This document shows, piece by piece, positions 1 to 64,000 of a DNA stretch of 64,000 nucleotides; within the stretch, counting starts at the first letter, position 1, and each line of letters opens with the position of its first letter. The notes under the pieces were generated by a model. The model made no database searches. It had not been told where the DNA came from and was given only the letters and a program-made list of their open reading frames with translations. Location of the stretch: positions 62,001 to 126,000 of the forward strand of contig JASJDM010000021.1 of assembly GCA_030065125.1 (NCBI GenBank). Reading direction: 5' to 3'. Made by a program: the position numbers and the translations under genes. The DNA is from Lysobacterales bacterium (GTDB lineage: Bacteria; Pseudomonadota; Gammaproteobacteria; Xanthomonadales; SZUA-38).

Positions 1-1
1 G

Positions 2-265
2 AAACAGGTGTCCCGATTCGTGATCAATGCCCGTGACGTCATCGCGCCCCGCACCCAGGCACTGGATGTCCACGGCGTTCTGTCAGATACCTACCCGGAT
101 AATCACGCCAACCCTGACAGCAGTATCGCTGTTGTGACTGCCCGGGATCCGGATGCGGCAAAACTGGTTGAGTTTTTTGAGTCGTCAGCCCTCAACCGGG
201 GGTGGCGGGTCAGGGTCTTTGACAACCGGGAAAGCGCCATCGAATGGCTGCAGGGCCTGGACTGA
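2..265 (+). CDS. STAS/SpoIIAA-like protein, 3' end only
   Basis: The reading frame is open at the left edge, so only the last 87 or so residues are present; a GTG at position 8 is internal or fortuitous. The visible part has a hydrophobic strand (SSIAVVTARD), a helix (AAKLVEFFESSA) and a final strand-helix (WRVRVFDNRESAIEWLQ). That pattern is typical of the C-terminal half of small SpoIIAA/STAS-like proteins, where a strand is followed by an FxxxxxAxxWL helix. No catalytic residues are expected in this fold. Partners cannot be judged because the upstream gene lies outside the window. The family call rests on pattern only and is moderate. Confidence 0.55.
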   Translation, partial: KQVSRFVINARDVIAPRTQALDVHGVLSDTYPDNHANPDSSIAVVTARDPDAAKLVEFFESSALNRGWRVRVFDNRESAIEWLQGLD

Positions 266-430
266 ATCCCCGGGGCAATGCGGCCTCCCACCTTTTTCAT
301 TAATCTCCCTCCTGGCCGATAGTCTACATTAAGCGGGGTCAGCGAAATCCCATGTACCACGTGGCAAACATGCGATTCATGGTGCATGCTTTCTGAGAGG
401 GATATCTACCCGTTGGGGCGGGAATAGAAC

Positions 431-1558
431 ATGGCAAATCATCTGGATTCGCTGGAGGCTCTGAACCAGGCGCGGTCGCTGCAGGAAAAACTGGAGGCGG
501 CCCATGCGGCGGTGCAGGAATCATTTCCTTTCATCGTGCGCATCGCCATTGCCATTCATGATCCCAAGACCGATACCCTGAGCACTTATCTGCACAGCAG
601 CGGTGGCGCCAACCCACTTGACCATTATCAGGCGCGGATGGACGAGGCGCCGTCCCTCAAGCAGATCCTGGACCAGGGCGCGCCGCGGGTGATCAACAAC
701 CAGGTGACCTTCGAGGACGGCGAACACGAACACACCCGCAGGATCGGCCGGGCCGGCTACGCGGCGAGCTACACCTTGCCCATATTCAACGAGGGTATGT
801 TTGTCGGGTTCATTTTTTTCAACGCAGACAGGACCGACGTGTTCGATGAGTTCGTGCTGCGGCAGATCGATGCCTACGGCCACCTGATATCCCTGATGGT
901 GATCAGTGAGCTGTCCAACATTGACACCCTGTCCGCCGTCCTGAAAACCACCGGCAGAATGCTGCATGTGCGGGACCCGGAGACCGGCAGCCACCTGGAT
1001 CGCATGTCGCGATACTCTCGTCTGATCGCGCGGGTTCTGGCAGATCAGTACGAACTGGACGATGCCTACATCGAGCACGTATTCAAATTCTCGCCGCTGC
1101 ACGACATCGGGAAAATCGGCATTCCTGACCGCATCCTGCTCAAGCCAGGTTTCCTGAACGCTGAGGAGACCGTGATCATGCGGACCCACGCCCAGGTCGG
1201 TGAGGAAATGATCAGCGATCTGATCGAGAGTTTCGGGCTGCAGAACATGCAATATAAGGACCTGCTGCGAAACATCGCCGCCTGCCACCACGAGGCGGTG
1301 GACGGCAGTGGCTATCCTCGCGGGCTCAAGGGCAAAGAGATTCCGCTTGAGGCTCGCATTGTGGCGGTTGCTGATGTGTTCGACGCGCTGACCAGCCGAC
1401 GCCCATACAAAGACGCCTGGAGTAATACCCGCGCCCTGGAAACCCTGCAGCAGCTGGCCGGAGAAACCCTGGACCAGGACTGCGTTGATGCCCTGATTGG
1501 CAACCTGGACGAGGTGGAGGAGATCCAGCGGCGTTTCCGCGAGGACGCGTTTGGCTAG
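431..1558 (+). CDS. GAF domain / HD-GYP phosphodiesterase
   Basis: Predicted cytoplasmic cyclic-di-GMP phosphodiesterase of 375 residues. Residues 1-155 form a GAF-like sensor domain and residues about 165-375 an HD-GYP domain. The catalytic signatures are intact: H224-D225 in LHDIGKIGIPD, the H286-H287-E288 motif, and DGSGYP at 291-296, followed by IVAVADVFDALTSRRPYK, a classic HD-GYP stretch. There is no signal peptide or membrane segment, so the GAF domain should sense an internal ligand. A purine-rich GGCGGGAA precedes the ATG. The stop codon lies inside the left arm of a long perfect inverted repeat (1554-1610), which probably terminates the transcript. A GGDEF protein 5 kb downstream could make the substrate. 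Confidence 0.93.
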   Translation: MANHLDSLEALNQARSLQEKLEAAHAAVQESFPFIVRIAIAIHDPKTDTLSTYLHSSGGANPLDHYQARMDEAPSLKQILDQGAPRVINNQVTFEDGEHEHTRRIGRAGYAASYTLPIFNEGMFVGFIFFNADRTDVFDEFVLRQIDAYGHLISLMVISELSNIDTLSAVLKTTGRMLHVRDPETGSHLDRMSRYSRLIARVLADQYELDDAYIEHVFKFSPLHDIGKIGIPDRILLKPGFLNAEETVIMRTHAQVGEEMISDLIESFGLQNMQYKDLLRNIAACHHEAVDGSGYPRGLKGKEIPLEARIVAVADVFDALTSRRPYKDAWSNTRALETLQQLAGETLDQDCVDALIGNLDEVEEIQRRFREDAFG

Positions 1559-1610
1559 CAGTCTGTCGGACTTAGGGGCCGATTCGGCCCAAGTCCGACA
1601 GACTGCTAGC
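1554..1610. repeat. 57-nt near-perfect palindrome (hairpin)
   Basis: A 20-nt arm at 1554-1573 (beginning GCTAGCAGTCTG) is perfectly complementary to 1591-1610. The 17-nt centre folds further as GGGCCG-ATT-CGGCCC, so almost the whole element can form one hairpin. It contains the stop codon of the HD-GYP gene. No T-tract follows, so it is either an unusual terminator or a copy of a mobile palindromic (REP/MITE-like) sequence. I saw no second copy in the window. Confidence 0.85.
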
Positions 1611-1640
1611 GGAATCGGGCGTGAGACGGAGACAGAACCG

Positions 1641-2351
1641 GTGAGTGAAAACGCCGACCAGGCAAAACACGCCAAAGGAAGCCCGTTGACGCCTGCAGGA
1701 TTCGCCGTGCGGATGGTGCTGGCTCTCTCCGCCTACGCCCTCATGCTGTTCCTGCCGGCCGGAACCCCGGCCTATGTGCCAGGATGGATATTCCTCGGCG
1801 TCATCGTACCTCTGGGCACTGGTGCGGGCATTTACCTTTTCCGGAATCACCCCGCGCTGGTTGAACGCCGCATGCGTTACCGCGAAAAAGAAGGGCAACA
1901 GCGGGTGATCATCGCGGCGATGACCGTCGTCTATGTGGGCGGCATTGTTCTGTGCGGCCTGGACTATCGCTGGGGCTGGTCCCAGGTTCCCCTGTCAGCA
2001 GTCATCGCGGCCAATGTGGTGGTCGGGCTGTCCTACCTGGGCGTTTGCTGGGTCATGGTGATCAACGAGTTTGCCGGCCGGACCATCGAGGTGGAGGAAG
2101 ATCAGACGGTGGTGGACACCGGCCCCTATGCCGTGGTTCGACACCCCATGTACAGCCTCGTGCTGGTGTTCACCCTGGCACTGCCTGTGGGTCTGGGCTC
2201 GTACTGGGCCCTTGCACTGTTCGCCGTCGCCATCCCGGTGGCACTGCACTTTCGCATGGTCAACGAGGAAAAGGTGCTGCTGGAGGAACTGGATGGATAC
2301 GACGAGTACCGCAAAAAGGTGCGCTGGCGGGTGATGCCGTATTTGTGGTGA
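1641..2351 (+). CDS. Isoprenylcysteine/phospholipid methyltransferase-family membrane protein
   Basis: Integral membrane methyltransferase of the ICMT/PEMT fold, 236 residues. The signature GPYAVVRHPMY is at residues 161-171, and the C-terminal EExxLxxxLxGYxxYxxxVrWRvxP motif is complete, ending in RVMPYLW. About five hydrophobic segments precede it. The substrate cannot be read: bacterial members methylate diverse lipids or small molecules rather than prenylated proteins. GTG 1641 was chosen because GGAG (1628-1631) sits nine bases upstream. Any start further left would run through the palindrome and into the HD-GYP gene. It converges with the MAPEG gene. Confidence 0.85.
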   Translation: MSENADQAKHAKGSPLTPAGFAVRMVLALSAYALMLFLPAGTPAYVPGWIFLGVIVPLGTGAGIYLFRNHPALVERRMRYREKEGQQRVIIAAMTVVYVGGIVLCGLDYRWGWSQVPLSAVIAANVVVGLSYLGVCWVMVINEFAGRTIEVEEDQTVVDTGPYAVVRHPMYSLVLVFTLALPVGLGSYWALALFAVAIPVALHFRMVNEEKVLLEELDGYDEYRKKVRWRVMPYLW

Positions 2352-2357
2352 CCCGCA

Positions 2358-2374
2358 GGGCATGGTCGCTGCCC
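2358..2374. terminator. Weak hairpin between convergent genes
   Basis: GGGCA (2358-2362) pairs with TGCCC (2370-2374) around a 7-nt loop in the 26-bp gap between two convergent genes. It could stop transcription on either strand, but the stem is only five pairs and there is no clear T-tract on the plus strand; an AAATTT follows. Confidence 0.3.
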
Positions 2375-2377
2375 GGC

Positions 2378-2767
2378 TCAAATTTGCGCGTAAATCAGAT
2401 ATCCGGACGACAACAGGAAAACCGCTGTAGTGCCGATCATCGATGATACCCGGATCGCAACATTCGGGCGGAAGTTGATGACCACGTAATGCGCGATGCG
2501 CGACACCAGCAGCAGCGCACCCAGTCCGTGCAGGTAGGCCGCGGAGGCGCCGTTCAGTTCCGTCAGCCCCAGCAGCACCACGGCGAAGGGGACGTACTCC
2601 ACGAAGTTGCCGTGGGAACGCATTCTGCGCAGCAGGATTCTGTCGCCGCCGTCCAGGAATGACGTGCGCGTTTTCAGTCGGCGAAGCCCCACTGCGTAGG
2701 TGATGGGAATCAGAAACAAACCAAAGACCGCGGCATAAAGGCTGGTGATCGGCAGTGTATTGACCAT
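2378..2767 (-). CDS. MAPEG-family membrane protein
   Basis: A 129-residue four-helix membrane protein of the MAPEG family (membrane-associated proteins in eicosanoid and glutathione metabolism). The key RMRSHGNFVEYVP block is at residues 48-60 and matches the family RxxxHxNxxE motif that binds glutathione in eukaryotic members. A second MAPEG protein is at 31091-31483. The physiological substrate in bacteria is usually unknown, so glutathione-dependent detoxification is only an inference. It is transcribed towards the methyltransferase gene. Confidence 0.85.
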   Translation of the reverse strand: MVNTLPITSLYAAVFGLFLIPITYAVGLRRLKTRTSFLDGGDRILLRRMRSHGNFVEYVPFAVVLLGLTELNGASAAYLHGLGALLLVSRIAHYVVINFRPNVAIRVSSMIGTTAVFLLSSGYLIYAQI

Positions 2768-2879
2768 GGCAGTACCCCATCGTAAACATCGACTGTAAAG
2801 GCCGGGCAGTATGGAGCACGACCATCAGCAATGAAAAGCGGTGATGTGTCACCGGCGTCCGCCGTTCATTTTGCTACCC

Positions 2880-3200
2880 CAGATATTCGGCGTGCTGCCT
2901 GCGTCCCTCGGCAACCTCACCGGCCTGGTCCAGCTGCAGGGCAATCAGATCACCAGTGGAATTCCGACGCAGCTCGGGAATCTCACAGCGCTCAACGTGC
3001 TGAACCTGCGCTCCAACCGGCTGGTTGGACCCGTTCCGTCGAGCTTCATCAACCTGACCGCCCTTGATCCGGGTTCCCTGAACCTTGCGTGGAATGCCCT
3101 GCTGACTACGGACCCGGTGCTTGACGGATTCCTGTACAGCAGGCACAGCGGTGGCGATTGGAGCGTGACTCAGACCGTCGCGCCTGCCAACCTGGGCGAG
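2880..3200 (+). pseudogene. Leucine-rich-repeat surface protein remnant
   Basis: Frame 3 encodes plant-type leucine-rich repeats, for example LPASLGNLTGLVQLQGNQI followed by IPTQLGNLTALNVLNL and a capping stretch NALLTTDP..LDGFL...WSVTQTVAP. That cap usually follows the LRRs in large secreted proteins of these bacteria. There is no convincing start with a signal peptide, only about three repeats survive, and the frame loses similarity after the cap. I read it as the internal fragment of a decayed gene. An ATG at 2841 leaves the frame open but adds non-homologous residues. Confidence 0.65.
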
Positions 3201-3217
3201 ATGGGTGGCAGTGGCGA

Positions 3218-3310
3218 AAGGACACTCCGGTTTCGGGTAACGTGCTGTGGGACAACGGCAGCGGCCCCGACGATATCGGTACCGCACCGCTGGGCAGTGG
3301 TCAATCGGGT
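3218..3310 (+). pseudogene. Cadherin/tandem-95-like repeat remnant
   Basis: In frame 2, one base-phase away from the LRR remnant, the sequence reads KDTPVSGNVLWDNGSGPDD. This resembles the DTPVSGNVLxNDxDPDGD start of bacterial cadherin-like/tandem-95 repeats. It is short and has no start. Either a frameshift separates it from the LRR piece or it is debris of a second surface-protein gene. It overlaps the 3' end of the lipase gene on the other strand. Confidence 0.35.
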
Positions 3311-4125
3311 CGGGACCTGGTGGAGGAGTCTCCCTCCGGCTCATCCGGGTTCTGCAGGGCGTACAGGTATGCCTGGCGCACGTCGTGATTGCCGGAGATG
3401 GATCCATAGTGGGCGGTGAAATCCACCGGCGTGCCCACGTGCTGGTAGACCGGCAGGTGCTGGCTGATCACACAGGGCGGTACGTTGGTGACCAGATCGC
3501 TGGTGTTGACGATACGATAGGTTTCAACACCGTTGGCGTTGTAGGCCCGGGCGAATTCGGGGCCCGCGGTCCGGGGGCTGGCCAGGTTGTAGTGCCGCAC
3601 GCCGGCGAAACCCAGGTGGTTCAGGATGTCGGGTATCGCCAGGGTGGACAGGGCGGAGCCCAGGCTGTGCCCGGTGACCATCAGGTGCCCGTTACCCTGC
3701 AGCCGGCCGAGGGTGTCGCGCAGGGCGGGACTCATGGTCTGGTAGATTCTGTAAAAGCCCTTGTGGACCTGGCCGTAGCCGGCCGCCATTTCGTAGTCGG
3801 CGTGCTTGACTTCGGAATTCTCGTACCAGTCATAGTCGGTTTGGGTACCGCGAAATGCCAGGTATGACGTGCCGTCGGCAGCGGTGCCGGCAATGCCGAA
3901 GGGTTCGACTTCCTTGAAGAATCGCAGGTAGCGGTCTTCGCCCCAGATGGGGGGCTGGTAGTCCAGTTCGGGTCCATTGGGCACCCAGTGAAAGTCCTTC
4001 TCCGGCGGCCGCCCGCCCTGGTTCCACTGCTGGAACATGTCGTAGGCGGCCAGCACCAGTTTGGTCAGGTAGACCGCCTTTTCGAGATCGAACCGCGGTG
4101 GAAAATACATGGATAGGCTGGCCAT
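3301..4125 (-). CDS. Class 3 lipase (alpha/beta hydrolase)
   Basis: A 274-residue lipase-3 family serine esterase. The nucleophile is Ser154 in GHSLG (152-156), the acid is probably Asp210 in NTSDLVTNVPP, and the base His247 in GNHDVRQAYLYAL; AFRGT at 90-94 forms the oxyanion side. No signal peptide is visible, so it is probably cytosolic or associated through its partner. The ATG lies only six bases after the stop of the FAD oxidoreductase gene, so the two form an operon and may act on the same lipid-like substrate. The specific substrate is unknown. Its 3' end overlaps opposite-strand surface-protein debris. Confidence 0.87.
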   Translation of the reverse strand: MASLSMYFPPRFDLEKAVYLTKLVLAAYDMFQQWNQGGRPPEKDFHWVPNGPELDYQPPIWGEDRYLRFFKEVEPFGIAGTAADGTSYLAFRGTQTDYDWYENSEVKHADYEMAAGYGQVHKGFYRIYQTMSPALRDTLGRLQGNGHLMVTGHSLGSALSTLAIPDILNHLGFAGVRHYNLASPRTAGPEFARAYNANGVETYRIVNTSDLVTNVPPCVISQHLPVYQHVGTPVDFTAHYGSISGNHDVRQAYLYALQNPDEPEGDSSTRSRPD

Positions 4126-4131
4126 GGGGGT

Positions 4132-6285
4132 TCAGTCCTTGTCTTCCAGTCCAAACGGGTCGTATCCGTGGATGTCGCCCTTGCTGGGAGAGCCGCTCAG
4201 GGCATTGGATGCCAGCCGCCCACCCATGACCGTGCCCTCGACGCTGCCAACATTGAGACCGGTGTAGATCCAGTCGCCGGCCAGGAACAGGTTGGCGTAG
4301 CCGGATTCGCCGGCTTTCAGTCGGTATTTCGCGCTGCCCGGGGGGCTGGTCACGTATCGTTCGGTGGGGTCGATATTGGCCCGCCAGAACTGGGTTTCAA
4401 AACGCGGTGCGCCCTGGCCGGCGGCGTTGGGATCCAGGCTGTGGAGCAGGCTGAAGTCCAGCCCCACGGGGTCAGCGGCGCCGTGGACCGCGTCCACTGT
4501 GGCCCCGGACAGCAGCGGGCCCGTGGCTGCGCCCAGGTACTGGATGCACTGGTAGCGCACCCGGTCGGCCTGGGCGGCGGGATAGTGGTGCTCGCTGAAG
4601 TCCGGAATGCCGTCGTCCGGCATGGTGCCGCAGATATACAGCAGGCCGCTGGGGGCCGAGTCGGCTGGCCAGTCTTCGACTTTCAACAGGTGGCTGAAGT
4701 CCACCTGGCCACCCAGGGGATTCACATAGGTGCCGGCGATCCAGATGTTGTTTCCGGGCAGTGACGGCAGCCCCAGCTCCGGCAGGGGCTGGCTGAACCA
4801 CAGCTGCATGGCCTGGGTCTGGACGGTGGGAACCTCGTCCACCATGGCCTGCCAGCGGGTGCGCCCGGCGGGGTCATCACAGCGGGGCAGGTTGGCCTGG
4901 TCCTCCAGCATGTCCCTGCACAGATAGGGCAGTGCGCCAATGGAGATGGCCAGCACGACCTGGTCGAAATCCTCTCCCGCAACCAGGGTCTTCTGTTCCG
5001 GCGCCTGCCAGCGGGTCCAGTAAGACTCCAGGTCAAAGCCGCCTCCGGCCAGTTCGTCGCCCTGCTTGAGCGCATCACCTTCCACCAGCTGCTGGTAATT
5101 GGGATGGTTGGGCCAGCATTTCAGGTCCCTGACCGGTCCGATCAGCGGGTCGTATTCGCCTTCGATGACATGAGCCTGAATGCTCATATCGATTTCCGCC
5201 ACGGATTGGCTGTCGCCGGAAAGCCGGAGCTGCTCCACCTTGTGGAAGAACTCGAAGCGCACGCCCCGGGATCGCAGCGCCCGGTAAAGCGGCGCAATGA
5301 CCGTCTCGCCGGTGCCGGCGGCAAACAGCATGCCGAAGGCACCCAGGTAGGCGAACTGGCGGAGGTTCCAGTCCAGATACGACGCGGCGCTCATCTGTGG
5401 CGCAATGGATGTGTCGCCCTGGGGAAACTGGTAGGACAGGGCGATGGTGTTGAGCGTCAGCGGGCTGCCCAGGGTGATGGGATGTGCGCCGTGACGGGCC
5501 AGCCAGTCGGCGAAGTTCTCGTCATCAATGACGTCAAACCCGCGCTCCGGGATCCGGTCGGCGAACAGGCCGGTCATTGTCGCCAGCCCCAGGTCAATCA
5601 TCACAAACAGGTGCCGCAGGTCGTGGTGGCGATCGAGCAGATCGCCGGCGCTCAGCAGTCTGGCCAGAGGGTGCCAAAGCTTGTCCAGCAGCTTGACCAG
5701 CCATTGGGCCAGGGTTGGGTGGGCGGTGACGTCGGCGTGGTTCTGCAGTTCACTGACCAGGTCCCCGATCAGGCTGGTGTCGTCGATGCCCTGGGCGGAC
5801 CGGGCAGCCGCGTCCAGGTGGCCGGACAGGAAGCCCAGGGTTTTCAGGAACGCCTCCAGCCGCTTGTCGAACCGGGCCAGGTCTCCGGCCTGGGAGTAGC
5901 GGTAGTCATTGATGGGCAGCTCCAGCGACCAGTGTTCCCAGGCGGCGCGGTTGAAATCCCACATGGCCACGGCGTTTTGCAGGTCGAAGGCGTCGTCGAA
6001 ACGGGTGATGAATCCCTGCTTGTCCGGCAACGCGTCCAGCACCTCGAACACCTCGGCCAGCATTTCCAGGGCGTTGTAGTAACTGCCCAGGAAGCCATGG
6101 ATGCCGTGTTCCTCCAGCCGGTAGCCGTTTTCAGCATCCCTGCCGGTGGCACACTTGCCGCCCAACCGCCAGCCCATCTGGTAAACGGTGATGTCGTAGT
6201 TGCCGGTTTTCTGCAGTTCCCAGGCCGTGGTCAGTGCTCCGATGCCACCGCCCAGGATGGCCACCCGCTGTTTGTCTGCTGGCAT
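4132..6285 (-). CDS. FAD-dependent oxidoreductase (amine oxidase/desaturase-like)
   Basis: A large flavoprotein of about 717 residues. The N-terminal Rossmann motif ILGGGIGALTTAWEL binds FAD. It continues as WRLGGKCATGRD, the usual second dinucleotide-contact region of phytoene-desaturase/amine-oxidase enzymes. The C-terminus has LFLAGDWIYTGLNVGSVEGTV, the typical FAD-closing GD motif. No Tat or Sec signal is seen. ATG 6285 is preferred over the in-frame ATG 6297, because GGAGGGGG lies just before it. It is co-transcribed with the lipase gene. The substrate is unknown; carotenoid-, squalene- or fatty-acid-like lipids fit the family and the lipase partner. Confidence 0.8.
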   Translation of the reverse strand: MPADKQRVAILGGGIGALTTAWELQKTGNYDITVYQMGWRLGGKCATGRDAENGYRLEEHGIHGFLGSYYNALEMLAEVFEVLDALPDKQGFITRFDDAFDLQNAVAMWDFNRAAWEHWSLELPINDYRYSQAGDLARFDKRLEAFLKTLGFLSGHLDAAARSAQGIDDTSLIGDLVSELQNHADVTAHPTLAQWLVKLLDKLWHPLARLLSAGDLLDRHHDLRHLFVMIDLGLATMTGLFADRIPERGFDVIDDENFADWLARHGAHPITLGSPLTLNTIALSYQFPQGDTSIAPQMSAASYLDWNLRQFAYLGAFGMLFAAGTGETVIAPLYRALRSRGVRFEFFHKVEQLRLSGDSQSVAEIDMSIQAHVIEGEYDPLIGPVRDLKCWPNHPNYQQLVEGDALKQGDELAGGGFDLESYWTRWQAPEQKTLVAGEDFDQVVLAISIGALPYLCRDMLEDQANLPRCDDPAGRTRWQAMVDEVPTVQTQAMQLWFSQPLPELGLPSLPGNNIWIAGTYVNPLGGQVDFSHLLKVEDWPADSAPSGLLYICGTMPDDGIPDFSEHHYPAAQADRVRYQCIQYLGAATGPLLSGATVDAVHGAADPVGLDFSLLHSLDPNAAGQGAPRFETQFWRANIDPTERYVTSPPGSAKYRLKAGESGYANLFLAGDWIYTGLNVGSVEGTVMGGRLASNALSGSPSKGDIHGYDPFGLEDKD

Positions 6286-6393
6286 TTCCCCCTCCATGTC
6301 AGATTGTTGCCGTTATCGACTGGCACAGGTTAAATCAGGCGGCGTCTGCGTGGTATCTTCTTTTTCGGGGAGCTGTGAACTCAGGATGATTTG

Positions 6394-8313
6394 GTGACAG
6401 TTCAGTACATTGCACTTGCAATCATGCTGCCGGCCATGGCGGTCTTCGCGTGGATGGCTGTCACCACCCTGCAGCGCGCCAGGGAGGGTGCGGCCTGGTC
6501 GCTGGGAGTCTACTTTGCCCTGGTCATCCCGGGTATCGGCGGCGCTGCGCTGCAGATCGTAGCCGACGACCCCACCACCCTGGCCCTGGCCAAGGCCAGC
6601 ATGTTTATCTGCCGGGCCGGGATCCCGGTGGCGCTCATCGCCTTCGTTTTCGACATCATGGGGCGTCCGTTCAGCGGCAGAACGGTAACGGCCATGAGCC
6701 TGGTCCCCCTGAGCACGCTGATGCTGGCCATGACCAATTCCGCCCACGGCCTGATCTGGTCACCGGAGCTGGTGGATGCATCGGGTGAACTGGTGATCAA
6801 CCCTGGCTGGGGGCCGTGGTACACCTTTGTCCATGCGCCCTACAGCTACCTGCTGCTGGGCGGCATGATGGTGATGTTCTTTCTGCGGCTGTCGGCGGTG
6901 TCCGCACCCCAACGCCGCTCCATGGTGTTGTTCCTGATTATCGGCGTCGGGCCGCTGCTGACAGGCCTGCTGCATTCTTTTGGTCTGAGTTTCGACCGGC
7001 TCTGGCTGCCCGCACTTTCCGTAGCATTGACCTCACCCCTGTTCCTGTGGATTCTGGAAGACCTGCGTCACAAGCGGTTCCGACCCGTTTCCTATCGCGA
7101 ACTGATCGAACAGATCGACGATCCGGTCATCGGTCTGGACCTGGCTGGCAGAGTGGTATCCATCAACCAGGCTGCCAGCGAGCTGTTCGGTCGGAAAACC
7201 GCCAGGCTGCTGGGCAGTCCGCTGCCGGCAGACGCGCCCATCACGGGGGAACTGCAGGCGGCGCTGGATTCCGGGGGACCGCTGATTCACGAAGGGCGCC
7301 GCTACGAGCTCCGAAAATCCGACGTACTGGCCAGTGACGGGCAACCCCGCGGACAAACCCTGATCTGCCGGGACGTGACCGCTGAGCAGCAGGCTCGGGA
7401 CGACCTCAGTACCAGCGAACAGCTGATGCGGACGATGGTGGAGCACTCCTCCCACGGCATCGTACGCCTGCACCGCCAGGCCGGGGACTCCGAACCGGAG
7501 TTCGCCGGGTATCGCTGCGTATTCGCCAACGCGGCCGCCGCGGCATGGGCGGGTGTGGACAAGTCCTCGCTGGAGGGCAGGGACGCGGAAGACCTGTTGA
7601 AGCTGCTGGTGGCCAGCTGGCCCGGGGACCGGTCCCCGCTGGTCCGGCACGTGCTGGGATCGGTTGCCGCTGGACAGGCCGTTGACCACGAGCTGGGACT
7701 GAGCGGCAGCCATGAAGGCAAATGGCTGAGGCTGCTGGCCGAGCCCGTGGACAACGACGTGGTGCTGACGCTGACCGACATCAGCGCCCATATGCGCCGC
7801 CAGCTGGCCGCGGAGCAGCGCGCCAGCTACGACCACCTGACCGGGATTCTCAATCGCCACGGCCTTGCCGAGTCGGCCGAAACGGCCATCAGCAATACCG
7901 AAGGTGGCGTACTGCTGTTTGTCGACCTGGACGACTTCAAGCGGGTCAACGATGAACTCGGCCACCAAACCGGCGACGAGCTGCTGCGGGAGGCGGCCGC
8001 GCGCCTGACCGACAGTTGCCGGCCCCAGGACCTGGTGGGCCGTTATGGCGGCGACGAGTTTGTGATCCTGGCCATGGGCTTGACCGCTGACGCGGAGAAG
8101 AATCTGGTGGACCGCGTGACCCGGGCCATGAATCACAGCTACCAGCTGGGCAACCAGGCCGTCAGCTGCACGGCCTCCATCGGCCCGGCGCGGTTTCCAG
8201 ACCATGGACAATCCCTGGAAGCGTTGCTGGCCCACGCCGATTCGGAGATGTACCGCAGCAAGCGCGCCTCCTCTGGCCGGGTGTCTGTGCCGTCGGCCCT
8301 GCGCGGCCAGTAG
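6394..8313 (+). CDS. Membrane diguanylate cyclase, 7TM-PAS-PAS-GGDEF
   Basis: Predicted membrane-bound cyclic-di-GMP synthase of about 639 residues. Residues 1-225 hold seven hydrophobic segments of the histidine-kinase-N-terminal 7TM type. Two PAS-like domains follow (about 232-345 and 350-465), then a GGDEF domain (about 475-635). The active-site GGDEF is intact at 552-556, and an RPQD inhibitory I-site lies exactly five residues upstream, so product inhibition is likely. GTG 6394 is chosen over TTG 6391 because AGGA (6383-6386) is correctly spaced from it. It is followed by two hemerythrin genes, which suggests redox or oxygen input, though this is inference. Confidence 0.9.
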   Translation: MTVQYIALAIMLPAMAVFAWMAVTTLQRAREGAAWSLGVYFALVIPGIGGAALQIVADDPTTLALAKASMFICRAGIPVALIAFVFDIMGRPFSGRTVTAMSLVPLSTLMLAMTNSAHGLIWSPELVDASGELVINPGWGPWYTFVHAPYSYLLLGGMMVMFFLRLSAVSAPQRRSMVLFLIIGVGPLLTGLLHSFGLSFDRLWLPALSVALTSPLFLWILEDLRHKRFRPVSYRELIEQIDDPVIGLDLAGRVVSINQAASELFGRKTARLLGSPLPADAPITGELQAALDSGGPLIHEGRRYELRKSDVLASDGQPRGQTLICRDVTAEQQARDDLSTSEQLMRTMVEHSSHGIVRLHRQAGDSEPEFAGYRCVFANAAAAAWAGVDKSSLEGRDAEDLLKLLVASWPGDRSPLVRHVLGSVAAGQAVDHELGLSGSHEGKWLRLLAEPVDNDVVLTLTDISAHMRRQLAAEQRASYDHLTGILNRHGLAESAETAISNTEGGVLLFVDLDDFKRVNDELGHQTGDELLREAAARLTDSCRPQDLVGRYGGDEFVILAMGLTADAEKNLVDRVTRAMNHSYQLGNQAVSCTASIGPARFPDHGQSLEALLAHADSEMYRSKRASSGRVSVPSALRGQ

Positions 8314-8420
8314 CACCGTGCACCGGGCCGGCCGTTCCGGGGTCTCGTTACAAATACTTACTCAGATTTTTGGCTTCCTGCCGATCATCCCCTGTACTGA
8401 ATCACTCGGGGGAACGAGTC

Positions 8421-8855
8421 ATGCCAATCAAATGGAGCCCGATGCTGGACACAGGAATTCCAGTCATCGACAACCAGCACAAACGCATCGTTGAGTACAT
8501 CAACAAGCTTGAGCACGCCGAACAACATCACAGTCGGGAAGAGGTCGAAGGGGTGCTGGACGAACTTGTGGACTACACACTGTCGCATTTTGCCTTCGAG
8601 GAGTCCCTGATGGAGGAGGCCGGGTATCCGTTTGTGCGTCCGCACAAGAGAGTACACGAGCTGTTTACGCGCCGCGTCTCGGATTACCAGCAGCGATTCA
8701 AGATGGGCGAAGAAGTGGCCCACGAGCTGTTGCAGACATTGACTGCCTGGTTGCTTAATCACATCCGCAGTGATGATCGGGACTTCGCGTCGGCCGTGAA
8801 GGAAAATATGCAGGGCGGAAAGAAGCGCGGCTTCTTTGCGCGGCTGTTCGGTTAA
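8421..8855 (+). CDS. Bacteriohemerythrin 1
   Basis: A 144-residue single-domain hemerythrin with a non-haem di-iron oxygen-binding site. All seven ligands are present: H20, H56, E60, H75, H79, H114 and D119. A basic tail (KKRGFFARLF) follows the four-helix bundle. The start at ATG 8421 is preceded by CGGGGGA; an upstream ATG would add unrelated residues. A second hemerythrin begins 15 bases after the stop, so they are almost certainly co-transcribed. Likely roles are oxygen storage or sensing, or iron/NO handling near the membrane GGDEF protein upstream. Confidence 0.93.
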   Translation: MPIKWSPMLDTGIPVIDNQHKRIVEYINKLEHAEQHHSREEVEGVLDELVDYTLSHFAFEESLMEEAGYPFVRPHKRVHELFTRRVSDYQQRFKMGEEVAHELLQTLTAWLLNHIRSDDRDFASAVKENMQGGKKRGFFARLFG

Positions 8856-8869
8856 GTCGGGAGACCAGG

Positions 8870-9334
8870 ATGGAAAGGCTCGAATGGTCGGCCGAATTTG
8901 AACTGGGTATCGACGTCATCGATGCGCAGCATCGGCGGATCGTGGACTACATCAACGAACTGTGCGAGGTGGAGGATTCCGCAGGAGACCGGGAGGTGGT
9001 CTCCCGGGTTCTCCACAACCTGGTGGATTACACCGTTTCCCACTTCGCCTTCGAGGAGGCGCTGCTGGAGGAAGTGGATTATGCCACTCTGGCTCCCCAC
9101 CAGCGGACGCACCAGTCTTTTATCCGGCGAATCGACGACCTGAAGTCCAGATTTGAACAGGGAGAGTGGGTGGTTGCAGAGCTCGGCGGGCTTTTGCAGA
9201 CCTGGCTGATCGACCATATTCAAAGTGAGGATGCCCGGTATGCGCCCGAGGTTCGCAAGCGGTTCCTCAGCCGTGACTCCGTCGATCAGCGCAGTTGGGT
9301 GGAGCGTGCCGCTGCCCGGTTCTTCGGGCGCTAA
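8870..9334 (+). CDS. Bacteriohemerythrin 2
   Basis: A 154-residue hemerythrin with a complete di-iron site: H21, H58, E62, H77, H81, H116 and D121. It is clearly a tandem paralogue of the gene before it, sharing the DVID-QH-RIV-YIN start, the HFAFEE block and an aromatic ARFFG tail matching the ARLFG of the first copy. The GGAGACC before the ATG is a fair ribosome site. Two hemerythrins in one operon may form heteromers or serve different oxygen affinities. Both lack any fused signalling domain. Confidence 0.93.
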   Translation: MERLEWSAEFELGIDVIDAQHRRIVDYINELCEVEDSAGDREVVSRVLHNLVDYTVSHFAFEEALLEEVDYATLAPHQRTHQSFIRRIDDLKSRFEQGEWVVAELGGLLQTWLIDHIQSEDARYAPEVRKRFLSRDSVDQRSWVERAAARFFGR

Positions 9335-9460
9335 GGAAATTCCCCACCGAATTCCGGCACAGTGGTTTTGCCGCTGGCCGGCGTCCGGATACCTTCCCAC
9401 GGGCACTTGGGATATTCTCTGGGTCACCCGTCGTCGGAGGACGCAACGGAAGACTTGGCG

Positions 9461-10312
9461 GTGCAAGGTTACCTTCTGGCTTACTCCTTTTTGTGCTTTT
9501 GCGTGGGCATCGCCTGCCTGGGCATCAATCTTGTATCGGCTTGGCGAAAAGATGATGACCTGGCACGGACCTTCCTGTGGTTTTATGTCGCATTGAGCCT
9601 GCTGGTTTTCGGCGCCCTGCTGCGCAGCTTCTTTGAGCTGATTCCCGACGCCGTGCCGCCGGCGGCCCGATTCGGTGTGGAGTACATGGAGTCGTTTATC
9701 GGCCGCTACGGGGTGATGTTCACGCTGCCGTTGTTTGCCCACCGTGTTTTTGCGGTCAGTGATTCCCGGCGGTATTGGGCCATAGCGGCCGTGGTCGCCC
9801 TGGCATTCGTGGGCCAGCACGTCACGGAATTCCTGCTGACCAAGCAATGGGATGAGCGCGGAGACGTGTTTGAAGACGTGCTGCTGGCGGGTATTGGGCT
9901 TTATGCGCTGGGCCTGGGCATGGTCCGATTCAACGCAGCGGGGGTTTATCGGCCCCTGGCGGTCCGGTTTGTCGTGCTGATTGCGGCAGGCCTGCCGGGA
10001 ATTGCCTACGATCTGTTCATCAGCGGGGACGGCCAGCTGCAGTTTTATCCCCTGTTTTATTGCATCGGCAGCGTAGTCACCACCCACTGCCTGGTCCGCC
10101 GGCAGGCAGGACCCGGAACCATCTCACCCCAGTGGGGACTGAGCGAGCGCGAGGCCCAGGTGGCAGGTCTGGTCCAGCGTGGTCTCAGCAACAAGGCCAT
10201 TGCGGAACAGCTCAACATATCCACCAACACCGTCAAAACCCATTTGCGGTCGGTATTCGATAAAAGCGGGCTTCGGTCCCGGTTCGAGTTGATCTCCGGG
10301 GGGCGTCGGTGA
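9461..10312 (+). CDS. Membrane-anchored LuxR-type transcription regulator
   Basis: About 283 residues with six or seven hydrophobic segments in the first 215, followed by a C-terminal LuxR/GerE helix-turn-helix. The signature is LSEREAQVAGLVQRGLSNKA then ISTNTVKTHLRSVF. The layout fits a one-component regulator that reads a membrane or envelope signal directly. GTG 9461 is preferred because GGAAG (9448-9452) is eight bases upstream; a start at 9362 would add about 33 residues with no hydrophobic or conserved pattern. It follows the hemerythrin pair by about 125 bases, so it may be a separate unit. The signal and target genes are unknown. Confidence 0.85.
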   Translation: MQGYLLAYSFLCFCVGIACLGINLVSAWRKDDDLARTFLWFYVALSLLVFGALLRSFFELIPDAVPPAARFGVEYMESFIGRYGVMFTLPLFAHRVFAVSDSRRYWAIAAVVALAFVGQHVTEFLLTKQWDERGDVFEDVLLAGIGLYALGLGMVRFNAAGVYRPLAVRFVVLIAAGLPGIAYDLFISGDGQLQFYPLFYCIGSVVTTHCLVRRQAGPGTISPQWGLSEREAQVAGLVQRGLSNKAIAEQLNISTNTVKTHLRSVFDKSGLRSRFELISGGRR

Positions 10313-10443
10313 CCTGACAGCAGCATGCACGCCCCCTGATATCCACGCTTTCATCCCAAAGCATGACCCCAAATCATGCCCATGGGCGATACCCGATCCT
10401 GCATCGCTCAGCCACACTGAAGCCCTGGCTGAGGAGTACCGTG

Positions 10444-11655
10444 ATGAAAATTTCAGCACTGATTGTGGTCCTGGTCGTGGCCGCCGGCACTGCGGGGGCC
10501 TCTGGGCAGGCGACAGCGCCCTGGCCCCAGCGGGTACTGGTCACCAACGACAACGGTATTGATGATTCAGCCATGGTGGAACTGGCCCGGGCCCTGGCCA
10601 GGGTAACGGAGACTTACGTGGTGGCGGCTACGACGGACCGGAGTGGGACTACCAACCTGATGTCCGCAGTACGCAGGGGAGAATTCCGGGTGGAGCGCCG
10701 GGATCTGGGTGAAGGCATCCAGGCCTACGCTCTGGAGGGATATCCGGCGGACTGTGTGCTGTTTGCCCTGGCTGGACCCATGCGCGACGCGCCGCCGGAC
10801 CTGGTGATCTCCGGTATCAATGGCGGCCCCAACCTGGGTGACGACTGGTTTGGCTCCGGCACCATCGGTGCCGCAAGAACCGCTGCCTATTTGGGGATAC
10901 CGGCGGTGGCGGTGTCCGGCGTCGAGGATGACGATCCGCAATCCGTGCGCGCGGCGGTGCAGTGGGTGGTGGAGCTGGTCCGCAGTGACGCGGTTCGCCT
11001 GCTGACACCACCCCAGTACCTGACCGTCAGCCTTCCCCTGGTGTCCCCGGCGGAAATATCGGGCGTAGAGGTGGTCCACCGGGCGCGGGGTCTGGTGACG
11101 GGAACCCTGACGCCGCCTGAACAAGCGCTGCCGGGACAGCTGCAGCGGTGGCAGCTTGACCTGTCTGTCAATCCTGATGCCGCACCGCCCGGGTCAGACG
11201 TTGCGGCCGTCCGGCGAGGCGCCATCGCGATCGTGCCCATGCGGGTGGATGAATCGGACCCGGACCTTCGGGCGCGGCTGCTTGCTGCTCCCGGGTTGCT
11301 GCCGGATTGGGTTCCACCGGCACCACAGTCCGGGGTGGAGTCCACCTGCCCCTCAGGGCTGGGCGTGGTGATCGACGATGCCGAGGACGAATCCGGCCGC
11401 GAGTGGGGTGTTTTAATTGAAGAGGTCATGCCGGGCGGCAGGGCAGAGGCGCTGGGGATGCGGGTCGGTGACGTGGTCCTGTCGCTGAACGGGGTCGACC
11501 TGGCGGTGTCCCGCATGTCCAGGGAGGACCCGGATGACCGCTTTCTGAAGATCATGCGGGGCCTGGGCTGCGGCGATCAGGTTGAGATGACCTACGTTCG
11601 GAACGGCGAACCGGGGCAGATCAGGTTCCGGATTCCCGCGGCGCGGGGGCACTAG
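10444..11655 (+). CDS. Secreted SurE-like nucleotidase fused to a PDZ domain
   Basis: A 403-residue protein: a Sec signal peptide (1-23), a SurE-type 5'/3'-nucleotidase domain (about 28-290) and a C-terminal PDZ domain (about 310-400). SurE metal residues can be placed at D36, S67 (TTDRSG) and N126 (ISGINGG). The normally invariant DD pair reads D36-N37, so one metal ligand is changed. The PDZ region shows VLIEEVMPGGRAEALGMRVGD, typical of a peptide-binding groove. E. coli-type SurE is cytoplasmic and has no PDZ, so export plus this fusion is unusual. ATG 10444 has GAGGAG (10431-10436) upstream. Activity may be reduced or altered. Confidence 0.85.
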   Translation: MKISALIVVLVVAAGTAGASGQATAPWPQRVLVTNDNGIDDSAMVELARALARVTETYVVAATTDRSGTTNLMSAVRRGEFRVERRDLGEGIQAYALEGYPADCVLFALAGPMRDAPPDLVISGINGGPNLGDDWFGSGTIGAARTAAYLGIPAVAVSGVEDDDPQSVRAAVQWVVELVRSDAVRLLTPPQYLTVSLPLVSPAEISGVEVVHRARGLVTGTLTPPEQALPGQLQRWQLDLSVNPDAAPPGSDVAAVRRGAIAIVPMRVDESDPDLRARLLAAPGLLPDWVPPAPQSGVESTCPSGLGVVIDDAEDESGREWGVLIEEVMPGGRAEALGMRVGDVVLSLNGVDLAVSRMSREDPDDRFLKIMRGLGCGDQVEMTYVRNGEPGQIRFRIPAARGH

Positions 11656-11739
11656 GGACGATCGGAAGGCCCCCGGAAATCCGAGCCTGTATCGCCTTGG
11701 ATTTCACGGTATCGTGTTGACTGACCTACTGGAGCCAGC

Positions 11740-12009
11740 ATGACTCGAATAACTCGCCTGAACCTGGACGTACTCAAACCCCATCACCCGGACCTGTTGG
11801 AGCTGGGTCGCCAGCTTGCCTCCCAGGGGAAGCTCCGGGTCAAGCTGGTGGTGAAGGAAATGGACGAACGGACGGAGACCCTGCAGATTGAAGTCACCGG
11901 GCCGGATATTGATTTTGACCGATTGAAAATTGCCATCAGCGAATTCGGCGCCTCGCTGCACAGCATCGACGAAGTCGAGGTGGAACACACGCCCGAGACA
12001 CCGGACTGA
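11740..12009 (+). CDS. DUF211 family protein
   Basis: An 89-residue protein with the full DUF211 pattern: RLNLDVLKPHHPDLLEL at the start, VKEMDERTETLQIEVTGPDI in the middle and ASLHSIDEVEVEH at the end. DUF211 proteins are small ferredoxin-like (alpha/beta) proteins best known from archaea, with no established function. GGAG precedes the ATG. It stands 180 bases before a hybrid kinase and 3.1 kb before a TIGR00267-type membrane protein that also has archaeal relatives, which hints at a shared role in metal or membrane homeostasis. That link is inference. Confidence 0.85.
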   Translation: MTRITRLNLDVLKPHHPDLLELGRQLASQGKLRVKLVVKEMDERTETLQIEVTGPDIDFDRLKIAISEFGASLHSIDEVEVEHTPETPD

Positions 12010-12092
12010 TCCGGTCCCTGTTTCCCTTCCCCGGACGCCCTGTTCAGGCCTGTTGAGACCTGTCCGGCAACTGTAAACCTATGTCAGGACGT

Positions 12093-12108
12093 CTTGCCGC
12101 ATGGCAAG
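12093..12108 (+). terminator. Short hairpin after DUF211 gene
   Basis: CTTGCC (12093-12098) pairs with GGCAAG (12103-12108) around a GCAT loop in the 180-bp gap before the hybrid kinase. There is no T-tract, so it is a weak terminator or leader structure at best. Confidence 0.25.
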
Positions 12109-12189
12109 GGCGGGGCTACGATCGATCGTGATGTATTGTCAGCCCCGAACAGGTAAGGCCTGGCCGAGCCTGCGGGGTGGGGGAATCTC

Positions 12190-14982
12190 GTGGATACGAA
12201 TCTGACCGACAAGGAACAACAACTGGATATCGCTGATCGCCGCGCGCTCGATGCGCTGCAGTGGATTCAGCGATTCATGCTGCACCATCTTGCGATCCTG
12301 GTGCCCGGCATGTTGCTGGCGGGATGGCAGGGCTTTCAAAGCGGTTCCATTCTGTCCTGGATCCTGGCCGGCTACTTCGCCCTGTTGACCGGTGCCGTGG
12401 CTCTGGCCTGGCATCTGTCCCGGCGCGACGATGAGCCCGACCTTGAGGAATGGCGTCTCGGCATGCTGACTTACGCCGTTGCGGCCGGTGCCGGCTGGGG
12501 CGCATGCGCGCTGCTGGTGCTGGACCCGGCCAGCACTACCTCGGTGTATCTCACCACCAGCCTGACCCTTGCTGCGCTGGGGGCCGGCGTGGTGCTGTTT
12601 TCTTTCTCCACCACCAACCAGCTGGCGTTCGCGGCCCCGGCGGTAGTGCCACTCATGCTGCGTCTGACCCTGGCAGATCCTGTCAGTGCGATTGCGATTG
12701 TCGCGGTACTGGCCGCTCTGGCCGTGCTGCTGCTGGTGACCGGCCACACCAGCGGTCTGTTCGAAGAGCGCATCCTCTATCGGCTGGAAAGCGAAGATCG
12801 GGTCGGGCCGTTGCGCGAGGCCGAGGCCCGCGGCGACCAGGCCGAGGCTGCCCGGATGCAGATGGAACAGGAGCGCGATGCCGTTCGCGAGGAAATGAGC
12901 GAACTCAGCCGCCAGGCCCAGCAGGCCGCCCTGGCCAAGGACGAGTTCCTGGCCACCATCAGCCATGAAATCCGTACGCCGCTGAACGGCATCCTGCCGC
13001 TGGTGGACCTGATGCGGGGCACCAACCTGGACGATGACCAGCGCGCCCACATGAACACCATTCTGGCCTCGTCGCGGCACCTGCTGTCCATCGTGGACAG
13101 CATGCTGGACTACTCAAAAATGCAGGCCGGCAAACTCGAGCTGGAAACAGTGGGTTTCAACCTGGCCGACCTGCTGGAGTCGGTGACCAAGCCGCTGTCC
13201 AAATCGGCGGAACGTAAGAAGGTCGCGCTGCAGACACGTATCGAATCCAATGTCCGGGTGGCGGTGCGCGGGGACCCCGTGCGCCTGCGCCAGGTGCTCA
13301 CCAACCTGGTCAGCAATGCCGTGAAGTTCACGGAAAAAGGCAAGGTGCATGTGACCATTTCGTCCTGCGCGGAAACGCCGTCGGAGTATCGCCTGCGGTT
13401 TCGGATCCGGGATACCGGCGTCGGCATGGACCAGGCGACCATTGGAAAACTGTTTCAGCCATTCACCCAGGCCGACGCCTCGGTAACCCGCAATTTCGGC
13501 GGCAGTGGTCTGGGACTGGTCATCTCCAAGCAGCTGGTCGACCTGATGGGCGGCGAAATCGGCGTGGACTCCGAACTCGGCAAGGGTTCGGAATTCTGGT
13601 TCGAGCTGCCTCTGCAGAAGGCCGTGGGTGACATGTCGCCGGAAGCCCGGCGGTTGGCCGGTGTGCGTATGCTGCTGGTCACCCGCGAGCAGGATTTTGC
13701 CCGCCGCGCGACCCGCTTTGCGCAGAACAGCGGCTGCAACGTGGAACTGGCGGCCGGCGCCAAGGACGCGGTCATCAAGATCAAGAAGGGTCACCTGGAG
13801 CGTGGCTACTGGGAAGTCGATGTGCTGGCCATCGATGCGGCTTCGGTTGGCCCCAAGGGGCTGGTTCTGGCCAAGAAGGTGGGCATGCACCCCAAGCTGG
13901 GCAAACCGATCCTGCTGTTCAATGCCGGCGGCAAGGTGCCGGGTGGCCTGGCGGACCTGCCCCGGGCGGGGGCCGTCAAGGCCAGCTGCACCACCGAAGA
14001 GCTGGCTGACGCTATCGACGCGCTGGTCGTCAAGTCAGGACCGGCATCGGATACCAGGACCGAAAGCGTGCTGGACGCAGAATACAAGGAAGAAGCGCCC
14101 ATCGATGCTCGCGTGCTGCTGGTGGAAGACAACCACATCAACCTGACGGTCGCGACCAACATCATGGAGGCGCTCAAGCTGGACTTCGAAGTGGCGGAGA
14201 ACGGCAAGCAGGCGCTGGCGTTGATGACGAAAGGCGGATTCGACGCCGTGTTGATGGACTGCATGATGCCGATCCTCGATGGTTACTCCGCGACGCGCCA
14301 GTGGCGGGAACTGGAGCAGCGTGAGGGTCTTGAACGCCTGCCGATCATTGCAATGACTGCCAACGCCATGGCCGGAGACGCGGAGAAGTGCATTGAAGCC
14401 GGCATGGACGCGTATATGTCCAAACCCCTGGATAAACACGTCATTGCTGAACACCTGCGGCGATTCGTGCACTCCGACGGCGCGTCGCCCAGGCCGGATA
14501 CCGGCACGCCAGCTGAAACGCCCAAGGCCGAACGGGTTGAATTCGGCAAGGCTGAACCGGTCGAGCCCAAGGCTGAAGAGGCTCCAGTACCTGGTCCTGT
14601 GCCGGACGAGAAACCCAATCCGGAGCCTGGCCCGGTGCCCGACCTGGACCCGAGTGTGCTGGGCAAGCTTGCCGGTGTCATGAGCGGCGACCAGATCCAG
14701 GAGCTGGTGGATGCCTATCTGCTGGAATCACCTACCGGTGTGGAAAAGATGCAGGCAGCCTTCGAGTCGAGCGATCTGGACGAGGTGGCGGACCACGCTC
14801 ACGAACTGAAGTCGACCAGCGCAAGCCTGGGCGTGGCGGTGATGAGAAGGCTATGCCAGAGCATCGAAGCTGCCGCCAGGGCCGGCGAGCCGGAAACCGT
14901 AGGAGACGATCTCGGCCGGCTGACACCTGCCCTGCAGCGTGCCACCCAGCTGCTCCGGGAGTTCAAACCGCTGCCGGCTTAG
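12190..14982 (+). CDS. Hybrid histidine kinase (TM-HisKA-HATPase-REC-REC-Hpt)
   Basis: A BarA-like multi-step phosphorelay kinase of 930 residues. Four or five membrane segments (about 30-190) precede a coiled coil and a HisKA domain with phospho-accepting H259 in [10 protein letters not shown]. The ATPase has [20 protein letters not shown] and [10 protein letters not shown] boxes. A first receiver-like domain (about 490-610) lacks a clear acidic pocket. A second receiver has VLLVEDN and Asp690 in LMDCMMP. After a Pro/Glu-rich linker (about 765-815) comes an Hpt domain with H871 in HAHELKS. GTG 12190 follows a G-rich stretch. No cognate response regulator is adjacent. The small extracytoplasmic part suggests a membrane-associated signal. 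Confidence 0.93.
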
Positions 14983-15130
14983 CCTCCTGGTGACGGCTGG
15001 CGATCCCAGGGCGACCGCCGTCGCCTTCGGGAAAGTCTTATGGTCAGCCGCTTCGAAACCGGGTCAAACTGGACTTTTCCGGCAACCGGAGCCAATCCAA
15101 CATGGAACAAACCCGGCTGGTGGGTGGCTG

Positions 15131-15702
15131 ATGCCAGACTTGGGTGACCTGCATCTGGCGCACCACCTGTCGCGCTCCCGGGCCATCGTCCGCCGTTATT
15201 TCGTGGTTAACGGTTTCGATGGCGCCTTAACCATGCTCGGCCTGGTTACGGGCTTTTACCTGGGCGGTGACGTCGCGCTGGAGGTGGTTATCGCTGCCTG
15301 CGTGGGTGCCGCCGTTGCCCTGGGCATCAGCGGACTGACCAGTGCGTATCTCAGCGAGTCCGCCGAGCGCCAGCGCGCCCTGGCAGAACTGGAAGCAGCC
15401 ATGGTGTCAGACCTTTCCGACACGGCTCAGGGCAGCGCTGCCCGGGTGCTGCCCTGGCTGGTTGCCCTGGTGAACGGCGCCGCCCCGGTGGTGATGTCGC
15501 TGCTTATCATTACACCGTTGTGGCTGGCCAGAGCCGGCGTTCCGCTGCCCCTGGAACCCCTGCTCTCCGCCATCGCCACGGCCTTCATCTGCATTTTCGG
15601 TCTGGGCGTGTTTCTCGGTCGGGTGGGGGGCACGTCCTGGCTGTGGAGCGGGATCAAAACCCTGGCTATAGCCCTGGTCACCGTTCTGATCATTATTCTG
15701 TT

Positions 15703-15706
<4 letters not shown>
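15131..15706 (+). CDS. VIT/CCC1-family membrane protein (TIGR00267-like)
   Basis: A 191-residue membrane protein of the VIT1/CCC1 (vacuolar iron transporter) superfamily, closest in pattern to the archaeal-type TIGR00267 group. It starts RYFVVNGFDGALTMLGLVTG and continues with ISGLTSAYLSESAERQRALAEL, then about three hydrophobic helices (five in total). The charged middle helix carries Glu and Arg residues that bind metal in related transporters. Its TGA overlaps the ATG of the P-type ATPase gene as ATGA, so the two are translationally coupled. Iron or manganese export is the family expectation; the substrate here is not shown. Confidence 0.82.
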
Positions 15707-18351
<2,645 letters not shown>

Positions 18352-18550
18352 CGGGCGGGATCCGCGACAGTGTCGGAGTTGGGAATCTACCTACAGAGTC
18401 CAGCAGCGGGATGTGACAAACTTTCGGTTCCGGGATTCCAATGCCGGAGGTGTGCGCCTACCCGGCCACTCCTGACGGCAGCATGGAAGCCAGCGAAAGG
18501 CCCACGGGTCCCATGCCCGACACTTCAACCGAACGAATGGAAACGCCGTC

Positions 18551-19009
18551 ATGAGTCTAGTACAGGTCCGCGACATGCTGGACAGGGTTTGTGAATTCCA
18601 TGGCCATCTCTCCAGCTACTATCATCAGCTTTCTGACGATGCGTCCCAGTCCCGAGTGAAATTGATTCTGAACCTGCTGAGCCAGCACGAGCAGGGTCTG
18701 CGCGAAGGCCTGGAAGCCTATGAAAGGGACGCGTCCAAAAACGTCATGGACTCCTGGGTCGATTGCCCCAATTGCGAGGAGATCCGGAGACGGTTCGACC
18801 AGCTGACGTCCACGGGAATGGATGCCAGCCTGGAAACCGTTGTCGAGCTGTGCTTCAGCGTGGACCAGTGCCTGTTCGATTTCTATCGCGAAGGAGAGGA
18901 ACACGCGCCAAACGCCAGGGTCAAGCAGGTCTTCCACAGCCTGAAAGACCTGCAGGAAGGGGAGGTTCGCAAGCTGGCATGGAGCGCAACCCAGATCAAT
19001 GACGCCTGA
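18551..19009 (+). CDS. Ferritin-like four-helix protein, divergent ligands
   Basis: A 152-residue, almost all-helical protein I cannot assign to a named family. Its spacing looks like a rubrerythrin/ferritin-like bundle: helix one with FHGHLSSYYHQL, helix two with LLSQHEQGLREGLEAYE, a short CPNC-containing connector, helix three with VELCFSVDQCLFDFYREGEE, and helix four ending LQEGEVRKLAW. The ExxH pairs of ferritins are only partly kept (E for one ligand, H or D for others), so the metal site may be altered or absent. It follows the P-type ATPase by 199 bases and, with VIT/CCC1 nearby, suggests metal handling. This is inference. Confidence 0.6.
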   Translation: MSLVQVRDMLDRVCEFHGHLSSYYHQLSDDASQSRVKLILNLLSQHEQGLREGLEAYERDASKNVMDSWVDCPNCEEIRRRFDQLTSTGMDASLETVVELCFSVDQCLFDFYREGEEHAPNARVKQVFHSLKDLQEGEVRKLAWSATQINDA

Positions 19010-19015
19010 CCGGTT

Positions 19016-19028
19016 GGGCGCCCGGGCG
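19016..19028. terminator. Possible bidirectional terminator
   Basis: The 23-bp gap between two convergent genes contains CGCCCGGGCG (19019-19028), a perfect ten-base palindrome that also forms GGGCGCCC (19016-19023), followed by TTTGC. It is short and the loop is not clear, so confidence is low. Confidence 0.3.
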
Positions 19029-19032
19029 TTTG

Positions 19033-19767
19033 CTAGTTGATAGGCTCCAATAGAAACGTTGGCTGGTGGAGGATGCTCTGGCAGAACACGCTGACCTGGA
19101 GCCCCGCCTGCCGCGCCAACCCTTCAAAGCCGCCGCGGTCAACCCGCACGCAGTGCAGCGGCCCCGAGGGCTCCACCCGATACCCCGGCGGATTCTCCGA
19201 CTCCGCCGGCACGCCGTATTCGGCGAAAACGCTGACGTAGATCTGCCCTCCGGGGGCCAGCAGCGGACGCAAAACGGCCAGGTGCGCCCCCATGTCGGCC
19301 AGCAGCATGTGGGTGAAGACCGACCGCAGCACGATCAGATCATGGCCGGACGGGATGTGGGCCAGTTCAACCTCGTTGAGGGGGCGGCCCCCGGGGTTGT
19401 AGCGGGCGTTCTGAATGTCCACCGTGTGAAAGGTCACCCTTTCTGCGGCGAGGTGTTGCTGACACCAGTCGATGGTAGCGGCTTTTACGTCCACACCCGT
19501 ATAACGGGCGAAATCAACGCCCAACTGTTGCAGTCCGGTCAGCAGGCGAGCGGACCCGCAGCCCCAGTCAAGAAGGTTCAGCCCTGCCAGTGACTCGGCC
19601 GGCGATTGAAAACGACCCTGGTGGAGTTGCAGCAGCTGGGCCACGGACGTTGCCAGGGCTACACCGTTTTCGACATAGACCCGATCATCATGCTGGTCCC
19701 GTGGGCCGGCCCGTAAGCCGGCCGGTGGCAGTACAGGCCTGGTTGCATGAGGCGTTGACTCACCCAT
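19033..19767 (-). CDS. Class I SAM-dependent methyltransferase
   Basis: A 244-residue cytosolic methyltransferase with a Rossmann-like fold. Motif I is LLDWGCGSARLL (65-76), followed by the acidic motif II region YTGVDV and the motif IV area HDLIVLRSVFTHML. LLAPGGQIYVSVF matches motif VI. The acceptor cannot be read; the HxLxxD/PGG arrangement is general for small-molecule methyltransferases. The start lies three bases after the stop of the Kef-type antiporter gene, so it is the second gene of that operon. There is no obvious functional link beyond shared transcription. It converges with the ferritin-like gene. Confidence 0.83.
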   Translation of the reverse strand: MGESTPHATRPVLPPAGLRAGPRDQHDDRVYVENGVALATSVAQLLQLHQGRFQSPAESLAGLNLLDWGCGSARLLTGLQQLGVDFARYTGVDVKAATIDWCQQHLAAERVTFHTVDIQNARYNPGGRPLNEVELAHIPSGHDLIVLRSVFTHMLLADMGAHLAVLRPLLAPGGQIYVSVFAEYGVPAESENPPGYRVEPSGPLHCVRVDRGGFEGLARQAGLQVSVFCQSILHQPTFLLEPIN

Positions 19768-19770
19768 GGC

Positions 19771-21396
19771 TCACGCCTGCCCCGGAGCGCTTTGGGTCAC
19801 GGCCACCCGCTGTTTCAGATCGTTGACAAATCCCGCGCCCGCTTCGGCGAATACATCAACCGCCACGTCTACGCCGTGGGCCTGCAGATCGAAGGCGTCG
19901 TCGGCGTATCGAGTGACCGCGGCGATTCTGCCGGCGTAGCCGGTTTCCCGCAGTCGGCTCACCACCTCCAGGGTTGCCCGGTGAGAGGGCAGGGTCAGGA
20001 GTACCCATCGGCAATCCTGCACGATAGCGGGAGCGCGGATCCAGAATTCCGGATTGGTGCCGTCACCCATGACAACCCGGCGCCCGGCCTTCTCGTGCTT
20101 CTCGATACGGCTCTGGTCCACGTCGATGGCCAGCACGCGACCCGGCGTATCCCCGTTGACCGCGTCGTAGGCCGCCGTTCCAACCCGCCCAAGCCCGATC
20201 ACCAGTACGTCCACCTCGGTGAGGTCGAGGTCCTCATCACCCGGGAGTCGGTGCCTGGTCTCGAACTTCTTAAGATAATTCCGGAACCGGTGGTACAGGT
20301 CATCTCCGGCTATGGCGCCGGGTGCCGCGATGACAAATGATATCGACAGAGCCAGCGCAAATACCGCCAGCCATTCCGGCGGCAGCAGGCCGGATGCCGC
20401 AGCAACCGTGCCAACGATCAGTCCAAACTCACTGTAGTTGGCCAGGTTCAGGCAGGCTCGCCAGGCGCTGCGGGCCCGCAGCCGAAACAGTGTGAACAGG
20501 CCGTAATACAGCGCTATCTTCACCGGCAGGAACATTACCAGCAGGACCGCAGCCAGCATTTCGATCCAGCCTGGCGCGGCGGTCATGCCCACGCTGAGGA
20601 AAAAGCCCACCAGGAACAGGTCCTTGAAACTCAACAGCGCCTTGGCCAGCTCTCCTGACTTGGCGTGTGGCGCGAGCAGCATGCCAAGCACCAGCGCGCC
20701 CAGGTCCCCCTTGAGACCGACCAGTTCGAACAGGTCGGCGCCGCCCAGCGCCAGCACGATCCCATAGAGCACCAGCAGTTCACCATGTCCTGCAGTCACC
20801 ATCAGTCGCTGCAACAGGTGGCGCATGGGCAGCAGGATCAGCAGGCCTATGGCCCAGAGTGAAGGGATCTTGCCGCTGGATATGGCGAGGAAAGCCACGG
20901 CGGCAATGTCCTGGATAATCAGCACGCCGATGGACACCATGCCGTGCCGGGAACCCGGTGATCCGGACTCGTCAAGCACCTTGACGGCAAACACGGTGCT
21001 GGAAAAACACAGGGCAAAACTGATCAGCAGCATGGTCCGGGCGTCCAGGTCGGCGAACAGCGGCACTCCAATTGCTGCAAGACCCAGCAGGAACAGGCAC
21101 ATGGCCAGGGTGATGCCAGTCATGTGGATCACCCCCACGCCCCAGACCTCGGGTCTGCCCAGGCTGCGCAGGTTGAGTTTCAACCCGATGGAAAACAGCA
21201 GCAGGGTGACGCCCAGGTCGGCGGTGATTCTCAGAAACTCGCCGGACTCGGCGCCGGCGGCGCTGAGTATGAAACCCGCCCCAAGGAATCCAACCAGCGG
21301 CGGCAGGCCCACAACACGAACGCCCAGGCCACAAAAAAAGGCGATGGCGATCCACAGCGGGTCCTGGGGGTCGATGGCGAGAAGTATGGATTCCAT
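19771..21396 (-). CDS. Kef-type CPA2 cation/proton antiporter with TrkA-N domain
   Basis: A 541-residue monovalent cation:proton antiporter. Residues 1-380 contain about 12 hydrophobic segments with CPA2 features (GFLGAGFILS, ALCFSSTVFAVKVL, GVLIIQDIAAVAFL, the last carrying the transport-site QD pair). Residues about 405-530 are a cytosolic RCK/TrkA-N domain with GLGRVG and a following acidic AIDVD, indicating NAD(H) binding and gating. It resembles KefB/KefC and probably exports K+ under stress. No ancillary KefF/KefG-like gene is adjacent. A methyltransferase gene follows in the same operon. It is divergent from the TPR-oxygenase gene across a 230-bp gap. Confidence 0.92.
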   Translation of the reverse strand: MESILLAIDPQDPLWIAIAFFCGLGVRVVGLPPLVGFLGAGFILSAAGAESGEFLRITADLGVTLLLFSIGLKLNLRSLGRPEVWGVGVIHMTGITLAMCLFLLGLAAIGVPLFADLDARTMLLISFALCFSSTVFAVKVLDESGSPGSRHGMVSIGVLIIQDIAAVAFLAISSGKIPSLWAIGLLILLPMRHLLQRLMVTAGHGELLVLYGIVLALGGADLFELVGLKGDLGALVLGMLLAPHAKSGELAKALLSFKDLFLVGFFLSVGMTAAPGWIEMLAAVLLVMFLPVKIALYYGLFTLFRLRARSAWRACLNLANYSEFGLIVGTVAAASGLLPPEWLAVFALALSISFVIAAPGAIAGDDLYHRFRNYLKKFETRHRLPGDEDLDLTEVDVLVIGLGRVGTAAYDAVNGDTPGRVLAIDVDQSRIEKHEKAGRRVVMGDGTNPEFWIRAPAIVQDCRWVLLTLPSHRATLEVVSRLRETGYAGRIAAVTRYADDAFDLQAHGVDVAVDVFAEAGAGFVNDLKQRVAVTQSAPGQA

Positions 21397-21626
21397 TAGA
21401 GCGTGTTCAGCACCGCATTGGCCACATTGGGAAGAGGATAAACTGCCCGGTAGAGAATTGCTGCTGCCCGTGAAAGAAAAACGACGAGCAGGGCAGTCGG
21501 CCCAGGCCGCAGATGAAATCCAGTCGGGTTCCTGGCGCTCCGTGAGGAACCAACCCGGCCATCAGCGCAACGCATCCGGCTCCGGCTGGGGCTAGGGTGG
21601 TTTCTTCCTTGAGGCGGCGGCGCTGG

Positions 21627-23444
21627 ATGTCTTTGAAGGGAAACCTGTCAGCAGGACTGGGCCAGGTTCGGGCTCTGCAGACCCGGGGAGACACGGCCGG
21701 GGCGATTTTGCTGTGTGAGCGGCTGGTTGATTCCAGCTCCCGCGATCCCGCGGCGGTCCACTTCCTGGGTCTGTTGCACAAGGCCCAGGGTCGCCTGGAT
21801 TCGGCCGAGGGGCTGTTGCGGGAGAGCCTTGAGTCAGGGCCGCAGCGGCCTGACTACCTGGCGAACCTGGGAAACCTGCTGGTGGCGGCCGGGCGCGCAA
21901 GAGAGGGGGAAGACTGCTATCGGGACAGTCTGGCCCTGGACCCGGCTTTTGGCCCCGCCCGGATTGCGCTGGGCCGGCTGCTGTGTCGCGCTGGACGATT
22001 CGAGCAGGCTCTGAGCGTATTGGAATCCCTGAAGGGTACAGTCTCCCACGGGCCGGAGGTGCTGGTCCTGATGGGTGACGCCAGGCGAGGCCTGGAAGAC
22101 CTGGCGGGGGCAAAACAGGCCTTCCGGCAGGCTATTGCCGCCAACCCGAATTACGGCCCGGCCCGGCACAACCTGGGCACCCTGTTGCTGGACGAGGGAG
22201 AGTTCGAAGCGAGCCTGGATGAACTCACTCGGGCCAGGATGGAGTGCGGGGTCCGCGGCTCCCAGGTGGAAATCAATCGGGCCCGGGCGCTGAGCGCCTG
22301 TGGCCGATCCCGGGAGGCCGAGGAGGTCATGCGCCGGTGCGTACAGCTGAACCCGGGCTCGCTGCAAAGCCAGCTGATGCTGGCGCGGCTTCGCCATATG
22401 CAGGGTGTTGACGATTTTTCTCGTTACTTTCGCCGGGCGGCGCGGAGGCAGCCTGGCCGCCGGGAACTGCAGCTCGCCTACGCCACCCTGCTTCGCAGCG
22501 CCGGCCGGCTGGACCAGGCCAGCCAGCATCTGGATGAGTGCCTGCAGCGGAACCCCGGTCAGCCTGACCTCCTGCTGGAGTCGGCAAACTGCCACCAGCT
22601 GGCAGGCCGCTATATGGAAGCACTGGGCGCTGCCCGGGCCGCAGGGGGGGCGGACAATGCCGGCGTCACGGACGCGACGGTGGATGCGCTGTTGAGCCTG
22701 GGTCGCGCTGACGAGGCGTTTCCGTTGATCCTGGAGGCACGTCAGCGTTTTCCCGATCGACAACGGCTGCATGCAGCCGCCGCGGTGGCGGCCCGAATCC
22801 TGGACCACCCGCTTTATCACCAGCTGTTTGACTATGACCATCTGGTTCGAATCGTTGATCTGCCCTGTCCCGATGGCTGGGGCAGTCTGGCGGAATTCAA
22901 TCGGGACCTGGCACGGCAGCTGCGTCGCCAGCACGTGTTTCGCGGGCCGCCCCTGGACCAGAGCCTGCGCAACGGGACCCAGACTCCGGCCAGCCTGCTG
23001 CGCATGACGCAGCCGGTGATCCGGCAGCTGCTGACATCGTTCAAACAGGCGGTTTCCGACTACGCTCGCGACCTGGCGGTCGATCAGCAGCATCCCATGG
23101 CGCCGGCTCGGCGCGGCCGGAGTGTGTTTGCCGGCTGCTGGTCGGTGCAGCTCCACCGCCATGGATATCACGTGAACCACATCCACTCCCAAGGTACCGT
23201 CAGCTCCGCGTACTACGTTGAGTTGCCGGATGAATGCGGTGACCAGGACCAGCGCAGCGGCTGGCTGCAGCTGGGAGCGCCGCGCCACCCGGTGCCCGGC
23301 GTTTCAGCTGACCGTTTCGTCCAACCCCGACCTGGTCGGCTGGTGCTGTTTCCCTCGTATCTCTGGCACGGTACCACCCCCATAACCGGGTCGAGCCCGC
23401 GCCTGACCGTGGCCTTCGACGTTCGCTTCGGGTCCGTCCCCTGA
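21627..23444 (+). CDS. TPR-repeat protein with C-terminal 2OG-Fe(II) oxygenase domain
   Basis: About 605 residues. Residues 5-390 are tetratricopeptide-like repeats, several with the A/G..LGxxL..xGrxxeA pattern. The C-terminal 200 residues match the putative 2-oxoglutarate/Fe(II) oxygenase family: WSVQLHRHGYHVNHIHSQG supplies the metal histidines, SSAYYVELP follows, and RLVLFPSYLWHGTTPITG supplies the distal His and the 2OG-binding region. No signal peptide is present. ATG 21627 is chosen because the upstream GTG (21597) adds only basic residues; neither has a strong ribosome site. It precedes a TonB receptor and a second 2OG oxygenase in the same direction. The substrate is unknown. Confidence 0.82.
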   Translation: MSLKGNLSAGLGQVRALQTRGDTAGAILLCERLVDSSSRDPAAVHFLGLLHKAQGRLDSAEGLLRESLESGPQRPDYLANLGNLLVAAGRAREGEDCYRDSLALDPAFGPARIALGRLLCRAGRFEQALSVLESLKGTVSHGPEVLVLMGDARRGLEDLAGAKQAFRQAIAANPNYGPARHNLGTLLLDEGEFEASLDELTRARMECGVRGSQVEINRARALSACGRSREAEEVMRRCVQLNPGSLQSQLMLARLRHMQGVDDFSRYFRRAARRQPGRRELQLAYATLLRSAGRLDQASQHLDECLQRNPGQPDLLLESANCHQLAGRYMEALGAARAAGGADNAGVTDATVDALLSLGRADEAFPLILEARQRFPDRQRLHAAAAVAARILDHPLYHQLFDYDHLVRIVDLPCPDGWGSLAEFNRDLARQLRRQHVFRGPPLDQSLRNGTQTPASLLRMTQPVIRQLLTSFKQAVSDYARDLAVDQQHPMAPARRGRSVFAGCWSVQLHRHGYHVNHIHSQGTVSSAYYVELPDECGDQDQRSGWLQLGAPRHPVPGVSADRFVQPRPGRLVLFPSYLWHGTTPITGSSPRLTVAFDVRFGSVP

Positions 23445-23453
23445 ACCCGAAAA

Positions 23454-23564
23454 CAGCAGTAATCGCAGCTTCTACCCCCACCATGGGCAATAACCGCAAC
23501 CCTACCGGCATCTTCCGCAACAAATTACGAAGGCTTTCGTTGTAAAAGCTGCTGTAGCCGCAGG
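23454..23564. repeat. Possible REP-like imperfect inverted repeat
   Basis: Between the TPR-oxygenase and TonB genes, the sequence at 23454-23475, read on the minus strand as GTAGAAGCTGCGATTACTGC, resembles plus-strand 23542-23561, GTAAAAGCTGCTGTAGCCGC. The arms match at roughly two-thirds of positions and enclose about 65 bases of lower GC. The form recalls GTAGGAGCxGC-type REP elements of gammaproteobacteria, but it is degenerate and only one pair is seen. Confidence 0.35.
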
Positions 23565-23622
23565 CGAATTGCGGCCAAAAGCCAATCACGCACGCCAGGC
23601 GTGCCGACAAAGGGGACTCAAC

Positions 23623-26445
23623 ATGAGACATCTGAACCGACGCAAGCTCAGCGCTGCAGTGCTGACCGCACTTTACGCAACAACTGCACCGGTAGCTGCC
23701 CAGGGGGTTGCCGACGACGGAGAAATCGTCGAAGAGATCGTGGTTACCGGCTCCCGAATCGCCAGGCCCGACCTGGTGGCCAACAGCCCGGTAGCAGTGA
23801 TCGATGCGGAAGAATTTGAACTGGCCGCAACGGTGGAAACCGAATCGCTATTGAACACGCTGCCCCAGGTGGTTCCGTCCTTTGGCGCCACCACCAATAA
23901 TCCCGGCACCGGAACCGCAACCGTTGACCTGCGAAATCTCGGAACGGTCCGGACTCTGGTAATGATGAACGGTCGGCGCATCGTCGGCTCCAACACCAAC
24001 GGCGTGGTGGACATCAACAACATTCCACCCGCCCTGATAGAGCGGGTGGAAGTGGCCACGGGCGGCGCCTCTGCCGTGTACGGGTCTGACGCCATGGCGG
24101 GCGTGGTGAATTTCATACTCAAGGAAGACTACGAGGGTATCGGCATCAGCGGCCAGTTCGGTACCAGCGCCGAGGGTGATTCTGACCGGACCAACGTCGA
24201 TTTTATCTGGGGCAGCAACTCCGCCGACGGTCGCGGCAACGCAGTGATCTACGCCAATTACTATGAGCGTGACCAGACCTTCGCATCGGAACGCGGCTTT
24301 TCCGCTATTGAACTGGACGAGGACACCGACGACAACGGCAATCCGATCCTGTCTCCCGGTGGCTCTTCAAGAATCCCCCAGGGCCGTTTCTCGGGATCAG
24401 CCTTTACCGGTCTGACCGACGTCAACGGCGACACCATTGGCGGAAGCGGTTTCTTTGTGGACGCCAACGGCAATCCCGACGATTACACCTCACCGGACGA
24501 TACGTTCAACTTTGCACCCTTCAACAACCTTCAGCTGCCGCTGGAACGATGGACCACCACGGCGCTGGGCAGCTACGAGCTGGCGGAGCAGATTTCCGCC
24601 TTCGGCGAATTCACCTTTGCCAACAACCGCATCAATCGCACCCTGGCGCCCACGCCCTACAACGAATCGGGGGTCCAGATCGATCTGAACAACCCGTTCA
24701 TACCGGCGGGAACGCTGGCGCTGTTCCAGCAGGCAGACGTGGACGGTGACGGATTCATCAACGCCGGCATCAGCCGCCGCATGCTGGAAGCAGGCGGTCG
24801 CATCAGCGAGGACAGCCGCAACATGTGGCGGGCTGTGATTGGCGTCGAGGGTGAAATCGGCGGCTGGGACTGGGAGGCGTTCTACAACTACGGGCGCATG
24901 GAAAATACCCAGCGCCAGGACGGCAACATCGTTCTGTCCAAGTTCCAGGAGGGCCTGCTGGTGAACCCGGCCAACCCGAACCAGTGTGCCAGTGGCAATT
25001 CGGCCTGCGTCGTGATCAACCCCTTCGGCGAAGGCAACATGACGCCGGAAATGATCGACTGGGTCCGCGCCTCGGCCACCAATATCACCAACGTGGAGCA
25101 GCGCACCCTGGGCGCCAATATGGCCGGAACCCTGATGGAGCTGCCGGCGGGGCCCCTGGGCTTCGCGGCCGGTCTGGAGCAGCGGGATGAAGAGGCCCAG
25201 TTTCTGCCCGATACCTTCCTGGCATCCGGCGACGTGGACGGTTTCAACGCGGGATTGCCGACGGCCGGCGAATACGACGTCACCGAGGTCTTCTTTGAGG
25301 CCATCATTCCCCTGCTGTCCGGCGCTCCGCTTGCGGAATACGTCGCCCTGGAAGTCGGTTACCGCTATTCGGATTATTCCAACGTGGGCGGCGTGGACAC
25401 CTATAAGTTCGGCGGCGAGTGGCAACCCACGGACCAGCTGAAACTCCGCGGTCTGTTCCAGCGCGCGGTACGGGCACCCAACGTATTGGAGCTGTTCCGC
25501 GGATCGTCCAACAGTTTCCCCGGTGCCACCGATTTCTGTAACGCCGGTCCGGATCGCACCGCCGAAGAAGAGGCCTTCTGCGTACAGCTGGGCGTTCCTG
25601 AAAACCTGCTGGCAACATTCCAGCAGCCCGATGACCAGATCGAGGTGATCCTCAGCGGCAATCCCAATCTCGACGTTGAGAGCTCCGATACCTGGTCGCT
25701 CGGGTTTGTCTACGAGCCCGAGGCGCTACCGAACCTGCAGGTTTCAGCGGATTACTATTCGATTGAAATCGAGGGTGCCATCGCGACCTTCGGCGGTGGC
25801 CTGCAGAGCACCATCGATGCCTGTGGAACGGACCTGTCCCTGAGCAACGTGTTCTGCCAGCCGCTGACAGCCCGGAACTCCGCCGGTGAGCTGGAGTTCG
25901 TGCCGCTGCCCAACCAGAACATCGCGCAACTTGCCACCGAGGGAATCGACCTGGCGGCCAAGTACGCCACCGACATAGGCGACAACCAGCTCTCGCTGAC
26001 CATGGCGGCAACCTACGTGTTCAAGAATGAGCAGCAGAGCAGCCCGGTGACCGACCTGGTGGACTGCGTCGGATCCGTCGGTGTTCGGGGCACTTGCGGC
26101 AATGCAGACCCTGAGTGGCGTGTAGTGGGCCGGGCAACCCTGACCACCGGCAAGCTGCGATCCTCCCTGCGCTATCGCTATGTTGGCGAGGTAGCCAACG
26201 AGCTGATAGAGCTGGGGACCGATCCCAGCACCCTGGCGGTGACCGAGGTGGATGGTGAGCACTACCTGGATCTCGGATTCACCTACAACTGGTCGGAAGA
26301 CATCGACCTCATTCTCAACGTCGATAACCTGCTCGACACCGAGCCGCCGATCCTGGCTGATGCCGGTGGCCAGTTCAACACCGATGCCTCCGTCTATGAC
26401 GTCCTGGGTCGGCGCTTCACCACCGGCTTCAGAGTTCGTTTCTAA
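23623..26445 (+). CDS. TonB-dependent outer-membrane receptor
   Basis: A 940-residue TonB-dependent receptor. A Sec signal peptide (about 1-26, ending VAAQG) is followed by an acidic TonB-box region (EEIVVTGSRI), a plug domain (about 35-165, including VEVATGGASAVYGSDAMAGVVNFI) and a beta-barrel that ends in Phe (GFRVRF), the usual BAM recognition residue. AAGGGGAC lies just before ATG 23623; an upstream ATG would bury the signal peptide. It resembles the nutrient or peptide receptors of xanthomonads rather than a siderophore receptor, though the ligand is not readable. It sits between two 2OG-Fe(II) oxygenase genes, so it may import a substrate or iron for them. Confidence 0.94.
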   Translation: MRHLNRRKLSAAVLTALYATTAPVAAQGVADDGEIVEEIVVTGSRIARPDLVANSPVAVIDAEEFELAATVETESLLNTLPQVVPSFGATTNNPGTGTATVDLRNLGTVRTLVMMNGRRIVGSNTNGVVDINNIPPALIERVEVATGGASAVYGSDAMAGVVNFILKEDYEGIGISGQFGTSAEGDSDRTNVDFIWGSNSADGRGNAVIYANYYERDQTFASERGFSAIELDEDTDDNGNPILSPGGSSRIPQGRFSGSAFTGLTDVNGDTIGGSGFFVDANGNPDDYTSPDDTFNFAPFNNLQLPLERWTTTALGSYELAEQISAFGEFTFANNRINRTLAPTPYNESGVQIDLNNPFIPAGTLALFQQADVDGDGFINAGISRRMLEAGGRISEDSRNMWRAVIGVEGEIGGWDWEAFYNYGRMENTQRQDGNIVLSKFQEGLLVNPANPNQCASGNSACVVINPFGEGNMTPEMIDWVRASATNITNVEQRTLGANMAGTLMELPAGPLGFAAGLEQRDEEAQFLPDTFLASGDVDGFNAGLPTAGEYDVTEVFFEAIIPLLSGAPLAEYVALEVGYRYSDYSNVGGVDTYKFGGEWQPTDQLKLRGLFQRAVRAPNVLELFRGSSNSFPGATDFCNAGPDRTAEEEAFCVQLGVPENLLATFQQPDDQIEVILSGNPNLDVESSDTWSLGFVYEPEALPNLQVSADYYSIEIEGAIATFGGGLQSTIDACGTDLSLSNVFCQPLTARNSAGELEFVPLPNQNIAQLATEGIDLAAKYATDIGDNQLSLTMAATYVFKNEQQSSPVTDLVDCVGSVGVRGTCGNADPEWRVVGRATLTTGKLRSSLRYRYVGEVANELIELGTDPSTLAVTEVDGEHYLDLGFTYNWSEDIDLILNVDNLLDTEPPILADAGGQFNTDASVYDVLGRRFTTGFRVRF

Positions 26446-26480
26446 GCAGGGGACAACAGTAGCCCCGGTCGGCATCAGCA

Positions 26481-26510
26481 CCCGGCTCCGGTCCATCGGC
26501 CGGAGCCGGG
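26481..26510 (+). terminator. Strong hairpin after TonB receptor gene
   Basis: CCCGGCTCCGG (26481-26491) pairs perfectly with CCGGAGCCGGG (26500-26510) around an 8-nt loop; outer AGCA and TGCT extend the stem past one mismatch. It lies in the 92-bp gap between the TonB receptor and the prolyl-hydroxylase-like gene. No T-tract follows, so it may act as a partial terminator or as an mRNA stabiliser that sets different expression of the two genes. Confidence 0.65.
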
Positions 26511-26537
26511 CTGCTGCTGTCGCACTGGTCGATCGCA

Positions 26538-27719
26538 ATGACAGAATCCGTTCTCGACGCGCTCTATCGGAAAGCCTGTGAAGGCGATGGTCAGGCCCAG
26601 TTCGAGTGGGCGCTGCACTGCAGCGATCAGGGTGACAGCCACCACGCAATCCGCTGGATGCGGCGGGCCGCCAACTCCGGTCATGCTGACGGTCGGCTGC
26701 AGCTGGCGCTCTGGCTGCTGACCGGTCACAACACGGATCCCCAGCCGCAGCTCGCGGCGGCCCAGCTGCAGCAGCTTGCCCGCCACGGGTCGGCCTTCGC
26801 CTATGGCCTGGTGGCCTCGCTGTATGCCGCCGGCCAGGGGCTGCCGCGCTCGTGGACTGCCGCGGTCGCCTGGCTGGTCCAGGCCGCCAGCGCCGGCCTG
26901 GCTCGTGCAATCTGCCAGCTGGGTCTCATGCTGCCGGTGGACCATCGGGATCGGAATCTGTTGCTGGCGGCTGCAGCGGCGGCGGGCGACCCGGTGGCCG
27001 TTGATTTCTGCTCCCAACTGCGCTGTCGAGATGGTGTGGCCGACGAAGCGCTGGCCAATCCCGGTTTGTGGAACCGGGTTCGCGGCGACATCGTGCTGCC
27101 CCATCTGCGGCCATTGCCGGAGGCACAGCTCATTCACCGGGACCCTCCAATCAGGGTATGCCCGGGCCTGCTGACGCCGGACCATTGCCGTTATCTGCGC
27201 ACCGCCGCTCGCCCGTTCCTGGCGCCGGCCGACGTCAACGACGGCTACCGGGGCAGGCTCACCGACGCCTCGCGCAGTAATTCGGTGATGGGGTTTCACA
27301 CCCTGGAGCGCGACGTGCTGGTGCAGAGCATCAATCACCGGCTGGCCGCTGTGGCGGGTCTGCCGGACCGTCAGGGGGAGGCACTTTCCGTTCTGCATTA
27401 TCGGCCCGGCCAGGAATACCGGCCCCATTACGATTTCTTTAATCCATTGCTGCCCCGTCATGGGGACGAGTTGCGCCGGGGTGGCCAGCGCATCGTCACG
27501 GTGCTGGTTTATCTGAACGACGATTACGACGCCGGCGACACTGTCTTCAACCACCTGGATGTTCGCTGCAAGGGTAACACCGGCGACGCCCTGACCTTCC
27601 CCAATGTACTCCCGGACGGTACGCCCGACCACCGAACCCTGCACGGCGGATCGTCACCCGAAGGCGGCGACAAATGGCTGGCCAGCCGCTGGTTTCGTGA
27701 CCGGGCGGCGCTGCGTTGA
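26538..27719 (+). CDS. SEL1-like repeat protein with prolyl-4-hydroxylase-type 2OG oxygenase domain
   Basis: A 393-residue protein. Residues 1-190 contain SEL1/TPR-like repeats, for example the AxxWLxxAAxxGxAxAxxxLG pattern. Residues about 205-390 form a prolyl-4-hydroxylase (P4Hc) domain. The iron triad is H297-x-D299 (PHYDFF) and H369 (LHGGSSPEGG), with K379 positioned to bind 2-oxoglutarate; ASRWFR closes the fold. No signal peptide is seen. It is downstream of the TonB receptor across a hairpin and has the same repeat-plus-oxygenase plan as the first gene of the cluster. The target may be a peptide or protein held by the repeats; this is inferred from architecture. Confidence 0.86.
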   Translation: MTESVLDALYRKACEGDGQAQFEWALHCSDQGDSHHAIRWMRRAANSGHADGRLQLALWLLTGHNTDPQPQLAAAQLQQLARHGSAFAYGLVASLYAAGQGLPRSWTAAVAWLVQAASAGLARAICQLGLMLPVDHRDRNLLLAAAAAAGDPVAVDFCSQLRCRDGVADEALANPGLWNRVRGDIVLPHLRPLPEAQLIHRDPPIRVCPGLLTPDHCRYLRTAARPFLAPADVNDGYRGRLTDASRSNSVMGFHTLERDVLVQSINHRLAAVAGLPDRQGEALSVLHYRPGQEYRPHYDFFNPLLPRHGDELRRGGQRIVTVLVYLNDDYDAGDTVFNHLDVRCKGNTGDALTFPNVLPDGTPDHRTLHGGSSPEGGDKWLASRWFRDRAALR

Positions 27720-27875
27720 GCTGATCCGCTGGAGGCCCGTTCTCCCACTGTCTGTACCGGCGGGTGCTGTCAGGCTGTATTGACTTCCTGCGACGGCGCA
27801 GCTTCGACCGCGTATCCTTTCTGGCAATCATCTGAAGACCGTCTATATTTCTAGAAGGATCGAGGAGGAGGCGTC

Positions 27876-30800
27876 ATGAAAAAGGAATTTACCGGCCTGG
27901 CCGGAGGCCGGAGGCTTGCCTGCCTGGCGGTGCTGATGCTGGCGGCACCGATTCACGCAGCCCAGGTGGTCGGTCAGTTTTTGCCTTCCCAGGGGCCGGT
28001 TTTCGGTGTGGCGGTCAACGGTCAGGCACAGAGCCTGACCGTGGACGGTAACCAGTACCCGCTGCCGGCGGAACTCAACCCGGTGGCGGCGACCACCATC
28101 CAGCTACTGCCGGGGCGCAGCGTGGTGGCGTCCCACCGCACGCCGGAGATCACCGATACCTGCAATGGCGACGCGGTACAGCACATGTACCATCGGCTGC
28201 CGGCACAGGCCAATGATCCGCTGACCCTGATTGCCACCATCTGCCTGGACCAGCCACGCGCGTTCCAGGCCATCTACGACCGGCCCGGATTGTCTCCCCA
28301 GCTGGTTGCGGCCCTGGCCGAAGTGGCGGGCCCGACGGTCAGCAACCAGAACATCACCTTCGCCGGCCTGGATATCACCCCGGGCGCCACCGGCAGCGGG
28401 TTGTTCGCATCCGATATCGAATCGATTCGTTTTTCTCCCTCGGGCACCGTGGCGCTGGTCAAGTACGACCTGCCCGGCGGGGCCACCGATCCGGCGGACT
28501 ATCGCCTGGTGGACCTTTGCCCGGGACGGGTGGGACAGCCACTGGCCAATTATGCAGACGTGGGTGCCGGGGCCACCGCCGCGGTGGAAGACGACGGCAT
28601 GGGCGGGTACCGGGTGCGTTTTTCCCATCCGAGTTTCCTCAACGGCTTCGTGCTGCTGCCCATTGCCGACTGCCTGGGCGCGCCGCCGGATCCCGAGCCC
28701 GGTGAGCAGAACCTGCTGGTCAGCCTGGCCGGTAACGGGACCGGCCGGGTGACCTCGGTGCCGGCCGCCATCGACTGTCCCGACGCCGCCTGCCAGGCAG
28801 GCTTCCCGGAGAATCAGAGCGTGACCCTGACCGCCGCGGCATCGCCCGGGTCGAGTTTTGTCGGCTGGAGCGGGGACTGTGGCGGCACCCAGGCCATGGC
28901 CACGGTGACCCTGGACCAGGGCCGACAGTGTATCGCCGAGTTCAGCCGGCCCGCCGCGGACCTGGCGGTGTCCTGCAGCGGGCCCGCCTCCGTGGTCGCG
29001 GGCAGCAACTGGGTGCTCTCCTTCACCTTGACCAACAATGGCCCAAGTGATGCCACCAATACCCAGTTCCAGGTGGTGCCGGGCGGCGATCTGGCGTTTG
29101 ATTTTCGCGACTCCAGTGCGGGCTGTTTTGCCGGTTTTGACGGGTCGGTCAGCTGCAATGCGGGTCTGCTGGCGGCTTCCGAGCAGGCAACCTTCGATAT
29201 CAGCCTGGAAAGCAGCGCCCTGGCCCGGGGCAGCGTCACTGTCCAGGCCAGCGGTTCCTCCTCCGTTGACGATCCCGTGTCGCCAAATGACGGCTGTACG
29301 CTGGATGCGACGGTCCAGGTGGAAGTCGACCTGGTGCTGGACAAGGATGCCGACCCGGACCCGGTGGCGGCGGGCGAACTGCTGCTGTATTCGCTGGAAG
29401 TGGAGAACCTGGGCCGGTCGGCGGCCACCGAGGTGGTGATCTCCGACACGCTGCCGGCCGAGGTGACGCCGGTCCAGCCGGCGTCGGCGGGCACCTGCAA
29501 TATCGAATCGGTGTTTCCCGGCAGCTCGGTAGTGGCCACCCTGGTCACCCGGGTCGGAAGCGGCGTCACGCCGGGTACCCGGATCGACAACACCGCCAGC
29601 GTGTCATCGCTGGAAACGGACCTGAATCCCGCGGACAACACCGATTCCAAAAGTGTCACCGTTGCGGCTGCGCCGGCACCGCCGGCTGCAGGATTCGTGC
29701 GAATCGCGCGGGAGTTCGAGGATGGCATCAATGACTTCAGCGTTCCGGCCCAGTCCGGACCCTTCACGGGCTTCTTCGCCCAGGATGCGGATGAGGGTGT
29801 GTTTGTCAGCGCCGGGGGCGCCCTGCTGAAGTTATACGATTCCGGCGGCGCCCTGCCTGGGCGTGGCGGTGGTTTCGTCAACATCGGCATCGCGCAGGGG
29901 CCGACCCTGGACGGGCTGGCCCTGGCCTGGGCGGGACAGTACAACGATACCGGCGCCACGCCCTCGCGCCTGGACAACGTGGTGGCGGCCTCCGGCGAGT
30001 GCACGCCGAGGGAACTGTTTGACCAGCGCTTCCTGGCCGGCGGCAGCAATAACGCCGACGACTGGCTGCTGCTGGCCGAAATCCGTCTGCGCAGCGGCCG
30101 CCTGGCATTTGCCAGCAGCCGCTCCGGCAGTCCGCTGGTGGCGGTGCGTGAATCCAGCGGATCGGCAACCACCATTGCCGACGCCGCCACACCCCTGCCG
30201 GGTGGCAACGACCGCTTCATGCAGGCGGTGGCTGGACTGGCCTTTGACGGCAACAACGTCGTGTTCCACGCCGGCCTGGGCAGCGGCTGCAGCCTGACCA
30301 GTAATGGCTGTGATTTCGAGGGCATTTACCGCAGCAGCGGCGGTTCGCTCAGCCTGATCGCAGATACCGAAACGCCGGTGCCAGGCGGCAGCGGTAACTT
30401 TGGCGGTTTTTTCTGGGACTCCGGGCAAATGGCCGTAGACGGTGGCAACGTGGTGTTCCTGGGCTACGACGACCAGCGGCGCTACGGCATCTACCTGCAC
30501 GATGGCTCAGGCCTGCGGGTGGTGGTGGACGGTTCGACGCCGATACCTGGCGAGATGGCGAATTTCAGCTACTTCGGTGTGGTCCAGACTGGTGATTTCG
30601 ATTTCCCCGACTCGGCTCCGGCCCTGAAAGGCAGCACCGTGGCTTTTGTCGGGGGTGACCAGATCGGCAGCGGGCTTTACCTGTGGCAGAACGGCAGCCT
30701 GAGCACTGTGCTGAACCGGGGCGACACCATCAACGGCAACCGCATTGACGGATTTCGGCTGGGGCCCGAATCCCTGGGGGTGGATCGCCTGGCATTCGTG

Positions 30801-30908
30801 GCTGATGCGGCCGACGGGCAGTCGGCCGGAAGTGCCCGGTCCATCTACACCATCGCGGTCAACACCGACGTCATTTTTGCCAGCGGGTTTGAGCCGGCAC
30901 CTCCGTAA
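27876..30908 (+). CDS. Secreted repeat protein (InlB-B-like, DUF11) with C-terminal GFE tag
   Basis: A 1010-residue exported protein. A signal peptide (1-28, ending IHAAQ) is followed by an unassigned domain. Then come a divergent InlB-B-like repeat (about 285-360; GWSGDCGG) and two DUF11/CARDB-like domains (about 365-600; FTLTNNGPSDATNT and SLEVENLGRSAATEV). The C-terminal half (about 605-1000) has repeats such as GGNDRFMQAVAGLAFDGNNVVFHA that suggest a beta-propeller. It ends DVIFASGFEPAPP, carrying the tag shared with four other proteins here (codons 30873-30893). GAGGAGG lies just before ATG. A cell-surface or extracellular role is likely; the ligand is unknown. Confidence 0.85.
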   Translation: MKKEFTGLAGGRRLACLAVLMLAAPIHAAQVVGQFLPSQGPVFGVAVNGQAQSLTVDGNQYPLPAELNPVAATTIQLLPGRSVVASHRTPEITDTCNGDAVQHMYHRLPAQANDPLTLIATICLDQPRAFQAIYDRPGLSPQLVAALAEVAGPTVSNQNITFAGLDITPGATGSGLFASDIESIRFSPSGTVALVKYDLPGGATDPADYRLVDLCPGRVGQPLANYADVGAGATAAVEDDGMGGYRVRFSHPSFLNGFVLLPIADCLGAPPDPEPGEQNLLVSLAGNGTGRVTSVPAAIDCPDAACQAGFPENQSVTLTAAASPGSSFVGWSGDCGGTQAMATVTLDQGRQCIAEFSRPAADLAVSCSGPASVVAGSNWVLSFTLTNNGPSDATNTQFQVVPGGDLAFDFRDSSAGCFAGFDGSVSCNAGLLAASEQATFDISLESSALARGSVTVQASGSSSVDDPVSPNDGCTLDATVQVEVDLVLDKDADPDPVAAGELLLYSLEVENLGRSAATEVVISDTLPAEVTPVQPASAGTCNIESVFPGSSVVATLVTRVGSGVTPGTRIDNTASVSSLETDLNPADNTDSKSVTVAAAPAPPAAGFVRIAREFEDGINDFSVPAQSGPFTGFFAQDADEGVFVSAGGALLKLYDSGGALPGRGGGFVNIGIAQGPTLDGLALAWAGQYNDTGATPSRLDNVVAASGECTPRELFDQRFLAGGSNNADDWLLLAEIRLRSGRLAFASSRSGSPLVAVRESSGSATTIADAATPLPGGNDRFMQAVAGLAFDGNNVVFHAGLGSGCSLTSNGCDFEGIYRSSGGSLSLIADTETPVPGGSGNFGGFFWDSGQMAVDGGNVVFLGYDDQRRYGIYLHDGSGLRVVVDGSTPIPGEMANFSYFGVVQTGDFDFPDSAPALKGSTVAFVGGDQIGSGLYLWQNGSLSTVLNRGDTINGNRIDGFRLGPESLGVDRLAFVADAADGQSAGSARSIYTIAVNTDVIFASGFEPAPP

Positions 30909-31090
30909 CCTGGCCCGTTCCTGACGGTTTCGAATAGACCCGCGCCTCCTCCAAACCGTCGGGCTCCCGCATTCTGGACGCCGGTGGTGAAGCTGCTGGC
31001 CAATTCTCGACCTGGCCGGATTTCGAGCGTAGATTGAAAATCCCGTTGGCTGCGGTGGCCAATGGTCAGTCCGAGTCAGAGGGGGTTGTT

Positions 31091-31483
31091 ATGACCGTAG
31101 AAATTCAATGGCTGCTTTACGTTGCCCTGTTCACTGCACTGCAGTGGGTGCCGTACATTCTCAACCAGATTGCGGTTCGCGGGCTGGTGGACGCCGTGGG
31201 ATATCCGGCCGAACCCAAGCCACTGGCGGACTGGGCTCAGCGGGCCAAGGCGGCCCACTACAACTCGGTTGAGAACCTGGTGGTGTTCGCGGCGCTGATT
31301 GTTGTTGCCCACCTGTCCGGCATCACCAGCGGTGCCATCCAAACTGCCTGCATGGTGTATTTCTGGGCGCGGGTTGCCCACTACGCCCTTTACGTTCTGG
31401 GAGTCCCGGGGGGTCGGACAGTAACGTTTGCGGTGGGCTGGTTCGCAACGATCTTCATCGGCTGGCAGATACTGGCCGCCTGA
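31091..31483 (+). CDS. MAPEG-family membrane protein 2
   Basis: A 130-residue four-helix membrane protein of the MAPEG family. The diagnostic block RAKAAHYNSVENLVVF lies at residues 51-66 and matches RxxxxHxNxxE. It differs from the first MAPEG gene in this window (2378-2767) in most other positions, so the two are distant paralogues. AGAGGGGG lies six bases before ATG 31091. It is flanked by a secreted repeat gene and a convergent propeller gene and is probably transcribed alone. A glutathione- or lipid-peroxide-related role is a family expectation only. Confidence 0.85.
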   Translation: MTVEIQWLLYVALFTALQWVPYILNQIAVRGLVDAVGYPAEPKPLADWAQRAKAAHYNSVENLVVFAALIVVAHLSGITSGAIQTACMVYFWARVAHYALYVLGVPGGRTVTFAVGWFATIFIGWQILAA

Positions 31484-31503
31484 TCAGCCGACATGCAATC
31501 CGG

Positions 31504-32814
31504 TTACTCCGGCTGCAAGGCTTCGCACATCGCGACGTTGTCTGAAGCGATGCGCTGAATCGGAATCTCCCCCGACAGCCCCAGGGAATCGATCCGGTAA
31601 CTGACCTGCCCCTGGGTGCAGTCCGAAAACGCCAGCGTGAGCGTACCGTCGCTGTCGGTGGTGGGTGTCGGTTGGCCTGCGTCGAAAATGCCGCCACGGG
31701 TGACAAACAGTGTGAGGTTGGCGGTGTTGCCCTCGAATGGACCCTGGGCGGTCAGCCAGCGGTGGCCGGATTCGCCGAGCTGGGCATCATCCTGGGCCGG
31801 TCGCTGGACCTCATAGGTAAACCAGGCGAGGAACACCTGCCCGAGGTCGGGAAACACGGTAATCAGAAATCCCTGACCGGCGGTTTCCAGGTTGAGCCAG
31901 GCGTCATTCAACCCCGCGTTGATGACAAAATCGGATCCCGAGCCGGTGGGACGCAGTACCACTGCATTGGGCTGCAACAGCCCCCCGGCCCCCGAGGCGA
32001 CGCGTGTTTCCACGAATCCGCCGTCGGGATCGTAGACACGGACGGAGCCGGTCCCGCCGTTGCCAATGATCAGGTTGCCGTCGGGCAGGAAATCGATTCC
32101 CTCGGGCTGGGACAGGCCGGTAATGAAGTTACCGGCGAAGCTGCCGTCAGCGTTAAAGCGCCGCACCGCGCCGCCGGACCAATCCGCCACCAGCAGGCTG
32201 CCGCTGTTGTCAAACCAGACATTGGTGGGGCCCTGGAGATTGGAGCTGATGAACACACCCAGGTCGTTGCCCTGGGGGTCAAAGCGCCGTACCGAGGCCT
32301 GGTTGAATGACGCCACGTACAGGTTGCCGTCGCTGTCCCAGTCCAGGCCGATGCTCTGGGACACACCAACGCTGGTGAAATCATCTACCGGCGTGCCGTC
32401 CAGTTCAAACCGTTTGACCCGGCCGTTGCCGGTCCATTGCAGGACGTACAGGCGATTGTCCGGCCCGATCTTCATCCGGGTCGGTCCGCTGGCGCTGGTT
32501 GCGAATGTGTCGATGAACGCCCCGGTGTCGGCATTGTGCCGGTTGATCCGGTTGCTGTTGAGGTTGGAGATCAGGACCGTATTGTCGTCTTCCAGAAAAA
32601 CGATGTCCTGGGGCCAGGACAGGTTGTCCGAGATAAACACCTCGGGATTGCCGCCGTCCTGGTCGAATTTGAGAATCTGCCAGGGCGGCGAGTCGAAGTT
32701 GCCGGCGTCACTGACGTAGATATCAAACTCCTGGGACAGTGCTGCGTTGGTCAACAGCCCCACGATCGCACTCATAATGCAACGGGTGCCAAAGCTGGCG
32801 GTTGGTGTGGTCAT
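31504..32814 (-). CDS. Secreted NHL/SMP-30-type beta-propeller protein
   Basis: A 436-residue protein. A signal peptide (about 1-28, ending ALSQ) precedes a six-bladed propeller (about 30-300) built of repeats such as SIGLDWDSDGNLYVASFNQ and GIDFLPDGNLIIGNGGTG, typical of NHL or Vgb-like lyase folds. A distinct C-terminal domain (about 310-430) has INAGLNDAWLNLETAGQGF and VFLAWFTYE followed by GHRWLTAQGPFEGNTANLTL; I recall similar tails on other secreted proteins of this bacterial group, but it has no name I know. It lacks the GFE tag. An enzymatic role is not evident. It converges with the MAPEG gene. Confidence 0.8.
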   Translation of the reverse strand: MTTPTASFGTRCIMSAIVGLLTNAALSQEFDIYVSDAGNFDSPPWQILKFDQDGGNPEVFISDNLSWPQDIVFLEDDNTVLISNLNSNRINRHNADTGAFIDTFATSASGPTRMKIGPDNRLYVLQWTGNGRVKRFELDGTPVDDFTSVGVSQSIGLDWDSDGNLYVASFNQASVRRFDPQGNDLGVFISSNLQGPTNVWFDNSGSLLVADWSGGAVRRFNADGSFAGNFITGLSQPEGIDFLPDGNLIIGNGGTGSVRVYDPDGGFVETRVASGAGGLLQPNAVVLRPTGSGSDFVINAGLNDAWLNLETAGQGFLITVFPDLGQVFLAWFTYEVQRPAQDDAQLGESGHRWLTAQGPFEGNTANLTLFVTRGGIFDAGQPTPTTDSDGTLTLAFSDCTQGQVSYRIDSLGLSGEIPIQRIASDNVAMCEALQPE

Positions 32815-32920
32815 GCCCCTATCCCCGCGATGATTTCCGAAATTTGTCTACGAAAAAAGACGTACTTTCCCGGCTACCCTATCTGAATCCTCCAATCGGG
32901 TCCACTGCCGGCCACAGTCC

Positions 32921-33085
32921 AGGGGGGAGAAGCTTGCGGGCATCGTGGCCAGCGGCTATTCCAACGATCCCGTCATGTCGGATTACGAAGGATTCGGCTT
33001 TGTAGCCGCCCTATCCAAACCGTTCGCTGTAAACGAGGTCGCCCGGGTGGTGCGTAACGTTCTGGACCGGTGGTGCCCGGAAAGA
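32921..33085 (+). pseudogene. Receiver-domain remnant of a hybrid kinase
   Basis: This frame encodes IVASGYSNDPVMSDYEGFGF, then ALSKPFAVNEVARVVRNVL. This is the last third of a response-regulator receiver domain, including the K-P-F conserved lysine, of the type that ends hybrid histidine kinases. There is no phospho-acceptor Asp, no start and no kinase upstream: the sequence before it leads straight into the promoter region of the propeller gene. It is a decayed 3' end left by a deletion or rearrangement. Confidence 0.7.
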
Positions 33086-33167
33086 TATGTGACTGACAGG
33101 CCGCGTCGGCGATGGCTGATCAGTGTAGACTTTGACTGTGGTCAACAGTTGGACGATGGAAATTTCA

Positions 33168-33575
33168 ATGCACAAGGCGGGTATCGCAACTCTCGTTATC
33201 TGGGTCTGCCTGGTCATGGCGACCGGAGCCATGGCCGAACCTCATATCGCTTTCAGCCGGGTGCCGCCGCCGGGCGCCGGCCCGGATTCCCGCGGAGATA
33301 TCGCCGGGACCGTGTCGGGGGTGGAGAATCCGGATGACTACAAGGTCGTCATCTACGCCCGGGCGCATCTGTGGTACGTGCAGCCCACTATCGAAAATCC
33401 GCACACCAGCATTGGGGCAGACGGTGACTGGAAAACCTGGACCCACCTGGGCGACCGTTACGCGGCGCTTCTGGTGAAACCCTCGTACCGGCCGCCGAGC
33501 ACCCCCGGATCTTTACCCGAGGTTGGAGATGATGTGCTCGCGATTGCCACCAAGGACGCCAAAGCGCTGCGCTGA
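33168..33575 (+). CDS. Small secreted protein of unknown function
   Basis: A 135-residue exported protein. A signal peptide (about 1-20, ending GAMAEP) is followed by one domain with the pattern GDIAGTVSGVENPDDYKVVI, LWYVQPTIENPHTSI, DGDWKTWTH and ALLVKPSYRPPS. The G-V-x-GV..P.dYkV..Y, W..P and DG.W elements recur, as I remember them, in secreted bacterial proteins with possible carbohydrate-binding folds, but I cannot name a family. GGAA lies shortly before ATG 33168; ATG 33156 is an alternative start. It follows a receiver-domain remnant and precedes another secreted-protein gene. Confidence 0.65.
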   Translation: MHKAGIATLVIWVCLVMATGAMAEPHIAFSRVPPPGAGPDSRGDIAGTVSGVENPDDYKVVIYARAHLWYVQPTIENPHTSIGADGDWKTWTHLGDRYAALLVKPSYRPPSTPGSLPEVGDDVLAIATKDAKALR

Positions 33576-33732
33576 TCCCGGCGCAGCCAAAGCGGCAACT
33601 GCTGTGATTCACTCCTAGCAGCCCCAACGTCACCCCTGGATCCTGAATCTGCGGCGCGGACTGGCCCAGGCTGGTCTGTGCGCTATATGGGTTCGCCATC
33701 ATTGATTGATTTGATTGAAGAGGAATCAAATC

Positions 33733-35592
33733 ATGAGACGACTCGCAATGCTGACACTGCTTCTCACCGCTGGAGGCGTCATTGCCCAGGTGCCCAACAC
33801 GTTTGTATACCAGGGCGTGTTGGACCAGGCTGGAACGCCGGCCAACGGCGAATTCGATTTTCAGTTCGAGCTGTTTGACGATCCGGATTTTGTTCTGGGT
33901 ATGTCCTTTGCCGGACCGGTGACTGTATTGGATTTTGGGGTGTCCGAGGGTGATTTCGCGGTGCCCGTTGATTTCGGCATGGACGTTTTCGGTGACATTC
34001 CACTGTTCCTGGAAGTACGGGTTCGGGATGCTGCTTCCAATGGCGCTTTCACGGTGCTGGAACCCCGGCAGCCGCTGTATGCGGTTCCCCTGGCGGTCCA
34101 CGCGCTGAACGTGGGTGCAGACGTGGTCGGTGGGGCGCAGATTGCTGACGCCAGCGTCACCGCGGCCGACCTGGCGCCCAGTGCGGTTGGGGCAGCGGCC
34201 GTGAACAGCGCGGATGTCCAGCTCCGGGTCAGCGGCAATTGTGCCGCCGGCAGTGCGGTTCGGAGCGTCAACGGAGATGGCACGGTGAGCTGTGAACCCG
34301 TTCCCGCCGGTGATATTACCGCCGTGACCCCCGGCGCTGGCCTGACCGGCGGCGGCAGCACCGGCAGCGCTGAGTTGGCCGTGGATTTCGGCCAGGTCCA
34401 GGCCCGCCTGCAGGGCGGCTGCGAGGTGGGGGAACTGCTGGCCGGCATCGCCGCCGACGGCACCCCGGTCTGCACGGTGCCGCCCATTCCGGCCACTGCC
34501 AGCGTGATCAGCGACCCGGCCGGCAGCGTGGGAACCAACAATTCGATACTGATTGGCACTGATGGACTGCCTCTGGTTGTCTTCTACAGCCAGTCCCCGT
34601 CAGGCGTTGTAGCCGTGCACTGCAATGACGTGGCCTGTTTCGGCAGCGATGAGTCCGAGGTGCTGCTGGAAGCGGGAGCGGGGGATGAGGGTATCGCCGC
34701 CATAGCCGGCGCCGACGGATTGCCGTTGATCGCATACCATCAGCCGGCCACCAATCAGGTGAAGCTGCTCCGGTGTAATGACCCGGCCTGTTCCGGTGGC
34801 GACGAAAGTACCAGTGTTATCGACTCGGCTCCGGGCATTTACGACATTTCCATGGCGCTGGATGCGTCGGGATTTCCGGTAGTGGCCTTCCTGGCCAATG
34901 GACCCGGGGGAAATGAATGGTCGGTGTTTGTATTGCGCTGCAATGACGTGGCATGTGCCGGCGGCGATGACACGGTTAATCCCGCCGAAACATTATCGTT
35001 CGGTCCGGCTATGTCGCCATTGAACGTTGCTGTTGCCATTGGGTCCGACAACAACCCGTTTTTGATCTATCGCTACAGCCCGTTCGCCTCGGTGTCCGAG
35101 ATTTTTGCCCTTAAATGCAATGATCCACAGTGCTCAGGGGAGGATGAATCGACGGTCGACCTGGGCATGATCGACATCATTGCCGGTCTCGACGTCCGCA
35201 TCGACGGTGCCGGAAATCCCGTTTACGCCTTATACGACGCCATGACCCCACGGCTGGATCTGATCCGCTGCGCCACCCCGACCTGTCAGACCATTGCGAC
35301 CACCGAAAGCATTGAATTTAATGGTGGTGGCTTTCCGTCCCTGCTGCTGGGTCCGGGTGACCGGCCCAGCGTGGCCTATTGTTCCCGAGACTTCACGCTG
35401 AGATACGCCACCTGCAACGATGCGGCCTGTGCCGGTGGGGACGATACGCTGGCTGACACCGGGTCGCTGTGCAACGGGACCACGGCTCACGCCATGGGCA
35501 GTGACGGCCTGCCGGTGATCAGTTACCCCGTGTCTGAGCCGGCTGGCACCTACGCCAAGGTCTACCACTGCGTTGCGCCTGCCTGTCGATGA
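33733..35592 (+). CDS. Secreted Cys-rich repeat protein with tail-fibre-like N-terminus
   Basis: A 619-residue exported protein (signal peptide about 1-19). Residues 20-120 start FVYQGVLDQAGTPANGEFDF and resemble domains placed before tail-fibre or surface stalk regions. A collagen-like or coiled middle holds GAGLTGGGSTGSAELAV. The C-terminal 430 residues have about six repeats, each built on CNDxxCxGxDE (for example LRCNDPACSGGDES and LKCNDPQCSGEDES) alternating with GxDGLPLI; this looks like a Cys-pinned propeller. GAGGAA precedes ATG 33733; a TTG at 33715 is also in frame. It has no GFE tag, but its stop overlaps the start of a small tagged gene. Confidence 0.78.
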   Translation: MRRLAMLTLLLTAGGVIAQVPNTFVYQGVLDQAGTPANGEFDFQFELFDDPDFVLGMSFAGPVTVLDFGVSEGDFAVPVDFGMDVFGDIPLFLEVRVRDAASNGAFTVLEPRQPLYAVPLAVHALNVGADVVGGAQIADASVTAADLAPSAVGAAAVNSADVQLRVSGNCAAGSAVRSVNGDGTVSCEPVPAGDITAVTPGAGLTGGGSTGSAELAVDFGQVQARLQGGCEVGELLAGIAADGTPVCTVPPIPATASVISDPAGSVGTNNSILIGTDGLPLVVFYSQSPSGVVAVHCNDVACFGSDESEVLLEAGAGDEGIAAIAGADGLPLIAYHQPATNQVKLLRCNDPACSGGDESTSVIDSAPGIYDISMALDASGFPVVAFLANGPGGNEWSVFVLRCNDVACAGGDDTVNPAETLSFGPAMSPLNVAVAIGSDNNPFLIYRYSPFASVSEIFALKCNDPQCSGEDESTVDLGMIDIIAGLDVRIDGAGNPVYALYDAMTPRLDLIRCATPTCQTIATTESIEFNGGGFPSLLLGPGDRPSVAYCSRDFTLRYATCNDAACAGGDDTLADTGSLCNGTTAHAMGSDGLPVISYPVSEPAGTYAKVYHCVAPACR

Positions 35593-35879
35593 AGACTGCC
35601 ATGCCCACACTAATTCGAAAACTGCCATTTTTGCTGATGGTGATGAGCTGCGCCACTGCCGTGGCCGCCGGCCTGGAAGGGGGCGTATTCAGCATTCGCC
35701 AGGGAACCGTTTCGGCCGGCCAGGCTGAGCTTGAGGGACGGGATTTCAACGCAAGCGGGACGATGGGCATGCCGGCGGTGGGTGAAATCAGCGGAGGAGA
35801 TTTCAAAGTCTCCGCTGGAGTTGTCATCCAGCCCGCCAGTCAGAGTGAGCTGGTGTTCCGCAACGGCTTCGAGGGCTGA
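35589..35879 (+). CDS. Small secreted protein with GFE tag, coupled to upstream repeat protein
   Basis: A 96-residue exported protein. A signal peptide (about 1-26, ending TAVAAG) is followed by a Gly/Ser-rich domain (SAGQAELEGRDFNASG) and the C-terminal tag ELVFRNGFEG (codons 35853-35873). The start overlaps the stop of the Cys-rich repeat gene as ATGA, so the two proteins are coupled and probably made in ratio. The large partner lacks the tag, so this small protein may supply it in trans or cap the complex. That is hypothesis. Function is otherwise unknown. Confidence 0.75.
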   Translation: MKTAMPTLIRKLPFLLMVMSCATAVAAGLEGGVFSIRQGTVSAGQAELEGRDFNASGTMGMPAVGEISGGDFKVSAGVVIQPASQSELVFRNGFEG

Positions 35880-35883
35880 AAGC

Positions 35884-35905
35884 GCCCCGTCCCGGATTCG
35901 GGACG
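35884..35905. terminator. Bidirectional terminator hairpin
   Basis: CGTCCCG (35888-35894) pairs with CGGGACG (35899-35905) around a GATT loop in the 43-bp gap between convergent genes; the flanking bases nearly extend the stem. Position and stability suit a terminator for both the secreted-protein operon and the M56-ankyrin gene, although T-runs are weak. Confidence 0.6.
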
Positions 35906-35922
35906 AGGCTCAGTTGGAAAGC

Positions 35923-38025
35923 TCAGCGGGCGCCGGCCCGGAGCAGCAGTCCGGCGATCTCCTGCTGGTCGCCGGCCTGGTTGAGCGGGGTCCGGTAGCC
36001 GTCGAGGCGGCTGTCGTAGTCGCCCTGGAGGTTGGGGTCGGCGCCCTGGTCCAGCAGCATGCGCACCAGCTCAGGGTTGCCGCTCCATACGGCGTTGATC
36101 AGCGGGGTGTCATCGCCCTGGACCCGGCCGTTAACGTCCGCTCCTGCGTCCACCAGCAGCAAAGCCACGTCCATATGTCCCGCGCGGGAGGCGTTGATCA
36201 GCGCGTTACCGTCGCCGCTGACGGACAGATTGACGTCGGCGCCTGCCGCGATCAACGCTTCGATCATGAGCAGGTCGTTCCTGCGGGCCGCATCGATCAG
36301 CGCGGTGCCGTCGCCCGTGACCTGGGAATTGACCGCGGCGCCGGCCTTGAGCAGCAGCTCAGCAATATCATCGTGTCCGTGGCGTATGGCCAGCATCAGC
36401 GGGGTGCCGTCACCCCGGTACTCGACGCTGGGATCGGCGCCGGCCCGGATCAGGGCCTCAACCACGTCGGCATGGCCGCCCACAACCGCATGAAACAGCG
36501 GCGCTTCGTCGCCGCGTACATACAGATTGGGGTCAGCCCCGGCATCCAGCAGCCGCTGCACTGCTTCACGGCTGCCGCTGCGTGCCGCGGCGATCAGCGG
36601 TGAGCCGTCCCCACGGACCTTTTCGTTGGCCCTGGCACCGCGCTGCAGCAGTTCAATGACGATGTCCTCGGAACCGCTGTTTGCGGCAGCCATCAGGGCG
36701 GTTTCATCCCCCATGGCGTGGTAGTTGACGTCGGCACCATTGTCCAGCAGTAAGCGCACCACGGCCCAGTGGCCGTTGCGGGCGGCGGCGACCAGGGGCG
36801 TTCTGGGGTCGCGGCTGCGCTTCTCGTCAACGTCAGCGCCCTCGGCAATCAGCCGCTCCGCTTCGGCCAGGTCACCGGTCCAGGCGGCATACAGCAACCC
36901 GTCACCTGGCCTGGGTGAGCGATCGGCAACGCCTGCCAGCCAGCTGGCGGCGGTGGCGTGGCCGATGGCAGCCTTGACCCTCGTCAGGGTCGGCCAGTTG
37001 GGTGAGGCTATGGCTGTGCCAGTGACAGTCAGCACGGCGGCGAGGATGACAATCCGTCCCAGCGGGCGGGTGGAATGATCTTTCTTGAGGTCCAGCATGT
37101 GAGCAATTCTCCGTCTCAGGTGGTTGCGGGACCGCAGACAGGGGATGGCGAGCTCCGGATCTCTTTTCCCGGAGTGGGTGGGCAGCAGCGACTCTGCCAC
37201 GGACACCAGGCTGTTGGCGTAGGCGCTGGGCGCAGCGCCCAGTCCCACGGCCCAGTCGTCGCAGGCAGATTCGCGTTCCCGGTTGATCTGGTGGATGGCG
37301 TACCAGACCGCCGGGTTGAATCCATACAGAATCCGGGCGGTGAACTGCAGCCACACCACCCAGTGATCCTTCCGTTTAATATGGCCCAGTTCGTGGACCA
37401 GGGTGTGTTCCAGCAGGCCCCGGTCAACTCCCCGCTTCCAGGAAGCCGGCAGCAGGACCGCCGGCGACCAGGTACCGTTGGTCTGGGGCGAACTGATCGT
37501 GTCGGACCAGAAGACCGGCACCGGTGCGGACAAACCGACCCGCCTGACGAGCCGGTCTGACAGGCTCTGGACCGAATCCGATACCGGTTCCGCTGCGCCG
37601 CGCAGACCGGCCACGTGGTGCCTGGCGCGTCTCAACTGGCCGACCTGCCAGGCCAGGATAACAAGCCAGAGGCCGGCGGCCAGCAATGGCCATGCGGGCT
37701 GAGCAATGGTGGCGGCAGGCGCCCGGTCAAGGCGCGCGGCCGGGGAGGCCGGCGGGAGCATGGGCATCCGGGCCGTGGATGCAGTCACGGCTGTTGTTGG
37801 AGATTGGGGGCTGGCGGACGGCAGATCCACGGGTTTTTCCGGCAGGAAAACCAGCAGCGGCATCAGCAGCATGACCATCAGCGTGACCAGCCAGGCTGAG
37901 TGCCGGGCTGCGGCGCTGTCCTTCGAGCGCCAGCGCATCACCAGGGCTACCAGGGCGGTCAGCAGCAAACCCTGCCACAGATGGCTCCACATCAACCCTG
38001 CGGCGAACTCCAGCAAGGCTGTCAT
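35923..38025 (-). CDS. BlaR1-like M56 metallopeptidase fused to ankyrin repeats
   Basis: A 700-residue membrane protein. The N-terminal BlaR1/MecR1-type part (about 1-345) has four or five hydrophobic segments and an M56 zinc protease site H211-E-L-G-H215 with the downstream ERESACDDW acid. The penicillin-binding sensor domain of BlaR1 is absent. In its place, residues about 365-700 form some nine or ten ankyrin repeats (for example ADVNLSVSGDGNALINASRAG). It starts inside the stop of the BlaI gene (ATGA overlap). A membrane protease that cleaves BlaI on an unknown signal sensed through ankyrin repeats is the likely design. Confidence 0.88.
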   Translation of the reverse strand: MTALLEFAAGLMWSHLWQGLLLTALVALVMRWRSKDSAAARHSAWLVTLMVMLLMPLLVFLPEKPVDLPSASPQSPTTAVTASTARMPMLPPASPAARLDRAPAATIAQPAWPLLAAGLWLVILAWQVGQLRRARHHVAGLRGAAEPVSDSVQSLSDRLVRRVGLSAPVPVFWSDTISSPQTNGTWSPAVLLPASWKRGVDRGLLEHTLVHELGHIKRKDHWVVWLQFTARILYGFNPAVWYAIHQINRERESACDDWAVGLGAAPSAYANSLVSVAESLLPTHSGKRDPELAIPCLRSRNHLRRRIAHMLDLKKDHSTRPLGRIVILAAVLTVTGTAIASPNWPTLTRVKAAIGHATAASWLAGVADRSPRPGDGLLYAAWTGDLAEAERLIAEGADVDEKRSRDPRTPLVAAARNGHWAVVRLLLDNGADVNYHAMGDETALMAAANSGSEDIVIELLQRGARANEKVRGDGSPLIAAARSGSREAVQRLLDAGADPNLYVRGDEAPLFHAVVGGHADVVEALIRAGADPSVEYRGDGTPLMLAIRHGHDDIAELLLKAGAAVNSQVTGDGTALIDAARRNDLLMIEALIAAGADVNLSVSGDGNALINASRAGHMDVALLLVDAGADVNGRVQGDDTPLINAVWSGNPELVRMLLDQGADPNLQGDYDSRLDGYRTPLNQAGDQQEIAGLLLRAGAR

Positions 38026-38423
38026 GACTCCGGCTCCCCGGAATCGCGGGTTGATTCATCGATCATGGCCCGCAGGCGGTCGATCTCCATGGGGTCCACT
38101 TCGTCGTTGTCCAGCAGGTTCTGGACCAGTGCGGCAGGTGAACCGGCGAAAAACTGGGAAAGCAGGTGTTTCAGCGCCTTGCGCTGGGCCCGATCCCGAT
38201 CTACCAGGGGGCGGTAGACAAAGGCGCGCCCCTGCTTGTGATGCGCCAGGTATCCCTTGGTTTCCAGGATGCCCATCATGGTCTGGACCGTGTTGTAGGC
38301 CACCACCTCATCCTGGTTGAGCCGGTCTGTGACCTCCCGCACGGAGGCCTCCTCGAGATTCCAGATCACGTCCATGATCCGGAGCTCGCCATCAGTCAGT
38401 GTCTGCGATCGTTTACGTGCCAT
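38022..38423 (-). CDS. BlaI/MecI-type transcription repressor
   Basis: A 133-residue winged-helix repressor of the penicillinase-repressor family (LTDGELRIMDVIWNLEEASV at the N-terminus, VAYNTVQTMMGILETKGYLA as the recognition region). Family members dimerise, bind a short palindrome and are cut by a BlaR1-like M56 protease. Here the M56-ankyrin gene follows with a four-base ATGA overlap. Two perfect AT-rich palindromes flank the promoter directly upstream (38429-38444 and 38482-38493) and are the natural operators, so autoregulation is likely. The classic TACA-n-TGTA operator is not seen. Confidence 0.92.
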   Translation of the reverse strand: MARKRSQTLTDGELRIMDVIWNLEEASVREVTDRLNQDEVVAYNTVQTMMGILETKGYLAHHKQGRAFVYRPLVDRDRAQRKALKHLLSQFFAGSPAALVQNLLDNDEVDPMEIDRLRAMIDESTRDSGEPES

Positions 38424-38428
38424 CTTTA

Positions 38429-38444
38429 TCCTAAATATTTAGGA
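38429..38444. promoter_or_regulatory. BlaI-type operator palindrome, proximal
   Basis: TCCTAAATATTTAGGA is a perfect 16-bp palindrome five bases before the BlaI start and just past the -10 element on the minus strand. It shares TAA/TTA cores with the distal site, consistent with a dimeric repressor blocking RNA polymerase. Confidence 0.8.
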
Positions 38445-38452
38445 CTTAGCTC

Positions 38453-38481
38453 AGTCTAGCCGTCCCTTCCGAGCGTGTCAA
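38453..38481 (-). promoter_or_regulatory. Sigma-70 promoter of BlaI/M56 operon
   Basis: On the minus strand, TTGACA (complement of 38476-38481) and TAGACT (complement of 38453-38458) are 17 bases apart, a consensus -35 and a fair -10. The element is bracketed by the two AT-rich palindromes, so repression by BlaI would be direct. This is one of the few clear sigma-70 promoters in this GC-rich window. Confidence 0.8.
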
Positions 38482-38493
38482 CTAATTAATTAG
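38482..38493. promoter_or_regulatory. BlaI-type operator palindrome, distal
   Basis: CTAATTAATTAG is a perfect 12-bp palindrome touching the -35 box on its upstream side. With the proximal site it brackets the promoter; the centres are about 51 bp apart, close to five helical turns, so both could be bound on one face. A control of the divergent 38637 gene is also possible. Confidence 0.75.
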
Positions 38494-38636
38494 GTTTTCC
38501 CCGGCCTGGGTATCGGCAGGGTTTAACGTCGAAATAACGGCGGCTTTACCTGCAGCCAACAGGGCACTGGCATAGTTCGATCACACGGCCGGAACCGGGA
38601 CCCAGGTCTCGTCCTGGCAGGCTTGGGAGGACCCGC

Positions 38637-40040
38637 ATGATTCGCGCGCCTTGGGTGATTGGTCTGATGATATTGGTGTCTGGGATTCACCCACCAGCGC
38701 CGGTTCTGGCTCAGTCGCAGTGGGCCTTCGAGGAAACCTTCGACGGGGTTCCGCCGGCACCGTCCCAGGATCTGCTGCCCAGGAGCTTTGACTATGTCGT
38801 CACCCACCGGCAGCATCCCCAGGAGCAGTTCAGCAAAAACTACGACGCCTTTCTGGCCGATCACAACTCGGACTGCGCGGGGCCCAACCCGTCCGTTTCC
38901 CCGTTGCCCCAGCACCTGGTTGTTACTCGCCAGGACTCCAACGGTGATCAACCTGACGAGAGCTTCTTCATCTGCAAAAACCACATGATGTCCTCCCTGG
39001 GCGAGGTGGCCTGGTACTCCAACAGCGCTTTCTGGCCGCGACAGGCATTTGACTTCGCTGACGGCGGCGTGCTCGAGTTTGACGTCAATCTCAACCTTGG
39101 CCACGGCCAGCGGGTCTGGTGGGAGGTGCTGATCGCGCCGCGGGACCAGATGCGGACCGGCACCGCGTCACCCAGTTCTGCCATCGATGAACGTTACCCC
39201 CCGGACCGGATTGTGCTCAGTTTCAGCGAGCTGGTGCGCCACATCCGCGTCGGCAGCGGGGGATTGGACCCGGAAGGCTGGCAGGTCGACGAGCGGCAGT
39301 TCGGGGACTATGACTGGGCCTACTGGAGCGCTTTGTACCCGACCGATCCGGCACTGACCGACCGGCGGATTCGCCGCACCATGCGCATCACATTGCAGGA
39401 CGATCGTATCGTTTGGGCCATACAGATGGCGGACGGCGAATATGACGAGTTTGCCGTGGATCTTCCATCGGGTCTGCCTTTCACCCGCGGGCTGGTGATG
39501 TTCAAAACCCATGCCTACACCCCGGTTCAGCATGGCAATACCGACACCTACACTTTTCACTGGGACAACATCCGGTTCAGCGGCCCGGTGCTGGAGGGCT
39601 ACCAGGCTTTCGCGGCGGATGAGGTTGTCTATCTGCAGGCCAATGGCAACCGCCCGGTGGGGGACACCGTCAGCGTCAACGTCAACCTCCCCCGGGTCGG
39701 CGCCAACCCCGTTCTGTTTGGCCAACTGCATCAGCCACTCCGCGGCCAGGTTCGTCTGCGCGTGAATGGTCGGCCTGAGGTTGAGGTCCACCCTTACGAA
39801 TACGCGCTGGACAACTGCGTCAGTGGCGAATGGCGGGACTGGAAGAGCTTCCGGCTGCCGCTGGACCCGACCTGGCTGGTGCCCGGAAACAACGTGCTGA
39901 CCTGGCAGGTCGGAGAACGACCGGAATGCGCCCTGGGACGAGACGACTGGTGGGACGGTTACTCCGCCAAGTTTCTGCAGATTCAGATGGACGCCGGGTC
40001 GGGCGTCAACGATCAGATCTTTGCCTCGGGGTTTGAATAA
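38637..40040 (+). CDS. Secreted protein of unknown function with GFE tag
   Basis: A 467-residue exported protein. The signal peptide (about 1-24, ending PVLAQ) is followed by a region with a jelly-roll/lectin-like alternation of aromatic strands (WAFEETFDGVPP, GGVLEFDVNLNLGHG, TYTFHWDNIRFSG), then a second beta-rich domain from about residue 325. It ends NDQIFASGFE, the exact tag consensus (codons 40017-40037). GGAGGA lies before ATG 38637. I do not recognise a named family or catalytic residues. It is divergent from the BlaI operon, so the palindromes at 38429-38493 might also affect it. It converges with the DUF2855 gene only seven bases away. Confidence 0.75.
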   Translation: MIRAPWVIGLMILVSGIHPPAPVLAQSQWAFEETFDGVPPAPSQDLLPRSFDYVVTHRQHPQEQFSKNYDAFLADHNSDCAGPNPSVSPLPQHLVVTRQDSNGDQPDESFFICKNHMMSSLGEVAWYSNSAFWPRQAFDFADGGVLEFDVNLNLGHGQRVWWEVLIAPRDQMRTGTASPSSAIDERYPPDRIVLSFSELVRHIRVGSGGLDPEGWQVDERQFGDYDWAYWSALYPTDPALTDRRIRRTMRITLQDDRIVWAIQMADGEYDEFAVDLPSGLPFTRGLVMFKTHAYTPVQHGNTDTYTFHWDNIRFSGPVLEGYQAFAADEVVYLQANGNRPVGDTVSVNVNLPRVGANPVLFGQLHQPLRGQVRLRVNGRPEVEVHPYEYALDNCVSGEWRDWKSFRLPLDPTWLVPGNNVLTWQVGERPECALGRDDWWDGYSAKFLQIQMDAGSGVNDQIFASGFE

Positions 40041-40047
40041 GGTCGAC

Positions 40048-41157
40048 TCATCCGGCCTCAACCCCGTCCGTCCATAGAGACAGGATATGACCGGTGTCCG
40101 GGTCGGCGTTGCCGGACAGCACGGACTGATAAACCCGCGACACGGCGTCGGCGCCAAAGTGTCTCTGAATGGTCAACCAGCGGTCACTGGCCTGGCGGAA
40201 GCCGACGTAGGCTTTTGCGAGTTCCGCCAGGTATTGGGCCGGTCCAAGCTGGGCGCTGCGGGTTTTGACGTGGGCCGGGGCAAAGAAGAATTCGGGGGAG
40301 GCACCGGGCAGGTCGTCCACGGGGCCGGCTTCCTGGTAGTGCGTCGCGCCGATGCGGCAGGAGTGTTTCATGTTGTCGCGGTAATGGTGGTGAAGATCGC
40401 TGATCACCTGGGCGCTTCCGGCCATGTCCACCATGACCACGGCCCGGGACGGGTCGAGTTCAGCCACCTGGTCGTAGGACAGCACCTGGTCGTAACACCC
40501 CAGTTCCTGGCAAAAGGCCACATTGCCCGGCGAAGTGATACCGATGCCGGTCAGTGTTTCATTTTGCTGTACACAGTGGCCCAGGGCGATCGCGGTCTTG
40601 CTGGATGCGCTGGTGATGAGACATGCCGATGCGCCGAAGCTGTCATTGACTGCGAGAAAATCCTCCACCAGCCAGGAGGTGGTGAACAGTCCCCGCAGCA
40701 GGCTGTCATGGTCCTCGCGGTTTAAGTCATAGAAGGGATTGGCCGAAGCCCGGTCCAGTCGGGCATACACCTCTGCATAGGACGCCCGATGCGGCGAGGC
40801 ATCAGTTAGATTCGTAGCGCTGACATGGCCTGCCTGGACCTTGAGGTGGGTGGAAAACGGAAACCAACCCCACAGTCGTTCTCCCACAGCAATGTCCGGG
40901 TGCTTCGAAGTGACCACCTCGCTCCAGCCCATGGCGGGAATTCTTCCCCATCCCGACTCAGCCGGGAAAAATCCCCAGTAGCCCAGGCTGTCACCGGTGG
41001 CGGCATAAGAAATGTTGTTGGCGGTCAGGGCCAGGCGATCCACGCGAAGGAGTAGTTCCCTGTCGGCGAGTTCCTGATCCAGGGGGCTCTCGACAATCCG
41101 GGTTTCGCGCCAGTTGTCCTTGCGTACTTCGAAGGTGTGGGTGCTTGATGGGTTCAT
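40048..41157 (-). CDS. DUF2855 family protein (medium-chain dehydrogenase-like)
   Basis: A 369-residue cytosolic protein of the DUF2855 family. It keeps a GroES-like start (DRELLLRVDRLALTANNISYA) and a GWGRIPAMGWSEVV region but has only partial Rossmann features (SASSKTAIALGHCV, VVMVDMAGSAQV). The real start is ATG 41157: it overlaps the VOC gene stop as ATGA, so the two are translationally coupled. Families like this are thought to be divergent zinc-free alcohol dehydrogenases, with no proven substrate. The exported VOC partner is unusual for it. Confidence 0.82.
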   Translation of the reverse strand: MNPSSTHTFEVRKDNWRETRIVESPLDQELADRELLLRVDRLALTANNISYAATGDSLGYWGFFPAESGWGRIPAMGWSEVVTSKHPDIAVGERLWGWFPFSTHLKVQAGHVSATNLTDASPHRASYAEVYARLDRASANPFYDLNREDHDSLLRGLFTTSWLVEDFLAVNDSFGASACLITSASSKTAIALGHCVQQNETLTGIGITSPGNVAFCQELGCYDQVLSYDQVAELDPSRAVVMVDMAGSAQVISDLHHHYRDNMKHSCRIGATHYQEAGPVDDLPGASPEFFFAPAHVKTRSAQLGPAQYLAELAKAYVGFRQASDRWLTIQRHFGADAVSRVYQSVLSGNADPDTGHILSLWTDGVEAG

Positions 41158-41864
41158 TGGGGATCTGATTCCAATTGGGTGCCACCCTTCACGATGGCCT
41201 GGTAGAGGCGGTGGGCTTCTGCCCATTGTTCGTCGGAGTCGAAATACTGAAAGAATGAAACAACATGGTTGTCAGGATCGATGATGCCAAATTCCATGAA
41301 GCGCAGCCGCGGTGCGACATTGGTGGCCGGTATTTCCACGATGACTGGCTCAACCACATTGAATCCACCGGCTGCCGCCCGTGCCCTGATTCCGACCAGG
41401 TCATCGGTTTCGAACAGGATGGTAAACGCCCGGGGAGTACCCGTGAATTCAAACTCCATGTCCTTGATCTCCTGGATGGTCAGCCCGCGCACCTCGTCCG
41501 AGGTATTCAGCGTGGCCATGCGTTTACGCGCGCCCACAGGGACGTTAAACAGTTGATAGCCCAGGGACTGGGGATCTCGGTTGTAATAAGGAGCGATTTC
41601 GTAAACCTCCAGCCCGACGACGTCAACGTAGAATTCCAACGACCGTTCGAGATTGCTGACAATGACCAGCGGCCGCTTGATGCGGAGCAACCTGCCCTGG
41701 ATTGGCTGCTGACTGAAGCTGCTGTTGCGAATGAATGGTGCGTCGGGGTACAACTCAGCGTCATACCAGTCCTCGTCCTTGTAATCCCGGTTTTCCCGGG
41801 CAAGTACCGCAAGCGTCAGCAGCGCGCCGACCAGCCCAAACCCCGATTTACAGATTGGCCTCAT
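41154..41864 (-). CDS. Secreted VOC/glyoxalase-superfamily protein
   Basis: A 236-residue protein. A hydrophobic leader (about residues 8-22, GFGLVGALLTLAVLA) suggests a Sec signal or membrane anchor. Residues about 60-210 have the VOC pattern: LLRIKRPLVIVSNLERSLEFYVDVVGLEVY, then RAFTILFETDDLVGIRARAAAG, ending MEFGIIDPDNHVVSFFQYF. VOC metal ligands can be proposed but not fixed. Glyoxalase-like proteins are usually cytosolic, so the leader is notable. It is first in an operon with DUF2855. Confidence 0.78.
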   Translation of the reverse strand: MRPICKSGFGLVGALLTLAVLARENRDYKDEDWYDAELYPDAPFIRNSSFSQQPIQGRLLRIKRPLVIVSNLERSLEFYVDVVGLEVYEIAPYYNRDPQSLGYQLFNVPVGARKRMATLNTSDEVRGLTIQEIKDMEFEFTGTPRAFTILFETDDLVGIRARAAAGGFNVVEPVIVEIPATNVAPRLRFMEFGIIDPDNHVVSFFQYFDSDEQWAEAHRLYQAIVKGGTQLESDPQ

Positions 41865-42020
41865 GTTTCACTCTCCGGCTTGTCAGCCAAACCGTAGCAC
41901 GCCCAACCCGGGTTTGCCCTGCGTGGCTCGAGCCCGTGGCAGAACAGGATTTCTGGATGCCATGTAAGAAATGCTGATGACCTGCGTTTCATTGGGCAGA
42001 GATCTGGAACAATAAACCCG

Positions 42021-42509
42021 ATGCCGCAGGAATTCCTGGAAAAATACACGCCGCTGTGCTGGAAGATCGCGAGAGCATTCGCAGATTCTCCAGACGATCA
42101 ACAGGACCTGATCCAGGAACTGTTCATTACGCTCTGGCAGGCAATGCCCCGCATGGACGCCAGCGGTAAAGAGTCGACCTTTGTGTACCGGGTGGCGCTG
42201 AACCGGGCCATCACCTGGCAGCGCCGGCGAACCACCTACGCACGTTACCTGGCGGCGTTTCGGCGGGAGCCAAGGGTTGCCGACGCCCCGGATGAATCCC
42301 GGCAACTGCTGGAGCAACTCTACGCCGCTATCCGCCGGCTGCCGGACATTGACCGGTCACTGGTGCTGATGCACCTGGAGCACCTGTCCTATCGGGAAAT
42401 TGCCGAGATCCTGGACATCAGCGAATCCAACGTGGGCGCGAGACTGTCGCGTCTGAGAAAAAAACTGGCCGACGATCTGTCAACGGAGCGTAACCATGCA
42501 AATCAATGA
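42021..42509 (+). CDS. ECF-type RNA polymerase sigma factor
   Basis: A 162-residue ECF sigma factor. Region 2 covers about 5-70 (DDQQDLIQELFITLWQAM, with the usual D-x-x-Q-E pattern) and region 4 about 100-155 (LSYREIAEILDISESNVGARL, the -35 recognition helix). Its 3' end overlaps the next gene by 14 bases. That gene encodes a membrane protein likely to act as anti-sigma factor, so the pair is a two-gene ECF system. No target promoter motif can be derived from this window. It is divergent from the VOC gene across 156 bases. Confidence 0.9.
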   Translation: MPQEFLEKYTPLCWKIARAFADSPDDQQDLIQELFITLWQAMPRMDASGKESTFVYRVALNRAITWQRRRTTYARYLAAFRREPRVADAPDESRQLLEQLYAAIRRLPDIDRSLVLMHLEHLSYREIAEILDISESNVGARLSRLRKKLADDLSTERNHANQ

Positions 42510-43107
42510 CATTCAGAACCTGTGGGACCATCAGCCCGGCCCGCGTCCGCAACGGACCGCCATTGACATCATTCAGCAAAGCAAGCGGCGCAGCACGACC
42601 AACGCCGTTGCCATGCTTGTATTCTTCCTGCTGAGCCTGGCCATGGCCGGGCATCTGTTCTGGGCCAGTTTCGTGTCCCAGGCCGAGGCGCTCTGGATCG
42701 CACTGATCCGTTCGAGCCTGTTCGTCATCCTCGCAGGGATCCAGTTCGTGATGTGGCGGAACGCCAGGCGGCAGTCCTTCCAGCGCCAATCCTGCCAGCT
42801 CAAGCCGGTGGGGTGTCTGCGTGAAATCAGGGACGACCTGACACGAGAGGCAGTCAGCTACTCAGTGCCCCGGGCGGGCGCTGCACTGCTGCTGATCATG
42901 GTGTTTGCCGTAATGAACAAGTGGATGGATTACCGCCTTGGGATTGACACCCTCTCCGAGTGCGTGGGTATCGTGGCCGGCATCGCGGCGGTCTGCGGAA
43001 TGGTGGCAGTGGCGTTCTGGCATTACCGCACCCAGTTCCTGCAGCCGCGATTGAAACATATTCGCCGGGTGCTGGCGGATCTCGAAAGTTCCCAAGGATC
43101 TCCCTAG
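42496..43107 (+). CDS. Probable anti-sigma-like membrane protein
   Basis: A 203-residue membrane protein with a short cytosolic N-terminus (about 1-35, MQINDIQNLWDHQPG), two hydrophobic helices (about 36-85), a charged middle and two more helices (about 120-175). It begins inside the sigma gene (14-bp overlap), the usual genetic setting for an anti-sigma factor. However, no HCC zinc motif or recognisable anti-sigma domain is visible, so the role is inferred from context only. Confidence 0.65.
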   Translation: MQINDIQNLWDHQPGPRPQRTAIDIIQQSKRRSTTNAVAMLVFFLLSLAMAGHLFWASFVSQAEALWIALIRSSLFVILAGIQFVMWRNARRQSFQRQSCQLKPVGCLREIRDDLTREAVSYSVPRAGAALLLIMVFAVMNKWMDYRLGIDTLSECVGIVAGIAAVCGMVAVAFWHYRTQFLQPRLKHIRRVLADLESSQGSP

Positions 43108-43140
43108 AATTCCGGAACCTGATTTCCCTGGAGTATCACC

Positions 43141-43995
43141 ATGATCGCCCACGCGGTTGAACTTTCCGAAGGCCAGTTCCAGGCCGGTGTCATCGAAGAA
43201 TCAGAAAAACGCCCGGTGCTGGTGGATTTCTGGGCGCCCTGGTGCGCGCCCTGCCGTGCGCTGACGCCGGTGCTGGAGAAACTGGCTGAGGAATTCGCCG
43301 GGCAGTTCCTGCTGGCCAAGGTCAATTCGGACGAATACCAGGCCCTGGCCGGGCAATACGGCGTGCGCGGTATTCCCAACGTCAAGGCGTTTTACGGTGG
43401 GAAGATCGTAGACGAGTTCACCGGTGCGCTGCCGGAAGGACAGGTCCGTGAGTTCATTCACCGGCTGATTCCCAGCGAGGGTGAGAAGCAGCGTCAGGCG
43501 GCCATGGACATATTCGCCGCTGGCGAGCCCGAGCGGGCGCTGGCCCTGCTGGAGGCAGCCCAGATGCTGGAGGCGGACAATGACCACATCCGGCTGGACC
43601 GCATTGAGGTCCTGTTGAGCCAGCGCCGTGCCGCCGAGGCTGCCGAGCTGTTCGACGAGCTGGCGCCGTTGACCAGGATGGAAGACCGTGCTCAGCACCT
43701 GCAGGCCGAACTGACTTTTGCCGATCCGGGGGACGGCGAAGACCCGGCGGAGCTTGAGTCACGCGTTGCCGACAATCCAGGTGACCTGGACGCTCGCCTC
43801 AGGCTGGCCAGGCACTACGTCAACACCAACCAGTACGAGCCTGCCCTGCAGCAGTTGCTCGAGGTGATCCGGGCCGACCGCTCCTTCGGCGACGATGCCG
43901 GCCGCAAGACCATGCTGGCCGTGTTCGAACTGCTGGGCAGCGGCCATGAGCTGACCCGCCGGTATCGGCGGCTGCTGGCAACCGCATTGAACTGA
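43141..43995 (+). CDS. cnoX: Thioredoxin-TPR protein CnoX/YbbN-like
   Basis: A 284-residue protein. Residues 1-108 are a thioredoxin domain with the active site WCAPC (C35, C38), and residues about 112-284 are TPR-like helices. This is the plan of CnoX/YbbN, a chaperone-holdase linked to GroEL under oxidative stress; E. coli CnoX has SxxC, whereas here CxxC is complete, so redox activity may be kept. GGAG lies eight bases before ATG. It follows the ECF pair by 33 bases but may have its own promoter. It converges with the giant secreted gene. Confidence 0.85.
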   Translation: MIAHAVELSEGQFQAGVIEESEKRPVLVDFWAPWCAPCRALTPVLEKLAEEFAGQFLLAKVNSDEYQALAGQYGVRGIPNVKAFYGGKIVDEFTGALPEGQVREFIHRLIPSEGEKQRQAAMDIFAAGEPERALALLEAAQMLEADNDHIRLDRIEVLLSQRRAAEAAELFDELAPLTRMEDRAQHLQAELTFADPGDGEDPAELESRVADNPGDLDARLRLARHYVNTNQYEPALQQLLEVIRADRSFGDDAGRKTMLAVFELLGSGHELTRRYRRLLATALN

Positions 43996-44022
43996 CACTG
44001 GCGAGGCAGCCCATAGCGAGAA

Positions 44023-47000
44023 TCAACCCTCGAAACCGTTGGAGAAGATAGACTCCGGCACCTGCAGAGGCTGGAGGTAATGCTCCATCCAGGGTGACGA
44101 TTCCGACTCGGTCAGGGAGGCCGAATGGGATCGGACCTGGTACTGGTAAATCCGATCTGAAACCGCCTTGGTATCCAGGAAACCAAAAGTCGGCGTGGTT
44201 CCCAGCATCATCACCTGGCCGTCGGGATTGCGGCGGTAAACGGTGTAGCCAGTGACCCGCGGATCCTCTACGGGCGTCCACTGCACCTGCACCAGGGCAG
44301 AACTGCGGCTGGAAGAAACTCGCAGGCCCTGGGGTACCGGCAGACCGCCTATGGAAACCCGGAGCGTGTCATTGTTGCCGTCAGCATCGGTGAAGTCCGG
44401 GCCGCGATTGACGCTGAGGTAAAGGTGTCGCTTCTCGTCCAATGAGAAGCTGGCGGGTACCGGCACCGTCAGGGTCTGCCACTCCATGGCGCCGGCCGGG
44501 CCGATGTTGGCGGTGGTCTCCAGTACCGGTATCTCGAATGGGTCGTCCCAGGAGGCCACCAGGGTCGGTTTCTTGCCGGCACCGCCCAGGTTCATCACCT
44601 TGACCGTTACCTCGATGGTTCCGCCGGGATTGAGGGCTTCGGCCTCGGTGCCGGCGTCCAGCACGGCGAAGTCGGGCAGGCCGGAGTCACTGCCTACGAA
44701 AACCTCGCCATTGCCGCTGACACCCTTGGTGGCCGGCATGTGGGCTTTCGCCGTGGAGCCCGCGGCCGCCAGCACGTCCAGCTCCAGGGCCGGCCCGCGG
44801 GCGCCGCCAATCAGGATATCGCCGGTCACCGGGTTGGCTACGGCCTGAATGCCCCAGTTGGTCCGGCCGTCGTTGGTCAGGGGCGTCGGGTCTGTCAGGC
44901 CCGCGGCGACCAGCTCCAGTTTCGCCAGGTCACCGGTGCCGAGCTTCACGCCGACGGGGTCGGTTTCCCTGACGTCGCTGTTGGACAGATAGCGAAACAA
45001 CGCCGTGACCCGGCCGTCCTCGCCCTGGGCAAGGGAGGGTTGTTCCACATAAAGGGCGCGGTTCTGGGAATCCAGCCGGACTTCGTCATTCCAGCTGCAG
45101 ATGCCCATGTCGCAGTCTCCCCAGGCCGAGTGCAGCCGCCGCCGCGCCCCGACGAATCGGTCACTGTCGCCGGAGATGGTGTAAGCCACCAGCACGTCGC
45201 CGCCGGCGTGGGAAACCGCGTCAGGGGAAGCAATAGACATGGGCACACCCACGGCATCCTGGGCGGCGGCCAGGTTGGGAAAGCGGTACCTGAGCTTGCG
45301 CTGGTTCATGTCGTACTGGCCGCTGCCGGCGGCCGGGTTTTCGATCCACAGGACCATGGCGTCACCGTAGTGGTACAGGGCCTCGGGCTGCACCTGTTTG
45401 AATACGTTGCCGGGATCAATGGCCTGGACCGGCGTCCAGGTCTCGCTCAGCCCGTCAAATTCGGCCCAGCGCACCTCGATGTCGTGCATGGCGAGATTGC
45501 CGGCGCGGTCGTGTTCCCAGGCGGCCAGCAGGCGGCCCTGGGTGCCGCAGCCGGCCTGGGTCGGCGGACACACGTCAAGGGTTACGGCGCCGTCGCCTCC
45601 CTGGTTGGGGGCAGTCAGGTCCAGGGTCGGGCCAAAGCTGTCGGAGTTGGCGTCGTATACGGCATAGACCAGGTGCAGCTGCGACGAGGCGTTTTCGAAT
45701 TCGGTCAGCCCGTCAATCAGCAGGAAATCCTCGTTGCTGAGATCAGTCTGGGTCCAGACCACGATGCCGGTGTCGTCATCCAGCATGGCGATTTTGGGCC
45801 GCATGGCACCGGGCTGGCTGTCCAGGTCGAAGCCGCTGATCAGGTTCCGGCCGTATCGCTTTTCGACCCTGATGCCGGAGGCGGTCTCAAAGGCGATCCA
45901 TTCCATCCCGAGGTCCGACACTGCAACGGCGGGCCGGGTGATGTTGACCGGTGCTCCGCCACCCGCCTTGGTGTTGGGTCCTGGGACCTTGCAGTTGGAA
46001 GGCTCGGCGATGGTGAACAGGGAGATCGAGTCCTCCGCCTTGACGCAGAAGTCGCACCATCCCACCGAAGCGATATAGGCCAGTACCAGGTCGAAGTTGA
46101 AACAGGCTTCGACATTGGCGGACAGGCTGTCCACTACGGTAATGGGCATGCTCACGCCAATGACCGGTGATGCCTGGACCCGGGCAGACACCACGCCAAA
46201 CAGGGCGGACAGGTCGAAAAAGATGTCCAGGCCGGCCTGCACGATGGGTTCCGCGGTGAAGTTCACCGAAATTTTCTGCAGGGAGGCCACCACGTCGCCG
46301 AAGTACCGGAAATAGACGCCGAACCAGATGTCCGCGCCCAGGGTGGCGGCAGCGATAGGCGGGATTCCCCAGGCGTAGCGGAAGATGGGTATGGCGCCGG
46401 TTTCGAAGATGGTCTCCGGCTCGCAGCTGCCGAAGTCGAGCAGGGCGTCGGGGCGCGGAAAGGGGGTGTCATCCGCATGGCTGCAGGTTGTCGGGCCGCC
46501 TTTGAGCAGGCGCCTGGCCTTGCCGCTGCCGTCGTCGTCCTGGCTGATGTCGGTGACGGTGGACTTGGGTTCCGCGCCCCTGTTGTTGACCTGGCCGGCC
46601 GTGTCCGCAGTGCGGATTCTATTGCCAAAGGTCCCGGCGGTAATGGTCTGGTCGACCACGGCCTGGCTGCCCAGGTCATTGTTCATGGGCGGCACGTCAT
46701 ACTCGGCCAGCGCGTCCTGGCTGGCCTGGCTGTTGGTGCTGGCGTCCTGCATCAGCATCACTTCCGTGCCGATGATTCGAACCCGGTCCGCGCTCCATGA
46801 CATGAATACGTCTTCGTACTGGGTCGGATCCTTGAACCAGGTTGGACCTTCCTTCAGCCCCAGGGTGAAAGTCTTGCTGATGAAACGTCCGCTGAATCCG
46901 ATTTCACCCCGGATCAGGCCGTCCAACTCCCGGTCAGCCGGCGGGTCGAATCGATGGAGGTCCGGAATCTCGGCGAACAGGATGCCGCCGTCGATGTCAC

Positions 47001-48873
47001 AGGCGCCGCCGTTGGCCTGGAAGCTCATCGGGAGCGGGTCCGGATAGCCTTCCAGGGTCAGGGTGGTGTTTTCCAGTCTTCCAAACAGCGCCTGGTCGTA
47101 TTCAATCTCCACCCGGGCCGGGGCGACGACGCTGAAGTCCGACGCGTTGAGCGTGGGAAAAGTGGTGACATCGCCGATGAACACGGATTCCTGCTTGTCG
47201 CCCAGTGCAATTTCCATCCCGACCTGCTGACCTTCCCATTCGATCACCTGGGCGGGGCGAACCACCTGGGGCAGCCCCGGCACGTAGGGCAGGCTCTGGA
47301 AGCAGAGATCGCCGCTGCTGGGAAAGTCGGGCAGTGTGACCACCAGCGGACCCGTGTTGGGGTCGTGCCGTACGGTAAACTCGCCGTCGCTGGTGTTGCG
47401 CAGGTAGAAACCGTTGTCAGCCACCTGCAGGTCGAATCGCAATCCCGTGCCGCAGCCCTCCTCGGTGGTGTAGCCATAGCCTTTGTCCAGCGCCGCCACC
47501 TTGACGGAGTACTCCAGCGGCGCCGGCACCGGCACGCTGGTGTTGATGTCGACGTCGTTGGTGGCGACTGCAGCGGCGCGGATCATCACATAACGAAAGG
47601 GGTTGAGGACAAACTCGGCCTGACCTCTGAAGATGCCCTCCTCGGGAAAGCTGGTCTCGGCGGTGTACTGGATCGTCCCGGTAGCCGGGCACCGACCCTG
47701 GGCAATCTTTTCCGCTCCGTCGGAGAACTGGTTCTCCCCGAACAGGTGCGCCGCACCCAGGCCCAGGTTGCCGCCGGCGGGCAGACCCTTGGCCGCGCCG
47801 GCATTCCTGAATGGGTTGGAATACAGCCCCTGGCGCAGAACCACCCGGGCGCCGCCGATGGGCTCACCTTGCTGATTCTGTACCAGGATTCGGACCGGGA
47901 CGGCTTCCTCATCGCCGAGGTTCAGTCCACCGGCGGGCAGGCAGTCGGACTCCCCGGTAACGGGATTGCGGAAGACCAGGCCGTGCTCGTCGAATGGGTT
48001 GATCAGGTAGTTGGCTGGAATCCCGTCCAGCAGGCCGCCAACCCGGGCATTCAGTACCTGGAAATCACCATTGGACTGCATCTCCACCAGGGCCGAGGCC
48101 ACGGGCAGGCATACGCCTTCGGCGACCATGGCGTAGGTCCACTCCAGGCTTGCGGCATCCATGCCGCTGGGCGGTTCAACGGAGCCCTCGACACTGTAGG
48201 TTTCGCCCAGGCGAATGTTGGCTGGCATGCCTCGGAACCTGGGGGTTCCAAACGCGACTACGTCCCGGGCCAGGCGCGTGATCGTCCCAGCGGCGTCGCC
48301 TGCCGGCAGGGAGTCCAGTGTCTGGGTCAGCAGCACTCCGACCGGATCATCGGTGGCACTGGACGAGGCCGGCATGCGGACCTGAAACATGTCTTCACTG
48401 GTGGCCACGGGTAAGGGGCCCGCCACCCGCAGATCGTCGATCCGGATGTCAACCGCCGCGCCGGGCGTCAGGCCGAATCCCGAGACCGTGACAATTTCAC
48501 CCGGGTAAGCGCTGCCGGGGTTGGTTTCGATACCGGGGATCTCGAGAATCCGAATGTCGCTGGTGGCCAGCACCTGGCCGCTGAAATCCAGTACCCGAAT
48601 CTGCCATGGGCCGGGCGCAACGGCTGGGACGGTGACGCTGAGGGTCACCGCACCGTCGCGTCCCGTCGGCGTGGTGCCAAGGGACTCGCTGGTGGCAGGC
48701 TCAGCCCGGTACAGGTCGAGCACATAGCGGGCGCCCGGATTGAGGCCACGAATGTTGAGGGTCAGTTCCTGGGCCGGCAGCACGACGTTGGGCAGCGCGG
48801 TGACTGACTGGGACCAGCCAGGAGAGCTGAGCATCAATCCCAGCAGGAGCAGCAGGCAGGTGGTGTGTTTCAT
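44023..48873 (-). CDS. Giant secreted adhesin-like protein with CARDB, FN3 and GFE tag
   Basis: A 1616-residue exported protein. A signal peptide (1-22, ending PGWSQ) is followed by beta-rich IPT/Ig-like domains (LTLNIRGLNPGARYVLDLY; GEIVTVSGFGLTPGAAVDI). The long middle is unassigned and contains a hydrophobic stretch with paired Cys. The last 220 residues hold a CARDB-like domain (IEVTVKVMNLGGAGKKPTLV) and a fibronectin type III domain (PVPQGLRVSSSRSSALVQVQ and TGYTVYRRNPDGQ). It ends PESIFSNGFEG (codons 44029-44049). GAGAGGA lies before the ATG. It is divergent from the ECF sigma/kinase operon, which may control it. Surface attachment or matrix function is likely; the partner is unknown. 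Confidence 0.85.
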   Translation of the reverse strand: MKHTTCLLLLLGLMLSSPGWSQSVTALPNVVLPAQELTLNIRGLNPGARYVLDLYRAEPATSESLGTTPTGRDGAVTLSVTVPAVAPGPWQIRVLDFSGQVLATSDIRILEIPGIETNPGSAYPGEIVTVSGFGLTPGAAVDIRIDDLRVAGPLPVATSEDMFQVRMPASSSATDDPVGVLLTQTLDSLPAGDAAGTITRLARDVVAFGTPRFRGMPANIRLGETYSVEGSVEPPSGMDAASLEWTYAMVAEGVCLPVASALVEMQSNGDFQVLNARVGGLLDGIPANYLINPFDEHGLVFRNPVTGESDCLPAGGLNLGDEEAVPVRILVQNQQGEPIGGARVVLRQGLYSNPFRNAGAAKGLPAGGNLGLGAAHLFGENQFSDGAEKIAQGRCPATGTIQYTAETSFPEEGIFRGQAEFVLNPFRYVMIRAAAVATNDVDINTSVPVPAPLEYSVKVAALDKGYGYTTEEGCGTGLRFDLQVADNGFYLRNTSDGEFTVRHDPNTGPLVVTLPDFPSSGDLCFQSLPYVPGLPQVVRPAQVIEWEGQQVGMEIALGDKQESVFIGDVTTFPTLNASDFSVVAPARVEIEYDQALFGRLENTTLTLEGYPDPLPMSFQANGGACDIDGGILFAEIPDLHRFDPPADRELDGLIRGEIGFSGRFISKTFTLGLKEGPTWFKDPTQYEDVFMSWSADRVRIIGTEVMLMQDASTNSQASQDALAEYDVPPMNNDLGSQAVVDQTITAGTFGNRIRTADTAGQVNNRGAEPKSTVTDISQDDDGSGKARRLLKGGPTTCSHADDTPFPRPDALLDFGSCEPETIFETGAIPIFRYAWGIPPIAAATLGADIWFGVYFRYFGDVVASLQKISVNFTAEPIVQAGLDIFFDLSALFGVVSARVQASPVIGVSMPITVVDSLSANVEACFNFDLVLAYIASVGWCDFCVKAEDSISLFTIAEPSNCKVPGPNTKAGGGAPVNITRPAVAVSDLGMEWIAFETASGIRVEKRYGRNLISGFDLDSQPGAMRPKIAMLDDDTGIVVWTQTDLSNEDFLLIDGLTEFENASSQLHLVYAVYDANSDSFGPTLDLTAPNQGGDGAVTLDVCPPTQAGCGTQGRLLAAWEHDRAGNLAMHDIEVRWAEFDGLSETWTPVQAIDPGNVFKQVQPEALYHYGDAMVLWIENPAAGSGQYDMNQRKLRYRFPNLAAAQDAVGVPMSIASPDAVSHAGGDVLVAYTISGDSDRFVGARRRLHSAWGDCDMGICSWNDEVRLDSQNRALYVEQPSLAQGEDGRVTALFRYLSNSDVRETDPVGVKLGTGDLAKLELVAAGLTDPTPLTNDGRTNWGIQAVANPVTGDILIGGARGPALELDVLAAAGSTAKAHMPATKGVSGNGEVFVGSDSGLPDFAVLDAGTEAEALNPGGTIEVTVKVMNLGGAGKKPTLVASWDDPFEIPVLETTANIGPAGAMEWQTLTVPVPASFSLDEKRHLYLSVNRGPDFTDADGNNDTLRVSIGGLPVPQGLRVSSSRSSALVQVQWTPVEDPRVTGYTVYRRNPDGQVMMLGTTPTFGFLDTKAVSDRIYQYQVRSHSASLTESESSPWMEHYLQPLQVPESIFSNGFEG

Positions 48874-49021
48874 GTGCGGTCCTCTCGCGTAGGGCATTCA
48901 ACATCCAGGTGGAACGCGGCTGTCCCATCCCTGTCCGGGTCAATGCCTCCACCGGAGAAACCGAACGCGCCCGACCGGTTTTGGCTTGATCACCGGGGGT
49001 AGAGCAGCGAATATCCCTACA

Positions 49022-49597
49022 ATGAGTGAAACGACCGATGTCGAAACCACCCAGGCGCTGATTGAAAAGTCCCAGTCAGGGGATGATTCCGCCCAGGATG
49101 TCCTGTTTCGGCGGTGCTCCGAGCGCCTGTCCCGCTGGGCGCGGGGACGTCTTCCGGGTTATGCGCGGGATATCGCCGACACCCAGGATCTGGTCCAGGT
49201 CACGCTGATGCGGGCATTCAACCAGCTGCCCAACTTCCAGTCCCGGGGCGGCGGCTCGTTCATGGCCTATCTGCGCACCATCCTGCTGAACCGGGTGAAA
49301 GAGGAGTTGCGCCGCGCCGGCCGTCAGCCCGACAGCACTGAACGCCTGGATATTCCCAGCCAGGATCCCGGCATCAGCAAGCAGCTGCAGCAATGGCAGA
49401 CCCTTGAGCGATACGAAAAAGCCCTGGCAACCCTTTCGGAGGGCGCCAGGGAAGCGGTAATCCTCAGGCTGGAGTTTGACCTGCCTTACGCTGAGATCGC
49501 CGACGAAATCGACTCGCCATCGGCTGACGCGGCTCGCATGAAGGTTGCCCGGTCACTGAAGGAACTGGCCGTGGCCATGGACGACGCGGCCGTCTGA
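49022..49597 (+). CDS. ECF-type sigma factor paired with Ser/Thr kinase
   Basis: A 191-residue sigma-70-family factor. Region 2 includes RDIADTQDLVQVTLMRAFNQL and region 4 includes LSEGAREAVILRLEFDLPYAEIA followed by a helix with AARMKVARSLKEL. ATG 49022 is used; the earlier GTG would add a few residues. A Ser/Thr kinase gene begins 114 bases downstream, and ECF groups paired with kinases are known. No anti-sigma gene is visible, so control may be by phosphorylation. The divergent giant secreted gene is a candidate target. Confidence 0.88.
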   Translation: MSETTDVETTQALIEKSQSGDDSAQDVLFRRCSERLSRWARGRLPGYARDIADTQDLVQVTLMRAFNQLPNFQSRGGGSFMAYLRTILLNRVKEELRRAGRQPDSTERLDIPSQDPGISKQLQQWQTLERYEKALATLSEGAREAVILRLEFDLPYAEIADEIDSPSADAARMKVARSLKELAVAMDDAAV

Positions 49598-49711
49598 ACC
49601 GGTGATCGCCGGCCTGTTCGCTTTTGCCGGCCTCGGCATTGTTCAAAGAGAGCCCCGGAGACTGCCGATGTCAGGCATGACCCGATGGCGCTGTGTTGCT
49701 GGAGCCGTGTC

Positions 49712-52249
49712 ATGAGTGATCAAGTGCTGGACGAACTGAGCCTGCTGGTAGCAGATGGCGAGTCCCTGGACCTGAGCGAACCCTTCAACGCCAGTGACGA
49801 CTCCGATTCGGTGCGCAACCTGGCTGGTCTCGCGGCCCTGCGGGATCTGTTCCGGTCCCGCTCTGCCGGGGTCGCTGCTGCCGAACCCCAGTGCCCGTTT
49901 ACCTGGGGCCGTTTGGAAGCGCTGGAGGTGGTGGGTGTCGGCGGGTTCTCCCGGGTCTACCGGGCCCATGACCCGGACCTGGATCGGGACGTGGCGCTGA
50001 AACTGTTCCGCCGGGATACCGCCGGCCTGGACGCCGACCAGCTCATCGCCGAGGCCCGCCGTCACGCCCAGGTGCACCATCCGCGGGTACTGGCCATTCA
50101 CGGTGCCGGAGTCGAAGACGATGTGGCCGGGCTGTGGACGGATCTACTGCAGGGCCAGACGCTGGGCGACGCTGTCGCCAACAACGGGTCGCTGGACCGG
50201 GCAGCACTGCTGGACCTGGCCCGCGACCTGGCGGCCGGCCTGGAGGCGGTTCACGACCAGGGCATCATTCACGGTGACCTGAAGGCGGCCAACGTGTGGA
50301 TCGATCACCGGGGCAGGGCCATCCTGATGGACTTTGGCGCCGCTGAATCCAGTGAGTCCGATGCCCCCGTCCGATTCGGTTCGCCGGCCACTATGGCGCC
50401 GGAGCTCTTCTCCGGCCAGGCCGCTGCTCCCGCCAGCGACATGTGGGCCCTGGGGGCGGTGCTTTACCACGCCGCCTGTGGCCGGTATCCGGTATCCGGT
50501 CAGTCTTACGAGGAAATCCAGCAAAGCCACCGGGCAGGAACCATGGATTTTGGCCCCCTGGGCGGGGCCGTGGGGTCGCCGTTGAGTGACCTGGTTCGCC
50601 GGCTGCTGGATCCTGCACCGGATGCCAGGCCCTCGGCTGCCAGGGTGTCGGTCCTGGTTCGAGACATCGAGTCCGCGCCCCAGCGCCGATTCCGGCGGCG
50701 AGCGCTGGGTGCTGTATTCCTGTCCATGCTGGCCGGCCTGGTAATGTCGGTATGGTTCCTGCTGGAAGCGCGGCAGGCCCAGGAGGAAGCTGAGAAACAA
50801 TTGGCCCGCGCCGAGGAAACCGCTGACCTGATGATGGCCATCATCGATCGTCCCCGGTCGACCCATTCGGGCGCCGGCGTCACCATCGCCGAAGGCATCC
50901 GGGCCATCATGCCTCGCATCGACGAGGCCCTGTTGGACGATCCTGTCGGGCGGGGCGAACTGCTGACCCACCTGGGCCATACCGTGTTGCAGATCGAAAA
51001 CCTGGAGCAGGCGGGCATCTGGCTGGAAGAGGCCCTGACGTTGTTTCGCCAGGCCGGCTACACGGCGGAATCCTATTACCGCTATGCGCGCCGGATACGA
51101 GCTGTGGTGCTGGCTCGAGAGGCCCGGTTTGATGAGGCGGTAGCGCTGCTGGAAGAGGATGGGCCCTTGGTGTTGTCTGCCGCAGCCACGGAGGATGACC
51201 TGCTGGATGCGTTCCTGCTGGGCTCGCTGCTGTCAGAGGCGGGGGACGTCGACCGCGGGCTGCCACTGGCAAGTCGGGCCAATGAACTGGCGGAAAATGT
51301 TGAATTCCCGGGGCTGCTGGAAGGCAGGCTGCGAGGGCATGAGGCCCTGGCCAGCCTGCACTTCAAATCCGGCAATGCCACCGCGGCCGAGGCCGTGCTG
51401 CGGGAGGGCCTGGCCTGGGCAGAACGAAACAACGTGCCCGAACGCAGTGAGCCTTTGCTGGTGCTGCGGGAGTCCCTGGTGCGAACGCTAGTGGAAACCG
51501 GACGCTTCGACGAAGCGGAACCCCTGATCAATGACATGCTGTTGCTGCTGACCGACTGGCTGGGGCCGGACAGTTTCGATACGTTTCGAATGCAGAACCT
51601 GAAAGGCATCCTGCTCACCAGTACCGGTCGCTACGAGGAGACGGTCGCTTTCCTGGGGCCCGTGTATCAGCGGATCGAGGGCAACCCGCGGTTGAGCGGC
51701 AACTCCCGTATCGATGTGGGCAACAACCTGGCCAACGCCCTGAAAGAAATGGGTCGGGCGGATGAGGCCCTGACCATTTACCTGGAAACCCGGGAGCGGG
51801 CTATCCAGGCCACCGGCCCGGACCATCCCTGGGCGCTGCTGATCAGCAGCAACATCGCCGAGGTCTACCTGGACCTTGGACGCTGGGCGGAAGCGCTGGA
51901 GGTTGCCGACGCGACCTTGACCAGGGACATCGAGCGATTTGGCCCGGAACACCTGTTCACCAGCCATGCCCGGATGATGAAAGGCGCGGCGCTGAGCCAC
52001 CTGGGAAAGGCCGAGGAAGGTGAGCAGCTGATCCGGGAGTCCGCCGGGTATCTCGAAAACGCCCTGAGTCGGAAAAGCCTGCATTTTGTCCAATCCCAGC
52101 TGAAACTGGCCGAAAGCCTGGTGCTGCAGGACAAAGCCAGACAGGCCCGGGAGGTGATTCTCGAGATTCTGCCCACGGCCAGGGAAACCCTTGGGGAGCA
52201 GCACGCTCTAGTGCTGGGGCTGGATTCGCTGCTTCCGCCTGGCCAGTGA
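49712..52249 (+). CDS. Membrane-bound Ser/Thr protein kinase with TPR domain
   Basis: An 845-residue kinase. After a 65-residue leader comes a Hanks-type kinase domain (about 67-325): glycine loop GVGGFS (75-80), K97 in VALKLF, E114, catalytic D189 in HGDLKAAN, D207 in the DFG motif, and FGSPATMAPE. Thus the catalytic set is complete, with HGD instead of HRD. A single transmembrane helix (about 331-353) is followed by a long TPR array (about 400-840) with NNLANALKEMGRADEAL, extracytoplasmic if the kinase is inside. GGAG lies before the ATG. It is in an operon with the ECF sigma and two membrane proteins. The signal is probably sensed by TPRs. Confidence 0.92.
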   Translation: MSDQVLDELSLLVADGESLDLSEPFNASDDSDSVRNLAGLAALRDLFRSRSAGVAAAEPQCPFTWGRLEALEVVGVGGFSRVYRAHDPDLDRDVALKLFRRDTAGLDADQLIAEARRHAQVHHPRVLAIHGAGVEDDVAGLWTDLLQGQTLGDAVANNGSLDRAALLDLARDLAAGLEAVHDQGIIHGDLKAANVWIDHRGRAILMDFGAAESSESDAPVRFGSPATMAPELFSGQAAAPASDMWALGAVLYHAACGRYPVSGQSYEEIQQSHRAGTMDFGPLGGAVGSPLSDLVRRLLDPAPDARPSAARVSVLVRDIESAPQRRFRRRALGAVFLSMLAGLVMSVWFLLEARQAQEEAEKQLARAEETADLMMAIIDRPRSTHSGAGVTIAEGIRAIMPRIDEALLDDPVGRGELLTHLGHTVLQIENLEQAGIWLEEALTLFRQAGYTAESYYRYARRIRAVVLAREARFDEAVALLEEDGPLVLSAAATEDDLLDAFLLGSLLSEAGDVDRGLPLASRANELAENVEFPGLLEGRLRGHEALASLHFKSGNATAAEAVLREGLAWAERNNVPERSEPLLVLRESLVRTLVETGRFDEAEPLINDMLLLLTDWLGPDSFDTFRMQNLKGILLTSTGRYEETVAFLGPVYQRIEGNPRLSGNSRIDVGNNLANALKEMGRADEALTIYLETRERAIQATGPDHPWALLISSNIAEVYLDLGRWAEALEVADATLTRDIERFGPEHLFTSHARMMKGAALSHLGKAEEGEQLIRESAGYLENALSRKSLHFVQSQLKLAESLVLQDKARQAREVILEILPTARETLGEQHALVLGLDSLLPPGQ

Positions 52250-52257
52250 CTATTGCA

Positions 52258-52914
52258 ATGAACACAGTTGAACAAACCGGCTGGGTCGCCGGAATGCCGA
52301 CTGGCCAGCTGATCCGGTATGGATTGATCGTGGGCTCCAACGTGGTCCTGGTGGTCTACCTGCTGCTGGATGGCGTGTCGGCATTTGAGATTATGAACCT
52401 GGCCGCCGCCGAGTCGCTGCTTGCCGCCGCCCTGTTTGTCGTGGCTCGCGCGGTGCAGCGGGCGAGAACCGAACGGGGAGGAAAACGGGATCGTCGCCGG
52501 CACCCCATCATGAAAGAGCTGGTGACGAGTTTGTTTGGCGTGGTCGGTGTGTTCGGGTTCATCATGACCCTGTTTCCTGCAGCCGCCTGGTATGTCGCCC
52601 CGGAACGGCCCGCCGGCCCCCTGTTTCTGGCCAATCCGGCGTTTCGCGATGCGGGTTTCTTCATCGGGCTGGCTTTGCTGGGTCAGTTCCTGGCCAATGT
52701 TGTGGACGCCCTGCGCGGTCGCTTCGTCAATTTTGACCGGGTTGGTCTGGGGGTGGGGGCGCACCTGCTTATTGGCGTCATTGCGGCGGCATTTGGATCC
52801 GCCGCGGTGCTGTTGCTGGAAATGCCAGCGATGTCTCTGCTGATCCTGCTCGCCGCGAAAACCGCAGCGGACCTGCTGATTGCCCGTTACCTGGGTCGAG
52901 AGCTCAAGCCATGA
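52258..52914 (+). CDS. Membrane protein of unknown function (kinase operon, first)
   Basis: About 218 residues with about five hydrophobic segments (LIVGSNVVLVVYLLL, SLLAAALFVVARAV, LFGVVGVFGFIMTLF, GLALLGQFLANVV, LLIGVIAAAFGSAAVLLL). ATG 52258 is used; an in-frame GTG at 52246 overlaps the kinase stop (GTGA) and is equally possible. Its layout resembles the next gene and the convergent gene at 53669: all share a helical hairpin rich in Leu/Ala with a Glu (ESLL, VELL, VEYL), so I suspect one distant family. It may be DUF6498-like, but I am unsure. It is coupled to the kinase gene. Confidence 0.65.
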   Translation: MNTVEQTGWVAGMPTGQLIRYGLIVGSNVVLVVYLLLDGVSAFEIMNLAAAESLLAAALFVVARAVQRARTERGGKRDRRRHPIMKELVTSLFGVVGVFGFIMTLFPAAAWYVAPERPAGPLFLANPAFRDAGFFIGLALLGQFLANVVDALRGRFVNFDRVGLGVGAHLLIGVIAAAFGSAAVLLLEMPAMSLLILLAAKTAADLLIARYLGRELKP

Positions 52915-53672
52915 GCCAGGACAGCAGGCGTGGCGTACCCCTGACCGAGGACCTGTATACCGACGAGCAGTACGACCAGGCGTTCGCCCAGACCCTGCGC
53001 TCGGACCTGGGGCACATCGTAACCCGGGTCGTGACCCTGGGTGTCGTGTTCTGGATCATGGGCCGGGCCATCCTGGTGCACGACGTCAGTGCAGGCTTCC
53101 TGCTGCTGCCGTTGGCGGTGGAACTGCTGTCGATTTTCTGGATTGGCCTGTTCATGAGCTGGTTCCTGGTGGACTGTCCGGCATTTGCCGCCACTGCGAG
53201 AAAGCCCGGGGTGACCCTGTTCTGGACCATTCTGACCGTAATCATCATTTCTATGGTTATTGCGGTGGACGATGACACCGTCCGGTTCGATCGGGTGCTG
53301 CCGGGATGGGTCGAAGGCTGGCAGATAATGGTGGACACCGGGCTGGTATGGGCACTGCTTGCCGAGCAGCTGGCATTGGTTTATTCGTCCGTCTCGGAGA
53401 TTTTCCGCTGGCGCAAAACCGGGGGTGTTTTTATCTGGACCTCCATCATGGATTCTGCCCTGCGCATCACCGGGCTGATTCTCGGTCTGACTCTGGGATT
53501 TTTCGTGTTCGGCATACTCGGGGAATTGATCCAGGCCCTGCTGGAAGACTATTCACCCGCCTGGATGGTGTTCAGCTTCCTGCTGTGCGTGGAGATCATC
53601 GCCCTGGTGATTGGCGTGAAGGTTCACCAGGAGGTGCTGCGGGAGCAAGCGGGTACGGCACCAGATCGCTAA
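52911..53672 (+). CDS. Membrane protein of unknown function (kinase operon, second)
   Basis: A 253-residue membrane protein with about five or six segments. The start overlaps the previous gene stop by four bases (ATGA). Its segment VFWIMGRAILVHDVSAGFLL with VELLSIFWIGLFMSW aligns well with YWVLARAIARHDLGLGYILA and VEYLAILWLGVLLTR of the convergent gene at 53669, so the two are clear paralogues. No catalytic motif is visible. Linkage to the ECF sigma/kinase operon suggests a transport or signalling accessory in the membrane. Confidence 0.72.
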   Translation: MSQDSRRGVPLTEDLYTDEQYDQAFAQTLRSDLGHIVTRVVTLGVVFWIMGRAILVHDVSAGFLLLPLAVELLSIFWIGLFMSWFLVDCPAFAATARKPGVTLFWTILTVIIISMVIAVDDDTVRFDRVLPGWVEGWQIMVDTGLVWALLAEQLALVYSSVSEIFRWRKTGGVFIWTSIMDSALRITGLILGLTLGFFVFGILGELIQALLEDYSPAWMVFSFLLCVEIIALVIGVKVHQEVLREQAGTAPDR

Positions 53673-54436
53673 ACCTTTGAGGGCCGCGACATCCAGCGAT
53701 GCAGGACAGTGCTGCTGACCAGCACAATCAGGTCCGCCGCCAGCAGCGCCGCCCACGCGGCCCAGGCATAGTCCCGGCCCTTGGCGAACAGATCGTTGTG
53801 GAGCACCGCGGCCACCCCGATGATGACAAAGGGTGACAGCAGCGCTAACACGATTAACGCGACGAAGCGGAAACCGAACAGCTGGGTTGCCGGCCAGACG
53901 AAAGCACCGCCTCGTGGTTTCCACTGACGCACGTCTCGGACGGTGTCCAGCACCAGGCCGGTCAGCACGATGGTGCAAGCGAGGGCAGGACCACTGTCCA
54001 CGGCCCGGTCCCAGGCCGGTCGGAGGTTGCGGCCCAGGGTATCCAGGGAGAAAGCCTCATCCCATCCAAGGACAAACAGGTACGGGCCGACCAGCCCGAC
54101 GGTCCAACCCAAGGCCACCGGGATGCTCCCGCTGATGGACTGGAAGATTGGTTCCCTTACCCAGGTCCGGGTCAGCAGGACCCCCAGCCAAAGGATAGCC
54201 AGGTACTCAACCACCCAGACCGCGAGAATGTAGCCCAATCCCAGGTCATGGCGTGCAATGGCCCGGGCCAGGACCCAGTAGGTCAGCGTCAGGAAGCCTG
54301 TCCTCACGACAATCGACAGGGGATCGGATTGCCAGGTGGCGACAAAGGTCTCGGACATGCGCCGCTGAAACCGGCTGGCCTGCCTGGTCGTAAGCCTGGG
54401 GTCTCGGGAAAAGCGTCTGGGGTATCGGGCCTGCAT
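53669..54436 (-). CDS. Membrane protein, convergent paralogue of 52911 gene
   Basis: About 255 residues, with a charged N-terminus and about six hydrophobic segments. It shares a long stretch of similarity with the preceding gene (RAI.RHD..xGxxL and VEYLAILWLG) and a similar ending (GGAFVWPATQLFGFRFVALI versus GGVFIWTSIMDSALRITGLI). The two genes face each other and their stop codons overlap by four bases. ATG 54436 gives the same N-terminal length as the paralogue; a GTG at 54499 is in frame. The convergent arrangement suggests duplication with inversion. Confidence 0.72.
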   Translation of the reverse strand: MQARYPRRFSRDPRLTTRQASRFQRRMSETFVATWQSDPLSIVVRTGFLTLTYWVLARAIARHDLGLGYILAVWVVEYLAILWLGVLLTRTWVREPIFQSISGSIPVALGWTVGLVGPYLFVLGWDEAFSLDTLGRNLRPAWDRAVDSGPALACTIVLTGLVLDTVRDVRQWKPRGGAFVWPATQLFGFRFVALIVLALLSPFVIIGVAAVLHNDLFAKGRDYAWAAWAALLAADLIVLVSSTVLHRWMSRPSKV

Positions 54437-54536
54437 GGGTCGGTACTCAATCCTGGTACTTACCCACAAATAAGGCCGAGGCCCGGGCGTATCGCACACC
54501 GGGGCTTCGGGTGCCCCGGCATCGATGGCTATGGAA

Positions 54537-55070
54537 TCATCCCGCTTCGACCACTGCCTTGAGATTGGCCAGGCCGCGATCGAAACTGCCGCCGATCATC
54601 CAGGGGGTCATCAACTTCATCCAGCCGTCCATCACCGGCGGCACGATGCCCTTCCAGGATCCTTCCATAACCCAGGTGATCTCGGTGGCGCCGCCCTTGT
54701 CGGCATAGTCGATGGTGACGGTGGCTGGGAATCGCTCGCCATCGGACAGAAACGCCATGTCATAGGAGATTCCGGACTTAGGGTCGCTGCGGGTAAAGGT
54801 CAGTTCGCCGTCGCCACTGTCGCCGGTCCAGGTCTGGGAAGCCCCGGCGCCGGTGGTCGTGGGGCCGAACGTGGTGACGATGGTCGGATCTTCCTCGTGC
54901 CATGGCGCCCATTCCGGCCAGCGCTTGAGGTCCCCCAGATACTCATGAACCCGCTCCGGCGGTGCCTGGATGGTCACCGTACTGACCACCGAATAGTCCT
55001 TGGGTGTGACCACGCCCACGGCCACGACGACAACAATCAGCACGGTCAAGGAAATCAGAATAGTTTTCAT
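54537..55070 (-). CDS. SRPBCC-family protein (START/polyketide-cyclase-like)
   Basis: A 177-residue protein with an N-terminal membrane anchor or signal (about 5-22, LISLTVLIVVVVAVGV) and an SRPBCC domain: VVSTVTIQAPPERVHEYLGD, LKRWPEWAPWHEEDPTI, TEITWVMEGSWKGIVPPVM and FDRGLANLKAVVE. Such helix-grip proteins bind hydrophobic ligands in a cavity. The ligand is unknown. It stands alone between the membrane paralogue and a 377-bp gap and may have its own promoter in that gap. Confidence 0.85.
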   Translation of the reverse strand: MKTILISLTVLIVVVVAVGVVTPKDYSVVSTVTIQAPPERVHEYLGDLKRWPEWAPWHEEDPTIVTTFGPTTTGAGASQTWTGDSGDGELTFTRSDPKSGISYDMAFLSDGERFPATVTIDYADKGGATEITWVMEGSWKGIVPPVMDGWMKLMTPWMIGGSFDRGLANLKAVVEAG

Positions 55071-55447
55071 GGTCCTGCCACCTCCTCAGGATTGAGGCTC
55101 GATACTACGCCGATCAAATCCAGCCCACAAATGGCGCGGGGTGCGCGGCAGGGACGTTGCTTCAGCCCGTGGTGTTGGTTGGGGCTGCACGCACCCATCG
55201 CGGTCTCGCCGTGAGAAAATTTGGGTCAGGCCCGGCAAATCCACTACAGCGTCCGCTTCCCTGGACGTGGCCCTGCAAGACCTGACCCGACCCCTGATCT
55301 CGTGCAACCCCCCATGACACGGTGCGGCGACATTAGTAACGCATCTGTTACCGAAATACAACAGAACGATAATTGCTGTTCGGGACATCGCTGCGGGCGA
55401 TTGGCCGAAAGCGCTAATATGTCGGCCTCAGACTGGAGGGGTTTGAA
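55071..55447. other. 377-bp intergenic region without gene
   Basis: I see no open frame with coding character on either strand here. It must hold the promoters of the divergent flanking genes (SRPBCC gene left, membrane gene right). The right 120 bases are AT-richer (for example TTACCGAAATACAACAGAAC) and end in GGAGGGG just before the ATG at 55448, but no clear -35/-10 pair can be named. No hairpin stands out. Confidence 0.5.
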
Positions 55448-56008
55448 ATGCTTATCGAATACGCAGATCTCTGGCTCGCGGCTGTCATTGGCGCGGTACT
55501 CTGCTGGGTCGCCAGCGCGCTGATCCACATGGTGCTCAAGTACCACAACAAGGACTACCAGGGGCTCAGTAACGAGGACGAAGTGCGGGAAGCCATTCGC
55601 AGTGGCAGCCCCCAGCCCGGCTTCTACAACATTCCCTACTGCACCGATATGAAGGAAATGGCCGAAGAGTCCATGCAGGCCAAAATGCGCGAGGGCCCGG
55701 TGGGTTTTGTCACCATCATTCCCAGCGGGATGCCCGCCATGGGCAAGCTGCTGGGGCTGCAGTTCGCCCACTTTCTGCTGGCTTGTGTGCTGATCGGCTA
55801 CTGCGCCGCGCTGGCCTTGCCGCCGGGCTCGGAGTACCTGACGGTATTCCGGTTTGTCATGGCCGTGGGATTTGTCGCCTTCGGCCTCGGCAACATCCCC
55901 TACAGCATCTGGTACGGGCAGCCCTGGGGCACAACGCTCAGATTCCTGCTGGACGCGTTCATCTATGGGGCCGTGGTCGCCGGTGTGTTTGCCTGGCAGT
56001 GGCCCTGA
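55448..56008 (+). CDS. Conserved membrane protein of unknown function
   Basis: A 186-residue protein with an N-terminal membrane helix (LAAVIGAVLCWVASALIHMVL), a cytosolic stretch with GFYNIPYCTDMKEMAEESMQ and KMREGPVGFVTI, then three C-terminal helices (LLACVLIGYCAALAL; FRFVMAVGFVAFGLG; LDAFIYGAVVAGVFAW). The ordering HKDY-GL--EDEVREAI...GPVGF--I suggests a conserved uncharacterised family, but I do not know a name. GGAGGGG precedes the ATG. It does not appear to be in an operon with the following pair, which has its own promoter. Confidence 0.7.
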   Translation: MLIEYADLWLAAVIGAVLCWVASALIHMVLKYHNKDYQGLSNEDEVREAIRSGSPQPGFYNIPYCTDMKEMAEESMQAKMREGPVGFVTIIPSGMPAMGKLLGLQFAHFLLACVLIGYCAALALPPGSEYLTVFRFVMAVGFVAFGLGNIPYSIWYGQPWGTTLRFLLDAFIYGAVVAGVFAWQWP

Positions 56009-56068
56009 CGTAACCCCAGTTTGAAGGTGGGCTCGGCCCGAATGATGGACGCTTCAATGATTTTTCTA

Positions 56069-56110
56069 ATGTAAGAAAAAATTGACATTTAGTATGAATA
56101 ATATTACATT
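56069..56110 (+). promoter_or_regulatory. Sigma-70 promoter with AATGTAA dyad, membrane-XRE operon
   Basis: TTGACA (56082-56087) and TACATT (56105-56110) are separated by 17 bases, a near-consensus promoter in a local AT-rich stretch. AATGTAA (56069-56075) and its inverse TTACATT (56104-56110) bracket it, the right half overlapping the -10. The dyad is a plausible operator for the XRE protein encoded downstream. AAGGAG (56139-56144) is the ribosome site of the first gene. Confidence 0.75.
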
Positions 56111-56151
56111 GATGTTGTCGCGAATTCCCTCTCGCGGCAAGGAGTTCAACC

Positions 56152-56709
56152 GTGCAACCCGTGCTCTGGATCATCATCGCCCTGCTGCTGGCGGGGGCAA
56201 TCATGTTTGCGTCGTCACTGAAAACGCGTCGAACGCTGCCGCCGCTGGAACTGCCCGACGGAGAGTCACTGCCGAAGACCGCATTGCAGAAAAGGGCAGC
56301 CTGGACTTTGCTGGCGGTACTGGGTTTGACTGCCACCGCAGCGGGATGCCTGGTCTGGTTCGGCCCCCAGGCGTGGTGGGAAACCGATGGCATTCGGCAT
56401 CTGGTGACTGGCCTGCTGCTGGCGGCACTGGTTGTGTTCATGTTCTTCATTCGGGGCGTTCGCGCCCTGGAGTCCCTGGACGATGGGTCCTTCGATGAAC
56501 GGGACAGCGCTATCTTGAACCGGTCCTGTGCGGGTGTGGGGGGCGCCATGATGGTGGTGTTTGCGGCCTGGATGATCGGCCTGACTGAAGCCCATATGCC
56601 CACCCGGCTGATTCCCAGCTACTTCCTGTACCTGGTGTTCTGGTCCCTGGTCATGACCAACGTCATCGCCTCACTGGCCGGCATACTCCTGGCCTACCGA
56701 CGCGGCTGA
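56152..56709 (+). CDS. Membrane protein paired with XRE regulator
   Basis: A 185-residue membrane protein with about five hydrophobic segments (VLWIIIALLLAGAIMF, TLLAVLGLTATAAGCLVWF, LVTGLLLAALVVFMFFI, GVGGAMMVVFAAWMIGL, FLYLVFWSLVMTNVIASLAGILL). GTG 56152 is fixed by AAGGAG seven bases upstream. The XRE gene begins only two bases after its stop, so it is a two-gene operon. The membrane-XRE order recurs at 61160-60969. Function unknown; possibly the XRE is tuned by the membrane protein. Confidence 0.7.
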   Translation: MQPVLWIIIALLLAGAIMFASSLKTRRTLPPLELPDGESLPKTALQKRAAWTLLAVLGLTATAAGCLVWFGPQAWWETDGIRHLVTGLLLAALVVFMFFIRGVRALESLDDGSFDERDSAILNRSCAGVGGAMMVVFAAWMIGLTEAHMPTRLIPSYFLYLVFWSLVMTNVIASLAGILLAYRRG

Positions 56710-56711
56710 CC

Positions 56712-56921
56712 GTGCCCAAGGCAGAGATCCGCAACCAGGTCCGGCGGCTGCGCTTTGACCACGGTGAAATGACCCAGCAGCAATTGGCCGACCGGATTGG
56801 CTGTACCCGCCAGACCATTATCATGCTGGAGCAGGGACGCTACGTGCCGTCTCTGGCTCTGGCGCTGCGGATGGCACGGGTTTTCGAGGTTTCCGTGGAC
56901 GATATTTTTGAGCTGATCTAA
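56712..56921 (+). CDS. XRE-family HTH regulator 1
   Basis: A 69-residue single-domain helix-turn-helix protein of the Cro/CI-like XRE family (MTQQQLADRIGCTRQTIIML, then EQGRYVPSLALALRMARVFE and VDDIF). GTG 56712. The short size means only DNA binding and dimerisation are encoded. Neighbouring promoter dyad AATGTAA/TTACATT is a natural target. It closely resembles the 64-residue XRE at 60969 in this window. Confidence 0.88.
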   Translation: MPKAEIRNQVRRLRFDHGEMTQQQLADRIGCTRQTIIMLEQGRYVPSLALALRMARVFEVSVDDIFELI

Positions 56922-57024
56922 GCCAGGATTGCCAACCATCGAACAGGCCGTTCCCGCGTTGTCAATCTGTCGGTCATGAACTAATCTCAAAGTCAGCTCG
57001 GGGCAATCGAATTGAGGGGATTTC

Positions 57025-58923
57025 GTGCCATACAGCGATAACAAGCGCCTTGGACGCCGACGCCGCCTGATGGCGTCCGGGATTGGTGCTCTTGCCGGAT
57101 TCTGGGGGAAGCCTTCGGCCAGTCTGGCCGGTGTGACCCCGCTTTATGTCAAGGGCAAAAAGTCCCCGGGGCTGGATCAGCTCAAGCTTTCAGACACCCC
57201 TGATCCCCATGTCCGCGCCCTGCGGCGGTTGAGTTTCGGCTACCGGCCGGAAGACCTGAGCGCAATGATGGCCATGGGCGCAGATCTCGACGAGCGCCTG
57301 ACCAACTGGGTGGACGCACAGCTCGCCGGTTTCGAAGGCGGATTACCCACCGGCAACGACCCGGAACTGGCGGCGCTGGTAAACGACCCCGAGGTGGGTT
57401 TTGAAACGGTTACCGACAGCCTGCAGACCCTGTGGCAGGAATACCGGGTGGCGGCGCCGGAATGGCCCCACTGGATGATGCCCACCATCGAAACCCAGTA
57501 TCTGGCATTCCTGCGGGCGACCCACAGCCGCTGGCAGCTGGGCGAGGTGCTGGCGGATTTCTGGCACACCCATTTCAGCGTACACGGTGCAAAGTTCGAG
57601 GTTGCACCGACATTTGTGCACTACGACCGGGACGTGATTCGTCCCAACATGCTGGGCAACTTCCGGCAGATGCTCGAGGCGGTGACCCAAAGTACCGCCA
57701 TGATGTATTACCTGGACAACGTCTTTAACTCGGTATTCGGGCCTAACGAAAACTTCGCCCGGGAGATCCAGGAGCTGCACACCCTGGGCGCGATCAACTC
57801 CTACGGATTCACCCGGGAACAGGACATTCCCGAGGCCGTACCCATTGCCGGCTCAGGGGCCGTGCTGCCGGCGGGTTTAAAAGCCGGCTATTCCGAGCGG
57901 GACGTGGTGTCGGTGACCCAATGCCTGACCGGCTGGACCATCAGCAACCCCTACAACGACGGGCTGAATACCGGCGAGTACATTTACTATCCGGACTGGC
58001 ACGATAACTCGGCCAAGCGGGTACTGGGAATCGACATCACCGAGACCGGTGAGGACGAGGCCCACCGGGTGCTGGACCTGCTGGCCGTGCACCCCAACAC
58101 GGCACGCTACGTTTGCCGCAAGCTCTGCGCCCGGCTGATCGGGGATGATCCACCGGAGTCCATCGTGGAAGAGGCCGCGCGGGTGTTCAACGACCAATGG
58201 CAGGCATCGGACCAGCTGGCCCAGGTGGTCCGTAGGGTGATCCTCTCCGACGAATTCAAGTCGGCGTCAACCTGGGGCGCCAAAGTCAAACGCCCCTTCG
58301 AGATCATGGCCGGTGTCCTGCGCAGCTGCGGCGGATTCACCGAGAAACTGATCCGGGCGGATCTGACACTTGGCTGGCCCGAGGTATTGCAGCTGGGACG
58401 AGCCAACAGTATGTCGGTAAATTTCTACTGGGAAACCTCGAACACGGGACAGGTGCCGTTCACCTGGGTCACGCCCGACGGTTTCCCCGACCGCCAGGAA
58501 GCCTGGCTGGGCGGAACGCCGCTGGTGATGAGCTGGCGGGCGCTCAATACATTTTTCATCCAGTGGTTCCCGGTAGACCTGAACGACATCAATGGACCCT
58601 GGTACGACTATCGGCCGGTCGACGCGGTTGCCCTGACCCAGGCCATGCTGCCACCGGCCCAGCATACGCCCAGCGGACTGGTGGATTTCTGGGTTCACCG
58701 GATTCTCGGGTATGACGCCAGTCAACCCTCCACGCCGCAGTTGAACAGCCAGGTGCGTGACCGCCTGGTGGCCTTCATGCAGCAGAACGCACCGGGCCCC
58801 GACCAGGTGCTGGACATCAGCAACGACGGTGGTGGGCCTTCGGTCTGGGAGGAGTACGTGACCCAGCGCCTGCAGACCCTGGTGGCCCTGATCGGCATGC
58901 TGCCGGACAACCTTTTGCGCTGA
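57025..58923 (+). CDS. DUF1800 family protein
   Basis: A 632-residue protein of the DUF1800 family. The N-terminus has a twin-arginine-like GRRRRLMASGIGALAG, so Tat export is likely. Family features include VRALRRLSFGYRPEDLSAMM, DFWHTHFSVHG, FAREIQELHTLG and YVCRKLCARLIGDD. GTG 57025 has GAGGGGA upstream. The DUF1501 gene follows 10 bases later, the normal DUF1800/DUF1501 pair of bacteria, usually in exported, perhaps copper- or sulfatase-linked, complexes. The biochemical role is unknown. This protein lacks the GFE tag. Confidence 0.9.
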   Translation: MPYSDNKRLGRRRRLMASGIGALAGFWGKPSASLAGVTPLYVKGKKSPGLDQLKLSDTPDPHVRALRRLSFGYRPEDLSAMMAMGADLDERLTNWVDAQLAGFEGGLPTGNDPELAALVNDPEVGFETVTDSLQTLWQEYRVAAPEWPHWMMPTIETQYLAFLRATHSRWQLGEVLADFWHTHFSVHGAKFEVAPTFVHYDRDVIRPNMLGNFRQMLEAVTQSTAMMYYLDNVFNSVFGPNENFAREIQELHTLGAINSYGFTREQDIPEAVPIAGSGAVLPAGLKAGYSERDVVSVTQCLTGWTISNPYNDGLNTGEYIYYPDWHDNSAKRVLGIDITETGEDEAHRVLDLLAVHPNTARYVCRKLCARLIGDDPPESIVEEAARVFNDQWQASDQLAQVVRRVILSDEFKSASTWGAKVKRPFEIMAGVLRSCGGFTEKLIRADLTLGWPEVLQLGRANSMSVNFYWETSNTGQVPFTWVTPDGFPDRQEAWLGGTPLVMSWRALNTFFIQWFPVDLNDINGPWYDYRPVDAVALTQAMLPPAQHTPSGLVDFWVHRILGYDASQPSTPQLNSQVRDRLVAFMQQNAPGPDQVLDISNDGGGPSVWEEYVTQRLQTLVALIGMLPDNLLR

Positions 58924-58933
58924 GGAGTTCGAA

Positions 58934-60331
58934 GTGGATCGCCGACAGTTTCTCAAGACCAACGCCCTGGGCGGGTTGACAGCAGCCTCCGCGCTGCCGA
59001 CGGCCGCGCGGGCCGGGGGCACGGGTTTCAACCAGGAAATCCTGGTTTACGTGTTTCTGCGGGGCGGCATCGACGGCCTCAACGTCATCGTGCCGCTGGA
59101 CGACAACGATCACGAGTACTACTCCGTCATGCGGCCGCGGCTGGCCATACCCGATGCCGGTCCGGGAGCCGCTTTGCCAATCTCCGGTGAGCCCTTTGGC
59201 TTCAACCCGCTGGCGTCGCCGCTCAAGGATTTGTACGACCAGGGCTACATGGCTGTAGTGCAGGCGGCGGGAACCCCGGATCCGGTTTCGTCACGCAGCC
59301 ATTTCGACGCGGAAAAGTACGTGGAGCTGGGAACCCCCGGGCTGCTGGGTACGTCCACGGGCTGGCTGCAGCGGCATTTTCTGGCAATGACAGAAACCCT
59401 CGATCTCTACCCCGACGAAATGCTGCTGCCCATCGTGGCCTACCGCAACAACCCGCCCGTCAGCCTGCTGGGCAACACTTCGCTGCTGACGGTGTGGGAT
59501 CCACAGATTTTCCGGATGAACAATGCCCACTGGCATTGGAACGAGCCTGATCCCAACTGGCCGCAAAAAGGTGACACCCAGATTCCGGCACTAAATGATA
59601 TTTACGGCTACGACGTCGACGCGTTCAGCCGGGCCGGTGCCCAGGCACTGACCGCGGAGGGAATCCTTCGACAGCTGTACAGCGACAGCTACACCAGTGC
59701 GGGCAGCACGCCCTACCAGGACAACAGCATTGCCTCTCAACTGGCCAGCACGGCCCAGCTGATCAAGCTCGACCTGGAGACCCGGATATTCACCCTGGAC
59801 TGGGGCAACTTCGACTCCCACGCCAACCAGAACCTGCCGGACTACTTCGACACACCGCTGGACCAGCTGTGCCGGGCCGTGTCTGCGTTCTTCGAGGATC
59901 TCGACGCCAGCGGCGGCGACTACGCCGACCGCACCACCATGATCATCCAGAGCGAATTTGGCCGGCGTGGCTACGAGAACATCTCCGTGGGTACAGATCA
60001 CGGCAACGGCAACATCCTGCTGGCCATCGGCAAGCAGGTAAACGGTGGCCGCCTGTACGGCACCTGGCCCGGGCTGTATCCGGGAACCGCCGACGGATTC
60101 GTCAATTACGCCAATCCGAAGAATGGCAGCACGGATCCCGAGCTCTACGAGGGCGCACTGGCCACCACCACGGATTTCCGGCGAGTGCTCAGCGAATTCC
60201 TGGCGGTCCGATGCAGGCATACGCCCGCCACCCTCGCCAGCGTGTTTCCTGATTACTCCGGATATTCGCCCATGGGAATCTTCCAGGCCCAGGACAGGCT
60301 CTTTCAGAACGGATTCGAAAGCCCGGCGTAG
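58934..60331 (+). CDS. DUF1501 family Tat protein with C-terminal GFE tag
   Basis: A 465-residue DUF1501 protein. The Tat signal is MDRRQFLKTNALGGLTAASA. Later motifs include YVFLRGGIDGLNVIVPLDDN, SRSHFDAEKYVELGTPG and GRRGYENISVGTDHGNGNIL, as in the family, which belongs to the alkaline-phosphatase/sulfatase-like group. After the usual family end (SPMGIF) the chain continues QAQDRLFQNGFESPA, the tag consensus (codons 60299-60319). GTG 58934 lies next to GAGGAG. A tag on a Tat-folded substrate is notable because the other tagged proteins look Sec-exported. Confidence 0.9.
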   Translation: MDRRQFLKTNALGGLTAASALPTAARAGGTGFNQEILVYVFLRGGIDGLNVIVPLDDNDHEYYSVMRPRLAIPDAGPGAALPISGEPFGFNPLASPLKDLYDQGYMAVVQAAGTPDPVSSRSHFDAEKYVELGTPGLLGTSTGWLQRHFLAMTETLDLYPDEMLLPIVAYRNNPPVSLLGNTSLLTVWDPQIFRMNNAHWHWNEPDPNWPQKGDTQIPALNDIYGYDVDAFSRAGAQALTAEGILRQLYSDSYTSAGSTPYQDNSIASQLASTAQLIKLDLETRIFTLDWGNFDSHANQNLPDYFDTPLDQLCRAVSAFFEDLDASGGDYADRTTMIIQSEFGRRGYENISVGTDHGNGNILLAIGKQVNGGRLYGTWPGLYPGTADGFVNYANPKNGSTDPELYEGALATTTDFRRVLSEFLAVRCRHTPATLASVFPDYSGYSPMGIFQAQDRLFQNGFESPA

Positions 60332-60398
60332 CGGGTGGCCAGCATCGGGGATCCGGCTATCATTTGCGACCTCCATCGATGCAATCGGGATCGAAACC

Positions 60399-60962
60399 AT
60401 GGCAAAACTTCCGTCGCTTCCGGAAAATCCCCACCTGGCCCACGTATTCAGCCGCTTTCCCAAGGGTGTCCTCACACTGTGCAAGCTGCACGACGAGATG
60501 CTGAGGGGCGAGTCCGACCTGACCGTTGGGGAACGTGAGTTGATAGCGGCGGTGACTTCGGCCGCCAACGCCTGCAACTTCTGCTTTGATGCCCACCGCC
60601 GGGCAGCGGCTGCATTTGACGTGGACGTGGACCTGGTGGACGCCCTGGTCACGGATTTTGACAACGCGCCAGTGGAACCGAAGGTGCGTCCTCTGCTGGC
60701 TTACGCCATCAAGCTTACAAGAGCCCCGGCCCAGGTGACCGACGCGGATGCGGCGGCGGTGCTGGAAGCGGGCTGGACCGAGGAGGCGCTGATGGACGCC
60801 ATCTGGGTCATCGGTATGTTCAACCTGATGAACCGAATGGTGGAAGGCTCCGGTGTGGTCCGGCAGCCCGAGATGGAACTCACCGACGAGGTCAAAAACT
60901 TTTTCCGCACCCGCAGCTACCTGGATTTTGGCCAGGCCGCCATCGCTGGCGAAATGGACTGA
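60399..60962 (+). CDS. AhpD-like carboxymuconolactone-decarboxylase-family protein
   Basis: A 187-residue all-helical protein of the AhpD/CMD family. The redox CxxC is in ACNFCFDAH (C59, C62, H66), with E46 in the conserved position; this is a peroxidase-type centre, not a decarboxylase one. It starts 67 bases after the DUF1501 stop and may belong to that transcription unit. ATG 60399 was chosen since upstream in-frame codons read through the DUF1501 gene. A role in protection from peroxides, possibly linked to the Tat pair, is inferred. It converges with the XRE gene. Confidence 0.88.
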   Translation: MAKLPSLPENPHLAHVFSRFPKGVLTLCKLHDEMLRGESDLTVGERELIAAVTSAANACNFCFDAHRRAAAAFDVDVDLVDALVTDFDNAPVEPKVRPLLAYAIKLTRAPAQVTDADAAAVLEAGWTEEALMDAIWVIGMFNLMNRMVEGSGVVRQPEMELTDEVKNFFRTRSYLDFGQAAIAGEMD

Positions 60963-60968
60963 CCTGGC

Positions 60969-61163
60969 TTATCCCTCGTCGTCGAAGATCGATTCAATGG
61001 GCTGCTCGAACAACCGGGCAATCTTGAATGCCAGGGGCAGCGACGGATCGTACTTGCCGTTCTCGATGGAGATGATGGTCTGACGCGATACCCCCAGCAG
61101 GTCGCCCAGGGCCTGCTGACTCCAGCTCCGCTCGGCCCTCATTTCTTTTAGCCGGTTGTTCAT
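60969..61163 (-). CDS. XRE-family HTH regulator 2
   Basis: A 64-residue single-domain XRE regulator (SWSQQALGDLLGVSRQTIIS, then ENGKYDPSLPLAFKIARLFE and PIESIFDDE). ATG 61163 overlaps the stop of the membrane gene before it (ATGA), so it is last in the amidohydrolase operon. It is similar in size and sequence to XRE 1 at 56712 (same VSRQTI/TRQTI and KYDPSLPLA/RYVPSLALA). The operator cluster upstream of the operon is a candidate site for autoregulation. Confidence 0.88.
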   Translation of the reverse strand: MNNRLKEMRAERSWSQQALGDLLGVSRQTIISIENGKYDPSLPLAFKIARLFEQPIESIFDDEG

Positions 61164-61612
61164 TCGTAGCGCCGCTTGACGAAGTGCAGGGCTGCGTAAT
61201 AGGCGATCAGTCCGAAGGGCAGGGTGGCGGAGGAGAGGACGATGGATATGTCGCCCATCCAGGGTAATTCCTTGAGCCCGCCGGCGCCGAAAATGATGCC
61301 CGACATCAGGCCAAAGGCGCAGATCAGGGTCAGCACCGATCCGAATCCGATGGCAAGCGCAGTCAGGTGAATCCTCTGCTGCAGTTCGTCCAGCTGCCGC
61401 AGCAATACCCAGAACTCGTACAACAGCCATCCGAATGCGATCACCCCAACAGTTGCGACAATCTGCCCGGCCAACGGATTGGCCATCACGTCGGCGGCCG
61501 TGCGGCCGCCGAGGTAACAGGACAGGAACAAGAAACATGAAAGCAGTGAGCGCCGCACGTAGCGTTTACGCACGGCCGGCGGGGCCGAGCTGGCTTCGGG
61601 CATAAAGTCCAT
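61160..61612 (-). CDS. Membrane protein paired with XRE regulator 2
   Basis: A 150-residue membrane protein with four hydrophobic segments (LLSCFLFLSCYLG; IVATVGVIAFGWLLYEFWVLL; GSVLTLICAFGLMSGIIFG; IVLSSATLPFGLIAYYAAL). Its stop overlaps the start of the XRE gene. Unlike the 56152 protein it is shorter, but the two pairs share the same gene order and XRE type. Function unknown. Confidence 0.7.
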   Translation of the reverse strand: MDFMPEASSAPPAVRKRYVRRSLLSCFLFLSCYLGGRTAADVMANPLAGQIVATVGVIAFGWLLYEFWVLLRQLDELQQRIHLTALAIGFGSVLTLICAFGLMSGIIFGAGGLKELPWMGDISIVLSSATLPFGLIAYYAALHFVKRRYE

Positions 61613-61614
61613 AT

Positions 61615-61866
61615 TCAGGCTCCTTCGGTCTGGCGGCCGCGGGTGAGTCGACGCCAGATCTTGCGACGCTTCTCGAACACAGTCCAGCCCCCGACCAATG
61701 CACCGATCCAGATGAGGACCTCGGTGGTGATGGCCGCGGCAGTCACGGCGGCGATGAACACCGCCCTGGAGTCGGACAGGAAATATGCTGCGGGAACGCT
61801 GAGCCAGGCTGTCAGGCAGACCAGGGCGGCAACGATCAGCAGGTATTTGCGGGTTTCACGAATCAT
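61615..61866 (-). CDS. Small membrane protein of unknown function
   Basis: An 83-residue protein with two hydrophobic helices (YLLIVAALVCLTAWLSVPAA; VFIAAVTAAAITTEVLIWIG) and a basic C-terminal tail (KRRKIWRRLTRGR). It overlaps the amidohydrolase gene end by 11 bases and the next gene starts two bases after its stop, so it is the second gene of a four-gene operon. It could be a partner of the XRE-linked membrane protein. No homologue can be named. Confidence 0.65.
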   Translation of the reverse strand: MIRETRKYLLIVAALVCLTAWLSVPAAYFLSDSRAVFIAAVTAAAITTEVLIWIGALVGGWTVFEKRRKIWRRLTRGRQTEGA

Positions 61867-63334
61867 GGTTGTCTCCTTGTTGGGTATCCAGCAGGGACCG
61901 GGCCTGGTTCAGCAGGTCACGGGAGTTGTAGAGCATTCCGTCGCTGATTACCCAGGCAACGGAGTTGGTGTTCATCACATCTTCAGCCGGGTTTTCCGTG
62001 AGAAAAACCAGGTCGGCTTCGAATTCCGGGCGCACCTGGCCAACGCGCTGGTCCACGTCAAGGACCTCCGCGTTGCGTTGGGTGAGCATGTGGAGTGTGT
62101 CCATGGGGCTATATCCGGCTTGCACGTACAGCGCCATCTCCCGGGCCAGTGAGGGACCGCCGCCGGCGCTGTCAGTACCCAGGGCAATTCTCACGCCGGC
62201 CTGGTCCATGCGGCGGACCATCTCCAGAGCCTTATCCATGGCCTTACCGGCGCGCTGGTAGTCGTCCTCGGTCCAACCGAATCCGGTCATGGCCAGAAAC
62301 CGGGTGACGCCAGCTCGTGCCTCGGGATGATAAAAACCGGCTTCGCTTTCTGGGAAGTAAACGGACAGCGCGCCTTTCTGAAACGTCAGTGCGTTGACCA
62401 CCAGGGTGAAATCCACGGTGACATCGTTTTCCACCAGGCTTGCCAGCAATTGCTGAAACAGCGGGCCGTCGAAGTCCACCAGTTCGAACCAGCGGTACAT
62501 GAACGTGGTATTGCCCGCAGCACGGCTGGCCTCGTACTCCGCACGCCTGTCCGGCTCGATCAGCTCAGCGCTCGTGGGCAAGGCGTGCAGGAGGTGCTTG
62601 ATGCCCAGTTCAGCCGCACGGGTCCAACTGACGGTGTCCAGGTGGGCCATGGGTTCCAGCCCGGCGGAACGGGCGGCTTCGATTCCGGCCGCCAGTTCCT
62701 GTTCGGACAGTCCGTGGTACAACTTGAAGTAGCTTGCGCCCAGGCCGGCCTGGCGCAGGGCCTCCGCGTTCCACTCGGACGGCGTCTGTGGATAGGCAAA
62801 GGCGTTGCCGCCCATGGGCGGCGGCTGGATCACCGCGCCGGCATAGATCATGTCCGGGCCTACCATTTCACCCTCGGCTCGCGCCGCCATGTACTGCCGG
62901 CTGGCAGCCGGATCAGCGCCCGGGTTCCTCACGGTTGTGACACCCGTGGCCAGGGCCACCAGCGCGTGGTACCGGGTGACCTCCTCGATACTGTCAATAG
63001 TGATCAGCGGCCCGCTGTCAGTCATCTCCAAGGCGTGGGGGCCAGCGGTCAGATGGCCGTGGGCATCGATAAATCCCGGTAGGGCGTAGTGGCCGCTCAT
63101 GTTGCGGCGGTTGGCGAATTCGCCCTCGGGAATGAAGCCCGAGCCCACGGTCACGATTTTGCCGCCGCGCACCACCACGAAACTGTTGGGCGACAGGGTC
63201 TGCTGCGACGGATCGATGCGGGTAAAGCCGTGATACAGGTCGGCACCGTCAAACAGCGGGTCGGCCTCGGTGACGCCGATTGACAGCAAGGCGACGGCAC
63301 AGGCGCCAAGCCATGAAGTCGTGCGAAAGTTCAT
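61856..63334 (-). CDS. Secreted amidohydrolase-superfamily protein
   Basis: A 492-residue metal-dependent hydrolase with a signal peptide (about 1-24, ending GVTEA). The fold shows ALPGFIDAHGHL (H92, H94 metal ligands), then ASYFKLYHG with a probable carboxylated lysine, MAHLDT and HLLHAL, and GTDSAGGGPSLARE for the metal Asp. It resembles secreted prolidase/imidazolonepropionase-like amidohydrolases. GGAG lies before the ATG. It is first in an operon with two membrane proteins and an XRE regulator, and its upstream region has a striking operator cluster (63349-63419). Substrate unknown. Confidence 0.9.
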   Translation of the reverse strand: MNFRTTSWLGACAVALLSIGVTEADPLFDGADLYHGFTRIDPSQQTLSPNSFVVVRGGKIVTVGSGFIPEGEFANRRNMSGHYALPGFIDAHGHLTAGPHALEMTDSGPLITIDSIEEVTRYHALVALATGVTTVRNPGADPAASRQYMAARAEGEMVGPDMIYAGAVIQPPPMGGNAFAYPQTPSEWNAEALRQAGLGASYFKLYHGLSEQELAAGIEAARSAGLEPMAHLDTVSWTRAAELGIKHLLHALPTSAELIEPDRRAEYEASRAAGNTTFMYRWFELVDFDGPLFQQLLASLVENDVTVDFTLVVNALTFQKGALSVYFPESEAGFYHPEARAGVTRFLAMTGFGWTEDDYQRAGKAMDKALEMVRRMDQAGVRIALGTDSAGGGPSLAREMALYVQAGYSPMDTLHMLTQRNAEVLDVDQRVGQVRPEFEADLVFLTENPAEDVMNTNSVAWVISDGMLYNSRDLLNQARSLLDTQQGDNHDS

Positions 63335-63348
63335 TGAAATTCTCCGTA

Positions 63349-63419
63349 GTAAAGCAACCTTTACATCAGTGTAGATGGAAAGGGTCCTTTACGTCAAGTG
63401 TCCTTTACGGAAAGTTTCC
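63349..63419. promoter_or_regulatory. Cluster of CCTTTAC repeats and dyads
   Basis: Within 71 bases there are three CCTTTAC repeats (63358-63364, 63386-63392, 63402-63408), a dyad GTAAAG-n4-CTTTAC (63349-63364), AAAGG-n2-CCTTT (63379-63390), CTTT-n4-AAAG (63403-63414) and the perfect palindrome GGAAAGTTTCC (63409-63419). They lie between the start of the amidohydrolase operon and the next gene. This density suggests several operator half-sites for a dimeric repressor, most simply the operon-encoded XRE 2, though which factor binds is not shown. Confidence 0.7.
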
Positions 63420-63567
63420 TTGACCTTTGGTGCGGACTTCACCCTTCCCCCAAATATTTGGGTAACCGGCGGTTTCGGATTGCGCAAAGGTAGCCAGGTG
63501 CCTGGAGGGGACGGCGGCCGCGGAACGTGCCGCCATGGATGGCCCGTCTCAAGGGCAGGAGGCAAGC

Positions 63568-64000
63568 ATGTTATTCGGCAGCAAGCAATACCGGTCAGCG
63601 CGGATCGCTCTGGGCGCTGTGACCGCCATCGTGATTTCAGCAAGCGCCAGCGCTGGCGGGCTGGTGCCTCCGCCGTCGGTGTCGTCCGTCATTGTCAGTC
63701 CAACCGAGGACTATCGCTTTCAGTTTGACCCGTTTCCCACCACGCCCACTGGCCAGGTCAATCCGCATTTCTACCCTGCGGTGAAGATCCTGCAGGACGT
63801 GGCGGCCATCGATCGCACCGGGTCATTTTTCTTCGGGAATCCCCAGGGATATGACCAGGGTTATGAGGCGCTGGGCTTTCTGGAGCCGGACTTCGACGGG
63901 GGCCCACGAATGTTCTACTACTGGGACTGCGGCGACGACTGCAACGGCGGCCTGGCCCAGGCGGACCAGGTGGTGATGCCCACGGAAATCTTCCGATCTT
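63568..64000 (+). CDS. Secreted protein, 5' end only
   Basis: An open frame beginning with ATG at 63568 after a strong AGGAGG (63557-63562) and running off the window, at least 144 residues. The N-terminus is a signal peptide (about 1-30, IALGAVTAIVISASASAGG), followed by a mature part with RFQFDPFPTTPTGQVNPHFY and FYYWDCGDDCNGG. No family is recognised. Whether it ends in the GFE tag cannot be seen. It is divergent from the amidohydrolase operon and shares the 233-bp region with the operator cluster. Confidence 0.75.
   Translation, partial: MLFGSKQYRSARIALGAVTAIVISASASAGGLVPPPSVSSVIVSPTEDYRFQFDPFPTTPTGQVNPHFYPAVKILQDVAAIDRTGSFFFGNPQGYDQGYEALGFLEPDFDGGPRMFYYWDCGDDCNGGLAQADQVVMPTEIFRS

Follow-up and report, generated by a model that had tools for sequence, protein, structure and literature searches.

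What a BlaI/M56 regulatory pair senses and controls when its membrane protease ends in ankyrin repeats is the question raised by a locus in the window, the 64,000-nucleotide stretch of a Lysobacterales contig analysed here. BlaR1 and MecR1 are the textbook proteases that read an antibiotic directly, Gram-negative genomes contain many BlaI/M56 pairs that lack such a drug sensor, and ankyrin repeats generally bind proteins. The locus is a real, apparently undescribed variant of the BlaI/M56 module, and is probably best explained in full as a two-gene, self-repressing switch with an outward-facing ankyrin domain. A full-text literature search, in which subscription papers were partly covered, returned no paper on fusions of M56, BlaI or BlaR1 proteins with ankyrin repeats (domain databases may list the architecture). 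The two genes and the parts of their products are as follows:

38022-38423, minus strand: blaI-family repressor gene, 133 aa (Penicillinase_R, Pfam E=1.1e-35; orthologues in the sister-genus genomes G001 and G002)
35923-38025, minus strand: M56-ankyrin fusion gene, 700 aa (Pfam M56 E=1.1e-27 and Ank_2 E=5.8e-60)
37105-37956, minus strand: M56 peptidase domain, residues 24-307 (Pfam E=1.1e-27; profile match to BlaR1)
37381-37395, minus strand: HELGH zinc motif, residues 211-215 (alignment of the fusions)
37270-37272, minus strand: putative third zinc ligand, E252 in RERESACDD (invariant in nine fusions; role by analogy with BlaR1)
37006-37062, minus strand: fourth transmembrane helix, residues 322-340, ending AIA/SP (hydropathy)
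35935-36897, minus strand: ten ankyrin repeats, residues 377-697, predicted to be periplasmic (Pfam; AlphaFold2, pLDDT mostly around 90)

On sequence criteria, the repressor is a member of the BlaI/MecI/CopY family (PF03965), as the Penicillinase_R profile is matched over its whole length (1-115 of 115) and the domain makes up the whole protein. By the same measure its partner belongs to the M56 peptidase family (PF05569), with the domain, the HExxH motif and the downstream glutamate all present. The HELGH motif reported in the first-pass annotation lies within the Pfam match; it reads HELAH in the sister-genus proteins, and H211, E212, H215 and E252 are invariant in an alignment of nine fusions. 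When a profile of the M56 part of seven fusions was compared with solved structures, BlaR1 was the sole match (8exp and 8exs, about E=7e-25), and the alignment to 8exp (E=6.6e-25) spans residues 9-320 of BlaR1, which are its membrane and protease part including the HExxH region, with the sensor outside.

The ankyrin repeats do stand where BlaR1 and MecR1 have their class-D-like C-terminal sensor. A Pfam scan of the 700-aa protein found no Transpeptidase, beta-lactamase or other penicillin-binding domain and assigned residues 377-697 to ankyrin, while the NCBIfam blaR1_generic model scores 71 bits, far short of its cut-off of 400, with the match confined to the M56 part. Nine or ten repeats had been claimed; an AlphaFold2 model built on the nine fusion sequences has ten ankyrin-type helix pairs at residues 377-696, along with four long helices, a protease fold and a floppy linker (339-367). 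The overall pTM of this model is 0.50, so the arrangement of the ankyrin part relative to the M56 part is undefined. Foldseek with the repeat part returned DARPins and ankyrins; a single-sequence model of the M56 part (pLDDT 49) was dropped.

Hydropathy places four helices at residues 11-29, 43-61, 107-131 and 322-340. Both the protease region and the loop that follows helix 1 are basic, and the part beyond helix 4 is acidic and contains no cysteine. By analogy with BlaR1, the prediction is a four-helix, C-out topology, in which the M56 protease would be cytoplasmic and the ankyrin repeats periplasmic. The last membrane helix has an AxA-type end (AIA/SP, ALA/AP, AVA, AWA, LHA) in eight of the nine fusions and lacks one in the TonB-tailed M56 paralogues inspected. 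These helix ends could mean that helix 4 is signal-peptide-like and that signal peptidase I frees the ankyrin domain into the periplasm as the effector, with the switch setting its supply. This is improbable, as alanine-rich helix ends are common and such ends were also found in coiled-coil-tailed and untailed M56 paralogues. Signal-peptidase-I-like sites at the end of the last helix were recorded at 37006-37062 in the window and at the loci L051, L052, L134-L137 and L139; a paralogue on contig C88 of the window genome has a lipobox-like LAAC at this position.

The two genes are tightly joined, as the M56-ankyrin gene starts within blaI and shares 4 bp with it at the blaI stop codon, and the promoter lies upstream of blaI:

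38481-38494, minus strand: operator 1, CCTAATTAATTAGT, abutting the -35 box (position and half-sites kept in G001 and G002)
38476-38481, minus strand: -35 box TTGACA (sequence; TTGAC invariant in G001 and G002)
38453-38458, minus strand: -10 box TAGACT, after a 17-bp spacer (sequence)
38430-38443, minus strand: operator 2, CCTAAATATTTAGG, 3' of the -10 box and overlapping the AGGA before the ATG (position kept in G001 and G002)

The description of a TTGACA-17-TAGACT promoter flanked by two palindromes unlike the TACA/TGTA operator thus agrees with the sequence, and the palindromes are conserved in the sister genus. The span first assigned to the system (35923-38493) includes both genes and both 12-bp palindromes and stops one base short of the 14-bp form of the upstream palindrome, which reaches 38494.

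The two CCTAA-N4-TTAGG dyads are likely to be the BlaI operators. A promoter alignment of the window genome (G000) with G001 and G002, anchored at the -35 box, shows no variation in 19 of its 20 half-site columns, compared with 13 of 63 outside the operators and the -35 box (Fisher p=2e-9), the rest of the promoter having diverged; the dyads are spaced by 51 bp in all three genomes. Operator 1 contains a 12-bp core, CTAATTAATTAG, at 38482-38493, and two perfect copies of this core, 49 bp apart, surround the promoter of a fusion locus in a distant family (G1057). With up to one mismatch, CTAAWTWWTTAG has four strand-matches (two sites) in the window versus 0.04 expected from shuffling. Exact matches number four in the 6.5-Mb genome, three of them within blaI promoters. 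The looser CTAA-N4-TTAG occurs six times in the 6.5 Mb (two at the window promoter, one in front of blaI in the C88 pair, a further one on contig C15 and two others), half of these sites being in blaI promoters, and exact CCTAA-N4-TTAGG is found at operator 2 alone, as it is in G002 at that genome's own operator 2. The classical BlaI-type operator is TACANNTGTA (PMC7253601), so that the window system has a changed DNA address. The window blaI has these dyads rather than the classic TACA-NN-TGTA operator, which is typical of PF03965 without being universal; its membership of that family still stands, since operators differ within the BlaI family (PMC8457756).

Comparison with the BlaI-BlaR1 and MecI-MecR1 systems of Staphylococcus reveals a common plan of a winged-helix BlaI, a membrane M56 protease (four helices and HExxH) and two promoter dyads. 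The window system differs in having ten ankyrin repeats instead of the class-D-like sensor and CCTAA-N4-TTAGG instead of TACA/TGTA, and neither a beta-lactamase nor a PBP2a gene is linked to it. A parallel for the DNA sites is found in BlaI_0696 and BlaI_1845 of Clostridium thermocellum, whose operators are likewise paired inverted repeats of non-TACA type and which govern just one to three operons, including their own, with targets limited to promoters that have paired sites, although their motif is GTCTAT/GACTAT and no ankyrin partner is reported (PMC8457756).

The first-pass annotation had also predicted a new regulon. A genome-wide search for the palindromes upstream of other genes found no further operator pair in G000, which leaves the operon itself as the minimal regulon, and from the distribution of sites the system looks to control its own operon rather than a new gene set. 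There is no linked or conserved output gene beside the window locus or its counterparts in G001 and G002. One perfect CTAATTAATTAG occurs on contig C15 (L016:1580-1591), where 4 bp separate it from the ATG of a Tll0287-like (PF11845) gene. This copy is the only exact CTAAWTWWTTAG site outside blaI promoters, it is single and it is absent from the G001 orthologue, which leaves it as no more than a weak candidate; by the paired-sites rule of C. thermocellum it is probably not a target. Both sister-genus genomes keep a TGCTAAAAA[A/G]TTAGTA-like site 5' of a sterol-desaturase-like gene (L091:1566-1577 in G001 and L090:1515-1526 in G002). This site was not attributed to a window-type BlaI because its flanks are of the C88 type (TGCTAA) rather than CCTAA; it is possibly a target of a C88-type BlaI (TGCTAA..TTAGCA).

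The window genome encodes four blaI/M56 pairs, with the blaI gene adjoining the M56 gene in every one. The M56 proteins end in ankyrin repeats (C21, the window), a TonB_C domain (C106), a coiled coil (C88) or no added domain (C137), and none of the four has a penicillin sensor. Loss of the sensor is therefore ordinary and a trait of many M56 proteins, and its replacement by ankyrin repeats is the special part. The other three pairs differ from that of the window in their C-terminal regions and operators, e.g., GACTACAATTGTAGTC at C137. The four BlaI paralogues (window, L009, L010 and L011) have differing recognition helices, and each has its own promoter dyad or candidate repeat; such diversity of helices and operators in one genome is a natural set for the study of BlaI specificity. 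Across genomes, BlaIs of the CTAA operator group have the recognition helix AYNTVQTM/AYTTVQTL, and those of G867, G1042 and C137, with TTACA/TGTA-type sites, have a GT[VI]K[TS]LL-type or KTINTLI helix, so that recognition helices vary in step with operator type.

Orthologous pairs are present in G001 and G002, where the M56-ankyrin proteins are 53-54% identical to that of the window. A search with the M56 part alone in 398 genomes of the order (E<=1e-25) detected the fusion only in G000, G001 and G002. The idea of an architecture restricted to this family, drawn from that search and from a class sample at 1e-18, was overturned when a profile that extends from M56 into the first repeats was run over 398 genomes of the phylum at 1e-16. 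Matches spanning both parts were found in G032, G867, G046 and G1042 (two), and G1057 was added by reading its tail, for a total of six more M56-ankyrin proteins in four other families and on at least two M56 lineages. Pfam confirms M56 and ankyrin domains in the five of these that were scanned, and G1057 was assigned by eye. At least six of the 398 sampled phylum genomes, G000 included, thus encode the architecture, a lower bound because few candidates per genome were scored. In plasmid and viral collections, no M56-ankyrin fusion reached 80% coverage of the query.

All of these relatives have the same domain order as the window protein with fewer repeats, and here too the blaI gene is directly beside the M56 gene. 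A single clade of all nine fusions was rejected on the M56-domain tree (p-AU 0.001), while one clade of those from the window's class (G000, G001, G002, G032, G046 and G1057) was not rejected (p 0.28). The last repeats resemble one another from lineage to lineage, and most have an R[TS]PL-type cap (RTPLNQA/RSPLGQA-like). Likeness of the last repeats on different M56 lineages indicates either that fusion of the ankyrin module to M56 happened repeatedly or that the module was passed from one M56 lineage to another. Unlike the window locus, G867 and one of the G1042 loci (G1042a) have classic TTACA..TGTAA operators.

A possible clue to the signal comes from the relatives. In four of the six distant loci (G032, G046, G867 and G1042a), a serine hydrolase of the beta-lactamase fold (PF00144; E between 2e-43 and 2e-53 in the three that were scanned, the G046 copy being found by tblastn) is encoded directly downstream of the M56-ankyrin gene, at a distance of 127-144 bp in the three cases measured. 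These hydrolases are mutually 40-57% identical, have leader-like hydrophobic N-termini, and keep an SVSK motif with YSG as the second motif; they score far under the NCBIfam class C beta-lactamase cut-offs. No homologue of them was detected by tblastn (1e-5) in the window or in the G001 and G002 loci, and none lies beside the fusion gene of G1057 or the second locus of G1042 (G1042b). The statement that no beta-lactamase is nearby holds for this type throughout the window; a scan of the neighbouring genes found no beta-lactamase domain, the window-wide search having been specific to the PF00144 type. The conclusion that the signal is probably new is weakened by the hydrolase in the four related loci: the window system may still respond to beta-lactams or peptidoglycan, and the best lead is the secreted hydrolase of those loci, which points to cell-wall or beta-lactam-type stress.

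The same linkage suggests a split version of BlaR1, in which a separate periplasmic serine hydrolase of penicillin-recognizing fold would dock on the ankyrin domain, so that the system would still sense beta-lactams or peptidoglycan fragments, with the partner gene unlinked in the window genome. The orthology, leaders and SVSK and YSG motifs of the linked hydrolases speak for this possibility, but it is rather unlikely: the window, G001, G002, G1057 and G1042b loci have no such neighbour, beta-lactam binding is doubtful given the class C scores and a YSG rather than YAN/YSN motif, and the hydrolase may be just a regulated output.

In the switch that we favour, BlaI dimers on both dyads would obstruct the -35 region together with the operon start, and the periplasmic ankyrin domain would bind a periplasmic protein. 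Helix 4 would relay this contact to the M56 domain in the cytoplasm, and that domain would cut BlaI and thereby derepress its own operon. Cleavage of BlaI by an M56 protease is established for BlaR1 (PMC7593790), and cleavage by the window protein is proposed from that precedent. The cleavage pair of Staphylococcus aureus BlaI, N101-F102, is apparently not preserved in the window BlaI, where the region reads GSP-A/T. The M56-ankyrin protein might accordingly leave BlaI uncut and have another substrate, with BlaI acting as an independent local autorepressor, yet such independence is very improbable, given that the genes overlap and that blaI adjoins an M56 gene at the fusion loci as well as in each of the genome's four pairs.

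A broader proposal, which we advance as speculative, is that a family of periplasmic ankyrin receptors steers M56 proteases: fused at least twice, they would sense a protein partner (in several lineages the co-encoded beta-lactamase-fold hydrolase) rather than a drug, and may be clipped by signal peptidase. If this is true, BlaR1 signalling would be a modular chassis for receptors, on which one protein-sensing ectodomain can be exchanged for another. For the question of what BlaI/M56 pairs sense when they lack a drug sensor, the window locus offers a concrete case: its ankyrin receptor is predicted to face outward, its operator pair is mapped, its regulon can be clearly predicted, and its relatives encode a candidate partner enzyme of the beta-lactamase fold.

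Apart from this system, several exported proteins that look unrelated have in common a short C-terminal tail, approximately F-x-x-G-F-E (IFASGFE, IFSNGFEG, LFQNGFES, VFQDGFE), in the window (27876-30908, 38637-40040, 44023-48897 and 58934-60331, and also 35589-35879) and at L009 (8005-12000); the tail looks like a sorting or secretion tag.
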